Of a stretch of DNA of 62,594 nt, positions 1 through 62,594 are shown one piece after another. The notes under the pieces are model-generated. The model did no database searches and was not told where the DNA came from. It worked only from the letters and a program-made list of their open reading frames with translations. How positions within the stretch are numbered: the stretch's first letter is position 1; each line of letters begins with the position of its first letter. The DNA is from Aliihoeflea sp. 40Bstr573. GTDB lineage: Bacteria; Pseudomonadota; Alphaproteobacteria; Rhizobiales; Rhizobiaceae. A program made the position numbers and the translations under genes. The DNA lies in the NCBI RefSeq assembly GCF_024105655.1, contig NZ_JAAAMH010000017.1:1-62594 (forward strand), read 5' to 3'.

Positions 1-247
1 GTCTTCATCCCAGCCTTCGCCGCGCGGACGGCCCTGCAAACCCAACCAGCGATGCCGCCCGCGCTGGCAACAAGACCGTCAATGCACTAACATTCCAGCC
101 GGACCCGTCAGTGGGGGCTGATCACCCTACCAGATCCGCGCCAGCGACCTTGAAGATGAACGGATCAAGGTCGATTTGGCGCGCAAATCTCCGCGTATCA
201 TCCACGACGATAATCAGAAATCGCTGTTTCCCGCCATTTGAAGAGGG

Positions 248-487
248 GTGCATAATGAATCAGTCTTCGCTCTCGGCAGAAAGTCGTGGCTCTTCGCTGG
301 GTCGGACCGTGGCGCCGACCGCGCGGCCGTCATGTATACGCTGATTGCAAGTGCCCGGCTCAATGAAGTCGACCCGCAGGCCTGGCTCGCCGACGTGCTC
401 GCCCGCATCGCCGACACACCGCAGAGCCGGCTGGCCGATCTCCTGCCGTGGAACTGGAAGGCGCAATCTGCAAGATTGGCGGCATGA
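248..487 (+). pseudogene. IS66-family transposase (TnpC), C-terminal fragment
   Basis: The frame contains ALGRKSWLFAGSDRG, then AAVMYTL, DPQAWLADVLARIAD and LLPWNW. This order is characteristic of the extreme C-terminus of IS66-type TnpC (the DDE transposase of IS66 elements). Only about 75 residues remain, and an in-frame stop lies just upstream at 239-241. The catalytic core, tnpA and tnpB are absent, so this is a dead remnant. Its stop codon overlaps the start of the next gene (ATGA at 484), an arrangement I associate with IS66 elements carrying a pRiA4b ORF-3 passenger. It marks the left edge of the cargo region as a site of past transposition. Confidence 0.7.
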
Positions 488-915
488 GCCACGCTGATCG
501 CATCGCCCGCATCAGAATCCAGCTCGATGACTGGCAGCCCGCCGTCTGGCGGCGCGCCGAGGTGCCGCTGGCGGCGACGCTCAAGGCCTTGCACGACATC
601 ATTCAGGCGGCCATGCCGTTTGACGATTATCACCTGTTCGAGTTCCGCGCCGACGGAAAGCGCTACGCCATCCCCGATCCCGAATGGGATAGTCTGCGCG
701 ACAAAACCTACTCGGCGAAGACGATGCGGCTCGGAACGCTGGTCGATCGCGGCATCACGCAACTGGCCTACACCTACGACTTCGGTGACGACTGGCGGCA
801 CACGATCGCGATCGAGGCAATTGCCGACGCGGATCCCGCTGCCGAGTATCCCCGCTACATCGACGGCGCCGGCCGCGGTCCTCACCGGAGGCTTACTTCA
901 ATGCCGAAGGAATGA
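484..915 (+). pseudogene. Plasmid pRiA4b ORF-3-like protein, C-terminally truncated
   Basis: The translation from ATG 484 contains RIQLDDWQPAVWRR, HDIIQAAMPFDDYHLFEF, and YDFGDDWRHTI followed by YPRYIDGAGR. These are the landmarks of the PRiA4_ORF3 family (function unknown). The family normally continues past the 'DGARxCPPED' stretch for several dozen residues. Here the frame departs after about position 882 and stops with an unrelated tail, so the C-terminus is lost. The start overlaps the TnpC-fragment stop (ATGA), suggesting both came as one IS66-type unit later broken on the right. A longer start at 448 is possible but less consistent with the coupling. Confidence 0.6.
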
Positions 916-1438
916 AACCTACTCCACCGTGCGCCGACCGTTTCTCGGTTTGACGGGCAGCCTGCCCTACCGGCACGTTCTGTCTCGTCTCCCGCGGGAA
1001 GGTCAGGCCGGCATCTTCATGGCCGTATCCTTCCATGGTGAATCAGCCGGTGGTCTTGTGCCGGTTCTTAGCTTTTACGTCTCAAGTGGAATGCGACCGA
1101 GTCGTTCCGGAACTTTCCTGCTTCCGGCCGCCGACGGAAGCTCCCTGCCGGCTATGAGAAACGCAAATATCTTGTTGGCAGATAAGAACTTGGGGCAGCC
1201 AAATCAACTCTTTCGCGCATTCAAACGGTCGATGAGATCTTAAGGCAGTGCCTCGTGGCGTTTCCCGATCTTTTGCAAGTACCGAGCGTGGCTTGGAGGT
1301 CAAGTAGCAAGCGCTCGCCGTCTAGAAGCGGGCGATGACTATCAGAAGGTTGCGGTGGGGAGACCAAGGAAATCCGCCGATCGCTGGCAATCTCCACCAC
1401 CTCGGCCGTTTCCGGCCCAATATCGAACTCCGTCCGCG
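916..1438. other. Intergenic stretch, no gene seen
   Basis: I see no convincing coding sequence on either strand between the truncated ORF-3-like gene and the end of the metallo-hydrolase gene. Open frames here are short, start arbitrarily and carry no recognisable motif. It lies next to a broken insertion sequence, so it is probably scar sequence from rearrangement. Confidence 0.5.
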
Positions 1439-2323
1439 TCAGTCCCAGGCCGCCCCATCGAGCGCGTCGAGCGGGAATTTGATATACCGCTTGCCGTTCG
1501 ACTCCGGTGCTGGCAGGCGGCCGCCATTCATGTTCACCTGCAGTGCGTGCAGGATAAGCCGTGGCATGGGCAACCTCCTGTCGCGCGCCTCGCGGAGCTT
1601 CATGAACTCGGCCTGCGACCTGCATTTCGAGATATGAATGTTCTTCGCCTTCTGCTCGGCGACATTCGATTCCCATCTGGGCTCGCGCCCGTCGGGCTGG
1701 TAGTCATGGCCGGTGAAGATGCGCGTTTCTTCCGGGAGGGCCAGAATCTCCTGGATTGACTCCCACAGACGTACGGCGCTGCCGCCGGGGAAATCAGAGC
1801 GCGCTGTGCCGCTGTCAGGCATAAAGAGTGTGTCGTGCACGAATGCCGCATCGCCGATGACGTAGGTAATCGAGGCAAGCGTATGGCCGGGCGAGAAGAG
1901 GATCCTGGCGGGGATGGAGCCGACGGAGAATGTCTCGCCCTCGGCGAACAGCTTGTCCCATTGTGAACCGTCCGCAGGGAAGTCGGGCCAGTGATAGATG
2001 CGCTTCCACATTTCCTGTACCTGCACGACCTTTTCCCCAATCGCCGTGGGCGCGCCGGTCTTTTCCTTCAGATAGGATGCGGCCGAAAAATGGTCGGCAT
2101 GCGGATGGGTGTCGAGGATCCATTCGACGTCGACGCCTTGTTCGCGAACATATTCGAGTATGGCGTCCGCATTCTTCGTTGTGGTCGCGCCCGACTTTTC
2201 GTCAAAATCAAGTACTGGATCGATAATCGCGCACTTCTTTGTGGTGGGGTCAGCTACGACATACTGGACTGAGAAGGTTCGCTTGTCGAAAAAAGCTTTA
2301 ACGACCGGGCACTCAACGCTCAT
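1439..2323 (-). CDS. blh: Metallo-beta-lactamase-fold hydrolase, Blh / persulfide dioxygenase-like
   Basis: The 294-residue protein has the metal-binding THPHADHF motif (H73, H75, D77, H78), SPGHT (H147), HDTLFMPDSGTARSDFPGG around residues 163-181 and TGHDY (H206). This set is typical of the ETHE1/Blh branch of the MBL fold, which oxidises glutathione persulfide to sulfite or acts as a beta-lactamase-like hydrolase in sulfide-detoxification operons (family knowledge). The protein is full length and probably cytoplasmic. No rhodanese domain and no adjacent BigR-type repressor is visible. The next gene upstream on the same strand is a thiol peroxidase-like protein, so a role in sulfur or oxidative stress fits. 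The ATG at 2323 gives the usual short N-terminus before the first beta strand. Confidence 0.85.
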   Translation of the reverse strand: MSVECPVVKAFFDKRTFSVQYVVADPTTKKCAIIDPVLDFDEKSGATTTKNADAILEYVREQGVDVEWILDTHPHADHFSAASYLKEKTGAPTAIGEKVVQVQEMWKRIYHWPDFPADGSQWDKLFAEGETFSVGSIPARILFSPGHTLASITYVIGDAAFVHDTLFMPDSGTARSDFPGGSAVRLWESIQEILALPEETRIFTGHDYQPDGREPRWESNVAEQKAKNIHISKCRSQAEFMKLREARDRRLPMPRLILHALQVNMNGGRLPAPESNGKRYIKFPLDALDGAAWD

Positions 2324-2464
2324 GTTGAAATCTCGATTTGGAAAAAAGGCAATATCTGGTCAACCACTCCGACGACCACCTCGGGTGGGCTTCGTTCACA
2401 CGTATCCGAATAAAGAGAATTGTCCGACGCAACAAGTTTCAGCGGCACTAACCTGATCCCGCCG

Positions 2465-3094
2465 TTACCGTGGCTCACTCTGCGCAGCTTCCTGATCTGC
2501 GCTCCCATCGTTTGCGATCTGACGTCCAACCAAGAGGGACTTTCTCAGTCCAGGCTCAATTTCGTTGTATGCGCTATCTGGCTGCGCGCCCATGGCATCC
2601 AGCAGTTTGCTAAAGAAGCACCTCGCAGCGGCAGCGGACGCGACATCGAAAATCTCCTGGTCAGATAAGCCATGGCTTCGCAGGCCTTCTATATCATCCG
2701 CGCTGATCGATGTAGCGTCGCGCACGACCTTGGTCGCAAACTGCATCACGGCCCGATCGGTCGCGTCAAGGGAAGGCTCCTCCGCGTCTTCAACTACGGC
2801 TTGGAGTTCTTGTGCGGTGAAATGGTCGCGCAGCAGAAAAGAACCGTGCGCCAGCATGCAATACGAACTCCGCAGCTGTTTCGCGGCGGCAATTGTGACG
2901 AGTTCATAGCGCCGCACATCCATGTTGCTCTTTATGCTGTCAAGCAAACCGTCCCACGCGTCCATGACTTCCGGACGGTGGCTGAAGACCTTCACCATAT
3001 TTGGGAGATAGCCGAATTCACGTATGGCTCGCGTGAACATCTCCACTGCCTTTTCACCAGCGTTCTTTCCGGTCAGGGTTTGGATAAAAGGCAT
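2465..3094 (-). CDS. Carboxymuconolactone decarboxylase / AhpD-like peroxidase-related protein
   Basis: Starting at the internal ATG (MPFIQTLTG) gives a 209-residue protein. The longer frame to 3232 adds a low-complexity arginine-rich extension unlike the family. The key motif is SSYCMLAHGSFLL, matching the SxYCxxAH signature of 'peroxidase-related' CMD proteins, in which the cysteine and histidine form the redox centre. The motif RRYELVTIAAAKQ just before it is also typical. These proteins are thought to reduce peroxides using thiol partners. It lies 141 bp upstream of the metallo-hydrolase gene on the same strand, possibly co-transcribed. Substrate unknown. Confidence 0.75.
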   Translation of the reverse strand: MPFIQTLTGKNAGEKAVEMFTRAIREFGYLPNMVKVFSHRPEVMDAWDGLLDSIKSNMDVRRYELVTIAAAKQLRSSYCMLAHGSFLLRDHFTAQELQAVVEDAEEPSLDATDRAVMQFATKVVRDATSISADDIEGLRSHGLSDQEIFDVASAAAARCFFSKLLDAMGAQPDSAYNEIEPGLRKSLLVGRQIANDGSADQEAAQSEPR

Positions 3095-3532
3095 AGCGCT
3101 GCCCAATTGAAGGCCAGTGTTACTCACGGGACGATACCGAAATTTCCGACCAACGCAATGCAGAGACATGCGGATCTTGCGCCAGGAGGGCCGTGGGTCT
3201 CCAGATCTACTGCGCACCAACATCATAGCCAAAGCTCGGGCCCCTGCGAGTTACCAGGAGCTCCCTTGGGTACTGCAATCTTAGGTGGCGGCTTAGCGAG
3301 ACCACGGGCATGCGTATGGGGCGCAACTGTCGAACAGGGAAGAGCTGATCGTGTCAGTCAGCGATGTGTTGACCGCGAAGGCGGATCGACAATCCGACCG
3401 TCGGCCTTGTCCATCGTGCAATTTCATCCTATTTCAGTATATAGGCATGCTGGACGTTGCGCCAGTGGCCCGCAGGCGCGTGAAACTCTCTTGCGCCCTA
3501 CACCGGACGGGACAGCAGCAGTAGGGGAAACT
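3095..3532. other. Intergenic region between divergent genes, no gene seen
   Basis: This stretch separates the minus-strand CMD-like gene from the plus-strand Bax-inhibitor gene and presumably carries both promoters. Short frames occur but none has a recognisable motif or a credible ribosome-binding site. A purine-rich AGGGGA sits a few bases before the ATG at 3533. Confidence 0.4.
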
Positions 3533-4276
3533 ATGGCTGACCTTCGCAATATCCAAGCGACCCCCGCACCGGCGAGCGCTCGCACCGAAGCGGCAATCGA
3601 CGAGGGCCTGCGCGCGTATATGATCAGGGTGTACAACCTGATGGCGCTGGGCCTCGCAATCACCGGCGTGGCCGCATTCGCGACCGCTCAGATGGCCGTT
3701 TCCAGCGGGCAGCTCACCGGGTTCGGACAGCTCATCTTCGCCAGTCCATTGCGGTGGATGGTCATGCTTGCGCCGCTCGGCTTCGTATTCTTCTTGAGCG
3801 CCCGCATTCAAAAGATGACGGTCTCGGCAGCGCAGACGACCTTTTGGGCTTTCGCTGCGGTCATGGGCCTGTCTCTCGCTTCGATCTTTCTCGTCTACAC
3901 TGGCGAGAGTATCGTGCGCGTGTTCTTCATCACGGCCGCCTCGTTCGGCGCGCTATCGCTCTGGGGCTATTCGACGAAACGCGACCTGAGCGGCATGGGC
4001 TCGTTTCTGTTCATGGGCCTGATCGGCCTCATTCTGGCGATGATCGTCAACATTTTCCTGGCGTCTTCGGCGCTGCAGTTCGCCATCTCCGCAATCGGCG
4101 TTCTGATCTTTGCAGGCCTGACAGCCTACGATACGCAGCAAATCAAGGAGATGTACTGGGAAGGCGACGATACGCTGGTGGCGGGCCGCAAAGCGATCAT
4201 GGGCGCCCTCAGGCTCTATCTGGACTTCATAAATCTGTTCATGTTCCTGTTGCAGTTCCTGGGTAATCGCGAATAG
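3533..4276 (+). CDS. Bax inhibitor-1 / YccA family membrane protein
   Basis: The start ATG at 3533 follows AGGGGA and gives a 247-residue protein. A soluble N-terminus (about 30 residues) is followed by seven hydrophobic segments. Diagnostic stretches are RVYNLMALGLAITG, GESIVRVFFITAASFGALSLWG, and the C-terminal TAYDTQQIKEMYWEG, ALRLYLDFINLFMFLLQFLG. These match the bacterial BI-1 (UPF0005) family, which includes pH-sensitive calcium-leak channels. It is full length. No partner gene is adjacent, and its presence between thiol-stress and mercury genes may simply reflect cargo assembly. The very long upstream open frame in the same phase is not used: it has no family similarity. Confidence 0.88.
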   Translation: MADLRNIQATPAPASARTEAAIDEGLRAYMIRVYNLMALGLAITGVAAFATAQMAVSSGQLTGFGQLIFASPLRWMVMLAPLGFVFFLSARIQKMTVSAAQTTFWAFAAVMGLSLASIFLVYTGESIVRVFFITAASFGALSLWGYSTKRDLSGMGSFLFMGLIGLILAMIVNIFLASSALQFAISAIGVLIFAGLTAYDTQQIKEMYWEGDDTLVAGRKAIMGALRLYLDFINLFMFLLQFLGNRE

Positions 4277-4980
4277 GGGCGCTCGGCCGGATGAACACGC
4301 GAAGGGCGGTTCAGGGCCGCCTCTCCTTCATGATCGATCGGTTTGTCGGCGTCTGAGCAGCGAGCGCAACACTGGCTTCGCGAGGGCTCCCGTTGATCAT
4401 TGTCACTGTGGGAGGGTGAATAGTCACGCTCGTCCGCATCCGTCAGTCGGCAGCCGAATCTACTTTCAGGAATACGCGATCATCCCATGACGAGATGTTT
4501 CAAGGGTATGTGCCGCCGGAGAAGCCCGGTCTTTGATCGGCATTGGTCCCGATGACTTTCCCAGATATCATCTTGACCGCTACGGTGCCCAACGGCGTAA
4601 TCGAAACCTTCCCAAGGTCGGCACGTACACGGTCTGGAATCTCCTTGCTGACTGCATCCGTGCATCCTCACGGCGCTGGATTGTCACGAATCTGTTGCGC
4701 TTCGACCGGCTGCGCATGCTGAGCAAACCTACCAGAGAACCGGCCACCTCTAGCATTCTGCTGAGTATCACGTCGGGGTCGAACCGTCACTGCCCACACA
4801 AGCGAATTTCTCGGATCCCGGCATCTGTGCGGCCTCTCGTTCCTCCGGTTTGAACCGGCTTTCCTCCTGGTCGTTGAAGACGTGATCTTGCGTGATCACT
4901 TGCAACGCGCGGAGTCGTAGTCGTAGCCAATCAGCTCGACGTTCGCATCGACAGTTTCAGGAAACATGTGCCCGTTCTTC
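4277..4980. other. 700-bp stretch without a recognised gene
   Basis: Just after the Bax-inhibitor stop there is a weak hairpin (GGCGG at 4305-4309 with CCGCC at 4317-4321), possibly a terminator but without a T-run. The rest shows short frames on both strands that I do not recognise. On the minus strand, directly after the flavoprotein gene, a 23-residue frame from ATG 4966 (VELIGYDYDS) resembles the start of KTSC-type small proteins but stops at once, so it may be a broken gene. Confidence 0.4.
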
Positions 4981-6336
4981 CTAAATCATCGAACTGATGT
5001 CGGATGCAAAGCTCGGATAGGCGAAGATGAGGCCCTTTATCTGGTTCGCGGTCAGGCCTGCGGCCATCGCCATCGCGAAGAGGTTGATCTGCTCCTCGGC
5101 GCCGGGGCCGATCAGGTGGGCCCCCAGGATCTTTCCGGTCCCCTTTTCGACCAGAACCTTGTAGGCGGTGTGCTTGGCGCCGACGCGCAGCGATGAATAC
5201 CAGCCTGCGGTTTTGTCGAAATGGGTGTCGAAATCCAATCCCTCCTCGCGTGCTGCAGCTTCTGAAAGTCCGACTGAGGCCAGTTGCGGCAGTGTGAAGA
5301 CGACGCTCGGGATCGGTGGATAATTCACCTCCCGCTCGTCCTTGCCGGCGAGCAGGTTCTTAGCCGCGATCCGGCCTTCGTTGGCTGAGACGGGGGTCAG
5401 CATCGGGCCACTGTCCGCACAATCGCCGGCGGCGAAGATTGCGGGGTTGGTGGTGCGCATGAAGGGGCTGACCTTGATGCCCATGCGGCTATACTCAACG
5501 CCTGCGGCTTCGAGGTTGAGATGGTCGATATTGGGGACGCGACCGGTTGCGTGAACCACTAGATCGCAGTCGACGGTCTCAACGCCTGTCGGCGTCTCGT
5601 AAGCGACTGTAAAACCTGTGCCATTCTTCTCGATCTTGAGAACCTTGGCCTCAGTCCGCAGATCGACGCCGAGATCGGCCGTGGCTTCGGACAAGATCGC
5701 GACAAGGTCCGGATCAAAATTCCCCAGCGGCCGCTCCATCATTTCCAGAACCGTCACTTCGCGCGCCCCCGTACGCTTGGCGATATGGGCGAATTCCATC
5801 GCGATGAATCCGCCGCCAACGAACACCACCCTGTCGGGCCGTTCCGGCAACGCGAGGAAATCGGTACTGGTCGCCAGCAATTCCTCGCCGGGGATGTTCA
5901 GCGCCATTGGCCGGGCGCCGGTGGCGATATGAAAGTGTCGTGCCGATAGGACTTCGCCACTGACCTCGATCTTGTCACGCCCGGTGAAGCGTGCCTCGCC
6001 GTGCAACACTGTAATACCGGCTTTGTCCAGTCCGCCTTCGATGCGGTCGGGCATCGCATCGGTAAACGTGCGCTTGAAGGCGATCATGTCCGGCCAGTTG
6101 ACGGAGGTCTGTGCCACCAGCCCCTTGCCGTCGAGGTTGCGGGCCCATTCGACCCCCTCGGTCACGGCGATCAGCATCTTTTTGGGATCGCAGCCCCGCA
6201 ACGCACAAGTGCCGCCGAAGGGCAGGCTGTCGATGCTGGCAACCGTCCAGCCAGCGTTGGCGGCCATCCGAGCGACACCGTTTCCACCCGTACCACCTCC
6301 GATCACAATCAGATTGAACCTTCCGGTATTGCCCAT
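4981..6336 (-). CDS. FAD-dependent pyridine nucleotide-disulfide oxidoreductase, glutathione-reductase-like
   Basis: The 451-residue protein starts at ATG 6336 (MGNTGRFN), which places the FAD-binding GGGTGGNG motif at residues 13-20. The redox pair is GGTCALRGCDPKK (C44, C49). A second Rossmann motif VVFVGGGFIAMEFAH binds NAD(P)H, and AAGDC binds FAD. The dimerisation domain is present, but the usual catalytic His-Glu of glutathione and mercuric reductases (HPT..E) is replaced by AYPSFASDI at the C-terminus. It therefore belongs to a divergent branch whose substrate cannot be assigned. It lies downstream of merA on the same strand with a 218-bp gap and may belong to the mercury response by supplying thiol reduction (inference). 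Confidence 0.8.
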   Translation of the reverse strand: MGNTGRFNLIVIGGGTGGNGVARMAANAGWTVASIDSLPFGGTCALRGCDPKKMLIAVTEGVEWARNLDGKGLVAQTSVNWPDMIAFKRTFTDAMPDRIEGGLDKAGITVLHGEARFTGRDKIEVSGEVLSARHFHIATGARPMALNIPGEELLATSTDFLALPERPDRVVFVGGGFIAMEFAHIAKRTGAREVTVLEMMERPLGNFDPDLVAILSEATADLGVDLRTEAKVLKIEKNGTGFTVAYETPTGVETVDCDLVVHATGRVPNIDHLNLEAAGVEYSRMGIKVSPFMRTTNPAIFAAGDCADSGPMLTPVSANEGRIAAKNLLAGKDEREVNYPPIPSVVFTLPQLASVGLSEAAAREEGLDFDTHFDKTAGWYSSLRVGAKHTAYKVLVEKGTGKILGAHLIGPGAEEQINLFAMAMAAGLTANQIKGLIFAYPSFASDISSMI

Positions 6337-6554
6337 GTTTTCCTCTTTCGATCGGTTGCGGCTGTTAGACCGCATTCACACTCTTCCAGACGAACAGTTT
6401 CAGGTTTGTTTTGGGCTCCTCGACTGCCTGGCCTTATGTGGAGTGGCAGCGGTTACATTCACAGCCCTTTTCACGAAGAGTGCCGCCGGTTCTGACGAAG
6501 GCCTTTTCAAGCTAGTCGTGGAGGGGATGCGTGACGGCGTTCCATTATTCCTTC

Positions 6555-7979
6555 CTATCCGGCGCAGCAGGAGAGCTTCGCCACGTCCTTGCCGAAGCCC
6601 TGCGCGGCAAGCTTCAGCCCTTCGACCGTGGTGAGATAGGGAAAGATCGTCTCGCCCAGTTCCCGGGTCGTCATGCCGTGCTTGATGGCCAGCACCACCG
6701 TCTGGATGCTGTCTGCGCCCTCGGGCGCAAGGATCTGGCCGCCAAGCAACCTGTCGGTCCCGGCATCGGCAACCAGTTTGATGAGCCCACGCGTGTCGCG
6801 GGCAGCCAGCGCCCGCGGTACCTGGTCGAGCGGGACTATCGAGGTCTTGGTCGTAAAGCCTGTGGCCTGAGCCGCCCGCTCGGTCAAGCCGACACCGGTC
6901 ACCTGCGGATCAGTGAACGTCACCCACGGCATGGCCGCGTTATCATAGACGAGGCTGTCGCCGTTCAGCGCGTTTTTCGCCGCGAGCTTGGCGCCGTAGG
7001 CCGCCATGTAGACGAACTGGTCACGGCCGGTCACGTCGCCCGCCGCGTAGACGCCAGGCCTTGAGGTGCGCATCCGCTCGTCGACGACGATGCCGCCATT
7101 GCCGGACAGCCGCACGCCCGCGTCGGCTAGCCCGAGAGCATCGGTGTTCGGAGATCGCCCCGTGGTCAGAAGAACCTCCTCGGCGGGGATCACTTCCTCC
7201 GCCCCGCCGATGGCAATCGTCAGCTCGACACCTCGATCGGTCCGCGCGATCCTGCGATAGGCAAGATCGGTGCGGACGGTGATGCCCTCGTCACGAAGAT
7301 AGCCGGTCAGGGCCTTAGAAACCTCCGGCTCTGCCTCCGGCAGCAGGCGGCGACGGGTAACGAGTGTCACTTCCACCCCCGCGCGGGCAAACATCTGCGC
7401 GAGCTCGCAGCCGATATAGCCGCCGCCGATCACTAGCAGCGAACGCGGCAAGTCGGTTAATTCGAGCGCGGTCGTGCTGGTGAGGTAGGGAACCTCCGCA
7501 ACGCCGGGAATATCGGGCAAGGCCGGCGAAGAACCGGTCGCGATGATGATCCTGCCGGCCGGGATCGCGGCGCCATTCACGAATACGCCCTGTCCGTTCA
7601 GGCGCGCAGGACCCTCAAGATAGACAATCCCGTTATATTCGGGCAGCAGGTCGATATATTTCTTCTGCCGCAGGGTTGTGACCAGATCATCCTTGGCCGC
7701 GATGAGACCTGCCCAGTCAATCACATTGGCCTCGCCGGCAAGGCCGGGAAAACGATGCGCGGCGCGCGCACCGTGCAGCGCCTCGGCGGCGCGGATCATC
7801 GTCTTCGACGGCACGCAGCCAACATTGACGCAAGTGCCGCCGATCGTGCCGTGGCCAATGAGCGCGACCTGCGCGCCCAGCTCAGCGGCCGTGATCGCGG
7901 CCGAGAACCCCGCGGAACCGGCACCGATCACCGCCAGATCATAGCGGCAATTATTTTTTGACTTGCAGCAGTCGGACAT
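6555..7979 (-). CDS. merA: Mercury(II) reductase
   Basis: This cytoplasmic flavoenzyme reduces Hg2+ to volatile Hg0 with NADPH. The 474-residue form lacks the N-terminal MerP-like metal-binding domain found in longer MerA proteins. FAD motif GAGSAGFSA lies near residue 19. The active-site pair is GTCVNVGCVPSK (C50, C55). The NADPH-binding motif is VIGGGYIGCELA, and FPYLTTVEG lies in the interface domain. The C-terminal vicinal cysteines LSCCAG that hand Hg2+ to the active site are present. The N-terminus MSDCCKSKNNC is also cysteine-rich and could trap mercury. It is the last gene of the merT-merP-merF*-merA set, preceded by ribosome-binding purines. Confidence 0.95.
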   Translation of the reverse strand: MSDCCKSKNNCRYDLAVIGAGSAGFSAAITAAELGAQVALIGHGTIGGTCVNVGCVPSKTMIRAAEALHGARAAHRFPGLAGEANVIDWAGLIAAKDDLVTTLRQKKYIDLLPEYNGIVYLEGPARLNGQGVFVNGAAIPAGRIIIATGSSPALPDIPGVAEVPYLTSTTALELTDLPRSLLVIGGGYIGCELAQMFARAGVEVTLVTRRRLLPEAEPEVSKALTGYLRDEGITVRTDLAYRRIARTDRGVELTIAIGGAEEVIPAEEVLLTTGRSPNTDALGLADAGVRLSGNGGIVVDERMRTSRPGVYAAGDVTGRDQFVYMAAYGAKLAAKNALNGDSLVYDNAAMPWVTFTDPQVTGVGLTERAAQATGFTTKTSIVPLDQVPRALAARDTRGLIKLVADAGTDRLLGGQILAPEGADSIQTVVLAIKHGMTTRELGETIFPYLTTVEGLKLAAQGFGKDVAKLSCCAG

Positions 7980-7988
7980 GAAAATCTC

Positions 7989-8201
7989 CTACTGATTTCT
8001 GTTATCGACGCGTGGCCGATGTCGCCACAGCAGGTAACCCACTGCAGCAACAATCATGATGAGAACAGGCAATAGACCGTAGACCGCTGTTGTGAGTGCG
8101 CCCACGCCGATCACGCCTACAGCGCCGGCAGGAGCAGCGCCAACCAGCACAATGCTACATCAGAGCGCCAACCAGTCCGAAGCCAGGTATGGACCGGTCA
8201 T
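7989..8201 (-). pseudogene. merF: MerF-like mercury transporter interrupted by an in-frame TGA
   Basis: Between merP and merA the minus strand from ATG 8201 reads MTGPYLASDWLAL, then TGA, then CSIVLVGAAPAGAVG and a second hydrophobic segment with LLPVLIMIVAAVGYLLW, ending RHRPRVDNRNQ. The total of about 70 codons, two membrane spans and the position in the operon match MerF, a small inner-membrane Hg2+ importer whose first helix carries a vicinal cysteine pair (ALCC). Here the second cysteine (TGT) is present and the first is TGA. Both halves share one frame, so a single base change explains the break. Either the gene is inactivated by a nonsense mutation or the UGA is read through; see findings. 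MerT may make MerF dispensable. Confidence 0.55.
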
Positions 8202-8209
8202 GCATGGGT

Positions 8210-8548
8210 CTAACTCCCGATCGCCTTGGCAGGATAGCCAGCATCGGTGGAAGCAGCGGCAATAGCCGCGACCGTAGCGGTCGACGGGTCGTAGACAACC
8301 GTCGCCGTCTTGGCCTCGAAATCTACCTTGACCGATTTCACTCCCGCAACACCTTCCATGGCCAAGCGTACCGTGATCGGACACGACGCGCACGACATGT
8401 TCTCGATGGCAAACGTCTGCGTCTTTTCTGCCACGGCAACTGCTTCTGACGGCGACTGGGCGGAAGCGGAGCTGACGAACGACAACGCAATCATCGTGCT
8501 TGTCCCGAGAGCAAGTGCGGCGAAGATAGCTTTCGGCAAGTGTTTCAC
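8210..8548 (-). CDS. merP: Periplasmic mercury-binding protein MerP
   Basis: The 112-residue protein has a signal peptide with a hydrophobic core (residues 6-25) and a likely cleavage after ASA at residue 30. The heavy-metal-associated domain follows, with NMSCASCPITV (C53, C56), the mercury-binding loop, and a C-terminal VVYDPSTAT...GYPAK typical of HMA folds. MerP scavenges Hg2+ in the periplasm and passes it to the inner-membrane transporter MerT. It lies 15 bp downstream of merT and is clearly co-transcribed with it. Confidence 0.93.
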   Translation of the reverse strand: MKHLPKAIFAALALGTSTMIALSFVSSASAQSPSEAVAVAEKTQTFAIENMSCASCPITVRLAMEGVAGVKSVKVDFEAKTATVVYDPSTATVAAIAAASTDAGYPAKAIGS

Positions 8549-8563
8549 GTGTTGTCTCCTATT

Positions 8564-9001
8564 CTAATAGAACAGCGGTGCCCACCAGCCGATCGTGATG
8601 GCGAGCACGATGATGACCGTCGCGATCCAGAGCGCGGTCTTGGTGATGATGGCGGAGCGCGGACGGGCGCAGTAGGAACCCGGTTCGCAAACGGTCTTGG
8701 GCTTGAAATAGACTTGCCAGAAGCCAAGCCCGAGCGGCACGAGCGTCGCGGCCACGATATAGGGCTTATAGGGTTCGAGCATCGTCAGGCTTCCGATCCA
8801 TGCGCCGGAGATGCCGAGCATCACCAAGAGCAGGGGGACCACGCAACAGGCCGATGCCAAGGACGCGCCGATGACGCTTAGCGTTGCGAATCCGCCCTCA
8901 CTCCGAACCCGATCACTGGCAACCTCCCGAGAGTTGCCGCCGAATTCTTTCATCAACGACCATCTTCGATTTTGAATCGCTTCACGTACATCATTCATCA
9001 T
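8564..9001 (-). CDS. merT: Mercuric ion transporter MerT
   Basis: MerT moves Hg2+ across the inner membrane. The protein shows three hydrophobic segments. SLASACCVVPLLLVMLG carries the conserved vicinal cysteines (C52-C53 when counted from 9001), and a second pair lies in the cytoplasmic loop (VCEPGSYC). The start is uncertain: ATG 9001 gives a long polar N-terminus of about 36 residues, while ATG 8953 (MKEFGG) gives a length closer to typical MerT. GAGGG lies before 9001. It is the first gene of the operon and is transcribed from the MerR-controlled promoter at 9036-9066. Confidence 0.9.
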   Translation of the reverse strand: MMNDVREAIQNRRWSLMKEFGGNSREVASDRVRSEGGFATLSVIGASLASACCVVPLLLVMLGISGAWIGSLTMLEPYKPYIVAATLVPLGLGFWQVYFKPKTVCEPGSYCARPRSAIITKTALWIATVIIVLAITIGWWAPLFY

Positions 9002-9035
9002 CCAAAACCCTCACGACAATTCTTGGGTCCCATGG

Positions 9036-9066
9036 TACATAACTCCTGTAGCAACTACAGGCTCAA
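9036..9066 (-). promoter_or_regulatory. MerR-type promoter/operator of the mer operon
   Basis: On the minus strand a -35 TTGAGC (9066-9061) and a -10 TATGTA (9041-9036) are separated by 19 bp. Between them sits the perfect dyad CTGTAG-TTG-CTACAG (9060-9046). An over-long spacer with a dyad inside it is the hallmark of promoters that MerR-family activators untwist. It lies between divergent merT and merR, so it probably controls merTPA and also represses merR. Confidence 0.8.
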
Positions 9067-9081
9067 GAGGGAAATTGCGCC

Positions 9082-9495
9082 ATGACAGAACACGTTCCGG
9101 TGAAGGGGCTGCAGCGTAGCCAGCTCTCCAATCGCACCGGCTGTAACATCGAGACAATCCGCTACTATGAAAATATTGGCCTGATGCCGGAGCCGCCGCG
9201 CACCTCCAAGGGATATCGCCTGTATGACGAGACCCACGTGCGACGCCTGCGCTTTGTCCTGCGCAGCCGCGAACTGGGCTTTGGCATTAATGAGATTCGC
9301 GGCTTGCTAGACCTCGTCGATCGTAAGTGCCAGACCTGCGCCGAGATCCAGGAACGGACAAAACCGCATCTGGCGGAAATCAGGGCCAAGATCTCCGACC
9401 TCCGGCGCATCGAGCGGCTCTTGGCCCGGACCATAGCGCAATGCTCGGGCGAAGATGTGCCGGAATGCCCGATCCTCGATGCGCTCGTCGCATGA
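9082..9495 (+). CDS. merR: Mercury-responsive transcriptional regulator MerR
   Basis: The 137-residue protein has the MerR winged helix at its N-terminus (LSNRTGCNIETIRYYENIGL, then KGYRLYDETHVRRLRF), a dimerisation helix, and the three-cysteine mercury site. The first cysteines are in DRKCQTCAEI and the last two in QCSGEDVPECPIL. The final pair is separated by seven residues, close to the spacing of Tn501 MerR. It represses the divergent mer promoter without Hg2+ and activates it with Hg2+. It starts 16 bp beyond the operator, as expected for autoregulation. Confidence 0.93.
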   Translation: MTEHVPVKGLQRSQLSNRTGCNIETIRYYENIGLMPEPPRTSKGYRLYDETHVRRLRFVLRSRELGFGINEIRGLLDLVDRKCQTCAEIQERTKPHLAEIRAKISDLRRIERLLARTIAQCSGEDVPECPILDALVA

Positions 9496-9501
9496 CGGTA
9501 G

Positions 9502-10056
9502 GTGTCGCTGCCCTACGTTGCTGTCGGCGTAGCTGAGATCATCGGTTGGGTAGCCCATTCAGCGACAGCGGCGGAACACCTAGAGGGTGTCATTTCACCC
9601 CTACCCGGGACAGCCCCAGGTCGCGGCAAGACTTGGCCGTGGTTTTCATCGGTATACCCGCGGGAACATGAGGCCAACGCTTGCTATGAGGCGCAGCGTC
9701 GTGCCGCCCGGGCACGCGTTCGCGGCGAGAAAGCCGAATTCTATCACTGGGCCAAGGTCGCCGCCGAAATCGCCCGCATCTCCCCGCAGGCGGAAATGGA
9801 TATCGAGAAGGTGACCGGGATGTCGCCGAGGAAGAGCGACGCAGCGGTTGACGCGCGGGTGTGCGTGCCGCTTGCGCGCTGCGCCCGGCAAGGGAGGCTT
9901 CGCCGCGGCGGGCCGGATCGGTCCGGCCCCGCAAATCTGCCGGGTTGCCCGCCGCGCCCTTGCCCGGCTTGCTCTTCGCGGCCTGCCGATCCTCGTCCCG
10001 GCACGGACCGGGAGCGGGAATCGGATAAGAGGAGCGCGCGAAGGCGCAGGCGAGAT
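9502..10056 (+). other. Leader of the toprim gene with a possible small coding segment
   Basis: The frame stays open from GTG 9502 into the toprim gene. Codons around 9620-9820 give a protein-like stretch (YPREHEANACYEAQRRAAR, then FYHWAKVAAEIARISPQAEM). This looks like a genuine helical protein and may be a small unannotated gene or a remnant of one. The last 200 bp instead look like a structured leader: GGCCGGA-TCGG-TCCGGCC (9911-9928) forms a strong hairpin, and low-complexity arginine/proline codons follow. I cannot fix a start codon. Confidence 0.35.
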
Positions 10057-11031
10057 ATGGAAAAAGCAGACCTGGAAGAGCTGAGAGGGAAGGTGCCCTG
10101 CAACTCCGTGCTGGAGGACGCGGGGTTCGCGCTCGATCTCAAGGAGAGCAGCCGCAAGGCGATGAAGTATCGCCGCGCCAGCGAGATCATCATCGTGATC
10201 CATGACGGCAAGGGCTGGTTCGATCCCTTGTCGGATGCGAAGGGCGACGTCTTCTCTCTGGTGGAACATCTGGACGGCGTTCCTTTTGCTGCCTCGCTCT
10301 ATGTCGTTGCCGAGCTGGTCGGCTTTACGCCGTCCGAGCCGGTCTGGATACGCGAGGCCAGAGATCGCACGCCTGACCTGACGATCGTGGAACGCTGGCG
10401 CGTCCGGCGCAAGCCCTGGCCCGGCTCGGCGACGTGGCGCTATCTCCGCGACACGCGCCACATCCCTGAGCGTGTCATCCGAAAGGCCAACGCCGCGAAC
10501 CTCCTGCGCGAAGGCCCGAAGGGCAGCATGTGGGCCGGCCATACCGATCACGCCGGTCAGGTGACCGGCTGGGAGGAGCGCGGTCCCGATTGGCGCGGCT
10601 TCGCGTCCGGCGGCGCCAAGGTGCTGTTGCGTCTCGGCCGGCCCGATGCGCTCCGGCTCTGTGTCACCGAGGCGGCGATCGACGCCATGAGCCTGGCTGC
10701 GATCGAAGATGTTCGATCAGACAGCCTCTATCTCAGCACCGGCGGCGGCTGGGCACCGGCCACGGCCGAGGCCCTTCGCGCACACGCCCACCGGCCGGGC
10801 GCCCATCTCGTGGCGGCCACCGACAACAACGCGCAGGGCGAGACATACGCCGGCCGTCTGCGAGACCTTGCGGCCGAGGCAGGATGCGGGTTCGAGCGGA
10901 TCTGTCCGTTGGAAGACGATTGGAACGCTGAGCTGGGAAGGAGTGAGGAATCGAAAGGGAGGGAGAAGCCGAAGGAGGACGGCTGCCGCATGCCCGCCGG
11001 CCGCCTCAAGGGTGACGCTTCGCCCGGCTGA
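10057..11031 (+). CDS. DUF3991 and toprim domain-containing protein
   Basis: Starting at ATG 10057 gives a 324-residue protein. The N-terminal half (LRGKVPCNSVLEDAGF, then GDVFSLVEHLDG) resembles the DUF3991 module, a zinc-finger-less CHC2/primase-like region. The second half contains a toprim-like core: LRLCVTEAAIDAMSLAA with its Glu, YLSTGGGW, and HLVAATDNNAQG with its DxD-like acidic cluster, which would bind metal in primases and topoisomerases. Such proteins are frequent on rhizobial plasmids and integrative elements, next to the same DUF1419/DUF3085/methylase set seen here. The role is probably in early plasmid DNA metabolism (inference). Confidence 0.75.
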   Translation: MEKADLEELRGKVPCNSVLEDAGFALDLKESSRKAMKYRRASEIIIVIHDGKGWFDPLSDAKGDVFSLVEHLDGVPFAASLYVVAELVGFTPSEPVWIREARDRTPDLTIVERWRVRRKPWPGSATWRYLRDTRHIPERVIRKANAANLLREGPKGSMWAGHTDHAGQVTGWEERGPDWRGFASGGAKVLLRLGRPDALRLCVTEAAIDAMSLAAIEDVRSDSLYLSTGGGWAPATAEALRAHAHRPGAHLVAATDNNAQGETYAGRLRDLAAEAGCGFERICPLEDDWNAELGRSEESKGREKPKEDGCRMPAGRLKGDASPG

Positions 11032-11154
11032 CGCCGGCCCTTGACCCGGCCGGACGGAGAGGCGGCCGCTTGAGAGGGGTCCGGAAGGGCTGAAGACGAT
11101 GGCGACGTCGAGAGGATGAGCCGCGCTCCAGCCCGGAGGCCAAGGAGCCCACCC

Positions 11155-11754
11155 ATGACCCTCTCTCCCATCCGCAAGATCTATTTCGGAGTTGCCGATC
11201 GCCGGCAGATGTTCAGTCTGTTCGATCGCCACGCCCAGCGCCCCAACCGTTGGCAGAACGACGACGGCGCCCTGTTCGCGGGCGAATGGTTCGAGATCGC
11301 CCGGCCCGAACACGATTACATGCTCGATATCCTGCCGCCGCTCTGGATGCGCGGTGAGATGTTCGCCCTGGGCGAATTCCTGACCGGCAGCATCACCAGC
11401 GTGTTCTATGCGCTGCGCATCAATGGGGCGGACCGCTACTTCCATGCCTATTGCGATCTCGCCCGGCCGGGTTCGCCGGTCGAGATGCGCGATGCCATCG
11501 TCGAGCGGGAGCGCCGTCCGGTCAAGGCGATGACCCGCGAGGAGCGGATCGAGCATATCTGGAGCGCCACCGAGGACCGGTATCGCAGCTATGCCGGGGC
11601 GGGTTTCCGCCCCGAGAACCGCGGCCAGCGCACCATCATCGTCTATGGCAGGCATGGAAGCAGCTTCGCTCTGCTGGATCATCTGACTGACGTGCAGATC
11701 TCGGAAAAGCTTCCCGTTCATCTGCGCCACCTGCCGCTGCTCGAGGCCGCGTGA
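11155..11754 (+). CDS. DUF1419 domain-containing protein
   Basis: ATG 11155 follows AAGGAG by a few bases and gives 199 residues. Recognisable stretches are WFEIARPEHDYMLDILPPLW, the ALGEFLTGSITSVFYAL segment and YFHAYCDL, which I associate with DUF1419 of alphaproteobacterial plasmids. The protein is soluble, with no signal peptide or membrane segment. The function is unknown. It precedes the DUF3085 gene by only 7 bp, so the two are co-transcribed and probably work in the same establishment module. Confidence 0.7.
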   Translation: MTLSPIRKIYFGVADRRQMFSLFDRHAQRPNRWQNDDGALFAGEWFEIARPEHDYMLDILPPLWMRGEMFALGEFLTGSITSVFYALRINGADRYFHAYCDLARPGSPVEMRDAIVERERRPVKAMTREERIEHIWSATEDRYRSYAGAGFRPENRGQRTIIVYGRHGSSFALLDHLTDVQISEKLPVHLRHLPLLEAA

Positions 11755-11761
11755 GGCCGCC

Positions 11762-12160
11762 ATGTTCACCTTCCCGATCATGGCCGTGCGTAAGGTCATC
11801 GCGCGCGGGGAAGCCGACGCGGCCGCCAATGGCGGCTTCCGCGATCCCTACTACGGCTTGAAACCCGGCCAGGGCGAAAAGCCCGGCCTGTGGCTCGTCG
11901 GCGACGAGGGCGTCTACATCATCTCGAACGGCAAGCTCGCCGATGGAGAGACACCGCTCGTCGTCTATTCCGCCGAATGCCACCCGAAGGGCAACCCGGA
12001 TTGGTGGGACTACAAGCGCCGCCATTTCGGTGGCGATGACGGCGTCGAGTTCATCGATGCCGACCTGCTGATCCCGAGCTTCAACCGGAACTTCGGCGCC
12101 ACCCATCTGAGGGTGCAGCTCACCGAGCACGGCATCTCGTTCTCGCTGATCACCCGCTGA
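11762..12160 (+). CDS. DUF3085 domain-containing protein
   Basis: A 132-residue soluble protein with NGGFRDPYYGLKPGQGEKPG, LWLVGDEGVYIISNG, and VVYSAECHPKGNPDWWDYKR, the pattern I recognise as DUF3085. The function is unknown. It is tightly linked to the DUF1419 gene (7-bp gap) and lies 86 bp before the giant methylase-helicase gene. On related replicons these three genes travel together. It could be an accessory of the antirestriction system, but the sequence itself does not show it. Confidence 0.65.
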   Translation: MFTFPIMAVRKVIARGEADAAANGGFRDPYYGLKPGQGEKPGLWLVGDEGVYIISNGKLADGETPLVVYSAECHPKGNPDWWDYKRRHFGGDDGVEFIDADLLIPSFNRNFGATHLRVQLTEHGISFSLITR

Positions 12161-12246
12161 CCCCATCCCGAATCTGTCGCGTGCGTCGCGCCACCGGTCA
12201 TCTCGGCGGCGGGCGGCCGCGCACCCCAACCCACGGAGAACAACCG

Positions 12247-15200
12247 ATGCCCAATGACGACCCGTTCACGCTCGATCTCTTCGGCAACACCTCCCTTTCA
12301 TCCGGCCTCGGTCTTGGCGTCACCGCGTTCGGCCCGACGACCGAACGGCCAGAGGATCACGATTACGACGCGTCGGAAGAGCCGGTGCCCGCGGCTTCAC
12401 AACGCCCTGGCAAAACCGCGGACAACGCACGCGGCGAGAATTTCCATCTTGTCGGCAATCGCGGTCTGGCCCGCGGCTGGAGGCAGCGCGCCAAAGACAA
12501 CATCGCTGCCATCGCGCTCGCCCAGACAATCGAATCCGAGGCCCGTCCGGCGACGGTTGAGGAACAGGCGGCTCTCATCAAGTTCACCGGGTTCGGTGCC
12601 TCGGAACTGGCCGATACGGTGTTCCCGCGCCCGGGCGAGGAGGAGTTTCGCGAGGGCTGGCAGGAGATCGGCGCCGATCTGCAGGATGTCACCTCTGAGC
12701 AGGAATACACTTCGCTCGCCCGCTGCACGCAATATGGGCATTTTACGCCGGAGTTCATCGTCCGGGCCATCTGGTCGGGCTTGCTGCGGCTCGGCTGGCG
12801 CGGCGTCCGGGTGCTTGAACCCGGCATCGGAACAGGGCTGTTTCCCGCTCTGATGCCCGAGGAGCTGCGCCCGGTCAGCCATGTCACCGGTATCGAACTC
12901 GACCCGGTCACGGCGCGGATCGCCCGCCTGCTCCGGCCCCGCGCCCGGATCGTCAATGGCGACTTCGCCCGTACGGATCTGCCGGCGCATTTCGATCTGG
13001 CGATCGGCAATCCGCCCTTTTCTGATCGCACGGTGCGTTCGGACCGGACGTATCGCGGCCTCGGTTTGCGGCTGCATGACTATTTCATCGTCAAGGCCAT
13101 CGACCGGCTGAAGCCCGGCGGACTTGCGGCTTTCGTTACCTCCAGCGGCACCATGGACAAGGCCGATCCAACTGCGCGGGAAACGATCGCCAAACAGGCC
13201 GATCTTGTCGCCGCCATCCGCCTGCCCGAGGGCAGTTTCCGGGCCGAGGCCGGCACGAACGTGGTGGTCGACATCCTCTTTTTCCGGAAGCGCAGGCCAG
13301 GCGACGCCGAGGGCGACATGTCCTGGCTGGAAACAGAAGAGGTCCGGCCTGCAACCGAGGACGAGGGCCCCATCCGCATCAATCGCTGGTTTGCGCAGCA
13401 TCCGGATCACGTTTTGGGAAACCATGCCACGACGTCCGGACCTTACGGCGAGACCTATACCTGCCTGCCGCAGCCTGATGCCGATCTGGAGCAGGCGCTC
13501 GGCGCCGCCATCCATCTTCTTCCGGAAGCGATCTATGATGGCGAGCCGGAAGCCGTCGATCCGGAAACCGATGCCGGCGATGCCCACGAGTTCGATAAGC
13601 CTGAAGGGAAGGGCATCCGCGAGGGCAGCTTCTTTATCGGCAAGAACCAGGCACTGATGCAGGTGCGCGACGGTGAACCCGTCACCATCACAGTGCGCAA
13701 GGGCCGTGCCGCAGAAGGCGTCTCCGACAAACAGGCCAGGATCATCCGAAAGCTGATCCCGATCCGCGACGCCGTGCGGGAAGTCTTGAAGGCTCAGGAG
13801 TTCGATCAGCCCTTCAAGCAGCACCAGGTCAGGCTGCGCATTGCCTGGTCGAATTTCGTGCGCGCCTTTGGTCCGGTTAATTCCACCACCGTATCGGTGA
13901 AGGAGGATCTTGATGCCGGCGAAGTCCGCGAGACGCACCGCCGTCCCAATCTCCAGCCCTTTCTCGACGACCCCGATTGCTGGCTCGTCGCCTCGATCGA
14001 GGAATACGACCTCCAGTCGAACACGGCGCGCCCCGGTCCGATCTTTACCGAGCGGGTGATCGCCCCGCCCTCGGCGCCGATCATCACCTGTGCCGCCGAT
14101 GCGCTGGCCGTGGTGCTCAACGAGCGCGGTCATGTCGATGTCGATCATATCGCCGAGCTCATGCATGCCGATGTGGACACCGTCATCGCCGAACTGGGTG
14201 ATGCCGTTTTCCGCGATCCCGAGACCGGGTCCTGGCAGACCGCCGACGCCTATCTCTCGGGGAAGGTGCGCGACAAGCTCAAGGCGTCGGAAGTCGCTTC
14301 CGCCCTCGATCCGGCGTTTGAACGCAATGTGCGGACGCTGCGTGATGTCCAGCCCGCGGACCTGAACCCATCCGATATCACGGCGCGTCTGGGTGCCCCC
14401 TGGATTCCCGCCGCCGACATTGTCGCCTTCGTCAAGGAGATGATGGGCGCCGAAATCAAAATCCGCCACATGCCGGAACTCGCCTCCTGGACTGTCGAGG
14501 CACGACAGCTTGGGGTTTGTGCCGCCGGGACGTCGGAATGGGGCACTGATCGGCGGCACGCCGGCGAGCTGCTTGCCGATGCCCTCAACAGCCGGGTGCC
14601 GCAGATTTTCGACACCGTGAAGGAGGGCGATAGCGAGAAGCGCGTCCTCAATGTGGTCGACACCGAGGCGGCCAAGGAGAAACTCACAAAGATCAAGACG
14701 GCCTTCCAGGCATGGATCTGGTCCGATCCCGACCGCACCGATCGGCTTGTCCGGGACTATAACGACCGGTTCAACAACATCGCCCCGCGAAAATTCAACG
14801 GCGATCACCTTCAGCTTCCGGGCGCCTCAGGCGCCTTTTCTCTTTACGGGCACCAGAAACGCGGCATCTGGCGCATCATCTCGGCGGGTTCGACCTATCT
14901 CGCCCATGCCGTCGGCGCCGGCAAGACCATGACAATGGCGGCGGCAATCATGGAGCAGAAGCGGCTCGGGCTGATCGCTAAGGCGATGCTGGTCGTTCCC
15001 GGTCATTGCCTCGCCCAGGCGGCGCGCGAGTTCCTGGCGCTCTACCCGACCGCCCGCATCCTCGTTGCCGACGAGACCAATTTTACCAAGGACAAGCGGC
15101 ACCGCTTCCTCGCCCGCGCCGCCACGGCCAATTGGGATGCGATCATCATCACGCATTCGGCGTTCAGGTTCATCTCCATTCCGTCCGCCTTCGAACAGCA

Positions 15201-17334
15201 GATGATCCAGGACGAGTTGGGGCTCTACGAGGAGCTTCTGACCAGGGTCGAAAGCGACGACCGCGTGTCGCGCAAGCGGCTCGAGCGGCTGAAAGAGGGG
15301 CTCAAGGAACGGCTGGAGGCGCTCGCGACGCGCAAGGACGATCTTCTGACCATATCCGAGCTCGGCATTGACCAGATCATCGTCGACGAGGCCCAGGAGT
15401 TCCGTAAGCTCTCTTTTGCCACCAACATGTCGAGCTTGAAGGGGGTCGATCCTACGGGCTCGCAGCGGGCATGGGACCTCTACGTCAAGTCCCGCTTCGT
15501 TGAAACCAAGAACCCCGGCCGTGCGCTCGTTCTGGCGTCGGGCACGCCGATCACCAACACGCTCGGCGAGATGTTCTCGGTGCAGCGCTTCCTCGGCATA
15601 GCGGCGCTGAAAGAGCGTGGTCTGCACGAGTTCGACGCCTGGGCCTCGACCTTCGGCGATGTGACGACCGAACTCGAGTTGCAACCGTCGGGTAAATACA
15701 AGCCGGTCACGCACTTCGCCACCTTCGTCAACGTCCCCGAGCTCATTGCGATGTTCCGCTCCTTTGCGGACGTCGTGCTGCCCGAGGACTTGCGGCAGTA
15801 TGTGAAGGTGCCGGCGGTTTCGACCGGCAAGCGGCAGATCAGGACCTCCAGGCCGTCCGCCGCCTTCAAACGCTACCAGAGTGTGCTCGACGCCCGCATC
15901 AAGGCGATAGAAGAACGGGAGGGACCGGCGAAGCCCGGAGACGACATCCTGCTGTCGGTGATCACCGACAGCCGCCACGCCGCGATCGATCTGCGCCTGG
16001 TCAACCCCGACAATGGAGACGAGCCCGACAACAAGCTCAACGACCTGATCGGCAACGCCTTCCGCATCTGGGTGGAAACCTCACAGAACACCTATCGCAA
16101 GCCTGATGGCGATTGCTTTGACTTGCCCGGCGCTGCGCAGATGATCTTTTCCGATCTCGGCACGATAAGCGTGGAAAAGAGTAGGGGGTTCTCTGCCTAT
16201 CGCTGGATCCGGGATGAGCTTGTGCGCAGGGGCGTGCCGGCGTCGGAGATCGCCTTCATGCAGGACTACAGACGCGCGCAAGCCAAGCAGCGGCTGTTCG
16301 GTGACGTCAATGCCGGCAAGGTCCGGTTCCTGATCGGCTCGTCCGAAACCATGGGCACCGGCGTCAACGCCCAGCTGCGCCTCAAGGCCCTACATCACCT
16401 CGACGTGCCGTGGCTGCCCTCGCAGATCGAGCAGCGGGAGGGACGCATCGGCCGGCAGGGCAACCAGCATGACGAGATCGATATCTTCGCCTATGCGACG
16501 GAAGGCTCGCTCGACGCCACCATGTGGCAGAACAACGAGCGCAAGGCCCGGTTCATCGCCGCCGCACTTTCCGGCGACACCTCGATCCGCAGGCTCGAGG
16601 ACATGGGCGAGGGCCAGGCCAACCAGTTTGCCATGGCCAAGGCGATCGCGTCGGGCGACCCACGTCTGATGCAGAAGGCCGGGCTCGAAGCCGACATCGC
16701 CCGGCTGGAGCGCTTGCGCGCCGCCCATATGGACGATCAGCATGCAGTCCGCCGTCAGATGCGCGAGGCCGAGCGCGACATCGAGATCGCGACCCGCCGC
16801 ATCGCTGACATCGGCATGGACATCGACCGGCGTCTCCCGACGGCGGGCGAGACTTTCGCCATGACGGTCGCCGGCAAGTCCTATTCCGAGCGGAAACGCG
16901 CCGGTAGGGCACTGATGAAGGAGATACTCACCCTGATCCAGCTTCAGCAGGAGGGTGACGCCGCAATCGCCTCGATCGGTGGCTTCGATGTCGAATTCTC
17001 CGGCGAGCGGTTCGATGAGGACGGATATCACTACACGACCATGCTGATGCGCACCGGCGCCGAATACGAGATCGACCTGCCGGTCCCGACGACACCGCTT
17101 GGCGCGGTCTCACGCCTCGAGCATGCGCTTGCGGCATTCGAGGACGAGCGGCTTCGCTATCGCCAGCGTTTGGCGGACGCCGAGCGCAGGCTCTCCTCCT
17201 ACCGCGCTCGCCAGGGCGAAGCTTTCGCCTTTGCGGGAGAACTTGAAGACAAGCGCCGGCGATTGGCCGAGATCGAAAAGGATCTGGCCGACGATGTTAT
17301 CGCCAACGCGCCGGGTGTCGATAACGCGGCATGA
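12247..17334 (+). CDS. Giant DNA methylase-helicase fusion (N6-adenine MTase plus SNF2-like helicase)
   Basis: ATG 12247 begins a 1695-residue protein. The N-terminal third is an N6-adenine methyltransferase: SAM motif I VLEPGIGTGLFPAL near residue 190 and catalytic NPPF at 255-258. A linker with coiled-coil and DNA-handling character follows. The second half is a superfamily 2 helicase: Walker A GAGKT at 890-894, IIVDEAQEF near 1047, LASGTPITNTLGE, and the C-terminal motif QREGRIGRQGN near 1395. A charged coiled-coil tail completes it. Similar proteins occur on alphaproteobacterial plasmids and in phage defence/antirestriction loci (compare DarB-like proteins). The likely role is to methylate or remodel incoming plasmid DNA (inference). 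A diverged orphan copy of its last codons lies at 18278-18376, beyond a toxin-antitoxin pair. Confidence 0.85.
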   Translation: MPNDDPFTLDLFGNTSLSSGLGLGVTAFGPTTERPEDHDYDASEEPVPAASQRPGKTADNARGENFHLVGNRGLARGWRQRAKDNIAAIALAQTIESEARPATVEEQAALIKFTGFGASELADTVFPRPGEEEFREGWQEIGADLQDVTSEQEYTSLARCTQYGHFTPEFIVRAIWSGLLRLGWRGVRVLEPGIGTGLFPALMPEELRPVSHVTGIELDPVTARIARLLRPRARIVNGDFARTDLPAHFDLAIGNPPFSDRTVRSDRTYRGLGLRLHDYFIVKAIDRLKPGGLAAFVTSSGTMDKADPTARETIAKQADLVAAIRLPEGSFRAEAGTNVVVDILFFRKRRPGDAEGDMSWLETEEVRPATEDEGPIRINRWFAQHPDHVLGNHATTSGPYGETYTCLPQPDADLEQALGAAIHLLPEAIYDGEPEAVDPETDAGDAHEFDKPEGKGIREGSFFIGKNQALMQVRDGEPVTITVRKGRAAEGVSDKQARIIRKLIPIRDAVREVLKAQEFDQPFKQHQVRLRIAWSNFVRAFGPVNSTTVSVKEDLDAGEVRETHRRPNLQPFLDDPDCWLVASIEEYDLQSNTARPGPIFTERVIAPPSAPIITCAADALAVVLNERGHVDVDHIAELMHADVDTVIAELGDAVFRDPETGSWQTADAYLSGKVRDKLKASEVASALDPAFERNVRTLRDVQPADLNPSDITARLGAPWIPAADIVAFVKEMMGAEIKIRHMPELASWTVEARQLGVCAAGTSEWGTDRRHAGELLADALNSRVPQIFDTVKEGDSEKRVLNVVDTEAAKEKLTKIKTAFQAWIWSDPDRTDRLVRDYNDRFNNIAPRKFNGDHLQLPGASGAFSLYGHQKRGIWRIISAGSTYLAHAVGAGKTMTMAAAIMEQKRLGLIAKAMLVVPGHCLAQAAREFLALYPTARILVADETNFTKDKRHRFLARAATANWDAIIITHSAFRFISIPSAFEQQMIQDELGLYEELLTRVESDDRVSRKRLERLKEGLKERLEALATRKDDLLTISELGIDQIIVDEAQEFRKLSFATNMSSLKGVDPTGSQRAWDLYVKSRFVETKNPGRALVLASGTPITNTLGEMFSVQRFLGIAALKERGLHEFDAWASTFGDVTTELELQPSGKYKPVTHFATFVNVPELIAMFRSFADVVLPEDLRQYVKVPAVSTGKRQIRTSRPSAAFKRYQSVLDARIKAIEEREGPAKPGDDILLSVITDSRHAAIDLRLVNPDNGDEPDNKLNDLIGNAFRIWVETSQNTYRKPDGDCFDLPGAAQMIFSDLGTISVEKSRGFSAYRWIRDELVRRGVPASEIAFMQDYRRAQAKQRLFGDVNAGKVRFLIGSSETMGTGVNAQLRLKALHHLDVPWLPSQIEQREGRIGRQGNQHDEIDIFAYATEGSLDATMWQNNERKARFIAAALSGDTSIRRLEDMGEGQANQFAMAKAIASGDPRLMQKAGLEADIARLERLRAAHMDDQHAVRRQMREAERDIEIATRRIADIGMDIDRRLPTAGETFAMTVAGKSYSERKRAGRALMKEILTLIQLQQEGDAAIASIGGFDVEFSGERFDEDGYHYTTMLMRTGAEYEIDLPVPTTPLGAVSRLEHALAAFEDERLRYRQRLADAERRLSSYRARQGEAFAFAGELEDKRRRLAEIEKDLADDVIANAPGVDNAA

Positions 17335-17346
17335 CGCGCGTTGCGC

Positions 17347-17847
17347 TCAACCCAACCGATCCTCATCATCGATCAGCTCCAGGCGGGACGGGCCGCTCGC
17401 GCTCCATTTCCAGAGCACCAGATTCATGTCACCAAGACCGGCTCCCTTCGCGAAACTGCGAACGAGCAGCCCGTTGTAGCCTTCCGCAATCAGGTTGCGC
17501 GCGAAACGCTGTGTGGGCGCCTCGCCTGTCTCGATCATCTGGTCGCGCCAGGTCGGATCTGCCAGTGAGGCTTCGTTAAGACCCGCCGCCGTAAGGGCGG
17601 CCGTATCTGAGGCGTCGAAGACCATATCGATCTCGGCACGGTAACAGACCAACGTTGTCGGCTGCAGATCGCCCACCTGGTTGGACTCCCTCAGGGCGGT
17701 CAGCACGGATGTCGATGTGTAAAGGGCCGGCACACCCTTCGGATTGAACCGGCCCCCATAGCGCTCCGCACCGCGCCCCGACATCGGTTCGCGCGCGAAG
17801 ACCGGATTGATTGCCCGGTAGAGCTTTCCGGAATAGGTGAGCGCCAC
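17347..17847 (-). CDS. RES-domain toxin of a ResXre toxin-antitoxin pair
   Basis: A 166-residue RES-family protein. KLYRAINP (R11), GAERYGGRFNPKG (R33), ALYTS, TALRES (E54) and LLVRSFA with a serine near the C-terminus match the Arg-Glu-Ser triad that names the family. RES toxins degrade NAD+ and arrest growth (family knowledge). The gene begins right after the antitoxin stop (2-bp gap) and runs opposite to the methylase-helicase, converging on its 3' end with a 12-bp gap. It stabilises the plasmid by post-segregational killing, or may act in abortive defence. Confidence 0.85.
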   Translation of the reverse strand: MALTYSGKLYRAINPVFAREPMSGRGAERYGGRFNPKGVPALYTSTSVLTALRESNQVGDLQPTTLVCYRAEIDMVFDASDTAALTAAGLNEASLADPTWRDQMIETGEAPTQRFARNLIAEGYNGLLVRSFAKGAGLGDMNLVLWKWSASGPSRLELIDDEDRLG

Positions 17848-17849
17848 GA

Positions 17850-18200
17850 TCAGGCGTGAACGCCGGCGTCGATGGCATCGATAAAATCGAGAACCTCTTC
17901 GGCCCGACCGTCGCGAACCAGCTGCATGGCCGTCTGCCCGGAGAATCCAGGCAACGGCTCGGACCGATACCAGGCGTAGGCCATGAGCGCGGACCCGAAC
18001 CGCGGTTCGACCTTATTGACGATCTCCACCATTTCGCGCAGGCGGCGCTGTGTCTTGTCCGAACGGACGCGATCCTTGCGCTGGATCGCGTCCTTGCCAA
18101 GACCGACCGTGCGCGCAATCTCTTCGCTCGTCGTGCGAAAGACGGTTGCGATCTTGTTGGGCGCGAACAACCCGTGATCTGAATATTGTGCGAGATTCAT
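17850..18200 (-). CDS. Xre/MbcA/ParS-type antitoxin
   Basis: A 116-residue protein with an N-terminal helix-turn-helix (TSEEIARTVGLGKDAIQRKDR) and a C-terminal toxin-binding domain of the DUF2384/MbcA type (FGSALMAYAWYRSEPLPGFSG, then TAMQLVRDGRAEEVLDFIDAIDAG). It would neutralise the RES toxin encoded immediately downstream and repress the shared promoter upstream of 18200. A short inverted palindrome-like stretch around 18235-18260 could be its operator, but I cannot define it. Confidence 0.85.
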   Translation of the reverse strand: MNLAQYSDHGLFAPNKIATVFRTTSEEIARTVGLGKDAIQRKDRVRSDKTQRRLREMVEIVNKVEPRFGSALMAYAWYRSEPLPGFSGQTAMQLVRDGRAEEVLDFIDAIDAGVHA

Positions 18201-18277
18201 TCTGCCGCCTCATTCATTGCCAGTTTTTCTGACGCAATATAGCGTCATTGAAAGCGGCATTCAAGGGCCGCGCCAGT

Positions 18278-18376
18278 CGCTTTGCGGGAGAGAGTGAAGA
18301 CAAGCGCCGGCAACTGGCGGAGACCGAAGCCGAGCTTGCGGACACAACTACAGGGTCCGAACGAGCCGCCGCGTGA
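18278..18376 (+). pseudogene. Orphan, diverged 3' end of a second methylase-helicase gene
   Basis: The plus strand reads RFAGESEDKRRQLAETEAEL followed by ADTTTGSERAAA and a stop at 18374-18376. This aligns with the last residues of the giant protein (FAGELEDKRRRLAEIEKDL, ADD...DNAA, stop at 17334). DNA identity over the first 40 bases is high but then decays, so this is not a fresh duplication. No upstream part of the gene is present. The simplest reading is that the ResXre pair arrived together with, or by recombination against, a homologous gene end, leaving the previous tail behind. Confidence 0.7.
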
Positions 18377-18641
18377 CGAGCCTTATCCGAGGTGAACCGA
18401 TTTTCTGGAGTTGACCGGAACCGGTCGGCGGTTAATCTTGCAACATGCCTGAGTAGAAGACGGAGCCTGGCATCTTCGACATTCCGTCATCATAACCGGC
18501 GACCGGCATCGCCCCGTCACGCCGAAGATAATCAAGACAGCACCAGCTCCGTCTGGCCATGCTGCAGCTAGCTTCCATCCAAAACAAACAATCGGCGCCC
18601 GCCTCGCTGGCGGATGCTCGTCAATATATATGGAGCCGGAC

Positions 18642-19457
18642 ATGCGATATGCATTGGTCAACAACGAACGCGTCGAAGCCAGCCACGGTCTTTCTGCTCT
18701 GTGCCCGGGCTGCGGGCAGCCCATGGTCGCCAAATGCGGCGACCGCCGGGTCCATCACTGGGCGCATCGCGGCAGGCGAACCTGCGATCATTGGTGGGAA
18801 CCCGAAACCCGATGGCATCGCCAATGGAAGAGCCACTTTCCGGCCGATTGGCAGGAGTTCGTCCAAGTTGCCGCAGACGGCGAGCGGCACATTGCTGACG
18901 TCAGGACCGGGCATGGTCTGGCGCTGGAATTCCAGCACTCCCACCTGCGGCCCGACGAACGCGCCGCGCGCGAGGCTTTCTATCCGAACCTCATATGGGT
19001 CGTAGACGGCACCCGCCTCAAGCGCGATGCGCCGCGCTTTGCTGCAGGTGGGCAAATGCTGCGGCCAACGCCCTGGAGGGGAATCTACACGGTCGCGTTC
19101 CCGAAAGAGTGTTTTCCGCCGAACTGGCTCGATTGCCGGGCTCCCGCCTTTTTCGATTTCGCCGGTGCGGGACCCGTTGCGCCGGGTGCCATGCCGGTCG
19201 AGCGTTATCTTTGGGGGCTTCTGCCCGGGCGGGCGGAGGGCCACGGCGTCGTCGTGGCTCTCGGCCGCGAGACTCTCGTGCGGGCCGCGCGCGAGCGTCC
19301 ACAGATCCTGGACGCTGTGGGGATCGTCGGCTTCCTTCAGGCGCGGTTCCGGGCGGAACGCGTGGCGGCAATGCAGGAGGGCCACCGGCTCCCATCCGGA
19401 AAACCATCGAAGCGCAGGCGCGTGTGGAGAAGGCCGCGGCAACGGCGGCGGTTCTGA
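18642..19457 (+). CDS. CoiA-like competence/nuclease family protein
   Basis: ATG 18642 gives 271 residues. A zinc-finger-like N-terminus (LCPGCGQPMVAKCG, C21/C24) is followed by RRVHHWAH at 36-42, the hallmark CoiA segment. A PD-(D/E)xK-like nuclease core follows: RHIADVRTG (D86) and LALEFQHS (E96, Q98). CoiA is needed for recombination of incoming single-stranded DNA in competent Gram-positives. Plasmid versions are uncharacterised but would fit handling of the transferred strand (inference). The arginine-rich tail is typical of these plasmid proteins. It stands alone on the plus strand, about 280 bp upstream of the ParB-like gene. Confidence 0.75.
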   Translation: MRYALVNNERVEASHGLSALCPGCGQPMVAKCGDRRVHHWAHRGRRTCDHWWEPETRWHRQWKSHFPADWQEFVQVAADGERHIADVRTGHGLALEFQHSHLRPDERAAREAFYPNLIWVVDGTRLKRDAPRFAAGGQMLRPTPWRGIYTVAFPKECFPPNWLDCRAPAFFDFAGAGPVAPGAMPVERYLWGLLPGRAEGHGVVVALGRETLVRAARERPQILDAVGIVGFLQARFRAERVAAMQEGHRLPSGKPSKRRRVWRRPRQRRRF

Positions 19458-19740
19458 CGACCGGCAGTCAAGAGCCGTAAACATGATAGGGAGGGGAGGA
19501 AGAAGTACCCCTCGCAGAGCGGCCAGGCCGCTGCCGGTTTCACCTCAACCGCGCCGCTCGCGATCCCGGCCCGTCGGTCGTCGCGATGGCTCACGAGCCA
19601 TGCTCGCCCTGCCGGACAGGGATGCTCCGCCGCAGTTGCACCGGCCCGTCTGCTCCGCGGGCCGGGGGATGTCTTCGGGAAGAAGACGAAAAAGGGACCG
19701 GCGCGGTGCCGGCTCCCCAAACCCCGAAAGGAGCATCCCG

Positions 19741-21408
19741 ATGGAAATCAAGCTCGTCGATCCGCGCGCTCTCGTCGAAAATCCCGACAGGGCCCGCCGC
19801 TCGAAATCCAATCCCCAGGCCGATGCGCTGCTGCTCGCAACGATCAAAGCGGTCGGCATCGTGCAGCCGCCAGTCGTGGCGCCTCAGCCGGATGGCGGCA
19901 ACGGCTTTGTCATCCAGGCCGGGCATCGCCGCGTCAAACAGGCGATCGCCGCCGGTCTCGAAGAGATCACGGTCATTGTCGGAGAGGCCGCCGAGGATGG
20001 TGGCGCCATGCGTTCGCTCGTCGAAACGCTCGCCCATGAAGGGCTCAATCCGGTCGACCAGTGGCGGGCGATCGAGCGCCTCGTCGCCATCGGCTGGACC
20101 GAGGAGGCGCTCGCCGTGGCGCTCGCGCTTTCGGTCCGCCAGATCCGAAAGCTTCGGCTGCTTGCCAATGTGCTGCCGGCCATGCTCGATCATATGGCCA
20201 AGGGCGACATGCCGAACGAAAGCCAGCTCCGCACGATCGCGGCCGCCTCGCTCGAGGAGCAGAAGGAGGTCTGGAAGGCGCACAAGCCCAGCAAGGGCGA
20301 TCCGCAGGTTTCCTGGTGGAGCGTGGCCAACGGCCTTTCCAAGACCCGCATGTATGCGCGCGATGCGAGTTTCGACGACGAGCTCGCTCAGGCCTACGGC
20401 ATTTCCTGGGTCGAGGACCTGTTCGCGCCCGCCGATGAGGACAGCCGCTACACCACCGACGTCGAGGCCTATCTCGGTGCCCAGCAGGAGTGGATGACGC
20501 GGAACCTGCCCAAGAAGGGGGTCATCACCGAGGCCAATACGTGGGGCCAGCCGGAGCTGCCCAAGAAGGCCGAACGGGTCTACGGCAAGCCGAAGAAGTC
20601 CGATCACACAGCCATGTATCTCGACCGCGACGGTAAGGTGCAGACCGTTCATTTCCGGATGCCGGAGCCGAAAGCAGCCAAGGGCAACGGATCTTCGGGC
20701 GAGGATGCCGTGGTGATGCCCAGGACGCGGCCTGACGTCACCCGAAAGGGCATCGAGATGATCGGCGACCTTCGCACCGACGCGCTTCATGAGGCGCTCG
20801 GCCGTGCCCCGATCGAGGACGACACGCTGATGGCCTTGCTGGTCCTCGCCTTCGCCGGCCAGAATGTCAGGGTCGATTCCGCCAATGGGGGTGGAGACGA
20901 CTATTACTATGGTAATCGGCGGATCGCGCGTCACGCGGCGTCGCTCTTCGACACCGAGGGCAAGCTCTCCTTCGACATGGAGACCCTGCGCGTCGCGGTC
21001 CGCTCCATGCTGATCGAGGTGCTCTCCTGCCAGGAGAACCGGACCAATAGCGGGATCGTGGCCCGCGCTGCGGGCGATGTGATCGGTGCCGACGGCTTCC
21101 TGCCGAATATGGGCACGGAAGAATTTCTGTCCTGCCTGTCGCGCTCCGCCCTCGAGGCATCGTGCGAAGGCACGTCCGTCCTGCCCAGGGCACGGGTCAA
21201 GGATACGCGGGCGGCGCTGGTCGAGGCGTTCAACGAGCAGACTTTCGTTCATCCCTCGGCGTTCTTCGCACCCGACCGCGACGCGCTCGCCGCATGGCTG
21301 GCCTCCAACACGGTCACCGAGGAGGACGAGGAGCCGGACGGCACGGACGCCGAACCCGTCGACCCGGACCACGACGACAGGGAAGGGTTCCGCGAGGCCG
21401 CCGAATAG
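19741..21408 (+). CDS. ParB/RepB/Spo0J-family protein, long accessory form
   Basis: ATG 19741 follows AAAGGAG and begins a 555-residue protein. The N-terminal ParB nuclease-like domain has LVDPRALVENPDRARR, IVQPPVV and FVIQAGHRRVKQA (the GHRR box near residue 60). A helix-turn-helix region follows (WTEEALAVALALSVRQIRKL). The long C-terminal half (about 300 residues) is not seen in partition ParB proteins, and an acidic tail ends it. There is no ParA partner here, and the replicon has its own RepB, so this is the accessory ParB type found on mobile elements beside methylases. It may be a DNA-binding CTPase or nuclease that protects or silences DNA (inference). Confidence 0.8.
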   Translation: MEIKLVDPRALVENPDRARRSKSNPQADALLLATIKAVGIVQPPVVAPQPDGGNGFVIQAGHRRVKQAIAAGLEEITVIVGEAAEDGGAMRSLVETLAHEGLNPVDQWRAIERLVAIGWTEEALAVALALSVRQIRKLRLLANVLPAMLDHMAKGDMPNESQLRTIAAASLEEQKEVWKAHKPSKGDPQVSWWSVANGLSKTRMYARDASFDDELAQAYGISWVEDLFAPADEDSRYTTDVEAYLGAQQEWMTRNLPKKGVITEANTWGQPELPKKAERVYGKPKKSDHTAMYLDRDGKVQTVHFRMPEPKAAKGNGSSGEDAVVMPRTRPDVTRKGIEMIGDLRTDALHEALGRAPIEDDTLMALLVLAFAGQNVRVDSANGGGDDYYYGNRRIARHAASLFDTEGKLSFDMETLRVAVRSMLIEVLSCQENRTNSGIVARAAGDVIGADGFLPNMGTEEFLSCLSRSALEASCEGTSVLPRARVKDTRAALVEAFNEQTFVHPSAFFAPDRDALAAWLASNTVTEEDEEPDGTDAEPVDPDHDDREGFREAAE

Positions 21409-21498
21409 CCCCACCACCTTTCTCTTTCGAATGCCTGACCCGCCGCCGGTCCACCCCGGCGGCGCTTTCGTTTCAGCAAACAAGAACAGGAGCACACT

Positions 21499-21955
21499 GT
21501 GTCCGCGCAATTCATCTTTGACCACGTGCCGATGGGCGCGATCATCCGCTATTCTGACGGCAGCCTGCGGCCCCCCCCCGGAGCGCCATCGGCGCAAGCT
21601 GCGGGCCTGGGAAAGTCGCAACAACACCGGCCGGCTCGTCAGGAAACAGGCCGGCACACGCATCGGTGAAACCACGATACCGGCCGCGATCACGCTTCAC
21701 GAAGGGGATTTCGGCAGCAAGGCGGTGATCGTCCTGCGGGTCTTCAAGACCTTTTCGGTCGATTGCGACCTCGCCTTCACGGTGGTCGAACGGCCCGCCA
21801 TCGGCTCCGTCCTCGTGTTCGACCGCCCCGGCGATGAGGCCGAGCTCGTCCATGTCACGACCAGCCGCCAGGCCGCCGATCTTCGGAACCGTTCTGCAGC
21901 CTGGCGAATCCCGCGAGAAGGATCGCCGGACGTTCGAGGCGCGGCATGCCGGTGA
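21499..21955 (+). pseudogene. Hypothetical plasmid protein frameshifted at a run of nine C
   Basis: Translation from GTG 21499 gives VSAQFIFDHVPMGAIIRYSD and then GSLR. It then meets nine C residues at 21571-21579. With eight C the frame would continue as PPERHRRKLRAWESRNNTG, then TTIPAAITLHEGDFG and KAVIVLRVFKTFSVD up to a stop at 21953-21955. As written, the first frame instead runs into junk and stops early. The composition of the downstream frame is clearly protein-like. Either a base was gained by slippage, or this is a sequencing error. No family recognised. It follows the ParB-like gene and may belong to the same transcript. Confidence 0.6.
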
Positions 21956-22169
21956 CTGGGTCGTCGTGTCGGCGATCAGGTCACAGCACCACGATGGTTT
22001 CGTTGAGGTGATCGCCACACTCGGTGGTGGCCGAGGTGAGGGAATGGAGCGCCGGCGCTTTCTGGTCCCGGCCAGCGAGTACGAGGTCGGCCGTTTCGGC
22101 TTCGTCGTCGATCCGGCGCGCCACGCTTCCTATGGCGGACCCTCGAGCTTTGTCGCCTGGGGACGGTGA
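21852..22169 (+). CDS. Small hypothetical protein, coupled to its neighbours
   Basis: From ATG 21852 the frame reads PIFGTVLQPGESREKDRRTF, HAGDWVVVSAIRSQHHDG and FLVPASEYEVGRFGFVVDP, about 105 residues. It has no motif that I recognise, but its composition is balanced, unlike the shadow frames. Its stop overlaps the next start (TGATG at 22167-22171), which supports a real operon. An alternative is that it is a further frameshifted continuation of the preceding gene. Confidence 0.45.
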   Translation: MSRPAARPPIFGTVLQPGESREKDRRTFEARHAGDWVVVSAIRSQHHDGFVEVIATLGGGRGEGMERRRFLVPASEYEVGRFGFVVDPARHASYGGPSSFVAWGR

Positions 22170-22369
22170 TGTCGATTCCATGGAAGGCCATGGCGGTCCG
22201 CTTCGGCTGGCAGGCTGTGTTCGGGATGGAGGGCGCACATCCCCGTCTTGTCGTCCAACACACGCGGCATCGCCATCGCTTCACAGGCGCCGATGCCTGG
22301 AAGCGCGCTGTGCTCGTCTCGATCCGCGCGCCACGCTTCAACTATCCAGCACGGAAACCCAACCGATGA
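22169..22369 (+). CDS. Very small hypothetical protein in the coupled series
   Basis: A 66-residue frame from ATG 22169, rich in Arg and His, with no family recognised. Support comes only from its junctions: its start overlaps the previous stop (TGATG), and its own stop overlaps the next start (ATGA at 22366). Such a chain is unlikely by chance in non-coding DNA, but the codons themselves are not convincing. Confidence 0.35.
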   Translation: MSIPWKAMAVRFGWQAVFGMEGAHPRLVVQHTRHRHRFTGADAWKRAVLVSIRAPRFNYPARKPNR

Positions 22370-22683
22370 CCACCTATCTCGTCGCGGTACACATCCTCGT
22401 CGACACGCGCGCCGCCAGTCCCCGTTCGGCTGTCGTAGCTGCTTTGGAGAACCGCCTCGACCGTTGTGCAGCGGCTGTTCCGGCGGCCGGCACGATACTC
22501 GACTGGGCCGTCGCCGGCGAGGACCTCGCCGCATCGATGGCACCTGTCGTAATTCCGGCCGACTACATGCCGGGAGCAACGCCATTTCCCGAATGGAACG
22601 CCGCGCGAGAGCCAAGCGCGGATCAACGGCTCGGATCCGCCCATCAACGCACCGATCCCGCATGCAAGGCGCCTGTCGGCTGA
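22366..22683 (+). CDS. Small hypothetical protein
   Basis: A 105-residue frame starting at ATG 22366, overlapping the previous stop. The N-terminal half looks like a compact alpha/beta fold (TTYLVAVHILVDTRAASPRS, then VVAALENRLD). The middle has ILDWAVAGEDLAAS and the C-terminal third is low complexity and may be disordered or shifted. Not recognised. It is the last of the small genes after the ParB-like gene; about 500 bp of GC-rich leader separates it from the next gene. Confidence 0.5.
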   Translation: MTTYLVAVHILVDTRAASPRSAVVAALENRLDRCAAAVPAAGTILDWAVAGEDLAASMAPVVIPADYMPGATPFPEWNAAREPSADQRLGSAHQRTDPACKAPVG

Positions 22684-23186
22684 TACCTGCAGATGTCGAA
22701 GGAACTGATGCGATCGATGCCTTGTCACGTGAGCTCGCTCGTCGGGCGTGTGCGACCGCCATCGTCAGGAAGAGAAGCGAGAACAGCAGTGTTCGGCCGC
22801 AAGGATGCTGGGGTGTCCAGCCACTCGGGATGACGGGCGTGCGGTTCCGAGTCATCGTCATTTCCTTCATGGGTCAGCTTCGGTGGAAGGCCACCCCTGC
22901 CGGCCTCCCTTCGGTTTTGGCTTCGGTCCTAAACCGGCGGCCGGAGCCTTCAAGGCCGCTGGCGCGCCGCGGAGCGGCCATGCGCACCAGCCTCGGCAAA
23001 CCAGCCCCGCGGGACGGCGCGAGGGCAATAAGCCCTGCTTGCCCGCAAGGCTGGTCCGCTCGGCTTTGGTCCGCACGGACCCTGAAGCCTCCTTCTTCCG
23101 CCGGCTTTCTTGGACCGCGCCCGAAGGGAGGGCCGGCAGGGGCCGGCTCGGGCCTTCGGAAAGACCGTGAAGGAAAGGACTCTCAC
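22684..23186 (+). other. GC-rich, hairpin-bearing leader, no gene seen
   Basis: No convincing coding sequence. The region includes GGTCCG-CA-CGGACC (about 23079-23092) and repeated GCCGGC/GGCCGGC boxes close to 23130-23150. GAAGGAAAGGA lies about ten bases before the ATG at 23187. The same kind of structured spacer precedes other genes in this block. Confidence 0.45.
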
Positions 23187-23774
23187 ATGACCAGAACCGC
23201 TCGTTCCAGCCGTCAATCCAGCAAGGTCGTCCAGCTCCGCAAGGGCGCCTCCCTCGAAATGGTCCGCCTCGCTTGTCCCGACAGCGCTCAGGCATCGCTC
23301 ATCTCCGAAAGCTTCGGCCTCCCCGTCATCGACAGCGACGGCATCCGCGAACTCCATCGCAAGATCATCATTGACACGGCCGACTCCTTGAACGAAGGCC
23401 TCGGCGAACGCGCCATGCAGATCCATCTCCAGCGGATCGTCGGCTCCTATGTCGGCTCAGCCCACGGCGCCGGTCAATTCTATTCCCGGGCGGTATCGGA
23501 AGCCCGCGATGCCACGGCCAGAAACGCCAATGACGACCGCGACGCGGACCTCGACGGTCCGGTCGGTTTCGACAGCGCCGCCCAGCGCAAGCGCGAATTC
23601 GCGGCCGACATGGGCATTCAGGCCCACGCGCTCCGTTGCGCCGCCGAAGGTGTGGTGGCCGCCTACGAAGAGGTCGTCGGCGAAGCTTGGAAGCCCTTCG
23701 AACGCCATGTCGACAATCCCGGCCAGACCGTCGATCGCAAGGCGGCCGAAATGCAGATGGCCGCCCTTGGCTGA
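23187..23774 (+). CDS. Conserved-looking hypothetical plasmid protein
   Basis: ATG 23187 follows a purine-rich site (AAGGAAAGGA) and gives 195 residues. It starts with a basic tail (TRTARSSRQSSKVVQLRKG) and continues as mostly helical sequence (DGIRELHRKIIIDTADSLNE, YVGSAHGAGQFYSRAVSEAR, GIQAHALRCAAEGVVAAYEE). No known motif, signal peptide or membrane segment is visible. The basic start and helical body could suit a DNA- or RNA-associated protein. It is a monocistronic gene followed by a strong hairpin. Confidence 0.6.
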   Translation: MTRTARSSRQSSKVVQLRKGASLEMVRLACPDSAQASLISESFGLPVIDSDGIRELHRKIIIDTADSLNEGLGERAMQIHLQRIVGSYVGSAHGAGQFYSRAVSEARDATARNANDDRDADLDGPVGFDSAAQRKREFAADMGIQAHALRCAAEGVVAAYEEVVGEAWKPFERHVDNPGQTVDRKAAEMQMAALG

Positions 23775-23781
23775 GCGGCTC

Positions 23782-23803
23782 GGGCGGAGCTCCGGCTCCG
23801 CCC
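23782..23803 (+). terminator. Strong hairpin after the 23187 gene
   Basis: GGGCGGAGC (23782-23790), loop TCCG, GCTCCGCCC (23795-23803): a perfect 9-bp stem 7 bp beyond the stop codon. There is no T-run after it, so it may stabilise the mRNA end or terminate only partly. Confidence 0.5.
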
Positions 23804-24038
23804 ATCAAAACAGGTCCGCGTGTATGCCCGTTCTATGGCGCGTTCGTGCGTTGACCCGAACCCAATCAGGGTTTTGAAGGCGTGTAGCACATCAGATTCG
23901 TTCCGTTGTGGACGACGACGGAGGCAATGATGAACGCACTCTTGGTGCGACAGGCTCGCCCACAACTTCCTGTCCGCTGTGGCCCTCGCAAGCTTCATCG
24001 CGTTCTGGGTCAGATGAGTTTCGACCCTAGCTCGCCAT

Positions 24039-26525
24039 CTAGGCCGTTTCCACTTCGACGTCTACGCTGATCGCATTGGCGATTTCGGTATAGAGATCGA
24101 TGGTCGTCTGCGCGCGCAGGGTAAGAATGAGGGCATAGCGCACTTCCCTGTCATAGCGTTCGAGACGCTTTTTCTCACGCCACCAGCCGCCGGTCGGATA
24201 TACCGCTATGCCGTGGCGATTGGCAAGGTCGGCAGCCGTACCCTCCCAAACGTCCGAGTGAAGGGAACCCCGATCCCGAAGGCGCGGCCCCAGGACCCAT
24301 CCATCGTCCTGTCCACCGCCGTAAGCGCTGTCTTCCTCTTCACGCGCGGCCGCATTGATGCGTCCACGGAAGGTATCCACGTCCTCTTCGGGCCGCTTCA
24401 CAGCAAAACGAAGACCGTGCGAGGCGTAGCGGTGGCGTTTCGTCCAGCCCCGCTCTCCCGGATTTGGCTCAATGAAATAGCTCAGCGTCACGCGCAGCTC
24501 GACCTGTTCCTCACCGAGGCCCTCCAACGTTTCCACCGGCCACGGCAGATCGTGGAAAATCATGTCGCGTGTCTTGATCGTTGAGCCGTCCAGGAAGAAG
24601 GGCTGCATCGAATTCTCGATCACAAGCGTGACATCATTGTTCTGGCTACGGATCGCCCTGGCCAAATCAGGCACGCCGTATCCGTAACGGCGCAGCAGCA
24701 CGCGTTTATGATTCTGTTTCGGATTAACCGGAAGATGTCCGCGCATGGCTGGAGTCCAGTCAGCGGAATGAACAATCAGCCCCCTGACCGTTTCGGGCCA
24801 AAGCTCCGTCCGGTCGGCCAATACCTGCGCTGCCATGCGAGAAGCTAGGGCAGTTGCAGCGCTCGTGTCCGCGATGACGTTGAAGTAACCGGCCTGCAAA
24901 CGATTGTTCGTCGTCAGCAAGGTGAGATCATCCAGATGATCGCTGTCGCCGTTTGCAGGATTGACCCCGTAATTGCCACCCTCGAAGACAACATCCGGCT
25001 TGATCGGCCACTCATGTTGCCATGGCACCGATGTCCGGCTGAGTGGCGAAAGATCGCCTACAGCGGCCAGCGGGCTCCAGCCGGCAAAGGTCGCACCGGT
25101 GATGGTGCATTTCTCAGTCACCGCCCCCACCGTCAGCACGTTCCACGCCTGTGCCGGGCTTTCGATCGGCGCCGCATCATTCTGATCGAGATACTCGGCT
25201 GCCGGATAAAGGGCGTTCACGTTGCCTGCCGAAACAGCAACAATGCGCTGAACTTCTCCTTCGCCATAGGCCAACTCATCAAGCGCCGCAGACCATGAAG
25301 ACGGACGCCCGCGCCAATGATCGCCCGCACTGGTGACGGCAAGACAGAACACCCGCGAACGCTCCGGTGCTTGTATTTCGGCGCGGCTGATCGCTTCCGC
25401 CGTGATGTATCCGTACAGATCGGGATCATTGCCCCCCTGATCCGGCAAGATTTTAACTGACTCCAGCGCATGGCTAAGGCTGATCGGATCGGCACTGACA
25501 AGCGGATTGGTAAGGTCCCCATACAGGGCCAGACCGCTCATTTTCGTTCCGTGTCCCCGCCATGTGGGGCTCGTGTCCTCCACCGGCCAAACCCCGTTCC
25601 ATGACTGTTGGTCTCCTGCATCGAGGACCGGTTCGATCAGGGGGTGAATCCGCGTCGAACCGGAGTCGAGAATGCACACTGATGGCGCGTCGGCATCAGG
25701 CACTTCCAACCGGTCGGTCAGTTCGTCACTCCAGTCTCGCTGCTCAGCAGGGTCCATCGCCAGAAATACGGATGGCGTATCTCTTGCGAGCCGGAGTTCG
25801 GCAATGGCGTCGGTATTGGCTACGATCATGCCGATCTGATTGGGCGTCGCGAGCACGAGCACGACCTCGCGCTCGGGGAAACGAACGACATGCTCTCTCA
25901 GCACGATATCGAGAATGTTCGCCGCATGTTCAAGGATGGGCCGGCCTCCCGTGCGCAACCAGACTTCCCACCAGGCCTGCTGTCCTGCCGCCGGAAACAG
26001 CTGAATGTCATCCGTGAAGAGCGAGCGGGCATGAGCAAGCCGCACGTCTTCCAAGGAAGCGACCAGCGGCTGGTTCTTGGGCTTGCCAGTTGGCGTCTCC
26101 TGCGTCCGATAATCTTCGACCTTCTTGAGGTAGAGTTCCCGCTTGGCCTCCGGAACGAACACCGTGGCCGACAAGCGCGTTTCCGGATCGGCCTCTGCGG
26201 GCCGCACAGCCACCAGCTCGATATGATCCTTGCCACGCTTGTCTTCGAGCTTGTCGAGCAGCGCACGCTGCTCTTTGCCTATATCAAATTCGAGATAGAA
26301 GCCGGCCTGCCCGCCGGCAATGTCCGGATTGCGCGCTGCGGCCTGTTCGGCTGCGGCGGCAATCGCGGATGTCAACGCCTGTTCCAGCCGAGCCGCATGC
26401 TGCGCGCGATTGCGCGCCGGAAGCACAACTTCACCGCCTCCGCCTCTTGGCCACGTGAACTGCTCCCGCCGCCCGTTACCGGCAATATAAATGTGCTTGA
26501 GATTCCGCTGTTCCCCGTTCGGCAT
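24039..26525 (-). CDS. ietS: Subtilisin-like serine protease IetS (toxin/anti-phage component)
   Basis: An 828-residue S8-family protease without a signal peptide. The catalytic triad is visible: Asp in VCILDSGS (D287), His in WRGHGTKMSG (H325) and Ser in ADTSAATALAS (S555), with the oxyanion Asn in SAGN (N435). A long N-terminal region (1-280) and a C-terminal beta-rich region (after 600) flank the protease. The gene follows an AAA ATPase gene with an 8-bp gap, which is the IetAS arrangement. On the Ti plasmid pTiC58, ietAS was reported as a toxin-antitoxin pair that stabilises the plasmid, and the pair was later found to act against phage. The protease is thought to be the toxic effector. 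Substrate unknown. Confidence 0.85.
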   Translation of the reverse strand: MPNGEQRNLKHIYIAGNGRREQFTWPRGGGGEVVLPARNRAQHAARLEQALTSAIAAAAEQAAARNPDIAGGQAGFYLEFDIGKEQRALLDKLEDKRGKDHIELVAVRPAEADPETRLSATVFVPEAKRELYLKKVEDYRTQETPTGKPKNQPLVASLEDVRLAHARSLFTDDIQLFPAAGQQAWWEVWLRTGGRPILEHAANILDIVLREHVVRFPEREVVLVLATPNQIGMIVANTDAIAELRLARDTPSVFLAMDPAEQRDWSDELTDRLEVPDADAPSVCILDSGSTRIHPLIEPVLDAGDQQSWNGVWPVEDTSPTWRGHGTKMSGLALYGDLTNPLVSADPISLSHALESVKILPDQGGNDPDLYGYITAEAISRAEIQAPERSRVFCLAVTSAGDHWRGRPSSWSAALDELAYGEGEVQRIVAVSAGNVNALYPAAEYLDQNDAAPIESPAQAWNVLTVGAVTEKCTITGATFAGWSPLAAVGDLSPLSRTSVPWQHEWPIKPDVVFEGGNYGVNPANGDSDHLDDLTLLTTNNRLQAGYFNVIADTSAATALASRMAAQVLADRTELWPETVRGLIVHSADWTPAMRGHLPVNPKQNHKRVLLRRYGYGVPDLARAIRSQNNDVTLVIENSMQPFFLDGSTIKTRDMIFHDLPWPVETLEGLGEEQVELRVTLSYFIEPNPGERGWTKRHRYASHGLRFAVKRPEEDVDTFRGRINAAAREEEDSAYGGGQDDGWVLGPRLRDRGSLHSDVWEGTAADLANRHGIAVYPTGGWWREKKRLERYDREVRYALILTLRAQTTIDLYTEIANAISVDVEVETA

Positions 26526-26533
26526 CAGTACCC

Positions 26534-27511
26534 TTACCTATGCGCTGCCGAACCCCGCTCCTGTATGGAGACTGACAAGTCCTCGTCGGTGACATTGCTG
26601 CGATCGGACAGTATCGCCCGCTTTGCGGCCTCGTCAGCCGCGCGGGAGATTTCGGCCTGGCTTAGACCCGCGGTAAGCTCGACAGCCTTGCCCCAGTCAA
26701 GCTTATCGGCTTCAAAACCGACCAACCGCGATTGAAGAATCTTCAGTGTCACACCTTCGTCGGGTAGGCCGTACTGGATCACGTCGTCAAAGCGCCGGAA
26801 CAGGGCCGGGTCGAGCAGTTCCACATGGTTCGTGGCGGCGATGATGAGGCTGTCGCTGTCGTCTTTCTCCAGAAACTGGAGAAAAGAATTCAGGACGCGG
26901 CGGATTTCCCCGACATCATTGCGCTCGGATCGCCGTGAACCGATCGCGTCGAACTCATCAAAAAAGTAAACACCACGCGTTTCGGTCATCGCGTCGAATA
27001 TGATCCGCAGCTTAGAGGCGGTCTCGCCCATGAACCTTGTAATCAGGGTGTCGAAGACGACAGTGAAGAGCGGCAAATGCAACTCGCCGGCCAGGGCGCC
27101 GGCGGTCATGGTCTTTCCGGACCCGGGCGGGCCTACAAGGAGAAGCTTCCGCCGCGGCTGTAACCCCCGCTCAACCAGCTTGTGCTGCTGGCGCTGCTCG
27201 GTAAGCACTCTCTTGAGGCGCAGCTCCAGTTCGTCGGTCAAAGCCATGCTGGCAAGCCGCGTCTCTGAAAAACTGACCGATACCAGCGCGGCGAGATCGC
27301 CTTTAGGCTGTGCGATAGGAACCGGCCTGCGCGCCCGCTCGACCTTGCCGCTGCGTGCCTGATCGACGAGCGCCCGCAATTGCTGGGCAACCTGACCGTG
27401 ACCTTTGCGCGCCTCATGGGCAGCCACCTGCATCGCGATGGACAGGAACTGATCGTCATCGCGAGCGATGTGGCTCTTCAGGAGCGCTATGAGATGCTTT
27501 GAGGCCGTCAT
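26534..27511 (-). CDS. ietA: AAA ATPase IetA (antitoxin/regulator of IetS)
   Basis: A 325-residue single-domain AAA protein. Walker A GPPGSGKT (127-134), Walker B VYFFDEFDAIG (FFDEFD at 183-188), sensor-1 ATN (N228) and the arginine finger in ALFRRFDD (R239/R240) are all present. An N-terminal helical region (1-90) probably contacts the partner, and the C-terminal lid has ISRAADEAAKRA. It is the first gene of the pair, translated just upstream of ietS. It is expected to restrain or deliver substrates to the protease. The combination is an addiction and defence module useful to a transferable plasmid. Confidence 0.85.
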   Translation of the reverse strand: MTASKHLIALLKSHIARDDDQFLSIAMQVAAHEARKGHGQVAQQLRALVDQARSGKVERARRPVPIAQPKGDLAALVSVSFSETRLASMALTDELELRLKRVLTEQRQQHKLVERGLQPRRKLLLVGPPGSGKTMTAGALAGELHLPLFTVVFDTLITRFMGETASKLRIIFDAMTETRGVYFFDEFDAIGSRRSERNDVGEIRRVLNSFLQFLEKDDSDSLIIAATNHVELLDPALFRRFDDVIQYGLPDEGVTLKILQSRLVGFEADKLDWGKAVELTAGLSQAEISRAADEAAKRAILSDRSNVTDEDLSVSIQERGSAAHR

Positions 27512-28378
27512 ATCCGGTCCATTGCGTTAATTCGGCCATACGCCTGACAGGAACGGGCCACGAACACGATCAGCCGACTGATGTCGCAAAACCGCTTGAC
27601 GCGCAAGCGCGGATCGCGGTCTGGTATGTCTATTCGGCTCCGGTTGTGGAACATTTTTAAGATACGGTTCATATGTAAAAATCAGATTCCGCGCGAGTAG
27701 TATTGTATCAACGCCTTACAAATAGATATTAAAACATCGTTGCCTCCAAATCCGAATATAAGAACTTCACAAGACGCTGAGCATGCGGCAAGGCCTGACC
27801 ATCACGCTACTGTTATCCGCAGCATCCCGGTCCTGAAAGTCCCCGACACCGCTTACTGAGAAATGGAGCGGTCCCGCGCGCAGTGCCCAGTCTTGTTCGT
27901 AAATGGCGCCGGACGAGATTCGAACTCGCTCTGTATTTCGAAGGCAAGCAAATGTCTGCAGTCCGAGCCTCGCTCCCGAACAGCCGCCGGTCCATTCACG
28001 CCCCACAGACGACGATCGATGTGTTGTTCCGGGCATCTAAATGTCGGGCCAATGCGCTCCTCTCATTTGAGCGCCACACGTCAGCTCTGAAACTGATGCA
28101 GCGGTCGGGCAAGCAGGGTGCCGCCTGAAGCGCCGGTGCGTGCCCCCTGCACGAAAACGCGCAGCATCGGGCTCCACCCCTTGAGGACGATCCAATCCTG
28201 CTCTTGAGGGATGGCATTCCTGGTGCGGCCGCGGAACTTCCACGATCAACCCCTAAAGGGTCCGCTAGCAAGGCTGCGGCCGTTTGGCTGACGCCTTCAC
28301 GGTGATCGCGTCCGCTTGCCGCACACTGACGGAGCCATCAGAGCGGGAATTGGCCCGCTCCAACGATGGAGCCCTCGG
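27512..28378. other. Intergenic region upstream of ietA, no gene seen
   Basis: The part at about 27630-27780 is clearly more AT-rich than its surroundings and probably carries the minus-strand promoter of ietAS. On the minus strand near 27905-27928 a tRNA T-arm-like string occurs (GAGTTCGAATCTC followed by GTCCGGCGCCA), but no full cloverleaf can be drawn. The remainder contains only short frames without motifs. Confidence 0.4.
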
Positions 28379-28564
28379 ATGTCGCACGATCTTTCCCTCG
28401 CCCAGAAACACGCCTGGAGACTCGCCCGCACCCTGATGACCCCGGTGGTTCTCTTCCAGTCCGACGACGCATACGGGGTGCTGCCCGCCGATGAAGTCGA
28501 GGAGTCCGAGGTCGACATTCTCTTCGAATACGATCCCTACACCGGTGGACACGCGGTTCACTGA
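28379..28564 (+). CDS. Small acidic hypothetical protein
   Basis: A 61-residue frame from ATG 28379: MSHDLSLAQKHAWRLARTL, then PVVLFQSDDAYGVLPADEVE and an acidic end DILFEYDPYTGG. It has a well-balanced composition and an obvious compact domain, so I take it as a real gene. I have no function for it. It lies about 230 bp before the ArdC gene, separated by a hairpin-rich leader. Confidence 0.5.
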   Translation: MSHDLSLAQKHAWRLARTLMTPVVLFQSDDAYGVLPADEVEESEVDILFEYDPYTGGHAVH

Positions 28565-28589
28565 ACCGGCCGTCCAGTCACTGTCCGCA

Positions 28590-28764
28590 GCGGCGGCGCC
28601 TGGCGCCGCCGCGCTTGTTTCGCCCGACCGCGGCCCGCCCCGGTGGTGGCCTGGGCAGAGCCGGCCGCGCCGGCAACGGCTTGCGCCGTCCTTCCCTTCG
28701 GTCCGGCCCTGCGGGTGCAGGCGCGCCCTGAAGCTCCGCCTGAACCGGCCCCGTGACGGGGCCG
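28590..28764 (+). repeat. Two strong hairpins in the leader of the ArdC gene
   Basis: GCGGCGGCGCC (28590-28600), a single T, then GGCGCCGCCGC (28602-28612) is an 11-bp inverted repeat. Further on, CGGCCCCG-TGA-CGGGGCCG (28746-28764) is an 8-bp stem. Both lie between the small acidic gene and the ArdC start at 28798. They may insulate or delay expression of ArdC (inference). Confidence 0.6.
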
Positions 28765-28797
28765 CGATCGGCGCGGCCTCCAGATACGGAGGTTGAA

Positions 28798-29730
28798 ATG
28801 AGCAGGAAAGAAAAGGGCGCGAAGACCGATATCTACGCACGCATCACGGAAAAGATCGTTGCCGACCTGGAAAAGGGCGTGCGGCCATGGGTGAAACCCT
28901 GGAGAGCCGGCCATGCCGACGGACGTATCACCCGACCGCTGCGCCACACCGGTGAACCGTACACCGGCATAAACGTCCTGTTGCTCTGGTCGGAGAGCCT
29001 GGCGCGCGGACTCACCGCGCCGCTCTGGATGACCTATCGGCAGGCGGCGCAGATCGGCGCACAAGTCCGCAAGGGCGAAACCGGCGCGACGGTCGTCTAT
29101 GCGAGCCGGTTCACGAAAACCGAGACGGACGCGCAGGGCGAGGAGTTGGAACGCGATATTCCGTTTCTCAAGACGTACTCGGTTTTCAATTGCGATCAGA
29201 TCGACGGGCTTCCCGATCACTACTACCACCGGCCCGAGAAGGTCATCGATCCTGTCGAGCGGATTGAACATGCCGACCGGTTCTTCGCCAATACCGGGGC
29301 CGTGATCCGGCATGGCGGCGCCCGGGCATTCTACGCGCCTGCAAGCGATCACATCCAGATGCCGCCCTTCGAGGCATTCCGGGACACCGAATCCTACGTC
29401 GCCGTGCTCAGTCACGAAACAGTCCACTGGACCTCGAGGCCCGATCGGGTTGGCCGCGATCTGAGCCGCTATGCCAGGGACAAGACCGAGCGCGCGCGCG
29501 AAGAGCTCGTCGCCGAGATCGGCTCGGCACTGCTTTGCGCGGACCTCGGTATCGTCCCCGAGCTCGAACCGCGGCCGGACCATGCGTCCTACTTGGCGAG
29601 CTGGTTGCGAGTCCTATCCGACGACCGAAGGGCAATCTTTCAGGCCGCCGCCCATGCGCAACGGGCCGTGACCTATCTGCACGGTCTGCAGCCCTCCGCC
29701 GCCGGCACGGGACGGTTGGAGGCGGCCTGA
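28798..29730 (+). CDS. ardC: ArdC-family antirestriction protein with zincin-like protease domain
   Basis: ATG 28798 follows GGAGG and begins a 310-residue protein. The N-terminal single-strand DNA-binding domain (DUF1738) has TDIYARITEKIVADLEKGVR, PWVKPW, and YTGINVLLLW. The C-terminal metallopeptidase-like domain has SHETVHW (H206, E207, H210) and a downstream third ligand in REELVAEIGSALL. ArdC protects incoming single-stranded plasmid DNA against host nucleases and restriction (family knowledge). It overlaps the next start codon (TGATG at 29728-29732), so the PP-loop protein is translated with it. Full length. Confidence 0.88.
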   Translation: MSRKEKGAKTDIYARITEKIVADLEKGVRPWVKPWRAGHADGRITRPLRHTGEPYTGINVLLLWSESLARGLTAPLWMTYRQAAQIGAQVRKGETGATVVYASRFTKTETDAQGEELERDIPFLKTYSVFNCDQIDGLPDHYYHRPEKVIDPVERIEHADRFFANTGAVIRHGGARAFYAPASDHIQMPPFEAFRDTESYVAVLSHETVHWTSRPDRVGRDLSRYARDKTERAREELVAEIGSALLCADLGIVPELEPRPDHASYLASWLRVLSDDRRAIFQAAAHAQRAVTYLHGLQPSAAGTGRLEAA

Positions 29731-30671
29731 TGCTTTCCTTTTCGAATGCTGCTGCGGAGGGCATTGAGCCCTCCGCCATCCGGCTGCGCGTGCTATCGCT
29801 CGGCGCCGGCGTCCAATCGACCACGATGGCACTGATGGCCGCCCATGGGGAGATCGGTCCGATGCCCGATTGCGCCATATTCGCCGATACTGGCTGGGAA
29901 CCGAATTCGGTCTATGACCATCTCGACTGGCTGCGATCGCCCAACGTCCTGCCGTTTCCCGTCCATGTCGTTTCGGCGGGCAACATACGTGATCAGCTCA
30001 TGGGAGCGGCAAAGGGTAAACGCTGGGCATCGATTCCGGCGTTCGCGAAAACCGTCACCCCGATGGGATCCGCCGTGCCCGTATTAGACGAGGATGCGGC
30101 CGGCGAACTCGTCGAGGTCTCCACACGGCGCACAACACGCGACACGGTTTCCATCGGCATGATCCGGCGTCAATGCACCACGGATTTCAAGATCGTGCCG
30201 ATCCGGCGGAAAGTCAGGGAGCTTGCGGGGCTCGCCCGGAAGCGCTCGCCCGACCATGCCGTTGTCGAGCAATGGATTGGAATCTCGTGCGATGAGATCA
30301 TGCGCGTGAAGCCGAGCCGCGAAACCTGGCAGGTCAACCGCTGGCCGTTGATCGAGATGCGGATGAGCCGGCGGGACTGCCTCGCCTGGCTGCGCCGCCA
30401 CGATTACCCCGAACCGCCGAAATCGGCCTGCATCGGCTGTCCGTTTCACGACAATGCGCGCTGGCGTACCATGCGCGATCATAATGCCGATGCCTGGTCC
30501 GATGCGGTCGAGGTCGATCGAGCCATCAGGACGGGTTTGCGTGGAATTCGGGGAGAGGTCTTTCTCCATCGGTCCGCCGTCCCTCTTGACGAAGCCGATC
30601 TGTCGACGCTGTCCGACCACGGGCAACTCGACCTATGGCCGAACGAATGCGAGGGCATGTGCGGAGTCTAG
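29730..30671 (+). CDS. PP-loop ATPase, PAPS-reductase-like
   Basis: A 313-residue protein beginning at ATG 29730, overlapping the ardC stop. The N-terminus has RVLSLGAGVQSTTMALMA (residues 20-37), a modified PP-loop of the adenine nucleotide alpha-hydrolase fold, and FADTGWEP, typical of PAPS reductases. QCTTDFKIVPIRR and SACIGCPFHDNARW carry conserved cysteines found in the plasmid and phage versions of this family rather than in sulfate-assimilating CysH. It lacks the C-terminal CysH motif. Relatives are related to DndC, which sulfurates DNA. The chemical reaction here is unknown, but coupling to ArdC suggests nucleic-acid modification or antirestriction (inference). Confidence 0.75.
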   Translation: MLSFSNAAAEGIEPSAIRLRVLSLGAGVQSTTMALMAAHGEIGPMPDCAIFADTGWEPNSVYDHLDWLRSPNVLPFPVHVVSAGNIRDQLMGAAKGKRWASIPAFAKTVTPMGSAVPVLDEDAAGELVEVSTRRTTRDTVSIGMIRRQCTTDFKIVPIRRKVRELAGLARKRSPDHAVVEQWIGISCDEIMRVKPSRETWQVNRWPLIEMRMSRRDCLAWLRRHDYPEPPKSACIGCPFHDNARWRTMRDHNADAWSDAVEVDRAIRTGLRGIRGEVFLHRSAVPLDEADLSTLSDHGQLDLWPNECEGMCGV

Positions 30672-31260
30672 GCAGTCTTCGATCTTTCCGAATGCCGTCA
30701 GGTCGCGGGATATCGTGGGCCTCGGGCTGCGGACCTCCAACGGATGCCGAAGACGGGATTTTGCCGAGGCTGGCTGACCAGCGGAGGACGGTAGCGGCGA
30801 TGGTTATGTGCTTCGGCCGACTGCTCACGGCACTGCTCGTCGCGCGCGAGAACGAGCGAATAGAGCCCGGTTGGAGGCGTGGCGGCCTGCCGTGAACGTC
30901 CCCAGCGTCGAGCGTGCGATTGATCCCCCCGACGGATGTCGCGGAATAGCAATGGCTCCGGGGTCGGCGCCATGGTCATGTTCCCTTCATCTCGATGTCT
31001 TGGAGCCTCGCCTGGCGCGGCCTCGATGGGGCATGTCTGACCGGGAATCAGCTCTGCCTCGCCCGGCATTTCGCAACGCCCGTCCAGAACTTTCTTCCCC
31101 TGCGAACTGACGTTCGCATTCCTCACGAACCAAGAAAGTTCCTCCCGGCCGTCCTCCATTTCATTGCGGCCTTCCAGGTGCGTGCCGGTCGTTCCCGATC
31201 TTTTCGACAGCCATCGAGACCGCGACGGGCGCGGCTCGGAACTTCGAAAGGAACACGACA
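30672..31260. other. 590-bp stretch without a recognised gene
   Basis: Short frames on both strands, none with motifs or a plausible ribosome-binding site. The last 60 bp, ending in GAAAGGAACACGACA before ATG 31261, form the leader of the DUF736 gene. Confidence 0.4.
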
Positions 31261-31578
31261 ATGGCAAATATCGGCACCTTCACCACCACCCGCAACGGCT
31301 TCACCGGAGCGATCAAGACCCTCACGCTCAACGTCAAGGCCCGCTTCGAGCGCGTCGAAAACCCTTCCGAGAACGGACCGCACTTCCGCATCTTCTCGGG
31401 TGCAGTTGAGCTGGGTGCGGCGTGGCAGAAACAGGCCAAGCAGACCGAACGCGACTACCTTTCGGTCAAGCTGGACGACCCGAGCTTCCCGGCTCCGATC
31501 TACGCCACACTGATCGAGGTGGAAGGCCAGGAAGGCGTGCAGCTCATCTGGTCCCGCCCCAACGGCAATCGGGACTGA
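31261..31578 (+). CDS. DUF736 family protein
   Basis: A 105-residue protein with [20 protein letters not shown] at the start, [18 protein letters not shown] in the middle and [17 protein letters not shown] near the end. This is the complete and highly recognisable DUF736 pattern of alphaproteobacterial plasmids and integrative elements. It is a small beta-rich protein without membrane segments; the function is unknown. It is preceded by AAAGGAA and followed by a textbook terminator, so it is transcribed alone or as the last gene of the ardC group. Confidence 0.88.
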
Positions 31579-31587
31579 CGAGGTCCC

Positions 31588-31620
31588 AAACGGCCCCGCC
31601 GAGAAAGCGGGGCCGTTTCT
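31588..31620 (+). terminator. Rho-independent terminator after DUF736
   Basis: AAACGGCCCCGC (31588-31599) pairs perfectly with GCGGGGCCGTTT (31607-31618) around a 7-base loop. The stem ends in T residues. It closes the plus-strand block of establishment genes. Because the flanks are A-rich and T-rich it could also work for the opposing WGR gene. Confidence 0.9.
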
Positions 31621-31666
31621 GTGTCGACGAAACGGCGGCCGCCACATTCGACGCCAATCGTCCACT

Positions 31667-31933
31667 TCACTCCCGCCTGCCGCTCCGCGAGGCATGCGGG
31701 TCGAGATAGCCCCGGCGCCGCTTCCTCCGTTCGAGCCGCGTCATCGCATTGCCGGCCTCGGCAGGTGTATCGAAGGTTTCGATCATCGACTGTCCGCGCG
31801 CTCCGATCCGACCCCAATCACGCACGAGGGACACTCCTCCAAACAATGTGGGCTGAACGGAAAGGCTGTAGAACCGCCGCATGTTCTGCGATGGGTCGAT
31901 GCGACGAAGATGAACCGGATGGAGTTCGTTCAT
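31667..31933 (-). CDS. WGR domain-containing protein
   Basis: ATG 31933 (MNELHPVHLRR) gives an 88-residue protein consisting of a single WGR domain: NMRRFYSLSVQPTLFGG, then VSLVRDWGRIGARGQ (W40-G41-R42) and DTPAEAGNAMTRLERRKRRRG. WGR domains occur in PARP and in bacterial MolR-like regulators and bind nucleic acid or the NAD-processing module. Stand-alone copies are common on rhizobial plasmids near traG. It converges on the DUF736 terminator and lies about 110 bp downstream of traG on the same strand. Confidence 0.85.
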   Translation of the reverse strand: MNELHPVHLRRIDPSQNMRRFYSLSVQPTLFGGVSLVRDWGRIGARGQSMIETFDTPAEAGNAMTRLERRKRRRGYLDPHASRSGRRE

Positions 31934-32046
31934 GTCCGGAAGTCTCGCTCGACGCGGAAGCATCGTCCAACGCATTTTCTGAATCGATCAAGGCTGATCG
32001 ATTCATGCCGTTGATGCCGGAAGCTCTTTTTGAGAACCGTCCCTGG

Positions 32047-33960
32047 CTAGGTCCGTTGAAACCGGTTCTCCCCGACCACCGAGATCATATCCTCTCGCCG
32101 GAACCAGATGGCGCGGCCGCATCGGAGCGGCGGATTGCCGGCCGTGAAGACGATCTGTTCATCGGCGCGCATTCGCAGAACCTCCTCGGGCAGGATCAGC
32201 GGCCGCGCGGAGAGCTGCCGCGAGCGCGTCCGCGACGATCCCGACATGCGCGAAGTCCGGCTGAGCTGCTCCACCTCGACCGTCGTGTTGCCGCAGCGCC
32301 GCGAAATGTAGTCGGCGGTTTCCGGGTCATTGATTGCAGCGAAAGAAATCCACGAGGCGGACTCGAACCATTTGCTCGCTGCGTCCCGCCCACCATAGGT
32401 CTCACGCATCTGCCCAATGGACTGGAACAGGAGCAGCAGGCTGATACCGTATTTGCGCCCAGCGTCCCGCGCGGTTTCGAGAATACGAAGATATCCAAGC
32501 CGCGCGACCTCATCGAGCAGAAACAGCGTGCGGCCCTTCACCTTGCCATTGCGGTTGTAGATCGCGTTGGCCAGTGCGCCGATGACGGTGCGCGCCAGGC
32601 CGGGATGCGCTTCGAGCGTCTTGAGATCGAGATTGACGAACACGTCGGTGTTGCCATCCGCCAGATCGTCGGTCGAGAAGCTGTCGCCGGAAACCAGGGC
32701 GGCATAGTTCGGATAGGAAAGCCAATGAGTCTCCTTGACCGCATTGGCGTAGACGCCGGAGAATGTCTCGGGCGTCATGGCGATGAAGGGCGCCACGTTC
32801 TCCTTGACGAACGCGGATTCGGAATTGTCGTAGATCAGTTGCAGCCGCTCGCGCAGTTTGGGCTCCGGCTCGGAGAGGTTGGCTCGCATCTGCCGCAGAT
32901 GCTGGTCTTCCTTTTCCGTATGCCCCGACAGGCATACGTCGGCGATCAGCACGGTGATGAGCTGAAGCGCGGACGCGCGAAAGAAGTCGTCGCGGATCGA
33001 TGCCTGGCGAGCGGTGTCGGTTACGACCCAGGTGGCGACCGCCACCACGTCTTCCTCCTTTGTCCCACCGAACCGCCCGATCCAGTCAAGCACGTTGAAG
33101 CCGGTGCCCGGCTCCTTCGGGTCGAGCACGAAGACCGATCGGCCGGCCTTGCGCCGGTGCCCGATCACCATCGGCGCGACCTCGTTTGATGGATCGAGGG
33201 CGACCAGCCCGCCGCCCCATTTGAGTGCCGTCGGAACGGTCACCGAGGTGGTCTTGAAGCCGCCCGACCCGGCGAAGACCAGCCCGTGCGAGGAGCCGAA
33301 CGAACCGTCGAAGCACAGCAGCGGCGATTTCCCCCCAGCACCCCATGTCTCGCGGTCGTCGGCGCGGAAACCGCGCCTGCCGTCCGCTTGCCTGTCGACG
33401 CGACAGGCCTCACCGACGACGATGCCGCCGGCCTCGGGAAAGAGGCGTCGGGCCGCGGAGATGGTCATCCACTCACTCTCCCCATGGATGGCACGTTTGC
33501 CCCGGATCCGGCGGGGCGCGGCCGACGCGAAAGCGGCATTGCCGCGCAGAGCGACGCGCAGACCGAACACGCCGGCGACCGCCGCAACGACCGCCCCTGT
33601 CAGTGTAGCGGGGTCGGTGTATTCGACGATCGATGTGCCTGGAGGCACCGTTGCGGCGAATCCGGCGAGCCGGCCGATCTCGCGGACCGTCGCGATCGCG
33701 ATCAACACCAACGTGCCGGCGACGACTCCCCAGCCCGCGCGCCGGATCGAGATCGCGCCCCTGGCCGCAAAGAGAAAGACGACGCCTGTCCCGCCTGCTG
33801 CCGCGTAGGGCAGCGCGATGCCGATCCGGCCAAGAATCAGCCGCGCGTCCGGCGCGCGGGCGAAGCCTGCGAGCCAGTGTTCTATGCCTGTCAGGGCGAG
33901 ACAGGCACCCGTCATGATGATGACCGGGGCAAGAAGCAAGGCGAGCTTAGTCGGGGTCAT
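32047..33960 (-). CDS. traG: Type IV coupling protein TraG (VirD4 family)
   Basis: A 637-residue inner-membrane ATPase that connects the relaxosome to the mating channel. The N-terminus holds several hydrophobic segments (first 150 residues). The nucleotide-binding domain has [14 protein letters not shown] (Walker A with the GSGGFKT variant typical of Ti-type TraG), [15 protein letters not shown], and [10 protein letters not shown] (Walker B), with LLLFQSIGQ in the sensor region. The order traG-traD-traC on the minus strand and its 14-bp overlap with traD match the Ti/Sym plasmid tra operon. Confidence 0.93.
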
Positions 33961-34162
33961 CGGCGAACGCCTTCATCCCGATCGCCATCAGCCGCGCGCG
34001 CTCGGCTTGGTCGGTCCTTATCCGGCTTGCGCCGTCAATCAGAAGGCCGAGCAGCAGTGCGCGTTTCTCGTAGCGAAGCCCGGCCTTGGCGATCAGCCCG
34101 CCGAGCTGGATCTTCTCGCGCGTATCTTTCTTGCGCGCCTCTGACTGCCTTGCCTGTCGCAT
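33947..34162 (-). CDS. traD: Conjugal transfer protein TraD
   Basis: A 71-residue basic protein with [20 protein letters not shown] and [15 protein letters not shown], the conserved core of Ti-type TraD. It is an auxiliary relaxosome protein thought to assist DNA processing and coupling to TraG. It is sandwiched between traC (4-bp gap) and traG (14-bp overlap), which leaves no doubt about the operon. Confidence 0.9.
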
Positions 34163-34166
34163 CCGC

Positions 34167-34430
34167 TCAAGCCTCGCCAGACGGCCCCCGAGCCGCGCCA
34201 GGCGCGACCGGCGCGGACGCGGGCCTGGTCGCCCGTCCGGACCCCTTGCGAAATCGCGTCGCGAGCTCCTCGAATGCAGTCACGAGCGCGCGCTCGTCAA
34301 TCTCGATATCGCCGAGACCGGCCTTGAGCGCGAGCCGTCCGATGCGCTCGGCCTCGCGCGTTTCGGCCTGCTTGAGCTGCTCCTGCAACCTGGCGATTTC
34401 TTCCCTGATCTTCGATGACGGCTTCTTCAT
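34167..34430 (-). CDS. traC: Conjugal transfer protein TraC
   Basis: ATG 34430 ([20 protein letters not shown]) gives 87 residues and has AAGGAG at the right distance. A longer frame upstream would cross oriT and is not used. The coiled-coil N-terminus is followed by [18 protein letters not shown] and [16 protein letters not shown], the TraC signature of Ti/Sym plasmids. TraC binds near oriT and helps TraA nick the DNA. It is the first gene of the traCDG operon, reading away from oriT. Confidence 0.9.
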
Positions 34431-34571
34431 TTCGGTCGTCTCCTTCTCGACCATTCGCTTTGTGGCGATGGTGAGGATCGGCCGGGATCGCGCGCAGCGC
34501 GACCCGGCAGAAATGACGGGTCGGCGAAGCCGACGCTTTGAGAGATCATCCCGGCGTTCCGAAGGAATGCC

Positions 34572-34610
34572 TCCAAGGGCGCAGTAATACGTCGCTGACG
34601 CGACGTTCCG
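34572..34610. other. oriT: Origin of transfer (oriT), Q-type, RSF1010/pTi-like
   Basis: Between divergent traC and traA lies a 7-bp stem ACGTCGC-TGAC-GCGACGT (34589-34606). Next to it the bottom strand reads ATTACTGCGCCCTTGG (34588-34573). A hairpin adjoining a TGCGCCCT nick core is the layout of RSF1010 and pTiC58 oriT sites. The predicted nick lies in TGCG/CCCT on the bottom strand, so transfer would proceed away from the hairpin. The whole intergenic segment 34431-34683 probably also holds the traC and traA promoters. Confidence 0.8.
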
Positions 34611-34683
34611 CGCCCGGCCCCCGGTCCAGGGGAGGCGTGGCCTGCGGAACGCATGTCGTTCAACTGCCGGGATTGCTGACACC

Positions 34684-37600
34684 GTGGCCATCACACACTT
34701 CACGCCCCAGATCATCGGACGCGCTGACGGGCGCAGTGCCGTGCTGTCGGCCGCCTACCGCCACTGCGCGAAGATGGAGCATGCGGCCGAGGCCAGGGCT
34801 GTCGACTATTCGGGCAAGCGCAATCTCGCTCACGAGGAATTCCTGCTTCCTGGGAATGCGCCGAAGTGGGCGCGTGAGATGATCGCGGACCGTTCGGTCG
34901 CGGGCGCCGCGGAAGCGTTCTGGAACAAGGTCGAGGCGTTCGAACAACGCGCCGACGCGCAGTTCGCCAAGGAGTTCATCATCGCCCTGCCGGTGGAGCT
35001 GTCGAAGGCGCAGAACATCGCCCTGGTGCGCCAGTTCGTCCAAGAGCAGGTGCTCGGCCGCGGTCAGGTCGCCGATTGGGTCTATCACGACGATCCGGGC
35101 AATCCGCATGTGCATCTGATGACGACGCTGCGCCCGCTGACTGAGAGCGGCTTCGGAGGCAAGAAGGTCGCCGTGATCGGTGCTGACGGCCAGGCGGCCC
35201 GCACGAAAACCGGCAAGATCCAGTATCGTCTCTGGGCCGGCGAGAAGACCGAGTTCCTTGAGCAGCGGCAACGCTGGCTCGATCTCCAGAACCAGCACCT
35301 CGCGTTGGGCGGTTTCGAGATCCGCGTCGATGGACGTTCCTATGCGGAGCGCGGCATCGATCTCGTGCCCACAACCCATATCGGCCCGGGCGCAAAGGCG
35401 ATCGAGCGCAGGGCAATGCGCGAGGGCAGGGACACCAGCCTCGAACGTCTCGCATCGCATGCGGCTGCGCGCGCGGTGAACGCCGAGCGCATTCAGGCCC
35501 GGCCGGAGATCGTGCTCGATCTCCTCAGCCGCGAAAAGAGCGTCTTCGACGAGCGCGACATCGCCAAGGTGCTTCATCGCTATATCGACGATCCGGTAGC
35601 GTTCCAGCAGCTCCTGGCGCGGATTCTTCAGAGCCCGGATTGTCTTCGTCTCGAAACCGGGACCGTCGATTTCGCGACCGGTGCGCGCTTGCCGGACAAG
35701 CTCACCACGCGCGAGTTGATCCGCCTTGAAGCGGAGATGGTATCCCGCGCGTCCGCGCTTGGGAAGGCGAAGGGATTCGGCGTCCGGGAGAAGATTGTCG
35801 CCGACGTTTTCGCGCGTCACGACCGTCTTTCAGACGAGCAGCGCACGGCCATCGCGCACGTGACCTCCGGCGCGCGGATTGCCACCGTTGTCGGCCGCGC
35901 CGGCGCCGGCAAGACAACCATGATGCGCGCGGCGCGCGAGGCATGGGAGGCGGCAGGCTACACCGTGGTCGGCGGCGCGCTTGCCGGCAAGGCGGCCGAG
36001 GGCCTCGAGACGGAAGCGGGAATCCCGTCCCGCACCCTGGCATCCTGGGAACTGCGTTGGAACGAGGCACGCAACCGCCTCGACAACAAGACGATCTTCG
36101 TCATGGACGAGGCCGGCATGGTCGCCTCGAAGCAGATGGCGACATTCGTCGAGACCGTCTCGAGGGCAGGCGCCAAGCTCGTCCTGGTCGGCGACGCCGA
36201 ACAGCTCCAGCCGATCGAGGCGGGTGCCGCCTTCCGCGCCATCGTCGAGCGTACCGGCTATGCCGAACTCGAGACGATCTACCGCCAGAAGGACGCTTGG
36301 ATGCGCACCGCCTCGCTCGATCTGGCGCGCGGCAATGTGACGGCGGCGCTCTCGGCCTATAGAGGCCACGGCATGGTGATCGGGGAGAAGCTGAAGGCCC
36401 AGGCGGTCGAGAGTCTGATCGCATCCTGGAACCGTGAATATGATCCCGAAAAGTCCACGCTCATCCTGGCCAATCTGCGTCGCGACGTGCGTGAACTCAA
36501 CCGTCTCGCCCGCGAAAAGCTGGTCGTGCGCGGCATCGTCGGCGAGGGCTTCACGTTTCAAACGGAAGAGGGAACACGGCATTTCGACGCTGGTGACCAG
36601 ATCGTGTTCCTCAGGAATGAGGGCGCGCTCGGTGTCAAGAACGGCATGATTGCCAAGGTGGTCGAAGCCGGGCCAGGCAAGATCGTCGCCGAGATCGGCG
36701 AGGGTGCGGACAAGCGCCGCGTTGAAGTCGAGGAGCGGTTCTATCGTAATCTCGATCTCGGCTACGCCACCACGATCCACAAGAGCCAGGGCGCGACCGT
36801 CGATCGCGTGAAAGTGCTCGCCTCGCTCTCGCTGGACCGGCATCTGACCTATGTGGCGATGACCCGGCATAGGGAGGACCTCCAGCTCTTTTACGGCGCG
36901 CGGTCGTTCCAGATCGCGGGTGGGCTCGACAGGCTCCTGTCGCGGCGCAACGCCAAGGAAACCACGCTCGACTATGCCGCCGGACGCTTCTACCGGCAGG
37001 CGCTCAGCTTCGCCAACAGCCGTGGACTTCATCTTATGCGGGTCGCCCGCACACTCGCTCGCGACCGGCTGGAATGGACGCTGCGCCAGAAGCGGCGCCT
37101 TGCCGATCTCGGCCGAAAGCTTCGCGCCGTCGGCACCCGCATCGGCCTCTTCGACACCACCCTGTCCGCCGTCCAATCGAAAATGGAGGCCGCGCCGATG
37201 GTCAAGGGCGTCACCACATTCGCCAAATCCATTACCGACGTCGCGGCCGAGAGGGTCCACGCGGAAAAGGAGGTTGCCAGACAGTGGGAGGAGGTCTCCG
37301 ACCGGTTCCGTCTGGTCTTTTCCGATCCGGAGGCGGCGTTTCGCGCCTTGCGCTTCGATGCCATTCTCGCCGATCCCGCAATAGCATCGGAGCGTCTCGG
37401 ACAGCTCGCGCGTGAACCCGCTTCGATCGGTTCGCTGCGTGGCCGTGAAGGATTGCTGGCGGGCCGGGCGGAACGGGAGGCACGACGTGAGGCCGAGGCC
37501 AATATCCCGGCACTCGGGCGCGAGATTGAGCGCTACCTGCGTTTGCGTGAAGCGGCCACGCGCAGGCTCGAGGCCGATGAAACGGCGCTGCGCCATCGCG

Positions 37601-37989
37601 TCTCTATCGATATTCCCGCGCTTTCACCCGCTGCGCGCGTCGTGCTCGAAAAGGTGCGCGACGCGATCGACAGCAATGATCTTTCGGCAGCACTTGGGTT
37701 CGCGTTGGCCGATCGCATGGCCAAAGCCGAAATCGACGGCTTCAACAAGGCGGTTTCCGAACGGTTCGGGGAACGCACATTGCTATCGAATGCCGCGCGG
37801 GACACCGAAGGCGCCGTGTTCAGCAAGGCAGCTCTCGGCCTGCCAGCGGCCGAACGCGAAAAGCTCGCAGCGGCCTGGCCAATGATGCGCACGGCGCAGC
37901 AGCTCGCGGCCCACGAGGGCACCGTCCAGGCGCTCAAGGAAACCGAGGCGCTGCGTCAGAGCCAGCGTCAGTCCCAGGTGCTCAAATGA
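34684..37989 (+). CDS. traA: Ti-type conjugative relaxase-helicase TraA
   Basis: The protein starts at GTG 34684 ([20 protein letters not shown]) and has 1101 residues. The relaxase domain has Tyr25 (SAAYRH) as the probable nicking residue and [13 protein letters not shown] with the metal-binding histidines (H135, H142, H144). The RecD/TraI-like helicase domain has [11 protein letters not shown] near residue 403, [26 protein letters not shown] and [12 protein letters not shown] coiled-coil C-terminus follows. TraA nicks oriT, attaches to the 5' end and unwinds the transferred strand. It heads traA-traF-traB, with a 4-bp overlap to traF. Confidence 0.95.
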
Positions 37990-38519
37990 CCCGCAGGCGT
38001 CGCGCGCTCGCAATTCTCGGGATCGGCGCCACTTCCGTGATCAGCCTGTTAGCCCTCGGCTATGTAGGCGGCCTGCGCATTAATCTTACGCCGAGCTATC
38101 CGCTCGGAGTCTGGCGGATCGTGCCACTCGATCGCGAGGTTGCTGTCGGCGACCTGGTCATCATCTGTCCGCCGCCAACGTCTGCATTCACACTCGCGCG
38201 GCTGCGGGGATATCTGCATTCGGGGCTATGCCCGGGATGGCTGAGCCCGCTGATCAAGACCATCGCTGCGATGCAGGGACAGCGCGTGGAGATCGCCGGT
38301 TCCGTTTCCGTCGACGGAATGCCGCTCGCAGGCTCCGAGCTGCGCGCGGCGGACGCCGAGGGAAGGGCGCTTCTTCGCTACCCCGGCGGCATCGTCCCGC
38401 CCGATCACATCTTTCTCCACTCTGATTTCGCAGGTTCATATGACTCGAGATATTTCGGGCCGGTCCCGATCGCCGGTGTCCTCGGCCTGGCGCGTCCGGT
38501 CCTTACCAGTGATCCCTAA
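37986..38519 (+). CDS. traF: Conjugative transfer signal peptidase TraF
   Basis: A 177-residue S26-family serine protease anchored by one N-terminal hydrophobic segment (residues 8-28). The catalytic serine lies in [12 protein letters not shown] (S37) and the catalytic lysine in [11 protein letters not shown] (K91). DSRYFGPVP near the end is the classic final box. TraF matures and cyclises the TrbC pilin. Its start overlaps the traA stop (ATGA), and its 3' end overlaps the traB frame. Confidence 0.92.
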
Positions 38520-39675
38520 CGCCGCAAAGACCATCGGGCTCGCGGTGCTTGCCGTTGCCGCCGGAGCAATCGCATGGAGCGGCAATCCCCTCACCCTCCC
38601 GCTCGCCTTCGCCTTTCCCGTCCTGTGGGCCAATTCTCCTTCCCGGATCGCGGCCGGAATTGTGTCGGCGGGATATTTCCTCGCCGCGTCACGCGGTCTG
38701 CCACAGGGTGTTGTCAATTACTTTGGCAGCGGGATCGCCGAAGGTCTCGCGCTCTGGCTTGGCGCATCGCTCGCCTTCGTCGCCGTGCATGCTGTGCTGT
38801 GGACATCGCGGCCCGGGACGGGACGAACCCTTCGATATGCCGCCGCGGTAATCCTCATGAGCGTGCCGCCCTTCGGAATCGTGGGTTGGGCGCATCCGAT
38901 CACGGCGGCCGGGATCGTGTTCCCGGGCTGGGGATGGTGGGGCCTCGTGGCGGCCGCGATCGGCCTCCTCGCCATGACAACGAAGTTTTGGCCGATCGCA
39001 ACGCTCGTCTGGGGAGGAGCGTTTGTCTGGTCCGCCGCAACCTGGACGGAGCCCAGCCTGCCCCAGGGCTGGATCGGTGTCGATACGAAATTCGGGGGTG
39101 AGCGCGGCACATATGCCGAGTTGTTCCAGCATCGCGAGACGATCGCCGCAGTAAAGGCGGCAGCGGCCCAGGGCAACAAGATCGTGGTACTGCCCGAGGG
39201 TGCCGCCGGTGTGTGGTCGCCGACCGTTGAACGCCTTTGGGTCCGTGAACTCAAGGGAGTCGACGTCACCGTCAATGCCGGAGCGATCCTGGTTGACGGG
39301 CAGGGCTATGACAATGTCATGGTCGAAATCTCGGGCGAAGGAGCGCGCATCCTCTACCGAGAGAGAATGCCGGTGCCAATCTCAATGTGGCAGCCCTGGC
39401 TAACGCTGATTGGCGAGTCCGGCGGCGCGCGCGCGCACTTCTTCGCCAATCCGATCGTCGAAACCGGCGGTGTGCGGTTGGCGCCGCTGATATGTTATGA
39501 GCAGCTGATTGTCTGGCCCGTCCTGCAATCGGCACTCTACGCACCCGACATCATTGTGGCGACGGGAAACGGCTGGTGGACAGACGGCACAAGCATCGTC
39601 GCTATTCAGAAGTCAGCAACCATTGCCTGGGCGCGGCTCTTCGATCTTCCACTTATCATGGCGTTCAACATCTGA
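38509..39675 (+). CDS. traB: Conjugal transfer protein TraB (nitrilase-like membrane protein)
   Basis: GTG 38509 gives 388 residues that begin, as in Ti TraB proteins, just before the first membrane helix ([19 protein letters not shown]). The ATG at 38440 would add 23 residues lying inside traF and is less likely. Five or six membrane segments are followed by a carbon-nitrogen hydrolase domain with [11 protein letters not shown] (Glu), and APLICYEQL (Cys), resembling apolipoprotein N-acyltransferase. Its precise job in transfer is unclear, but it increases mating efficiency in Ti plasmids. The C-terminus ends at MAFNI, possibly slightly shorter than usual. No traH follows. Confidence 0.85.
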
Positions 39676-40435
39676 GAGGAGCAGACAATGGGCGCTGAGC
39701 TATCCGCACCCCGTGTCGCTATGCAAATTGCCTCAGCCTCAAGGAACTGCGAATTTCTGTTTTTTCGGGCTGTACGGTTCGCATCAGGGGACCACGCTAC
39801 CTGCGGCGATGTCTTCTCGCAGAAATTAGATGGCGCGAACCAAGCCGAAATGGAAAGTACAACCCGATCATGAAGAGCATTTGCGAAGGCTCGGATCTGA
39901 TCACGCATGCTCCTTGATTTTCTGCAGCCGTTGTGCATCTAAAAGATGAACAAAAAAGTCATCTTTTAGCCCTCGAACTCACGCAGCAAAAACAGGGCGT
40001 CAGGTGGAGATTTGCGACCACATAGCTCGGGACAATGATCGCCTTCATTGAGCCGGAGCTGATCCCGGCGCCATTTCGTCGGGCGTAGGCCAGGTCTTGA
40101 ATGCGACCGACGGGCGATCGCTTCGAGCGTACCGTTCGCTACGGCCTGGACGAGCACGATGGAGGCGCGGCCAGCAGCCCCAGAACGTGAGCGGTTCGGG
40201 CGCCCGAACGGTGGCTGGCCGCGTGATTGTCGCCGCTGCGGCGGTTACGAGGAGATTCGATGGTTGAGCATTGCGGCTCCTTTCTTGGGTTCCTCTCGGT
40301 TGGGCCTCAGAAGTTGCCTTGGGGCCGGCATAGAATCCTCGTGCATCACGGGGCAGGAATGTCGCTTGGTCCAGTCTTCCTTGATCAACGATCAGCGGTC
40401 GTACGCACTACAGCACTGCAGGAGGAGCATTGAGC
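39676..40435. other. Region between traB and luxR, no gene recognised
   Basis: The stretch holds several short frames without motifs. traH, which usually follows traB, is absent. A perfect AT-rich inverted repeat lies at 39939-39969. The final bases GGAGGAGCATTGAGC form the ribosome-binding site of the luxR gene, whose promoter must lie here. Confidence 0.45.
39939..39969. repeat. Perfect 11-bp AT-rich inverted repeat
   Basis: CTAAAAGATGA (39939-39949), loop ACAAAAAAG, TCATCTTTTAG (39959-39969). The stem is perfect. It has no T-run on the plus strand, so it is not an obvious terminator for traB; it may be a regulator-binding site or terminate from the opposite strand. Confidence 0.6.
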
Positions 40436-41185
40436 ATGAGACGGCGCGATCGACATGACGATGATCTAGAACTGTTCGAACTGCTCGCAAACCTAGAGGA
40501 GATCGCAGAAGCGACTCGGATTCCCGCGCTCTTGTGCAGGCTACTCGAGATTTATGGACTGAAGTCCGTCGCTTATCTGGGCTCTGGGCTCGCGGCGCAG
40601 CCTGGGCAAGGTCCATACCTCGCGGTAACCTATTCGGACGACTGGGTCGATCACTACAAGGCCCAGCGCTTCGTCGATGTTGATCCTGCTGTGCAGATCG
40701 GCATGCGACGCATGCTGCCGATCGACTGGGATACCTTCGATCGGAGAGACAAGAACGTGCGGCGTCTGTTCGGTGAGGCCGCTGAGTTCGGACTCGGCCG
40801 CCGCGGCATCTCTCTTCCCGTCCACGGCCAGCATGGTGACAGGGCCTTGGTCTCGATCACGAGCGACGCCAGCGATCGGGACTGGAGACACTTACGCCTC
40901 TACTACATGCGCGACTTCCAAATGCTGGCCCTCCATATGCATCAGGCCATCCTGCGGCTGGAGGGCCAGAGAGTGGAGACCGCCAGCCTGTCTCCGCGCG
41001 AGCGGGAATGTTTGTTGTGGGTCGCCGAGGGGAAGACGGCGTGGGAAACCGCTATCATCCTGGGTTTGTCGGAGCACACGGTGCGCTGCTACCTCGAGAG
41101 CGCCAGACATAAGCTCGGAGCTGCCAACAACACCCATGCGGTGAACAAAGCCGGCAAGGCTAGTCTGCTCAGCCAAATACCGTAA
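40436..41185 (+). CDS. LuxR-family acyl-homoserine-lactone receptor
   Basis: ATG 40436 (after GGAGG; a TTG at 40430 is an alternative) gives 249 residues. The autoinducer-binding domain has DDWVDHYKAQRFVDVDPAV and IDWDTF, supplying W70, Y74, D83 and W98, the contacts made with acyl-homoserine lactone in TraR/LasR. The C-terminal HTH has LSPRERECLLWVAEGKTAWE and SEHTVRCYLESARHKLGAAN. It lies 83 bp upstream of a luxI gene, so it is probably the cognate receptor of that synthase. It is a second AHL receptor besides TraR on this replicon. Confidence 0.9.
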   Translation: MRRRDRHDDDLELFELLANLEEIAEATRIPALLCRLLEIYGLKSVAYLGSGLAAQPGQGPYLAVTYSDDWVDHYKAQRFVDVDPAVQIGMRRMLPIDWDTFDRRDKNVRRLFGEAAEFGLGRRGISLPVHGQHGDRALVSITSDASDRDWRHLRLYYMRDFQMLALHMHQAILRLEGQRVETASLSPRERECLLWVAEGKTAWETAIILGLSEHTVRCYLESARHKLGAANNTHAVNKAGKASLLSQIP

Positions 41186-41208
41186 ATCCGGCAGATACAC
41201 CGGATTTA
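41183..41208. promoter_or_regulatory. Perfect 9-bp dyad between luxR and luxI
   Basis: TAAATCCGG (41183-41191), spacer CAGATACA, CCGGATTTA (41200-41208). It begins within the luxR stop codon and lies about 60 bp before luxI. It may be the operator where the LuxR protein acts on luxI, or a transcription terminator for luxR, although no T-run follows. It differs from the classic tra box. Confidence 0.5.
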
Positions 41209-41268
41209 GGGTCCTTCTCCCGGGGGTTAGTTGCTTCAGCGTTTTCAACAAACGCAAGGAGCAACACC

Positions 41269-41928
41269 ATGATCACCATCGTCGAAGGCGCGGAACGCGA
41301 GCGTCACTCCACCCTGATCGATGAAATGTTTCGGATGCGAGCAGCGGTCTTCGCCGACCGGCTCGAATGGGACGTCGCCGTCACCGATGGCAGGGAGATC
41401 GACCGCTTCGACGCCGAAGATCCCCTCTACCTACTTTCGCTCGACGACCGGACCGGGGCGCTGCAGGGGGCGGTCCGACTGCTGCCGACCACCGGCCCGA
41501 ATATGCTGCGTGACGTCTTTCCGGTTCTTGTGCCGGGTGGGGCGCCGGCGAGCCCCCTCATCTGGGAAAGCTCCCGGTTCGCCGTAAATCCTGCCGCGCT
41601 CAACGCATGCGAACGTGCGGAAGCCAACCATGTCGTGAACCGCACAACGATCGAGCTTCTTTGCGGCATCGTCGAGGTTTGCCAGCGTGCCGGCATCGAG
41701 CACGTTGTGTCGGTCTTCGACGCGCGGATGGCTCGGATCTTTCGCTCGATCGACTGCGCCTTCGAGATCATCGGAACTCCGACCCGCATCGGTAGGACGA
41801 TGACCTATGCCGGCGTGTTCGACATGTCGGACGACATGCGAGAGCGATTGGGGGAAGCAGGCAGGCTTCTCGCGCCTGTGCTGGCGACCTTTGAGCCGCA
41901 GCAGATTCCGGGTCCCCGCCACGTCTGA
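41269..41928 (+). CDS. traI: LuxI-family acyl-homoserine-lactone synthase
   Basis: A 219-residue synthase with every conserved residue of the family: R24, F28 and W34 (FRMRAAVFADRLEW), D45 and D48 (EIDRFDAED), R70, F84 (RDVFPVL), E100 and R103 (WESSRFAV). It makes AHL from SAM and an acyl-ACP. ATG 41269 follows AAGGAG. In Ti plasmids traI is the first gene of the trb operon; here it stands apart beside a luxR gene on the opposite strand. It probably provides the signal for TraR as well, so I use traI tentatively. Confidence 0.9.
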   Translation: MITIVEGAERERHSTLIDEMFRMRAAVFADRLEWDVAVTDGREIDRFDAEDPLYLLSLDDRTGALQGAVRLLPTTGPNMLRDVFPVLVPGGAPASPLIWESSRFAVNPAALNACERAEANHVVNRTTIELLCGIVEVCQRAGIEHVVSVFDARMARIFRSIDCAFEIIGTPTRIGRTMTYAGVFDMSDDMRERLGEAGRLLAPVLATFEPQQIPGPRHV

Positions 41929-42219
41929 TTGACCACCGCTTTTGTCAAATGGTTCTCTGGTCGACGCGGCAATCATGTCCTATAACGGCCCCGAGGCGGT
42001 ACGCGCCGCCTTGGGGCTTAGAAACCCCACCACAGAGCAGGTGTCGGCTATCGCGACACCAAAGGATCCTCTGGCCATCGGCCGGGGGCCTGCGGCGTAT
42101 GTCCAGGCACTCGTGCTAAAGGTCGTAGGGACCGTCTGTGGCGGTTTTCTAACCCCCGGCTTGGGGTCGAGATCTTATCGTTCGCGGGGGCGCACCGCGA
42201 ACCAAGCCGCAGGGATTGC

Positions 42220-42612
42220 ATGCGAAGGAAACCAGACGTCGACATAGGACCCGGCCGGGCGGCGACATCCAGTGTCATTCAGGCTCTCCTGGCTGAGCTG
42301 TCAGAGAACGAGCTGAAGCAGGTGGCCGTCGCGGTTATCCGGGAGAACAGGAGCCGGCTCCAGAAAGCACAGGAGCTATTCGAGGAGGTCAGCCGGCTTG
42401 ACGCCGCCGGTTCGAGAGACGAGCATCTGGGGCATCTGGGGCATCTGGGGCATCTGGGGCATCTGGGGCATCTGGGGCATCTGGGGCATCTGGGGCACGA
42501 CTATTGGATCGCCATGCTCAACCTCCACGCCCAGCATCTAATAGTGAGCCTGGTGATCGAACGTCTCGGATTCGTGCCCGAGGTCGACGGACAGCGCCCG
42601 GTACTCAATTAG
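42220..42612 (+). CDS. traM: TraM-like quorum-sensing antiactivator with an internal HLG repeat
   Basis: The 130-residue protein aligns with Agrobacterium TraM: the N-terminal helix LLAELSENELKQVAVAVIRE, KAQELFEEVSRL, and the C-terminal MLNLHAQHLIVSLVIERLGF. TraM binds TraR and blocks its DNA binding until AHL is abundant. It is about 28 residues longer than usual because of eight tandem His-Leu-Gly units in the linker between the two main helices. It converges on traR with a 15-bp gap, so TraM is opposite to its target, as expected. The repeat could alter the strength of inhibition or bind metal. Confidence 0.85.
   Translation: MRRKPDVDIGPGRAATSSVIQALLAELSENELKQVAVAVIRENRSRLQKAQELFEEVSRLDAAGSRDEHLGHLGHLGHLGHLGHLGHLGHLGHDYWIAMLNLHAQHLIVSLVIERLGFVPEVDGQRPVLN
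42424..42495 (+). repeat. Eight tandem copies of CATCTGGGG inside traM
   Basis: The 9-bp unit CATCTGGGG repeats without a mismatch across 72 bp and encodes (His-Leu-Gly)8. Perfect identity suggests recent expansion by slippage. Because the unit is a multiple of three, gain or loss of copies keeps the frame. The following codons (CAC GAC) begin a further, diverged unit. Confidence 0.97.
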
Positions 42613-42627
42613 CCGGCTTGGTCGTGA

Positions 42628-43332
42628 TTAGATCAGCCCGATTCGCGTGGCAATAGTGCCTGCCTGTCGGTTGTTCGCGGCGCCAAGTTTGCTTGTAGCG
42701 GTGTCGATGTAGGACCGCACCGACCGATACGAGATGTCCAGCATGTGCGCGATGTCCTGCATCGCCATCCCTTCCGCGAACCAGCGCAGGCACTCCGCCT
42801 CGCGCGGTGAGAGCCGGATGCCGGAGGCAAGCGACACGTCTCCGCTCGCCGCTCCCAACCGCGAGTGCACGAAAGCGACCGCAACCGCAGCGGTCACCGG
42901 ATCGATGTCCTCGCTCAGCGTCGATACAGCCCTCCCGCTCGCGAGCGTAAACACCATGCGGTCCCTGAATCCGACAGGAATCGAGATGGAGATCCCGGAC
43001 CTGATGCCGAACCGCTCCGCCTCAACGCAGAACCTGATCACGTCCCGCCGCCCGTTGCGCCTCGCCTCATCCGCCGACCATGAGAACAACGGCGGTCCGT
43101 GCTTTGCCTTGGTCACCACCGGATCGACCCAAATGAACTCCCGTTGCACATAGAGCTCCTGCCACGCGCGCGGGTAGTTCGAGACCGCAAAACTCTCGGG
43201 ACCGCGAAGATAGAGGTAGGCGAAGAAGTCGAAGCCCGTATCTTCCGCGAAATCCCGCAAAGACCGACGGGCCGCACGCTCGTCGAGCGGCAGCGAAAGC
43301 CTGTCGATGAGATTGAGCAGATTGGCGTTCAA
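42628..43332 (-). CDS. traR: Quorum-sensing transcriptional activator TraR
   Basis: TTG 43332 gives exactly 234 residues, the size of pTiC58 TraR, and puts the four AHL contacts at W57, Y61, D70 and W85, in the same numbering as TraR (RAWQELYVQREFIWVDPVV, then FSW). An ATG at 43410 would add 26 residues unlike the family. The C-terminal HTH has LSPREAECLRWFAEGMAMQD and SVRSYIDTATSKLGAAN. TraR-AHL activates tra and trb promoters. It is the last gene of the trb run (2 bp after trbI if counted from 43410). Confidence 0.9.
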   Translation of the reverse strand: MNANLLNLIDRLSLPLDERAARRSLRDFAEDTGFDFFAYLYLRGPESFAVSNYPRAWQELYVQREFIWVDPVVTKAKHGPPLFSWSADEARRNGRRDVIRFCVEAERFGIRSGISISIPVGFRDRMVFTLASGRAVSTLSEDIDPVTAAVAVAFVHSRLGAASGDVSLASGIRLSPREAECLRWFAEGMAMQDIAHMLDISYRSVRSYIDTATSKLGAANNRQAGTIATRIGLI

Positions 43333-43412
43333 TGGTGGGCGGGTCCAATGGCAAGCCGTGCGACAGAAGGCGACCCTTCTGCACGGTGCGTTGAAAACGA
43401 AAGGGGTCATAG

Positions 43413-44714
43413 CTATCGATACGACCCGGGGAAGACGACGTCCTGGTCGACCAGGACATTGAACCGGTAGCCTGGACGGATCTCGAGTGTCGGCTGGACA
43501 TTGAGGTTGCGCGAGACCGTCTGCTCGGAGATCTGCCCGAAGGTTTCGGCGAAGGAGCGCCGGGCGGCGTCCTCGGCACTGTTGGCCGTGCCGAAGCTGT
43601 TGCGGTCCTGCGGCAGCATCATTTCGGTCCCGGCCCCGATCAGGGCGACGAGGATCGCCGATCCGAACGTGCGCAGATAATGGTTGTCGACCTGATCCCG
43701 GAAGCCACCGTAGCCTGCGGCATCGGTCCCCGCCATGCCGCCGATCTGCAGCGTCGATCCGTTCGGAAAGATGAGATCGGTCCAGATGACAAGTACGCCG
43801 TCCTGCCCGAATGTGACCTCGGAATCGTAGCGGCCGAAGAGCTTCGATCCCTGCGGGATGAGAAGGTGCCGACCCGTCGCGCTGTCATAGACATTCTGCG
43901 AGACCTGAGCCGTAATCCGCCCGGGAAGGTCCGAATTGATGCCCGTAATCAGCGTGGCCGGGATGACCGACCCGCGCTTGAGCTCATAGGGCGAAATCTG
44001 GCCGACGACGGGATTGGGAAGGTAACCAAGGTCCCGGATGTCCTGATTGAAGAAGCGCTCCTTGGCCGCTTGCCCGTTCGCGTCCCTGGCGCCACCAAGC
44101 CCCGCCTCCATGGCCGCGGCGTATAGGTCAAGCGCGCTCTGCGGCCGCGTTGTCGACGATTGCGATTGGCCAGGCACCGTGGCTCTGCCGTCGTTGGCGT
44201 CAGCCGAAAAGCCGCCCAGCGAAACGGCGATCGGGGAATCGAACGCCGCGTCATTGGCTTGATAGCGCGCCATGCGCTGACGGTGGAGCTCGCGCATGAG
44301 CTGTTCTTCTTGCTCTCGCTCAAGTCTGGCTCGCCATATCTCTTCGGGCTCCAGAGCCGCCCGTTGCTGTTCGGCCGTGGACGCATCCGGTGGCTCCGGC
44401 ATGAACGGGTTTTCCTCTGGCTCCGCCGGCTCAATCGGAATCGGTTGCGGTTGCGGTTGCGCCGGTTCGCCGATGATGCCGTCCGGGACACCCTCCTTGA
44501 GCTGGTCGGCATGCGTCGAGGCCGGGCGGGAGCCAGGTGTGAACGCTGCATCGTCATCGCCCAGGCGAATGCCGCGCGAGGACAGGCCATAGAAAATCGC
44601 GGCCAGAAAGAGCACCACCAGCATGATCGCTACGACGATCGGCAGGCGATTGAGGCGCCGGATTCGCGGCCCGCCAGTCAGATCGGAGCCACCGAGCTTG
44701 AGACTCTCGGTCAT
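43413..44714 (-). CDS. trbI: Mating-pair protein TrbI (VirB10-like)
   Basis: A 433-residue protein with an N-terminal cytoplasmic tail, one membrane helix (LPIVVAIMLVVLFLAAIFYGL), a long Pro/Glu-rich periplasmic region (PQPQPIPIEPAEPEENPF), and the VirB10 beta-barrel-like C-terminus (GSVIPATLITGINSDLPG, LLIPQGSKLFGRYDSEV, ANSAEDAARRSFAETFGQ). It spans the envelope and senses ATP use by the channel. It overlaps trbH by 4 bp. Confidence 0.93.
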   Translation of the reverse strand: MTESLKLGGSDLTGGPRIRRLNRLPIVVAIMLVVLFLAAIFYGLSSRGIRLGDDDAAFTPGSRPASTHADQLKEGVPDGIIGEPAQPQPQPIPIEPAEPEENPFMPEPPDASTAEQQRAALEPEEIWRARLEREQEEQLMRELHRQRMARYQANDAAFDSPIAVSLGGFSADANDGRATVPGQSQSSTTRPQSALDLYAAAMEAGLGGARDANGQAAKERFFNQDIRDLGYLPNPVVGQISPYELKRGSVIPATLITGINSDLPGRITAQVSQNVYDSATGRHLLIPQGSKLFGRYDSEVTFGQDGVLVIWTDLIFPNGSTLQIGGMAGTDAAGYGGFRDQVDNHYLRTFGSAILVALIGAGTEMMLPQDRNSFGTANSAEDAARRSFAETFGQISEQTVSRNLNVQPTLEIRPGYRFNVLVDQDVVFPGSYR

Positions 44715-45178
44715 GACGGTTCTCTTGCCGCGCGCTGCATGACCGAAAGTGGAGAGATCGGCGTCGCCCCCTCTCCGCCCATCTGGTACATGCGCGTGAG
44801 GTCGAGTGTTCGGGTCGACAACCGGACCAGGATGCTACCCTCGAATGCGTCGACGACGTAGGCGAGGGGAACGGTAGCCGTGCCCTCTGTCGTCTGGTCC
44901 GTGGCGACGGCATAGCCCCAACCCTTCAGCGAAGACTCGAGCGCCTCGCCGAATATGGAGCCGTCCGGCTCAAGCTGGATCGTCGTCGTGCCTGGACCAA
45001 CCTGCTCGGCAAATCGCCCGACCATGTCCCCTGCGATCGAGGACGCCGCCTCCGGAGTGAGCTCTGCGGTCGCAGAACTCGTGACTAGACCCGCCCCGCC
45101 CAGGGTCTGGCACCCGGCCAACAGGGCCGCGAACAGGACGAAAACCACCAGGCGAGGTTGGAGAATAGACTTGTGCAT
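44711..45178 (-). CDS. trbH: Conjugal transfer lipoprotein TrbH
   Basis: A 155-residue protein with a lipoprotein signal peptide (FAALLAGCQTLGG; lipobox LAGC). Further stretches are EQVGPGTTTIQLEP and ALESSLKGWGYAVATD. TrbH occupies the VirB7-like position in Ti-type trb operons and may help anchor TrbG in the outer membrane. It overlaps trbI by 4 bp and follows trbG by 3 bp. Confidence 0.88.
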   Translation of the reverse strand: MHKSILQPRLVVFVLFAALLAGCQTLGGAGLVTSSATAELTPEAASSIAGDMVGRFAEQVGPGTTTIQLEPDGSIFGEALESSLKGWGYAVATDQTTEGTATVPLAYVVDAFEGSILVRLSTRTLDLTRMYQMGGEGATPISPLSVMQRAAREPS

Positions 45179-45181
45179 CTC

Positions 45182-46006
45182 CTACCCTCCCCGCCTGATC
45201 GTGACTTTCTCCTGGGAGCGTCCGACGCCCGAGACCAGGATCGCGCTGTCGACGTAGTAGTCGACCACCATCATGGTGCCGTTCATGCGGTAGTTGACGA
45301 TCCGGTTCTCGCCGCCGGAAATCACGAACAGCACCGGCGCATCCTGGCCTGACAGCGACGAGGGGAACTGGATGTAGGTTTTCTGGCCGTCGCTGTAGAT
45401 GCGGGTCGGCCGCCACCGCGCCGTTCCGCTCACACGAAACGAGAAATTGAGTTGCTCGGCCGGCACGCCTGCGCCGGGCACGATGCTCGCCTCCATGCGC
45501 GTGGCAATCTCGGCAAAGCGGGCATTGACGTCTTCGGGATATTCGAAACCCACCCGCGCCATGTAATTCGTCTGATGGGACTTGAGCTGGATGTGGTAGG
45601 TGCGCCGCGAGGTCGTCACCACCATCGAGGTGACGAGGCCGGGTTCCGATGGTTTGACGATCAGATGCACTGCCTGGCTGCCCGGCGCGCCCGACGTCGC
45701 CGGTTCGACCTTCCAGCGCACAGTGTCGCCGAGCAGCACGTCGCGCACGATTTCGCCCGGCTGGAGTTCGATGTCGCACACCTGCAGCGGCGAGCAGACC
45801 ACCGATGGCTGAACCTGGCCGAAGAGGAAGATGACCTTACCGTCGGGGCCGCGCGTCACGACCCCCTGCCCTTGCTGCCACTGGCTGGAGAGGCTCGTGC
45901 CACGCTGTTCGTTGACACTCAGGGGCTGTGCCAGGGCCGGCACTGCAATTGTCGAGAAAACAAGCCCGGTGCAGAATGCTGCGCTCCGGAGTCTGGGTAT
46001 GTTCAT
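45182..46006 (-). CDS. trbG: Mating-pair protein TrbG (VirB9-like)
   Basis: ATG 46006 ([11 protein letters not shown]) follows GGAGG and gives 274 residues. The earlier ATG at 46030 overlaps trbF and lacks a site. A signal peptide (cleavage after ALAQ) is followed by the VirB9 fold: [41 protein letters not shown], and TYIQFPSSL near the C-terminus. It forms the outer ring of the mating channel with TrbI and TrbH. Confidence 0.92.
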
Positions 46007-46026
46007 GAAAGGGATCCTCCGGGCAC

Positions 46027-46689
46027 TCACAGCTGCGCCGTCCAGTCGAAATCTCTGAGGTAAAGGCCGATCGGGTTGAGGCGGATGACTGCCTCGTCCT
46101 GGGGCGGCGTCAGGGTGACCGTGGCGACGCCCCGAAACCGCTTTACGTCCTGTTCCCTGCCCTGCCGGTCGCGCTCATATTCCGTCCAGTCGACCTGGTA
46201 GCTCTGGTTGGAAAGCGGCACGATGTTCGTGACCTCGATGGCCACCGTCATCGTGCGGGCGCGGTCGAACGGAGAGTTGCCCCGAAACCAGGCGTTGACC
46301 TTCTCGGTCGCCGGATCGGCGGCGCGCAAGTGCGCATAGGTGCGGTCGATATATTGCTTCTGGACCACGGCATCGGGCGTGACCGAACGGAAATTGCTTA
46401 CGAAGCTGCCAAGCGTGGCACGCACGACGCGAGGGTCGGCATATTCGATCTGTTGCGGGAAGCCGGCGCTCACCGCCGTGCCGAGCCGATCGACTTCCAC
46501 GATGTAGGGCACCAGCTGCACCTGCGTGCTCTGATAAAGCGCATAGGAGAAGCCAATCACCGCCATCAGCATCCCCGTCACGCCGACGATGCGCCAGGAC
46601 GCGGCCGCTTTCACATACGAGCCGTAGCGCTCGTTCCATTCCTGGCGTGCGGCAAGGTAGGGATTTTCCGGTGGGCTCTTTGCGGCCAT
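46027..46689 (-). CDS. trbF: Mating-pair protein TrbF (VirB8-like)
   Basis: ATG 46689 gives 220 residues; GTG 46695 overlapping the trbL stop is the alternative. [20 protein letters not shown] precedes one membrane segment ([20 protein letters not shown]). A periplasmic NTF2-like domain follows with [28 protein letters not shown], and [12 protein letters not shown]. The protein nucleates channel assembly at the inner membrane. Confidence 0.92.
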
Positions 46690-46691
46690 GG

Positions 46692-47858
46692 TCACGCCTT
46701 GTCGTCTGCTGATTTTCTGGTGGTGGGGCGGCCCTGGCTCTGATCGAGCTTGGAATTGGCAAGGCCGAGCGTCGATGCCCCCCAGGTGCCGGGAACGCCG
46801 ATCGCCTTGTCCCGCCCGGCCGAGGCGAGCGCGGAGCCGGCTGCCGTCGCGCCGCTGGTCATGCCTTTGAGCGCCGCGGCTCCGAACGAGCTGCCAGCGG
46901 CCCGTGCATCGGAATAGGCCGAGGCCCCTGCCCTCGCGCCGCCCCAGGCCAGCGCGGCGCTGCCGGCGGCCATGGTTGCGGCCTGGCCGCCGTGGCGGAT
47001 CGTCTCCATGCCGCCGGTCACCGATACCCCCTGCACGACACCCTGGACGATGTTGGGTACGTACATGGCGATGACGAACACCACGACGGAAATGCCGCCG
47101 ATCGCCAGCGTGGAGAGAAACTCGTCGGCGCCCGAGGGGGAGTTGGCGAGATTGATGAGGACTTCAGAACCGATGCGCGCGATCATCACCAGCGCCATCA
47201 GCTTCATGCCGACCGAGAACGCATAGACGAGATACCGGACGGCGAAGTCCTTGGTGAAGCTCGAGCCGCCGAGACCCAGCATGATCATCCCGGCGAGCAG
47301 CCCGACATACATCTCGGCCATCACGGCCACGAAGATCGCGGCCACCAGGCTGAAGGCAATGACGACGATCACCATGGCGAACACCGCCGCGATCGCCAGC
47401 GCGTTGTCCTCGAACAGCCCGAACTGCGCTTTCTCCGACATCTGGCTGGCGACCTGCAGGCCGGCATTGAAGACGTTCGCCGGTGAGGCCGATCCGCCCC
47501 CTGCGCCGATCTGGAACAGGCTGTCGACCATTGCCCGTGCGAAGTCCGGTCCCTGCTCAAGGATGAAGACGAACAGGCCGATGAACATGATGCGCCGCAC
47601 CAGCTCGGCGAACCACGTGTCGAGCGATGCCGCACCGAGGGCCAGCCAGACCGCAGCGATGCCAACCTCGATGCCGGCAAGGATCCAGAACAGCGAGCGG
47701 GCCGCCTGCATGACGGTCGTCTCCCAACCCTGCGCGGCGTCCGCGACCTCGTTTTCCAGCGTCGTGAGGAGCGAGCCATCCTGTGCAAGGGCGGGCTGGA
47801 GAAGAAGCAGGGCCCCGAGGAATACGGCAAGGGCGAGTTTAGTTCTCGGGGGCCTCAT
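46692..47858 (-). CDS. trbL: Mating-pair protein TrbL (VirB6-like)
   Basis: ATG 47858 ([20 protein letters not shown]) gives a 388-residue polytopic membrane protein; the frame extends further upstream but only over trbK. It has a signal peptide and about six hydrophobic segments ([54 protein letters not shown]), then a Ala/Gly-rich cytoplasmic tail ([20 protein letters not shown]). It forms the inner-membrane pore of the channel. It overlaps trbK by 20 bp. Confidence 0.92.
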
Positions 47859-48048
47859 CGCCCTGCCCCTCTCCGTTGCCCCAGCGCGGCCGCATCTCCT
47901 GCCCGCCGGTGGTGTCATACTCAGTCGGTCTGTCGAGGACTCTGCGTGCCCGGTCCGGTTCCCCGCCAAGGTTCGGGACGACCCAGATCGCAACAGCGAT
48001 TCCGACAATGACAGTGGCCGCCGCCACGATGATAAGTGTTCTCGTCAC
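47839..48048 (-). CDS. trbK: TrbK-like entry-exclusion protein
   Basis: A 69-residue protein with one N-terminal membrane helix (LIIVAAATVIVGIAVAIWVV) and a polar tail. Position between trbJ and trbL identifies it as TrbK. It lacks the lipobox cysteine of classic TrbK, so it is the non-lipoprotein variant ('TrbK-alt'). TrbK normally blocks redundant transfer into cells that already own the plasmid. The start overlaps the trbJ stop by 4 bp. Confidence 0.8.
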   Translation of the reverse strand: MTRTLIIVAAATVIVGIAVAIWVVPNLGGEPDRARRVLDRPTEYDTTGGQEMRPRWGNGEGQGDEAPEN

Positions 48049-48845
48049 CAGCGCGGCTCCATGACCTGGCCGCCCGATGTCGACGGCGCGTTCGAGTTGA
48101 AAAAGTCCTCTCGACGTGTCTGCGCGAGATCCTTTGCGGCCTGCTCGGATTGATGCCAGGTCGCCATCATCGTGATCTGCTGGGAGACGAGGCCGCGCAG
48201 TTTCTGCGTCTGCGCCACCTGTTGCGCGGCAATCTGATGGCCGACCTGAAGCGCCTGCATCTGTCCGACGGAGCTCTGCGACATCGAGCGAAGTTGGCTC
48301 ATCGTCGCCTCTTCACTGGCGAACTGATCGGCCGTCAGCCCGGCCGCCCGCAGCGTCGCCGAAATCGTCTCGCGGTTGGTGTCCGACCATGACTGATAGC
48401 TCGAGGAAAAATCCTCGCCGTTCGCGAGCCCCGTCTCGAACTCGGCGAAGCTCTCGAAGCGTTGCTTGAGAACGTCGTCGATATTGCCCATCGCAAAGGC
48501 GATGCCCTCGCCCTGGTTGACGAGGCTCTGGAGTTGCATGAGGTCGCTTTCGACCTGCCCCCAGATGTGATCGGGCAGCTGCAACGTGTTCTGCAGCATG
48601 TTCTCGTAGATGCGGATCTGGTTCTGGATTTGCTCGGAAAGTTGCGTGATCTGCGTCATCTGGTTCTGGATCTGCTCGGCCGACTGGCCTGTGAGCCCCA
48701 CCAGCTCGGCGTTGTTGAGCAGCTGCGTCCATTCGGTTGCGTTCCCCGTGACCGCGCCGGCATGCGCCGGGCCCGTGAAAGCCAGGCAGGCGCTCACCAC
48801 CGAGGCGGCGGTGATCCTAATCGCGTGTGAGAATGGCTTCGGCAT
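48045..48845 (-). CDS. trbJ: Mating-pair protein TrbJ (VirB5-like)
   Basis: A 266-residue periplasmic protein with a signal peptide (SVVSACLAFTGPAHAG). The long helical region has AEQIQNQMTQITQLSEQIQN, QIRIYENMLQNTLQLPDHIW and SSYQSWSDTNRETISATLRA, typical of TrbJ, a minor pilus-tip component. It overlaps the trbE stop by 29 bp. No membrane helix besides the signal. Confidence 0.92.
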   Translation of the reverse strand: MPKPFSHAIRITAASVVSACLAFTGPAHAGAVTGNATEWTQLLNNAELVGLTGQSAEQIQNQMTQITQLSEQIQNQIRIYENMLQNTLQLPDHIWGQVESDLMQLQSLVNQGEGIAFAMGNIDDVLKQRFESFAEFETGLANGEDFSSSYQSWSDTNRETISATLRAAGLTADQFASEEATMSQLRSMSQSSVGQMQALQVGHQIAAQQVAQTQKLRGLVSQQITMMATWHQSEQAAKDLAQTRREDFFNSNAPSTSGGQVMEPRW

Positions 48846-51264
48846 TGCCTATACCCCTTTCCAAAAGCCACGCAGCCGGCCAGTCCGGACCATGATCCTT
48901 GTGCAGCTGATCGATGCGATTGAGGTCTTCCTTGCCCGAGGCGCCAGCGAAGGCGAGCGCGACCGGGCCAAGCGCCATGTCGAATAGCCGCCTGCCCTCG
49001 GGGCTTGCGACGTAGTATTCGCGCTTCGGCGTTGCCGTCGCGACGATCTCGATCTGGCGCTCGTTGAAGCCGATGCGCTCATAGAATTCGCGCGTGCCCG
49101 GCTCTCGCGCGGCGCCGTTCGGCAGGCAGATCTTGGTCGGACAGCTTTCCTTGAGCACGTCGATGATGCCCGACCGTTCGGCGTCGGATATCGACTGTGT
49201 CGCCAGAAGCACCGCGCAGTTCGCCTTGCGCAGCACCTTGAGCCACTCCCTGATCTTGTCCCTGAAGGTGGGATGGCCGAGCATTAGCCAGGCCTCGTCG
49301 AGAACAATGAGACTGGGCGCGCCCGTCAGGCGTTTTTCGATCCTGCGGAAGAGATAGAGGAGCACGGGCACGAGATTGCGCTCGCCCATGTTCATCAGCT
49401 CCTCGATTTCAAAGGTCTGGAACGCGCCGAGCGCCAGCCCGTCTTCCTCGGCGTCGAGAAGTTGCCCCATCGGCCCGTCGACCGTGTAATGGTGGAGCGC
49501 GTCCTTGATTTCGCGCATCTGCACCCCGCTCACGAAATCCGAGAGCGAGCGGCCGCGCGCCGACGCCATGAGGCCGACCTGCCGCGAGATCGCGTTGCGA
49601 TGATCTGGTGTGATCGCAACACCTTGCATAGCGATCAGCGTCTCGATCCATTCGCTTGCCCAGGCCCGATCTCCCTCGGTCGACAACTCGGCCAGCGGGC
49701 AGAACGACAGGGAAGTCCCCTCCCCTGCCCCGACCTCATAATGATCGCCCTCCGCGGCGATCGTGAGCGGGCGCAGGGACAGGCCCTTGTCGAAGGCGAA
49801 GATCTGCGCGTTCTCGTAGCGGCGAAACTGGGCCGCAATCAGCGCGAGCAATGTCGACTTGCCCGAACCGGTCGGACCGAACACGAGCGTATGCCCTACA
49901 TCGTCGACATGAAGGTTCAGCCGGAAGGGCGTCGAGCCCGAAGCGACCTGCATCAAGGGTGGGGATCCGGTCGGATAGAACGGGCACGGCGCGGTCGTGC
50001 TGCCTGACCAGACCGAGTTGAGAGGAATGAGGTCCGCCAGATTGCGCGTGTTGACGAGCGGTTCGCGGACATTGGCATAGGTGATGCCCGGCAGGCTGCC
50101 GAGATAGGCTTCGGTCGCATTGAGTGTCTCGATGCGCGCGCCGAACCCTTCGGCCTGGACAAGCCGGCGCACCGCCTCGGCCTGGTCGCGCAACCGCGCG
50201 TCGTCGGTATCGAAGAGGACGATCACCGGTGTGTAATAGCCAAAGGCGACGAGCTGGGAAGAGGCCTCGGCAATGGCGTCCTCGGCCTCGGCGACCATCG
50301 TCATGGCGTCCTGGTCGACCGCGCGGCTCTGGGTCTGGAAAAGCTGGTCGAAGAACGGCCGCACCTTCTGCTGCCATTTCTTGCGGGTGCGTTCGAGCTT
50401 TGCACGCGCTTCCTGGTCGTCGAGGAAAATGAAGCGGCTCGACCACCGGTAAGTGAGCGGCATCAGGTCGAGCGAATTGAGAATGCCCGGCCAGCTCTCG
50501 GCCGGAAGCCCGTCGATCGCGACGACGGCCAGATACCGCCCGTCGACCACCGGCGAGAGGCCATGGTGGAACTCGGCCGTGGCCAGCCAGTCGAGATACA
50601 TCGGGATCGCCGGCAGTCGAACCGGATGGCTCTCTCCCACGATGCAGAACCGGATGAACTGGAAGAGTTCATCGTACTGGATCTCGCGGCCGGTCTCAGG
50701 GTCGGCGACCGTGCGCGTCACCATGCGCCGGATCGAAAGCACATTGGCCAGATACTGTTCGAACTCGCGGATAGACGTGCGGAAGGTCTCCAGGACCACA
50801 TCGGCGTAGGTCTCCGAGCGGCTGTCACTGTCAGAATAGACATAGCGTGCGAGGCCCGACCGCCGTCGTTCGGGCGGCCGGTAAGTGAGAATGATCGCGT
50901 GCTGGCTCTCGTAATGCCCGCTTTCGGCCTCGAAATGCGCCCGGCGTTCGTTGTCGATCGCGCGTGTCACAAGCTCAGGGAAATGACAGTCCTCGCGTGC
51001 GGGATAGGCGACGGTGGGGATGCGCACCGCCTCGACCTGGATCATCCAGCCCGAGCCGAACCGGGACAGAATCGTGTTGATCTGCCTCGACACCTCATTG
51101 CGCTCGAGATTGGTCGAGCTTTCCGAGTCCGGGCCGGCAAAATACCAGCCGGCCATCACCGACCCATCCTTGAGCAGGATCACGCCGTCGTCGACCAGGC
51201 CCGCATAGGGCAGAAGGTCGGAGAAGGACGGCCGGGTGTTGCGGAACTGACGAAGCGCGACCAT
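48817..51264 (-). CDS. trbE: Conjugal transfer ATPase TrbE (VirB4-like)
   Basis: ATG 51264 (MVALRQFRNTRPSFSDLLPY) matches the usual TrbE start and is preceded by GGAGG; the frame extends upstream only over trbD. The 815-residue ATPase has LVFGPTGSGKSTLLALIAAQ (Walker A), LIVLDEAWLMLGHP (Walker B), LLATQSISDAERSG, and the CagE/TrbE N-terminal domain (LLKDGSVMAGWYFAGPDSES). It powers pilus biogenesis. It begins 5 bp after trbD. Confidence 0.95.
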   Translation of the reverse strand: MVALRQFRNTRPSFSDLLPYAGLVDDGVILLKDGSVMAGWYFAGPDSESSTNLERNEVSRQINTILSRFGSGWMIQVEAVRIPTVAYPAREDCHFPELVTRAIDNERRAHFEAESGHYESQHAIILTYRPPERRRSGLARYVYSDSDSRSETYADVVLETFRTSIREFEQYLANVLSIRRMVTRTVADPETGREIQYDELFQFIRFCIVGESHPVRLPAIPMYLDWLATAEFHHGLSPVVDGRYLAVVAIDGLPAESWPGILNSLDLMPLTYRWSSRFIFLDDQEARAKLERTRKKWQQKVRPFFDQLFQTQSRAVDQDAMTMVAEAEDAIAEASSQLVAFGYYTPVIVLFDTDDARLRDQAEAVRRLVQAEGFGARIETLNATEAYLGSLPGITYANVREPLVNTRNLADLIPLNSVWSGSTTAPCPFYPTGSPPLMQVASGSTPFRLNLHVDDVGHTLVFGPTGSGKSTLLALIAAQFRRYENAQIFAFDKGLSLRPLTIAAEGDHYEVGAGEGTSLSFCPLAELSTEGDRAWASEWIETLIAMQGVAITPDHRNAISRQVGLMASARGRSLSDFVSGVQMREIKDALHHYTVDGPMGQLLDAEEDGLALGAFQTFEIEELMNMGERNLVPVLLYLFRRIEKRLTGAPSLIVLDEAWLMLGHPTFRDKIREWLKVLRKANCAVLLATQSISDAERSGIIDVLKESCPTKICLPNGAAREPGTREFYERIGFNERQIEIVATATPKREYYVASPEGRRLFDMALGPVALAFAGASGKEDLNRIDQLHKDHGPDWPAAWLLERGIGNAEAILTRD

Positions 51265-51269
51265 TCCAG

Positions 51270-51569
51270 TCAGGGCCTCCGCCATGGTGAGGCGGTCGGA
51301 CGGTAGCCCGCGCGGTAGCGAATATGGCGCAGATAGACCTGCCGCATCATCGGATCGGCTTTGGCCATCATGCGAAGCGCAGCCAACGCGGCGGTCCAGA
51401 TAGCGATCCCGAGCAGCACGGAAAACCACGTCAGGACCACGAAGATCAGGATCACCGCGGCAAGACCGGTCAGCAACACCAGCTCCCGATCGGCCCCCAT
51501 CAAATGGTTCGGGCGCGAAAGCGCCCGATGGATGCGGGATCGTGTGAGAGCAACGCCTGGCTCAGCCAT
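51270..51569 (-). CDS. trbD: Conjugal transfer protein TrbD (VirB3-like)
   Basis: ATG 51569 ([20 protein letters not shown]) follows GGAGGGGAG and gives 99 residues. Two adjacent membrane segments ([36 protein letters not shown]) and the C-terminal [15 protein letters not shown] match TrbD. It cooperates with TrbE. The start overlaps the trbC stop by 8 bp. Confidence 0.92.
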
Positions 51570-51939
51570 CGCTCCCCTCCCCTGCCCCGGCCGGCGGCGC
51601 CTCGTCGGCCGGATAGCCGATCGAGGCGCCGCTCGCGCCGAATAGGCCAACGATCTGCGTGGCGCCGAGGAGGATGCCGGCGACCAACACGACATACATC
51701 AGCCGGCGCGCGAAATCGTTGAGCTCTCCGCCAAAGATGAGCATGCCGCCTGCGACCGCAACGGCGGCCAGCGCGATGAACCCCGCAACCGGACCGGTGA
51801 TCGATTGCTGTATCTGCTGGAGCGGCCCCTCCCAGGGCAGACCGCCGCCACTTGAGGCGAGCGCCGGCGTTGCAAGAGCGACAAGTAGGAGCGTTGCCGC
51901 AACCGGGATGGCGGCCAGAGCGCGGCTGTTACGCGGCAT
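51562..51939 (-). CDS. trbC: Conjugative pilin TrbC (VirB2-like)
   Basis: ATG 51939 ([20 protein letters not shown]) gives 125 residues. A signal peptide ends near [12 protein letters not shown], followed by [20 protein letters not shown] and two membrane helices ([20 protein letters not shown]). The mature pilin is trimmed and cyclised by TraF. A hydrophilic tail ([16 protein letters not shown]) would be removed. It overlaps trbB by 11 bp. Confidence 0.92.
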
Positions 51940-52900
51940 GACTTTCCTCGTCGATCTGGGGATGGTGATCTGTCGCGTAGCGCGCGCCGTCGAAGCCGGT
52001 GACATACATGACATCACGCACCCGCCGCCCGTGGCCGGCGCGTTCGATCGAAACGACGAGGTCGACGGCTTCACCGATCACTTCTCGCATCGGCTGCTGG
52101 CTGACCTCTGCGGTCAATTGCTCGAGGCGGCGAAGCGCGGAGATGGTGCTGTCGGCATGAATAGTCGTCACGCCGCCCGGGTGGCCGGTATTCCATGCCT
52201 TGATGAGGGTGAGCGCGGCACCGTCGCGAACCTCGCCGACAATGATCCGGTCCGGCCTCAGCCGCATCGTGCTCTTGAGAAGCCGGGCCATGTCCACTGT
52301 GTCGCTGGTATGAAGGGCAACCGCGTTCTCGGCGGCGCACTGGATTTCCGCGGTGTCTTCCAGGATGACCAGACGGTCATCGGGCGACCGGGCGACGATC
52401 TCAGCAATCACTGCGTTGGCAAGCGTAGTCTTGCCCGATCCGGTTCCGCCGCTGATCACGATGTTCATGCGCGAGGCAACGGCGCTCCGCAGCACGGTTG
52501 CCTGGCGGTGAGTCATGATTCCTGCGCGCACATATTCCTCGAGCGGAATGAGCCGGGATGCCCGCCTTCGAATGGTGAACGTGGGCGCAGCGACGATTGG
52601 TGGGAGCAGACCCTCGAAGCGGTGCCCGCCGATCGGGAGTTCGCCCGAGATGATCGGCTGGCTCGCATCCACCTCGGTCTGCAGCGCATGGGCCACGCTG
52701 CCGATAATGATTTCGGCTGCGCCGGGCGCGAGCTCACCAATGGGCCCGACCCCCTGCCCCAACCGTTCAACGAACAGCCGGCCATCGGGATTGAGCATGA
52801 TCTCGACGACCAGCGGATCCTCGAGTGCCCCGCAGATCGCCTCGCCGAGCGCGTCCTGCAGTTTGCGCACGAGCCGGTCGTGCGATCGCGCCCGGCTCAT
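51929..52900 (-). CDS. trbB: Conjugal transfer ATPase TrbB (VirB11-like)
   Basis: A 323-residue hexameric traffic ATPase: [18 protein letters not shown] at the start, [18 protein letters not shown] (Walker A, 151-158), [13 protein letters not shown] (Walker B region), [20 protein letters not shown] (His/Asp box), and [13 protein letters not shown]. It is the first gene of the trb operon here, because luxI is located elsewhere. The promoter must lie in 52901-53040. Confidence 0.95.
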
Positions 52901-53380
52901 CCGGCAACTTCCACAAACTGGACCTCGCTAGACGCAGATGTCTCGTATCGAGCGGCTCTGCACCGCTCTCGTCTCCATGGCATGTTTCCGTCCTACAAAT
53001 GCGATCGACGGGCCTATCGATCATGGATAACTACGTTCCGTCAGCCCGGCAGAATTGCCGGGTTTGGTTGGGGTGAGTCGGGTTCCGGACGGCGGATTGG
53101 AGGATATTTGGTTTCCCCGGGCCCAACGGCCGGGTTCGGCCCCGGCAATTCTGCCGGGCCAGGATTTGCTCCAGGTATCATCGGGCAAAGTTGTTAAGTG
53201 ACTGAGAGAAAAGGGAAAAGGCCGCCAAAGTCACGGCTTCCGCCGTTCTTGGTCGCCCTTCTGGCAACCTTCTGTTAACCTAAAATCGCTTGCCAGAGAA
53301 CGGGAATCGCTCATACTGGCGCCAGATTGGCCGAATGGCTGAATATGGCGCTATTTTCTCGTTCGGGGGACAAAGCGGAG
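52901..53380. promoter_or_regulatory. Divergent control region between trbB and repA
   Basis: About 480 bp without a gene, between the minus-strand trb operon and plus-strand repABC. It contains two exact, oppositely oriented palindromes (53045-53062, 53141-53158) and several GGCCGGG/CCCGGCC boxes between them. The 53160-53345 part is more AT-rich and probably carries the rep promoter. An imperfect dyad AGAC-GCAGAT-GTCT near 52930 resembles a LuxR-type site but is too weak to call. Confidence 0.55.
53045..53158. repeat. Paired palindromes upstream of repA, candidate parS/operator
   Basis: CCCGGCAGAATTGCCGGG (53045-53062) and CCCGGCAATTCTGCCGGG (53141-53158) are exact reverse complements of one another, and each is a 7-bp inverted repeat about a 4-bp centre. 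Their location before repA, spaced 96 bp centre to centre, suggests binding by RepB (parS) or RepA (operator). Confidence 0.65.
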
Positions 53381-54568
53381 ATGGCATTTCTCCCAAGTTT
53401 TGAGTTTGACGACAAGATCCTCGCCCAAGGGGCCGAGATCTCGCGCAAGCTCGACCAACTGAGGGTCGAGAAGTTTCCGACCGAAGGGCAGAAGACGCTT
53501 CGGCGGTTCTCGATGGCCGAGGTCGCCCATTATCTCGGGATCAGTCCAAACAATCTGAAACGCCTCCATCTCGAAAAGAAAGGCCCCGAGCCGTTCGTCG
53601 TTGCCGGCGGACGGCGCTTTTACTCGGCCGAGCAGATGACCGAGCTGCGGGACTATCTCGATAAGCACGGGCGATCGGATTCCAAGAAGTATGTGCCCTA
53701 CCGCAAACCCGGCGAAAAGCTGCAGGTCATTGCGGTCGTCAATTTCAAAGGCGGGTCGGGAAAGACCACCACCACGGCACATTTGGCGCAGCACCTTGCG
53801 CTCACGGGTCACAGGGTCCTGACGGTGGATCTCGATCCGCAGGCTTCGCTATCGGCCCTCCATGGCTTCCAGCCCGAGCTCGACAAGAACCCCTCGCTCT
53901 ACGATGCGATCCGATATGAGGATGCGGCGCCCGTCGAAGACGTTATTCGCAAGACGAATTTCCCGTTGCTCGACATCATCCCTGCGAACCTTGAACTGCA
54001 GGAATATGAGTACGAGACGCCGCTTGCGATGCAGTCTCCGTCTCAAGAAGGAAAGCGGTTCTTCACAAGGGTCGCCAAGGCGTTGGATTCGGTCAGTGAC
54101 CGCTATGACGTCGTGGTCATCGATTGCCCTCCTCAGCTTGGCTACCTGACGCTCTCGGCACTCTCGGCCGCCACGTCGGTTCTAATTACAGTCCATCCGC
54201 AGATGCTGGACCTGATGTCCATGAGTCAGTTTCTGCTGATGCTGGGCAACATCATGAAGTCGATCAAGAATGCTGGCGCGCACGTCCAGCTGGACTGGCT
54301 GCGCTATCTCATCACCCGATACGAACCCACGGACATTCCCCAGGCGCAGATGGTCGGCTTCATGCAGTCGATGCTTGCCGAGGAAATCCTGAAGAACCCG
54401 ATGCTCAAATCCACGGCGATTTCCGACGCCGGCCTCACCAAGCAGACGCTCTATGAGGTCGAGCGATCGAACTTCAATCGGGATACTTACGATCGTGCAA
54501 TCGACAGCATGGATGCCGTGAACTTCGAGATTCAGGGACTGATTCACCAGGCATGGGGGCGGCTGTGA
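53381..54568 (+). CDS. repA: Plasmid partition protein RepA (ParA-like)
   Basis: ATG 53381 (MAFLPSFEFDD) has GGGGGA ten bases upstream and gives 395 residues; ATG 53345 and TTG 53327 are further in-frame options. An N-terminal MerR-like HTH (FSMAEVAHYLGISPNNLKRL) is followed by the deviant Walker A FKGGSGKTTTTAHLA (about residues 122-130), VDLDPQASLSAL and VVIDCPPQLGYLTLSAL. RepA drives segregation and represses the repABC promoter. It is followed by a 75-bp gap and repB. Confidence 0.93.
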   Translation: MAFLPSFEFDDKILAQGAEISRKLDQLRVEKFPTEGQKTLRRFSMAEVAHYLGISPNNLKRLHLEKKGPEPFVVAGGRRFYSAEQMTELRDYLDKHGRSDSKKYVPYRKPGEKLQVIAVVNFKGGSGKTTTTAHLAQHLALTGHRVLTVDLDPQASLSALHGFQPELDKNPSLYDAIRYEDAAPVEDVIRKTNFPLLDIIPANLELQEYEYETPLAMQSPSQEGKRFFTRVAKALDSVSDRYDVVVIDCPPQLGYLTLSALSAATSVLITVHPQMLDLMSMSQFLLMLGNIMKSIKNAGAHVQLDWLRYLITRYEPTDIPQAQMVGFMQSMLAEEILKNPMLKSTAISDAGLTKQTLYEVERSNFNRDTYDRAIDSMDAVNFEIQGLIHQAWGRL

Positions 54569-54583
54569 TGTTGACTGCCGTCA

Positions 54584-54608
54584 AAACCGCCAAAAAAGTA
54601 CGCGGTTT
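54584..54608. repeat. Inverted repeat between repA and repB
   Basis: AAACCGC (54584-54590) and GCGGTTT (54602-54608) with an 11-base A-rich centre. Some repABC plasmids have a partition site in this gap; this could be one, or a translational control hairpin. Confidence 0.4.
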
Positions 54609-54643
54609 CAAGCGCATAAGTCGGATAAGGGGGTGCTAGTCAA

Positions 54644-55654
54644 ATGGCGCGGAAAAATCCCTTTGCGAGCATTATGGACAACGGCAACGTTCCCGCCGAG
54701 CGCCCGGTCGCGCGAGACTACGCCTTCAAGGGTGCATCACGCTCGCTTATAAGCTCGATCGACGAAATGGCAGCGCAGGCAGGCAAGCTGCTCGAGGGCG
54801 AGACGATAATCGAGGTTGACCCCGACTTGGTGGACCAATCCTTCGCCAACGACCGGCTCAACGTTGATCAGGAAGACTACGAGGCCGACTACGCCCAGGT
54901 GCTGGAGTCGATCCGCAGTTCCGGTCAGAACTCCCCGGCCCTCCTTCGCCCTCATCCCGAGCGGTCCGGCCGATACATGCTTGTCTTCGGTCGCCTCCGC
55001 TGGCGCGCCGCTAAGGAGCTTGGTGTCAAGCTTCGCGCTGTCATTAAAGAGATCTCCGAGCGCGACCATGTGATCGCCCAGGGACAGGAAAACAACGCAC
55101 GAGCGAACACGTCCTTCATCGAGAAAGCGCTGTTTGCCGCCGACATCGTTCAACGGAAATTCGACGAGGACAACGCGACCGCCCTCGCCGCGATCGGTGT
55201 CGATCGGCCGACACTTTCGAAGATGCTCTCTGTCGCGTCGATACCCAAGGACCTGCTCGAAGCGATCGGCCGCGCCAAAGCCGTCGGTCGTGATCGCTGG
55301 TACGAACTCAAGCTCCTCCTCGGCAAGCCGGGCAATGTCGACGCTGCCCTGGCTCTGACGTCGAATTCCGATTTTCAAGGGATGCCAAGCGAAGCGCGGT
55401 TCGAAGCTATCGTCGCGAAGCTGAAAGCCTCAAAGCCACGGCGCCGTGCCGCGCCGGCACCATCTAAACGCACTTGGGCGCCGTCTGATGGGCGTGTTAC
55501 CGCGGAGATGGTGGCCAGTGGCAAGAAATTCACCATCGCCCTGAAGGCGAAGGGGACCGACGCAACAGCGTTCGGTGACTACCTCTCGGAAAATCTCAGC
55601 GAGTTGTATGAGGCTTTCCGTCGGGAAAAACGAGCAACCACAAACGGAGATTGA
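54644..55654 (+). CDS. repB: Plasmid partition protein RepB (ParB-like)
   Basis: A 336-residue protein with the RepB landmarks: KNPFASIMDN, KLLEGETIIEVDPDLVDQSF, SIRSSGQNSPALLRPHP and YMLVFGRLRWRAAKELG (ParB box). An HTH region (ATALAAIGVDRPTLSKMLSV) binds parS, and a C-terminal dimerisation segment follows. ATG 54644 lies in the usual position after repA. It works with RepA for plasmid segregation. Confidence 0.93.
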   Translation: MARKNPFASIMDNGNVPAERPVARDYAFKGASRSLISSIDEMAAQAGKLLEGETIIEVDPDLVDQSFANDRLNVDQEDYEADYAQVLESIRSSGQNSPALLRPHPERSGRYMLVFGRLRWRAAKELGVKLRAVIKEISERDHVIAQGQENNARANTSFIEKALFAADIVQRKFDEDNATALAAIGVDRPTLSKMLSVASIPKDLLEAIGRAKAVGRDRWYELKLLLGKPGNVDAALALTSNSDFQGMPSEARFEAIVAKLKASKPRRRAAPAPSKRTWAPSDGRVTAEMVASGKKFTIALKAKGTDATAFGDYLSENLSELYEAFRREKRATTNGD

Positions 55655-55663
55655 GCGCAAAAG

Positions 55664-55716
55664 AAAAAGGCCCCCGAAACGGCATTCCGGAAGACCTTCT
55701 CTTTAAGTTTGGCGAC
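55664..55716 (-). ncRNA. Counter-transcribed RNA (incA/RepE type) regulating repC
   Basis: In the repB-repC gap the minus strand has a promoter-like TTGACT (55749-55744), 17 bp, GATTCT (55726-55721). About 50 bases downstream lies a GU-rich hairpin (5' arm GGTCTTC, 3' arm GGGGGCC) followed by TTTTT at 55668-55664. This length and layout match the small antisense RNA of repABC plasmids that limits repC expression and sets incompatibility. Ends are estimates. Confidence 0.55.
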
Positions 55717-55819
55717 TGAGAGAATCCCACTTCCGCGAATCATAGTCAAGACCATTCAGGTCGGTTTGAGCGCCAATTCGGCGAGCAGGTTTCTTTTGCC
55801 TAGCGATAGGTGAAGAGAA

Positions 55820-57136
55820 ATGCAGACGCATACCCCAACGACACCCTTTGGGCGGCGAACGATGTCGCTTGGCATGATGGCAAGCCAGGCTGTGGCGAAG
55901 ACCGTGCCGGAAGGCGCGCAGGTCCAGAAATGGAAAGTGTTCCATTCGATCCGGGAGGCACGCGATCTGATCGGCGCCACGGACCGCGGACTCGCCATTC
56001 TCAACGCCCTGCTCTCGTTCCATCCGGAAGCGGAGCTCTCGGGCGACGGTGAACTGATTGTCTGGCCGTCGAACGAGCAGCTCATGGCCCGTGCAAACGG
56101 AATGCCGGCGACAACGCTGCGGCGGCACCTGGCCGTCCTGGTCGACTGCGGGCTGATCATTCGTCGCGATAGTCCGAACGGCAAACGCTATGCCCGCAAG
56201 GGCAGAGGAGGGCAGGTCGAGCAGGCATATGGGTTCGATCTGTCCCCGATCGTTGCCCGAGCGGAGGAGTTCGAGGAACTGGCGGACGCGGTTCGGGCCG
56301 AAAAGAATGCCTTTCGGCTTGCCAAGGAACGTCTCACGCTGCTGCGCCGCGACGTCGTCAAGCTCATCGAGACGGGCATCGAGGAGAACGTTCCGGGCAA
56401 TTGGGGCAGGGTACAGCAGACCTACCAGGCGATTGTCAGCCGCTTGCCGCGATCGGCCCCCCGGCAACTCATTGAGGATATCTGCTGCGATCTCCACGGT
56501 CTCTACACGGAGATCCTCGAGATACTGGAATCATTCGCAAAAACACAGAATCCGGATGCCAATGAGTCCCATTCTGGTCGCCACATACAGAATTCAAACC
56601 CAGACTCCATATCTGAATCTGAAGAGGGCTCTCGAAAAGAGAATGAAGCGGGCGGCAGCGCCGCGGAAAACGACAACCTGCGGAGCTTGCCGAAGCGAGA
56701 GTTGCCCTTGGGGATCGTGCTTGATGCTTGCCCGGACGTGAAGGATTTGGTGCCAGGGGGCGAGATACGCCACTGGCGGGACTTTCTGGCGGCCGCGGAG
56801 GTGGCCCGGCCACTGCTTGGGGTCAGCCCCAGCGCCTGGCGAGAAGCCTGCGAGGCCATGGGCGAGGTTCAGGCCGCGATTACGCTCGCGGCGATCCTGC
56901 AGCGCACCGACCAGATCAACAGCGCTGGCGGTTACCTGCGCAGCCTGACGGACAAGGCGAGGGAGGGCAAATTCTCCACCTGGCCGATGGTAATGGCGCT
57001 TTTGCGCGCCAAGCTAGATGCCCGCCGGTCTTCCGCCGAAAAGCCTACGGAGCCGCAAAGCGATGGGAACAAGGCAGGCGAGCGTTTGGAGGTCTCGGAC
57101 GCGCTGCTGCGGTCACTGGAACGCCCGAGAAGCTGA
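55820..57136 (+). CDS. repC: Replication initiator RepC
   Basis: A 438-residue initiator. ATG 55820 gives MQTHTPTTPFGRRTMSLGMM, a typical RepC start. KWKVFHSIREARDLIGATDR, IVWPSNEQLMARANGMPATT (winged-helix DNA-binding) and RRHLAVLVDCGLIIRRDSPNG are characteristic. In RepC proteins the origin lies inside the coding sequence, in the AT-richer part; here 56530-56640 is the AT-richest stretch of the gene and is the natural candidate. Expression is limited by the antisense RNA upstream. Confidence 0.93.
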   Translation: MQTHTPTTPFGRRTMSLGMMASQAVAKTVPEGAQVQKWKVFHSIREARDLIGATDRGLAILNALLSFHPEAELSGDGELIVWPSNEQLMARANGMPATTLRRHLAVLVDCGLIIRRDSPNGKRYARKGRGGQVEQAYGFDLSPIVARAEEFEELADAVRAEKNAFRLAKERLTLLRRDVVKLIETGIEENVPGNWGRVQQTYQAIVSRLPRSAPRQLIEDICCDLHGLYTEILEILESFAKTQNPDANESHSGRHIQNSNPDSISESEEGSRKENEAGGSAAENDNLRSLPKRELPLGIVLDACPDVKDLVPGGEIRHWRDFLAAAEVARPLLGVSPSAWREACEAMGEVQAAITLAAILQRTDQINSAGGYLRSLTDKAREGKFSTWPMVMALLRAKLDARRSSAEKPTEPQSDGNKAGERLEVSDALLRSLERPRS

Positions 57137-57199
57137 GGGTGCCTCGATGAGCCGAACTGCCTTATTTCCTCCGGCCATCCTTCGGCAGAAACTCTGTGC

Positions 57200-57409
57200 T
57201 CAGTCGCCGTCGACAAGCCCGTCGAATGCCTCGAGCAGTGCGTCGACGATCGCTTGGCCAAGAGCGTTCGCGGTTTCACCGATCCGTCGTTCGTCTTCGT
57301 TCCGGACCGCTGTAGCGAGATCCGAACCTTGGTCCTCCAGGATCGATTGGGCCCGCGCGATCGCCCATTGCGCGAAGTCGTCCCGGCTGTTGACGGTCAT
57401 CGTTTCCAT
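57200..57409 (-). CDS. Small hypothetical protein upstream of the serine recombinase
   Basis: A 69-residue frame with GGAGAG 8-10 bases before ATG 57409. It reads TVNSRDDFAQWAIARAQSIL, then TANALGQAIVDALLEAFDG, strongly helical and acidic. It could be a small regulator. It converges with repC and follows the recombinase gene on the same strand. No family recognised. Confidence 0.5.
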   Translation of the reverse strand: METMTVNSRDDFAQWAIARAQSILEDQGSDLATAVRNEDERRIGETANALGQAIVDALLEAFDGLVDGD

Positions 57410-57505
57410 TGCAGCGCTCTCCGGGTTCGTTGGCGTATGCTGGCGACGGTCGGCACCCGCGATCTGTACCGCGTTCGCGCCCCAACGTCATTCCGGCTTC
57501 CGTGC

Positions 57506-58429
57506 TCAGGCTGCCTCGAGCAGGCCGCTGCGTTTTGCCCGGTCGAGAAGATTCTTGACGGAAGAGGGCGCCCACCTCGTACCGCCCCGCGGCGTGCGCT
57601 CATGAAGGCGCTCGAGCTGGTTTGCGATTTCGCGCAAGGTGAGCTCCGGATTGGAGGAATGGATCCCCGCCACAAGCGTCATCAGGCGGTCCTCGGGCGG
57701 TCGTGGCGGCGACTTTCTCAGAAGCGACTTGTCGGCCATGCCTTCGCTGACCATCCACTTCACCGCGCGCCGCAGGCGCTCAGGGGTCCAATCGAAGCCG
57801 CGTTGCTTGAGGACGCGCGAGATGTCGTCCCAGGTGTCGTCCGGTCGCATTCGCCGGACGATCGGAAGCCATTGATTGGCAGTGGACTGGATGCGCGCGC
57901 CGTAGGCCGCCTTCTGAGCAGCCGTCATCTTGGCCAGCATCTCCGGCCGACGTTCCCGAACCCCAGGATTGCCTGGTAGCCGACCTTTTGCCTTGGCGGC
58001 TTTGACGCCTGCTTTCGTCCGCTCCGAGTTAAGAGCCCGTTCCAGCTGGGCGACGGCGCCAAGGACCTGCAGCGAAAACATCCCCTGCGGCGTCGTGGTA
58101 TCGATGGGATCGCTCAGCGAGCGGAAATAGGCGCCTTTAGACGTCAGCTCCTCGATGACATTGAGCAGGTGGCTCACCGAGCGCGCCAGGCGGTCGAGGC
58201 GAACGACAACGAGGGTGTCGCCGGCGCCGATCTCGCGCACAAGCCGGGCGAGGGCAGGGCGGGTCCGCGAGGCGCCGGAACCATGCTCCTGGATGATTGT
58301 GTCGCATCCGGCCGACCTCAGTTCCATCTCCTGCGCTTCCGTCGCCTGCTCGTCCGTGGAGACGCGCGCATAGCCGATAAGCCGGCCCTGTGGTCGACGG
58401 GAAGAGGGATTGGGCGGTGTTTTGGCCAT
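57506..58429 (-). CDS. Serine recombinase (resolvase/invertase family)
   Basis: A 307-residue recombinase. The N-terminal catalytic domain has GRLIGYARVSTDEQ with the nucleophile S24, TLVVVRLDRLARSVSHLL with the catalytic arginines, and a long E helix. The C-terminal part (about residues 160-307) is longer than in small resolvases and contains a helical DNA-binding region (LRRAVKWMVSEGMADKSLLR, SSNPELTLREIANQLE). It probably resolves plasmid multimers or inverts a segment. A candidate site lies directly upstream at 58462-58502. Confidence 0.88.
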   Translation of the reverse strand: MAKTPPNPSSRRPQGRLIGYARVSTDEQATEAQEMELRSAGCDTIIQEHGSGASRTRPALARLVREIGAGDTLVVVRLDRLARSVSHLLNVIEELTSKGAYFRSLSDPIDTTTPQGMFSLQVLGAVAQLERALNSERTKAGVKAAKAKGRLPGNPGVRERRPEMLAKMTAAQKAAYGARIQSTANQWLPIVRRMRPDDTWDDISRVLKQRGFDWTPERLRRAVKWMVSEGMADKSLLRKSPPRPPEDRLMTLVAGIHSSNPELTLREIANQLERLHERTPRGGTRWAPSSVKNLLDRAKRSGLLEAA

Positions 58430-58461
58430 TTGGAGAGCCTGAGAGCCGTGTTGAAGGCGAA

Positions 58462-58502
58462 TTTACAAACATAGAAGATACGGATAATCGATCATTTGTA
58501 AA
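58462..58502. repeat. Inverted repeat upstream of the serine recombinase, possible res site
   Basis: TTTACAAA (58462-58469) and TTTGTAAA (58495-58502) form an 8-bp inverted repeat separated by 25 bp that includes ACGGATAAT. It lies 33 bp from the recombinase start. Resolvases usually bind such dyads at their own promoter and crossover site. The same ACGGATAAT occurs at the tyrosine recombinase site. Confidence 0.5.
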
Positions 58503-58671
58503 CGTCTCTTGAGGCACTTGTTTCGATCGAGCGGAGCGCGGCGGCCCGCAAAAACGGGCATTCTCGTCGATCTGAGCCGCGCCAATCGTCCCTCAGTTCA
58601 GTCCGGGGGGCGTGGCGGCTTCTATATGGTTGTCGGTTTTACTTCCCGATTTCAATTGAAGCGCTAAGGTG

Positions 58672-58722
58672 AAAATCCCCCCTCCCGAGCCGCTATCCGG
58701 CGGCCGAAAGCGGGGGAGGGGG
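58672..58722 (-). terminator. Terminator after the tyrosine recombinase gene
   Basis: On the minus strand CCCCCTCCC (58722-58714) pairs with GGGAGGGGG (58686-58678) around a structured loop containing GGCCG/CGGC, followed by ATTTT. It begins 5 bases beyond the stop codon and closes the recombinase transcript. Confidence 0.75.
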
Positions 58723-58727
58723 CCTTT

Positions 58728-59960
58728 CTACAGCCCCGACGCCTTGGTGAGATTGACGCGGAACCGGTCGCGCCGGCGCTGATACTTGCGGGTCATCTCG
58801 GCGCTCGAGTGTCCCAGCTGCTTCTGGACGAAACGCTCGTCGACCTCGGCCGAGGACGCCAGGCCGGCGCGGAGCGAATGACCGGCAAACATCATTCCGC
58901 GTTGGCCTTCGGGCAGATCTCCACGGACGCCGGCCGCCAGCGCGGTCCGTTTGACGAGGCGGGCGACTTCCTGGTCGTTGAGTCGATTGACGCCGACCGC
59001 CTTGCCCTGGCCGGTGACACGTCGGAAGAGAGGGCCGTGGGCGATGCGCGCGAGCTTGAGCCATGTCTCCAGAGCGACGACCGGGCAGGTGGTGTCGGAC
59101 GAGCCGCGTCCGACTTCGACCTCGCGCCAGCCGGTCTTGCCGCGCAAGCGCAACAGCATGCCCTTGTCGAGGATCTCCACCCAGCCCGACGAATCCTCGG
59201 TTTGGTCTCGGCCGCAGTCTAGGCCGACCACCTCGGAGCGGCGCAGGCCGCCGGCAAAGCCCAGAAGCAGCATGGCGCGGTCGCGCAAGCCTCGCAGGGT
59301 GCCGCGGTCGAGCGTTTCCAGCATGCCGATCAGGTCCTCGGGCAAAACCGCTTCCTTCTGCCGAGGTGGGGCGGCGTGCTTGTTGCGGATACCGGCCATG
59401 ACGGTGGCGATGTGGCGGTCCTTCCTGTCGAGCGGCTGGCCGCGCTGGGCATAGTTCCACGTCAGCGCGGAGAGCCGGCGCTCGATCGTCGACACCGAGT
59501 TCGGCGTCTTGTCGCCGGTCGCCTTTCCCGAAGCGCAGGCGGTGATGTAGAGCCCGACCACCTGGGGATCGGGCGGAAACATCTCGACGCCCTGCCGACG
59601 GCACCAACGGGCAAACTGCTTCCAGTCCGATGCGTAGGCGCGGCGGGTATTTGCTGAGCTCGCCGCCTCGACATAATCGCGGGCGCGATCGGCCAACGCG
59701 TCAAGATGCGCCGGCAGGCGCGGGGTCGAGACGACCGGAAGAGGAGGGGAGGGGGCCTGGGCTTCCGCCGCCGGCTCTTCCGGCGCGCGGCCCATCTCCA
59801 TGACCACGTCGACGATGTCGGGCAGGTCGTCGGCGATCGGCTCGTCAGGGTCGGTCGAGCTCGCCGGCGCGATCTGGTCGACACCCGGCGCCGTTTCCTG
59901 TGATCGAGTGGAGCGGTGCCGAGTACGATTTTCGAGGATTTGATCGACGATTCGAGCCAT
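58728..59960 (-). CDS. Tyrosine recombinase / site-specific integrase
   Basis: ATG 59960 (MARIVDQIL) gives 410 residues. A variable N-terminus precedes a SAM-like core-binding domain (AHLDALADRARDYVEAASSA, TRRAYASDWKQFARWCRRQG). The catalytic domain has LLGFAGGLRRSEVVGLD (Arg), the beta-hairpin LRGKTGWREVEVG (Lys), GHSLRAGLASSA (His-x-x-Arg) and LGHSSAEMTRKYQRR (His and nucleophile Tyr). The set is complete, so the enzyme should be active. A dif-like site lies next to its start, which fits a multimer-resolution role. Confidence 0.9.
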   Translation of the reverse strand: MARIVDQILENRTRHRSTRSQETAPGVDQIAPASSTDPDEPIADDLPDIVDVVMEMGRAPEEPAAEAQAPSPPLPVVSTPRLPAHLDALADRARDYVEAASSANTRRAYASDWKQFARWCRRQGVEMFPPDPQVVGLYITACASGKATGDKTPNSVSTIERRLSALTWNYAQRGQPLDRKDRHIATVMAGIRNKHAAPPRQKEAVLPEDLIGMLETLDRGTLRGLRDRAMLLLGFAGGLRRSEVVGLDCGRDQTEDSSGWVEILDKGMLLRLRGKTGWREVEVGRGSSDTTCPVVALETWLKLARIAHGPLFRRVTGQGKAVGVNRLNDQEVARLVKRTALAAGVRGDLPEGQRGMMFAGHSLRAGLASSAEVDERFVQKQLGHSSAEMTRKYQRRRDRFRVNLTKASGL

Positions 59961-59979
59961 TCTCAATATAAAGACACAA

Positions 59980-60007
59980 ACGACGGATAATGCAATTTTA
60001 TCGTTCG
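59980..60007. other. dif-like recombination site next to the tyrosine recombinase
   Basis: The stretch reads ACGACGGATAA (59980-59990), a 6-base centre TGCAAT, then TTTATCGTTCG (59997-60007). Two arms with inner ATAA and TTAT flanking a 6-7-base spacer is the architecture of XerCD/dif sites (compare the E. coli inner ATAA-NNNNNN-TTAT). It lies just 20 bp upstream of the recombinase start. Confidence 0.55.
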
Positions 60008-60083
60008 TTATTGATCCACGACAGGCGCGGCGGTTTGCAGCGAGGATACTGGCGCAAACCGCCGCGCTCGGCTACGCTCCGGC

Positions 60084-61025
60084 ATGGCCTCGCGCGCGCG
60101 AATCATTCCGGACCCCCCTCCGAGCTTCCCACCCTTCCCCGGCTGGGCGCGGCCGCCCGCGTCCGGCGAAGCCGTTGAAGATGCGGATTTTCTCGCGGGC
60201 GCGGCGCTCGCCGCCCTCAATCCGATCGCCCGCGACGAGCACCCGATCGGCAACCTCTGGCGCCAGCGCCTGGCGCTCGCCTGCGCCGCGGCCCTGGCGC
60301 GCCAGGAAGGGCGGACGGAAGACGAGAGCATGCTGCGCGACCACTGGTATCATCGCCGCGACGGCGACGATCCCGGCCCCGCCGGCCGCCTCCTCAAGGC
60401 ATGGCGTTGGCTTGGCGAACGCTCGATCATGCGCACGGCGGACTGGGAGCTCAATCTCGCCGCGCTGCTGGCGCCCCGCTTCGACGAGGCCCTGCAGGAC
60501 ACGATCGCCTTCGCGGCCGATCAGATGAGAGGGCAGGGGAGCCCGGTCGGCGCTGCCGCGGCCGTTGCGGCCACAAGCCTGCGGTTCCGGCCGGACTGCC
60601 GGCCGCTGGCGCTGTGGCTTGCCGACGCGGTGCTGGCGCACCGGCTGAAGTGGCCGGTGCCGGTGCCGTTGCTGGCGGCGCATCTGAAGCGCGGCGACCT
60701 CCGTCATGCCGTGGCGCACGTCGATGGCGCCAGTCCCTGGCGCGCGGCCTGCAATCTCGCCTATGCGCGCGGTGCCGCGGCGGCGGCCGACCTCTACGCC
60801 GATCTCGCGCGGCGTGCCGAAAAGCTCCTTGCTGCGGCGCCGCAGCTGCGCGGCAAGGACGCCGACATGATGGTTGCGATCATGCTGTGCGAGGACGCGC
60901 AGCCGGCCAAGACCGGCAAGGCGGCGAGCGACCGCTCGAGCCGGCGGCTGTTCGAGCGCCTGGTGAGCCTAAGCGCCGTGCGCGAGCTCACCGGCCGGCC
61001 CACCTTCCGGCTGTACGGGCTCTGA
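60084..61025 (+). CDS. DUF1403 family protein
   Basis: A 313-residue, Ala/Arg-rich helical protein: FLAGAALAALNPIARDEHPI, LWRQRLALACAAALARQEGR, and MRTADWELNLAALLAPRFDE are typical of DUF1403, a family found on repABC plasmids. No catalytic motif or membrane segment. It precedes the ScpB-like gene with a 3-bp gap, and this pairing is a recurring one, so they probably act together. Very GC-rich. Function unknown. Confidence 0.8.
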   Translation: MASRARIIPDPPPSFPPFPGWARPPASGEAVEDADFLAGAALAALNPIARDEHPIGNLWRQRLALACAAALARQEGRTEDESMLRDHWYHRRDGDDPGPAGRLLKAWRWLGERSIMRTADWELNLAALLAPRFDEALQDTIAFAADQMRGQGSPVGAAAAVAATSLRFRPDCRPLALWLADAVLAHRLKWPVPVPLLAAHLKRGDLRHAVAHVDGASPWRAACNLAYARGAAAAADLYADLARRAEKLLAAAPQLRGKDADMMVAIMLCEDAQPAKTGKAASDRSSRRLFERLVSLSAVRELTGRPTFRLYGL

Positions 61026-61028
61026 ATC

Positions 61029-61694
61029 ATGGTCCGGCGCGCGCGATCTCCGGAAGCCTTCGATGCCGAGCTCGCCGATCTACCGGCAGAGCTGCGCTGG
61101 CGCGAGTGGATGGGCCGCGTCGAGGCGGTCATCTTCGCCTCGCCCGAACCGGTCGGCCGCGACGTGCTGGCCCGCGTCGTCGGCCGCGACTGCAACCTCG
61201 ACGTGATCATCGACGACATCCGCGACGAGCTGCGCGGCCGGCCCTACGAGCTCGTCGCCGTCGCCGGCGGCTGGCAGCACCGGACCAAGAAGGGCTTTGG
61301 CGATGCAATCCGCGCCGCCACCGGGCTCGGGGCGCGGGGCTCGGCACTGTCGCAGTCCGAAGCGCTGGTGCTGATGTGCATCGCTTATTTCCAGCCGATC
61401 ACCCGCGGCGAGCTCGGCCAGTTCTTCGGCAAGGAGATCAGCCGCGACATGATCGGCCATTTGCGCGCGCTGGGTTTCATCGCCGCTGGCCCGCGCAGCC
61501 CGCAGCTTGGCGCCCCCTACACCTATGTGACGACGAAGGAATTCCTGTCGCATTTCGGTTTCGATATGCTCCGCGACCTGCCCGACATGGAAGCGCTCGA
61601 GGATGCCGGCCTGCTCAGCAAGGAGAAATTGCTAGCAGGAGACATCCCGCCAACGATCGAAACCGCCGCTGCGGACGACGACGAATTCAATTGA
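61029..61694 (+). CDS. scpB: ScpB-like condensin-associated protein
   Basis: A 221-residue protein with the ScpB winged-helix pattern: RVEAVIFASPEPVGRDVLAR, RGRPYELVAVAGGWQHRTK, LSQSEALVLMCIAYFQPITR and YVTTKEFLSHFGFDMLRDLP. ScpB with ScpA loads the SMC condensin on DNA. No ScpA or SMC is encoded here, so the protein must borrow host subunits or act differently. It is coupled to DUF1403. Confidence 0.85.
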   Translation: MVRRARSPEAFDAELADLPAELRWREWMGRVEAVIFASPEPVGRDVLARVVGRDCNLDVIIDDIRDELRGRPYELVAVAGGWQHRTKKGFGDAIRAATGLGARGSALSQSEALVLMCIAYFQPITRGELGQFFGKEISRDMIGHLRALGFIAAGPRSPQLGAPYTYVTTKEFLSHFGFDMLRDLPDMEALEDAGLLSKEKLLAGDIPPTIETAAADDDEFN

Positions 61695-61739
61695 GTTGGC
61701 TTGGTCACGACGAGCCTGCCTGTCTCAGAAGAGGTTTGG

Positions 61740-62063
61740 ATGATCATCGAGTACAAGGGCTACAAGATCCACACATGGGTCAACGACGATACCAACCATG
61801 CGCAGATGCTTAGGGGGAGGAAGGGACCGGAGCGGCTCTATGTCGACATCGATCCCATCGACGGCGGGGATGGGCGACAGCCGTCGAGCAAGCGCTTCAT
61901 CGGCGATATCGTCAAGAAGTACCAGTTTCCGGGCACGGAAACAGAGCAGCTCGTGCAGGTGGCCAAGCTCTGGGTGGACGATCCTGCGCAATTTGCCTCG
62001 CCGGCGAGTTCGATCGCCAGCAGCTTCAAATCCGGTTGGCGATCCGATCCGACTCAGAAATGA
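61740..62063 (+). CDS. Hypothetical protein
   Basis: ATG 61740 follows AGAGG and gives 107 residues: MIIEYKGYKIHTWVNDDTNH, then DIDPIDGGDGRQPSSKRFIG and TEQLVQVAKLWVDDPAQF. It looks like a compact soluble domain with a beta-rich start and a helical end. Not recognised. It lies 45 bp downstream of the ScpB-like gene on the same strand. Confidence 0.6.
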   Translation: MIIEYKGYKIHTWVNDDTNHAQMLRGRKGPERLYVDIDPIDGGDGRQPSSKRFIGDIVKKYQFPGTETEQLVQVAKLWVDDPAQFASPASSIASSFKSGWRSDPTQK

Positions 62064-62093
62064 AGGGATGTATGGTCAAAGCGATTGGGCGAG

Positions 62094-62504
62094 ATGGCAG
62101 AGTTTCGGCTGCAAATCGGATCGGAAACGGATTGCCAGTCATGTGGCGCCGCGATTCCGCTCAGTGCGGAAACGTGCCCGGGCTGTTCGACCCAGGCTCC
62201 TCATCGGCTGACGTTTGAGGAATTCTTCGTCGAGCTTGAGCAGGGACGCATGCTCGATGCGCGTCCGGGCGGCTTGGTCATAGGCCGCTCGGGGCCGGAT
62301 GACGACATTCCAATGTATCGGCACTTCGGCAAGGGGATTTTCGAGGTCGTTGGCCTCATGCAGGGCGGCGAGTTCATTGTTTCCAAAGTTGCGACCGAGA
62401 AACATCGTGCCTGGCTGGAGGAAATAAATCAGGAAAAAGGCGAGTGTTCTGGCGATCTCACGTTGAAGGGGCAGGAACAAGAACTGTTCCCCGCGACACG
62501 CTAA
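62094..62504 (+). CDS. Hypothetical zinc-ribbon protein
   Basis: ATG 62094 gives 136 residues. The N-terminus has a four-cysteine ribbon, DCQSCGAAI and ETCPGCSTQ, likely binding zinc. The rest (LTFEEFFVELEQGRMLDARP, FGKGIFEVVGLMQGGEFIVS) forms an unrecognised domain. It starts 30 bp after the previous gene and may share its transcript. Confidence 0.6.
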   Translation: MAEFRLQIGSETDCQSCGAAIPLSAETCPGCSTQAPHRLTFEEFFVELEQGRMLDARPGGLVIGRSGPDDDIPMYRHFGKGIFEVVGLMQGGEFIVSKVATEKHRAWLEEINQEKGECSGDLTLKGQEQELFPATR

Positions 62505-62594
62505 GGTCGAACGGAGCGTGAACGTCATGCGGCGTGGCGTAACCGAGCCGGAAGTCGGAGCGACCGGAAGCCTTCGGGCATCTGATGTTCTGCA

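Follow-up and report, generated by a model that had tools for sequence, protein, structure and literature searches.

An eight-copy 9-bp in-frame repeat in the quorum-sensing antiactivator TraM of an Aliihoeflea plasmid

The stretch of DNA analysed here (the window; 62,594 nucleotides of contig NZ_JAAAMH010000017.1 from Aliihoeflea sp. 40Bstr573) carries repABC-type genes together with genes for a TraA relaxase, TraG, TraB, trb proteins and MerA, and is therefore plasmid DNA. traM adjoins a TraR-type regulator gene within the transfer region (traI type, trb genes, TraA relaxase, TraG, RepABC), and traI and traM are flanked by two complete LuxR-type regulator genes (Table 1). An earlier sequence-only reading of this DNA had named the 130-residue product TraM, and its match to PF09228 (E 7.2e-13; 49.2 bits versus a curated cut-off of 22.2) bears this out; the best-matching stretch, residues 16-72, runs up to the start of a repeat array, and no NCBIfam family was assigned to the protein at E 1e-5. 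Only one TraM was found in this genome. The presence of mercury genes on the same plasmid, also claimed in that reading, is substantiated by the mercury(II) reductase gene on the contig.

Table 1. Features of the traM region and merA in the window.
Feature	Position	Strand	Basis
Second LuxR-type regulator	40430..41185	+	Nearer CviR and LasR than TraR
Acyl-homoserine-lactone synthase, traI type	41269..41928	+	PF00765, E 6.3e-41
traM, antiactivator, 130 aa	42220..42612	+	Prok-TraM PF09228 profile match
Array of eight mismatch-free CATCTGGGG units coding for (His-Leu-Gly)8 at residues 69-92	42424..42495	+	Sequence, frame, Tandem Repeats Finder
Eight runs of GGGG separated by 5-nt loops (coding strand); tandem G-quadruplexes predicted	42429..42495	+	Motif scan and ViennaRNA
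TraR-type LuxR regulator, probable TraM target	42628..43410	-	Convergent with traM; closest solved relatives are TraR
merA, mercury(II) reductase	6555..7976		TIGR02053, 541 bits versus cut-off 454

Among solved structures, the product of the downstream regulator gene best matches TraR 1h0m (E 1.6e-34) and 2q0o (E 9.9e-34), and that of the upstream gene best matches CviR (E 9.5e-20) and reaches TraR 2q0o at E 1.9e-15. Being closer to TraR, the downstream gene is likely, judging by homology, to encode the target of TraM, and the upstream LuxR gene is the less likely candidate. The NCBIfam TraR model NF010444 gives the downstream product 169 bits, below its cut-off of 250, and the NCBIfam TraI models give the synthase 137-145 bits, below cut-offs of 250-292. 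In related plasmid records, the counterpart of the downstream gene is annotated just as 'autoinducer binding domain-containing protein'.

We also note that the quorum cassette (window 41250-44000) is a mosaic when compared with the Nitratireductor rhodophyticola plasmid NZ_CP139721.1. The product of the upstream LuxR gene shares 98% identity with its counterpart there (dS 0.046) and trbH-trbG are near-identical (dS 0.005-0.008), while traI, traM and the TraR-type gene, which lie between them, show dS of 0.47-0.61; amid such low-dS flanks, these values suggest that the traI-traM-TraR-type stretch seems to have been exchanged by recombination. In Pannonibacter phragmitetus, traI has one stop within the aligned stretch and is annotated at 624 bases, versus 660 in three related records.

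The eight perfect 9-bp coding repeats that the sequence-only reading had described in traM are confirmed by direct inspection of the sequence, by the reading frame and by Tandem Repeats Finder: the units are without a single mismatch and in frame with the open reading frame. The perfect period-9 tract is slightly longer than the eight units (42423-42497, 75 bases, 8.33 copies), and Tandem Repeats Finder returns the same interval with period 9, 8.3 copies, 100% match and a score of 150, versus 48 for the next-best row in the window. When the open reading frame was shuffled with dinucleotides preserved (n=200), the best perfect tract with a period of 6-15 reached only 2.5 copies, and the eight-copy array is beyond chance. 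With minima of 24 bases and 2.5 copies, neither the rest of the window (periods 2-30) nor a 600-kb sample of this 4.2-Mb genome (periods 2-60) yielded a further perfect tract, which argues against perfect repeats of this kind being common there. Across 397 genomes of the order, three CATCTGGGG units in a row occur in one, namely this one, and the possibility that the array lies elsewhere in the order was set aside. Imperfect arrays are present in the sampled genome; the strongest, considering the first 200 kb only, lies on another contig (L080, 11021-11346; 60-bp repeats, 5.4 copies, 89% match, score 617) and possibly encodes a repetitive protein.

Relatives of the protein were sought in several collections. 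A tblastn search detected TraM in 5 of 72,556 plasmid records, eight distinct TraM loci came from scanning genome contigs, and matches were present in 2 of 61 near genomes (own genome counted) and in 13 of 23 genomes chosen from the family survey; the PF09228 survey itself covered 394 genomes of the family (66 with a match) and 397 of the order (14 with a match), the own genome being counted in both. In a set of 14 relatives, several of them identical to each other, the eight closest share 86-89% identity with the window TraM over aligned columns. The array site has the length of two units in 12 of the 14, either as HLG-QLR (six) or in diverged forms (six, including the distant Jiella protein), and that of one unit in two loci, both from Chelativorans (L005 and L010); two units are present in the third Chelativorans locus, L008. 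At the DNA level, the closest relatives carry CATCTGGGG followed by CA[AG][CT]TGAGG. The short linker that had been noted for Agrobacterium TraM holds for the other TraMs aligned, and the idea of in-frame length changes by whole units agrees with the lengths of one, two and eight units seen among them.

Among the TraMs compared, the extra 18 residues belong to the window protein alone. In an alignment of 52 distinct TraMs, of which the last 110 residues were compared, all 51 others are without them, and the array is carried by none of the other TraMs from plasmid records, contigs, near genomes or family genomes; an identical repeat of identical length in homologues, the outcome named beforehand as one that would refute the reading, was not found in the TraMs compared. 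The 94 other PF09228 matches (82 from the family and 12 from the order survey) lie within -6 to +6 residues of the profile, although two of the 12 order matches carry little weight: one covers just profile positions 69-102, and one (G671) falls under the family's cut-off. A second, partial TraM-like stretch in genome G747 (L116, profile 69-102) looks like a remnant. The expansion is real and, in the searches made, single: a new length variant of a known protein. A search for tandem repeats in TraM in one open-access collection returned no paper on TraM, as judged by titles and abstract openings.

Two groups of known TraMs place this variant. The proteins from Nitratireductor, Mesorhizobium sediminum, Hoeflea, Pannonibacter and Chelativorans plasmids or contigs are 75-89% identical to it over aligned columns, and the four annotated plasmid records among these relatives have the same gene order as the window, but they carry one or two units where there are eight here. 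The Agrobacterium and Rhizobium NGR234 TraMs (1rfy, 1upg, 2hjd and 2q0o), which are profile relatives and the top fold matches of the window TraM, form a two-helix hairpin, which the low-confidence model of the window TraM also shows, and are encoded beside TraR-type and TraI genes, as is the window TraM; relative to them, its hairpin tip is extended by 18 residues.

Structures were modelled with AlphaFold2 from an input of seven aligned sequences. In the model of a relative with HLG-QLR (L002; mean pLDDT 80.7, pTM 0.63), the helices span residues 29-62 and 68-98, and HLG-QLR (69-74) would therefore lie at the start of helix 2. The placement of the array between the two main helices, as first proposed, stands, with the refinement that in the modelled relative this site is formed by the first turns of helix 2 and is not a pure loop. 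In the model of the window TraM (mean pLDDT 66.2, pTM 0.48), the helices span residues 29-71 and 78-116, with block means of pLDDT of 53-73 over the array, suggesting with low confidence that each arm of the hairpin has gained eight or nine residues. When this model was searched with Foldseek, ranks 1 to 7 were all TraM chains (probability 1.00, E 0.033-0.092), and no match fell under E 0.001, the best being 0.033.

The two near-identical 9-mers kept in close relatives provide a seed for the array. The ancestor would have carried CATCTGGGG and CAGCTGAGG or a close form of the latter (His-Leu-Gly and Gln-Leu-Arg) where the second long helix begins; we infer that slipped-strand copying or unequal recombination then multiplied the first 9-mer to eight and lost the second, which would have added 18 residues at the hairpin tip with the frame unbroken. 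The eight copies are identical to one another, and by our own arithmetic 72 bases should have gathered about six changes had the array the age of the window's own traM branch (~0.09 substitutions per site, in a tree whose supports of 53 to 100, four of seven under 65, make the placement weak). This comparison suggests that the array expanded, or became uniform, after the split from the relatives, and the expansion looks young. The unit itself changes number in other settings: two or more CATCTGGGG units occur in eight viral contigs, and four of these (L120-L123) have the same 18-base flanks around 4, 4, 3 and 2 copies, with another frame open there and reading as Gly-Ala-Ser repeats. A separate search of viral contigs for TraM relatives yielded 64 stretches that fit a pattern, none of which encoded a relative. 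Coding minisatellites that change by slippage (contingency loci) are a recognised class, and the perfect in-frame tandem array of TraM resembles them in that relatives differ in unit number; members of that class also vary within a population and show a phenotype, whereas the TraM array is known from a single locus sequence.

Taken together, we consider it probable that the array is a recent 9-bp slippage expansion, tolerated in an otherwise ordinary, working TraM antiactivator. The expanded protein would most likely still be a helical hairpin that binds the neighbouring TraR and restrains conjugation, and we infer that TraM tolerates its longer hairpin tip with small effect. Across aligned codons, traM has a dN/dS of 0.15-0.23 against 12 loci (9 distinct), with no stops and the frame kept, and the changes private to the window relative to nine relatives comprise three replacing and six silent ones; one of the three is the change of residue 28 to Ser, which is also found in some relatives (L002). 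The low ratios point to an intact traM; as the greater part of the branch may be older than the expansion, they are no proof that the expanded protein works. This possible age of the branch counts against the preferred reading, as do the weak model of the expanded protein compared with that of L002, its lack of a Foldseek match under E 0.001, the Ser at residue 28 shared with some relatives, the Leu at residue 107, where 14 of 14 relatives have Gln, and the search for a second isolate of this plasmid, which found none in which variation within the species could be seen.

Some of the same evidence bears on the alternative that the expansion disrupts helix 2 and that TraM is an inactive, damaged or drifting antiactivator. 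The insert takes the place of residues that begin helix 2 in the L002 model, Leu107 is unusual and may be a first hint that constraint is relaxing, and the expanded protein is modelled with low confidence; nevertheless, the frame is kept without a stop and silent changes outnumber replacing ones on the window branch, even if these may predate the expansion, and we regard loss of function as possible but unlikely.

The array could also be a tuning element, in which frequent changes in unit number set the grip of TraM on TraR and with it the transfer threshold, in the manner of an in-frame contingency locus. The unit is in frame, its copy number varies in viral contigs and among the relatives, and the array sits in the sole TraM found in this genome. 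However, the 13 near relatives, several of them identical, are constant at one or two units, and we judge this reading distinctly unlikely.

With this unit, GGGG recurs at nine-base intervals along the coding strand, and the array is predicted to create a G-quadruplex in the traM mRNA. With quadruplexes allowed in ViennaRNA, a local 100-nt RNA folds at -49.3 kcal/mol versus -30.1 without them, and a 440-nt stretch at -185.8 versus -171.9, whereas allowing them changed the energy in none of six relatives tested. If such quadruplexes slowed ribosomes or polymerase, the array might act in mRNA or DNA by cutting the supply of TraM and destabilising itself, and it does contain the window's only motif with four runs of four Gs. 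Yet this is the output of an energy model, in bacteria, ribosomes in translation may hold RNA of this kind open, the motif comes automatically with the unit and three more lie in the 600 kb of genome, so that an effect of this kind appears improbable. A composite, in which a slippage-prone coding minisatellite in the antiactivator tunes the plasmid transfer threshold and an mRNA quadruplex arises as units accumulate, such that one type of mutation would alter both the shape and the supply of TraM, is quite improbable.

An assembly error in the copy number deserves mention, as the genome is a draft of 69 contigs and the number was taken from the assembly, but homologous seed units exist in the relatives and 75 bases, about half of a standard 150-base read, are short for modern reads, making such an error very improbable. 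Finally, metal sensing by a histidine array tied to the mercury genes, which had been suggested from a histidine at every third residue and the mercury genes on the plasmid, is rejected as extremely improbable: the spacing, the only support for metal binding, follows from the unit, merA is 34 kb away, and the peptide is without a solved relative, its search against solved structures giving one chance match to a collagen chain (E = 7).

TraM sets the timing of transfer of TraR-governed plasmids in Agrobacterium and its kin, according to passages in two reviews, PMC13043044 and PMC3907764. In the former, TraM binds TraR in a 2:2 complex that prevents DNA binding; the latter gives the complexes as two dimers of TraR joined with two of TraM and emphasises the relative levels of the two proteins. 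For pAoF64/95, passages of PMC6341043 report constitutive transfer in a traM mutant and a proposal that TmsP, a TraR-like protein, sequesters TraM. Repeats in TraM are not mentioned in these passages of the three papers; on their evidence, the level and the affinity of TraM are both plausible points of control. The TraMs with one, two and eight units offer a natural series for asking whether the shape of TraM sets the quorum threshold, and the change in length at the hairpin tip would be young and, in principle, reversible. If the tip merely tolerates 18 more residues, the variant would still help to map the part of TraM that must contact TraR.
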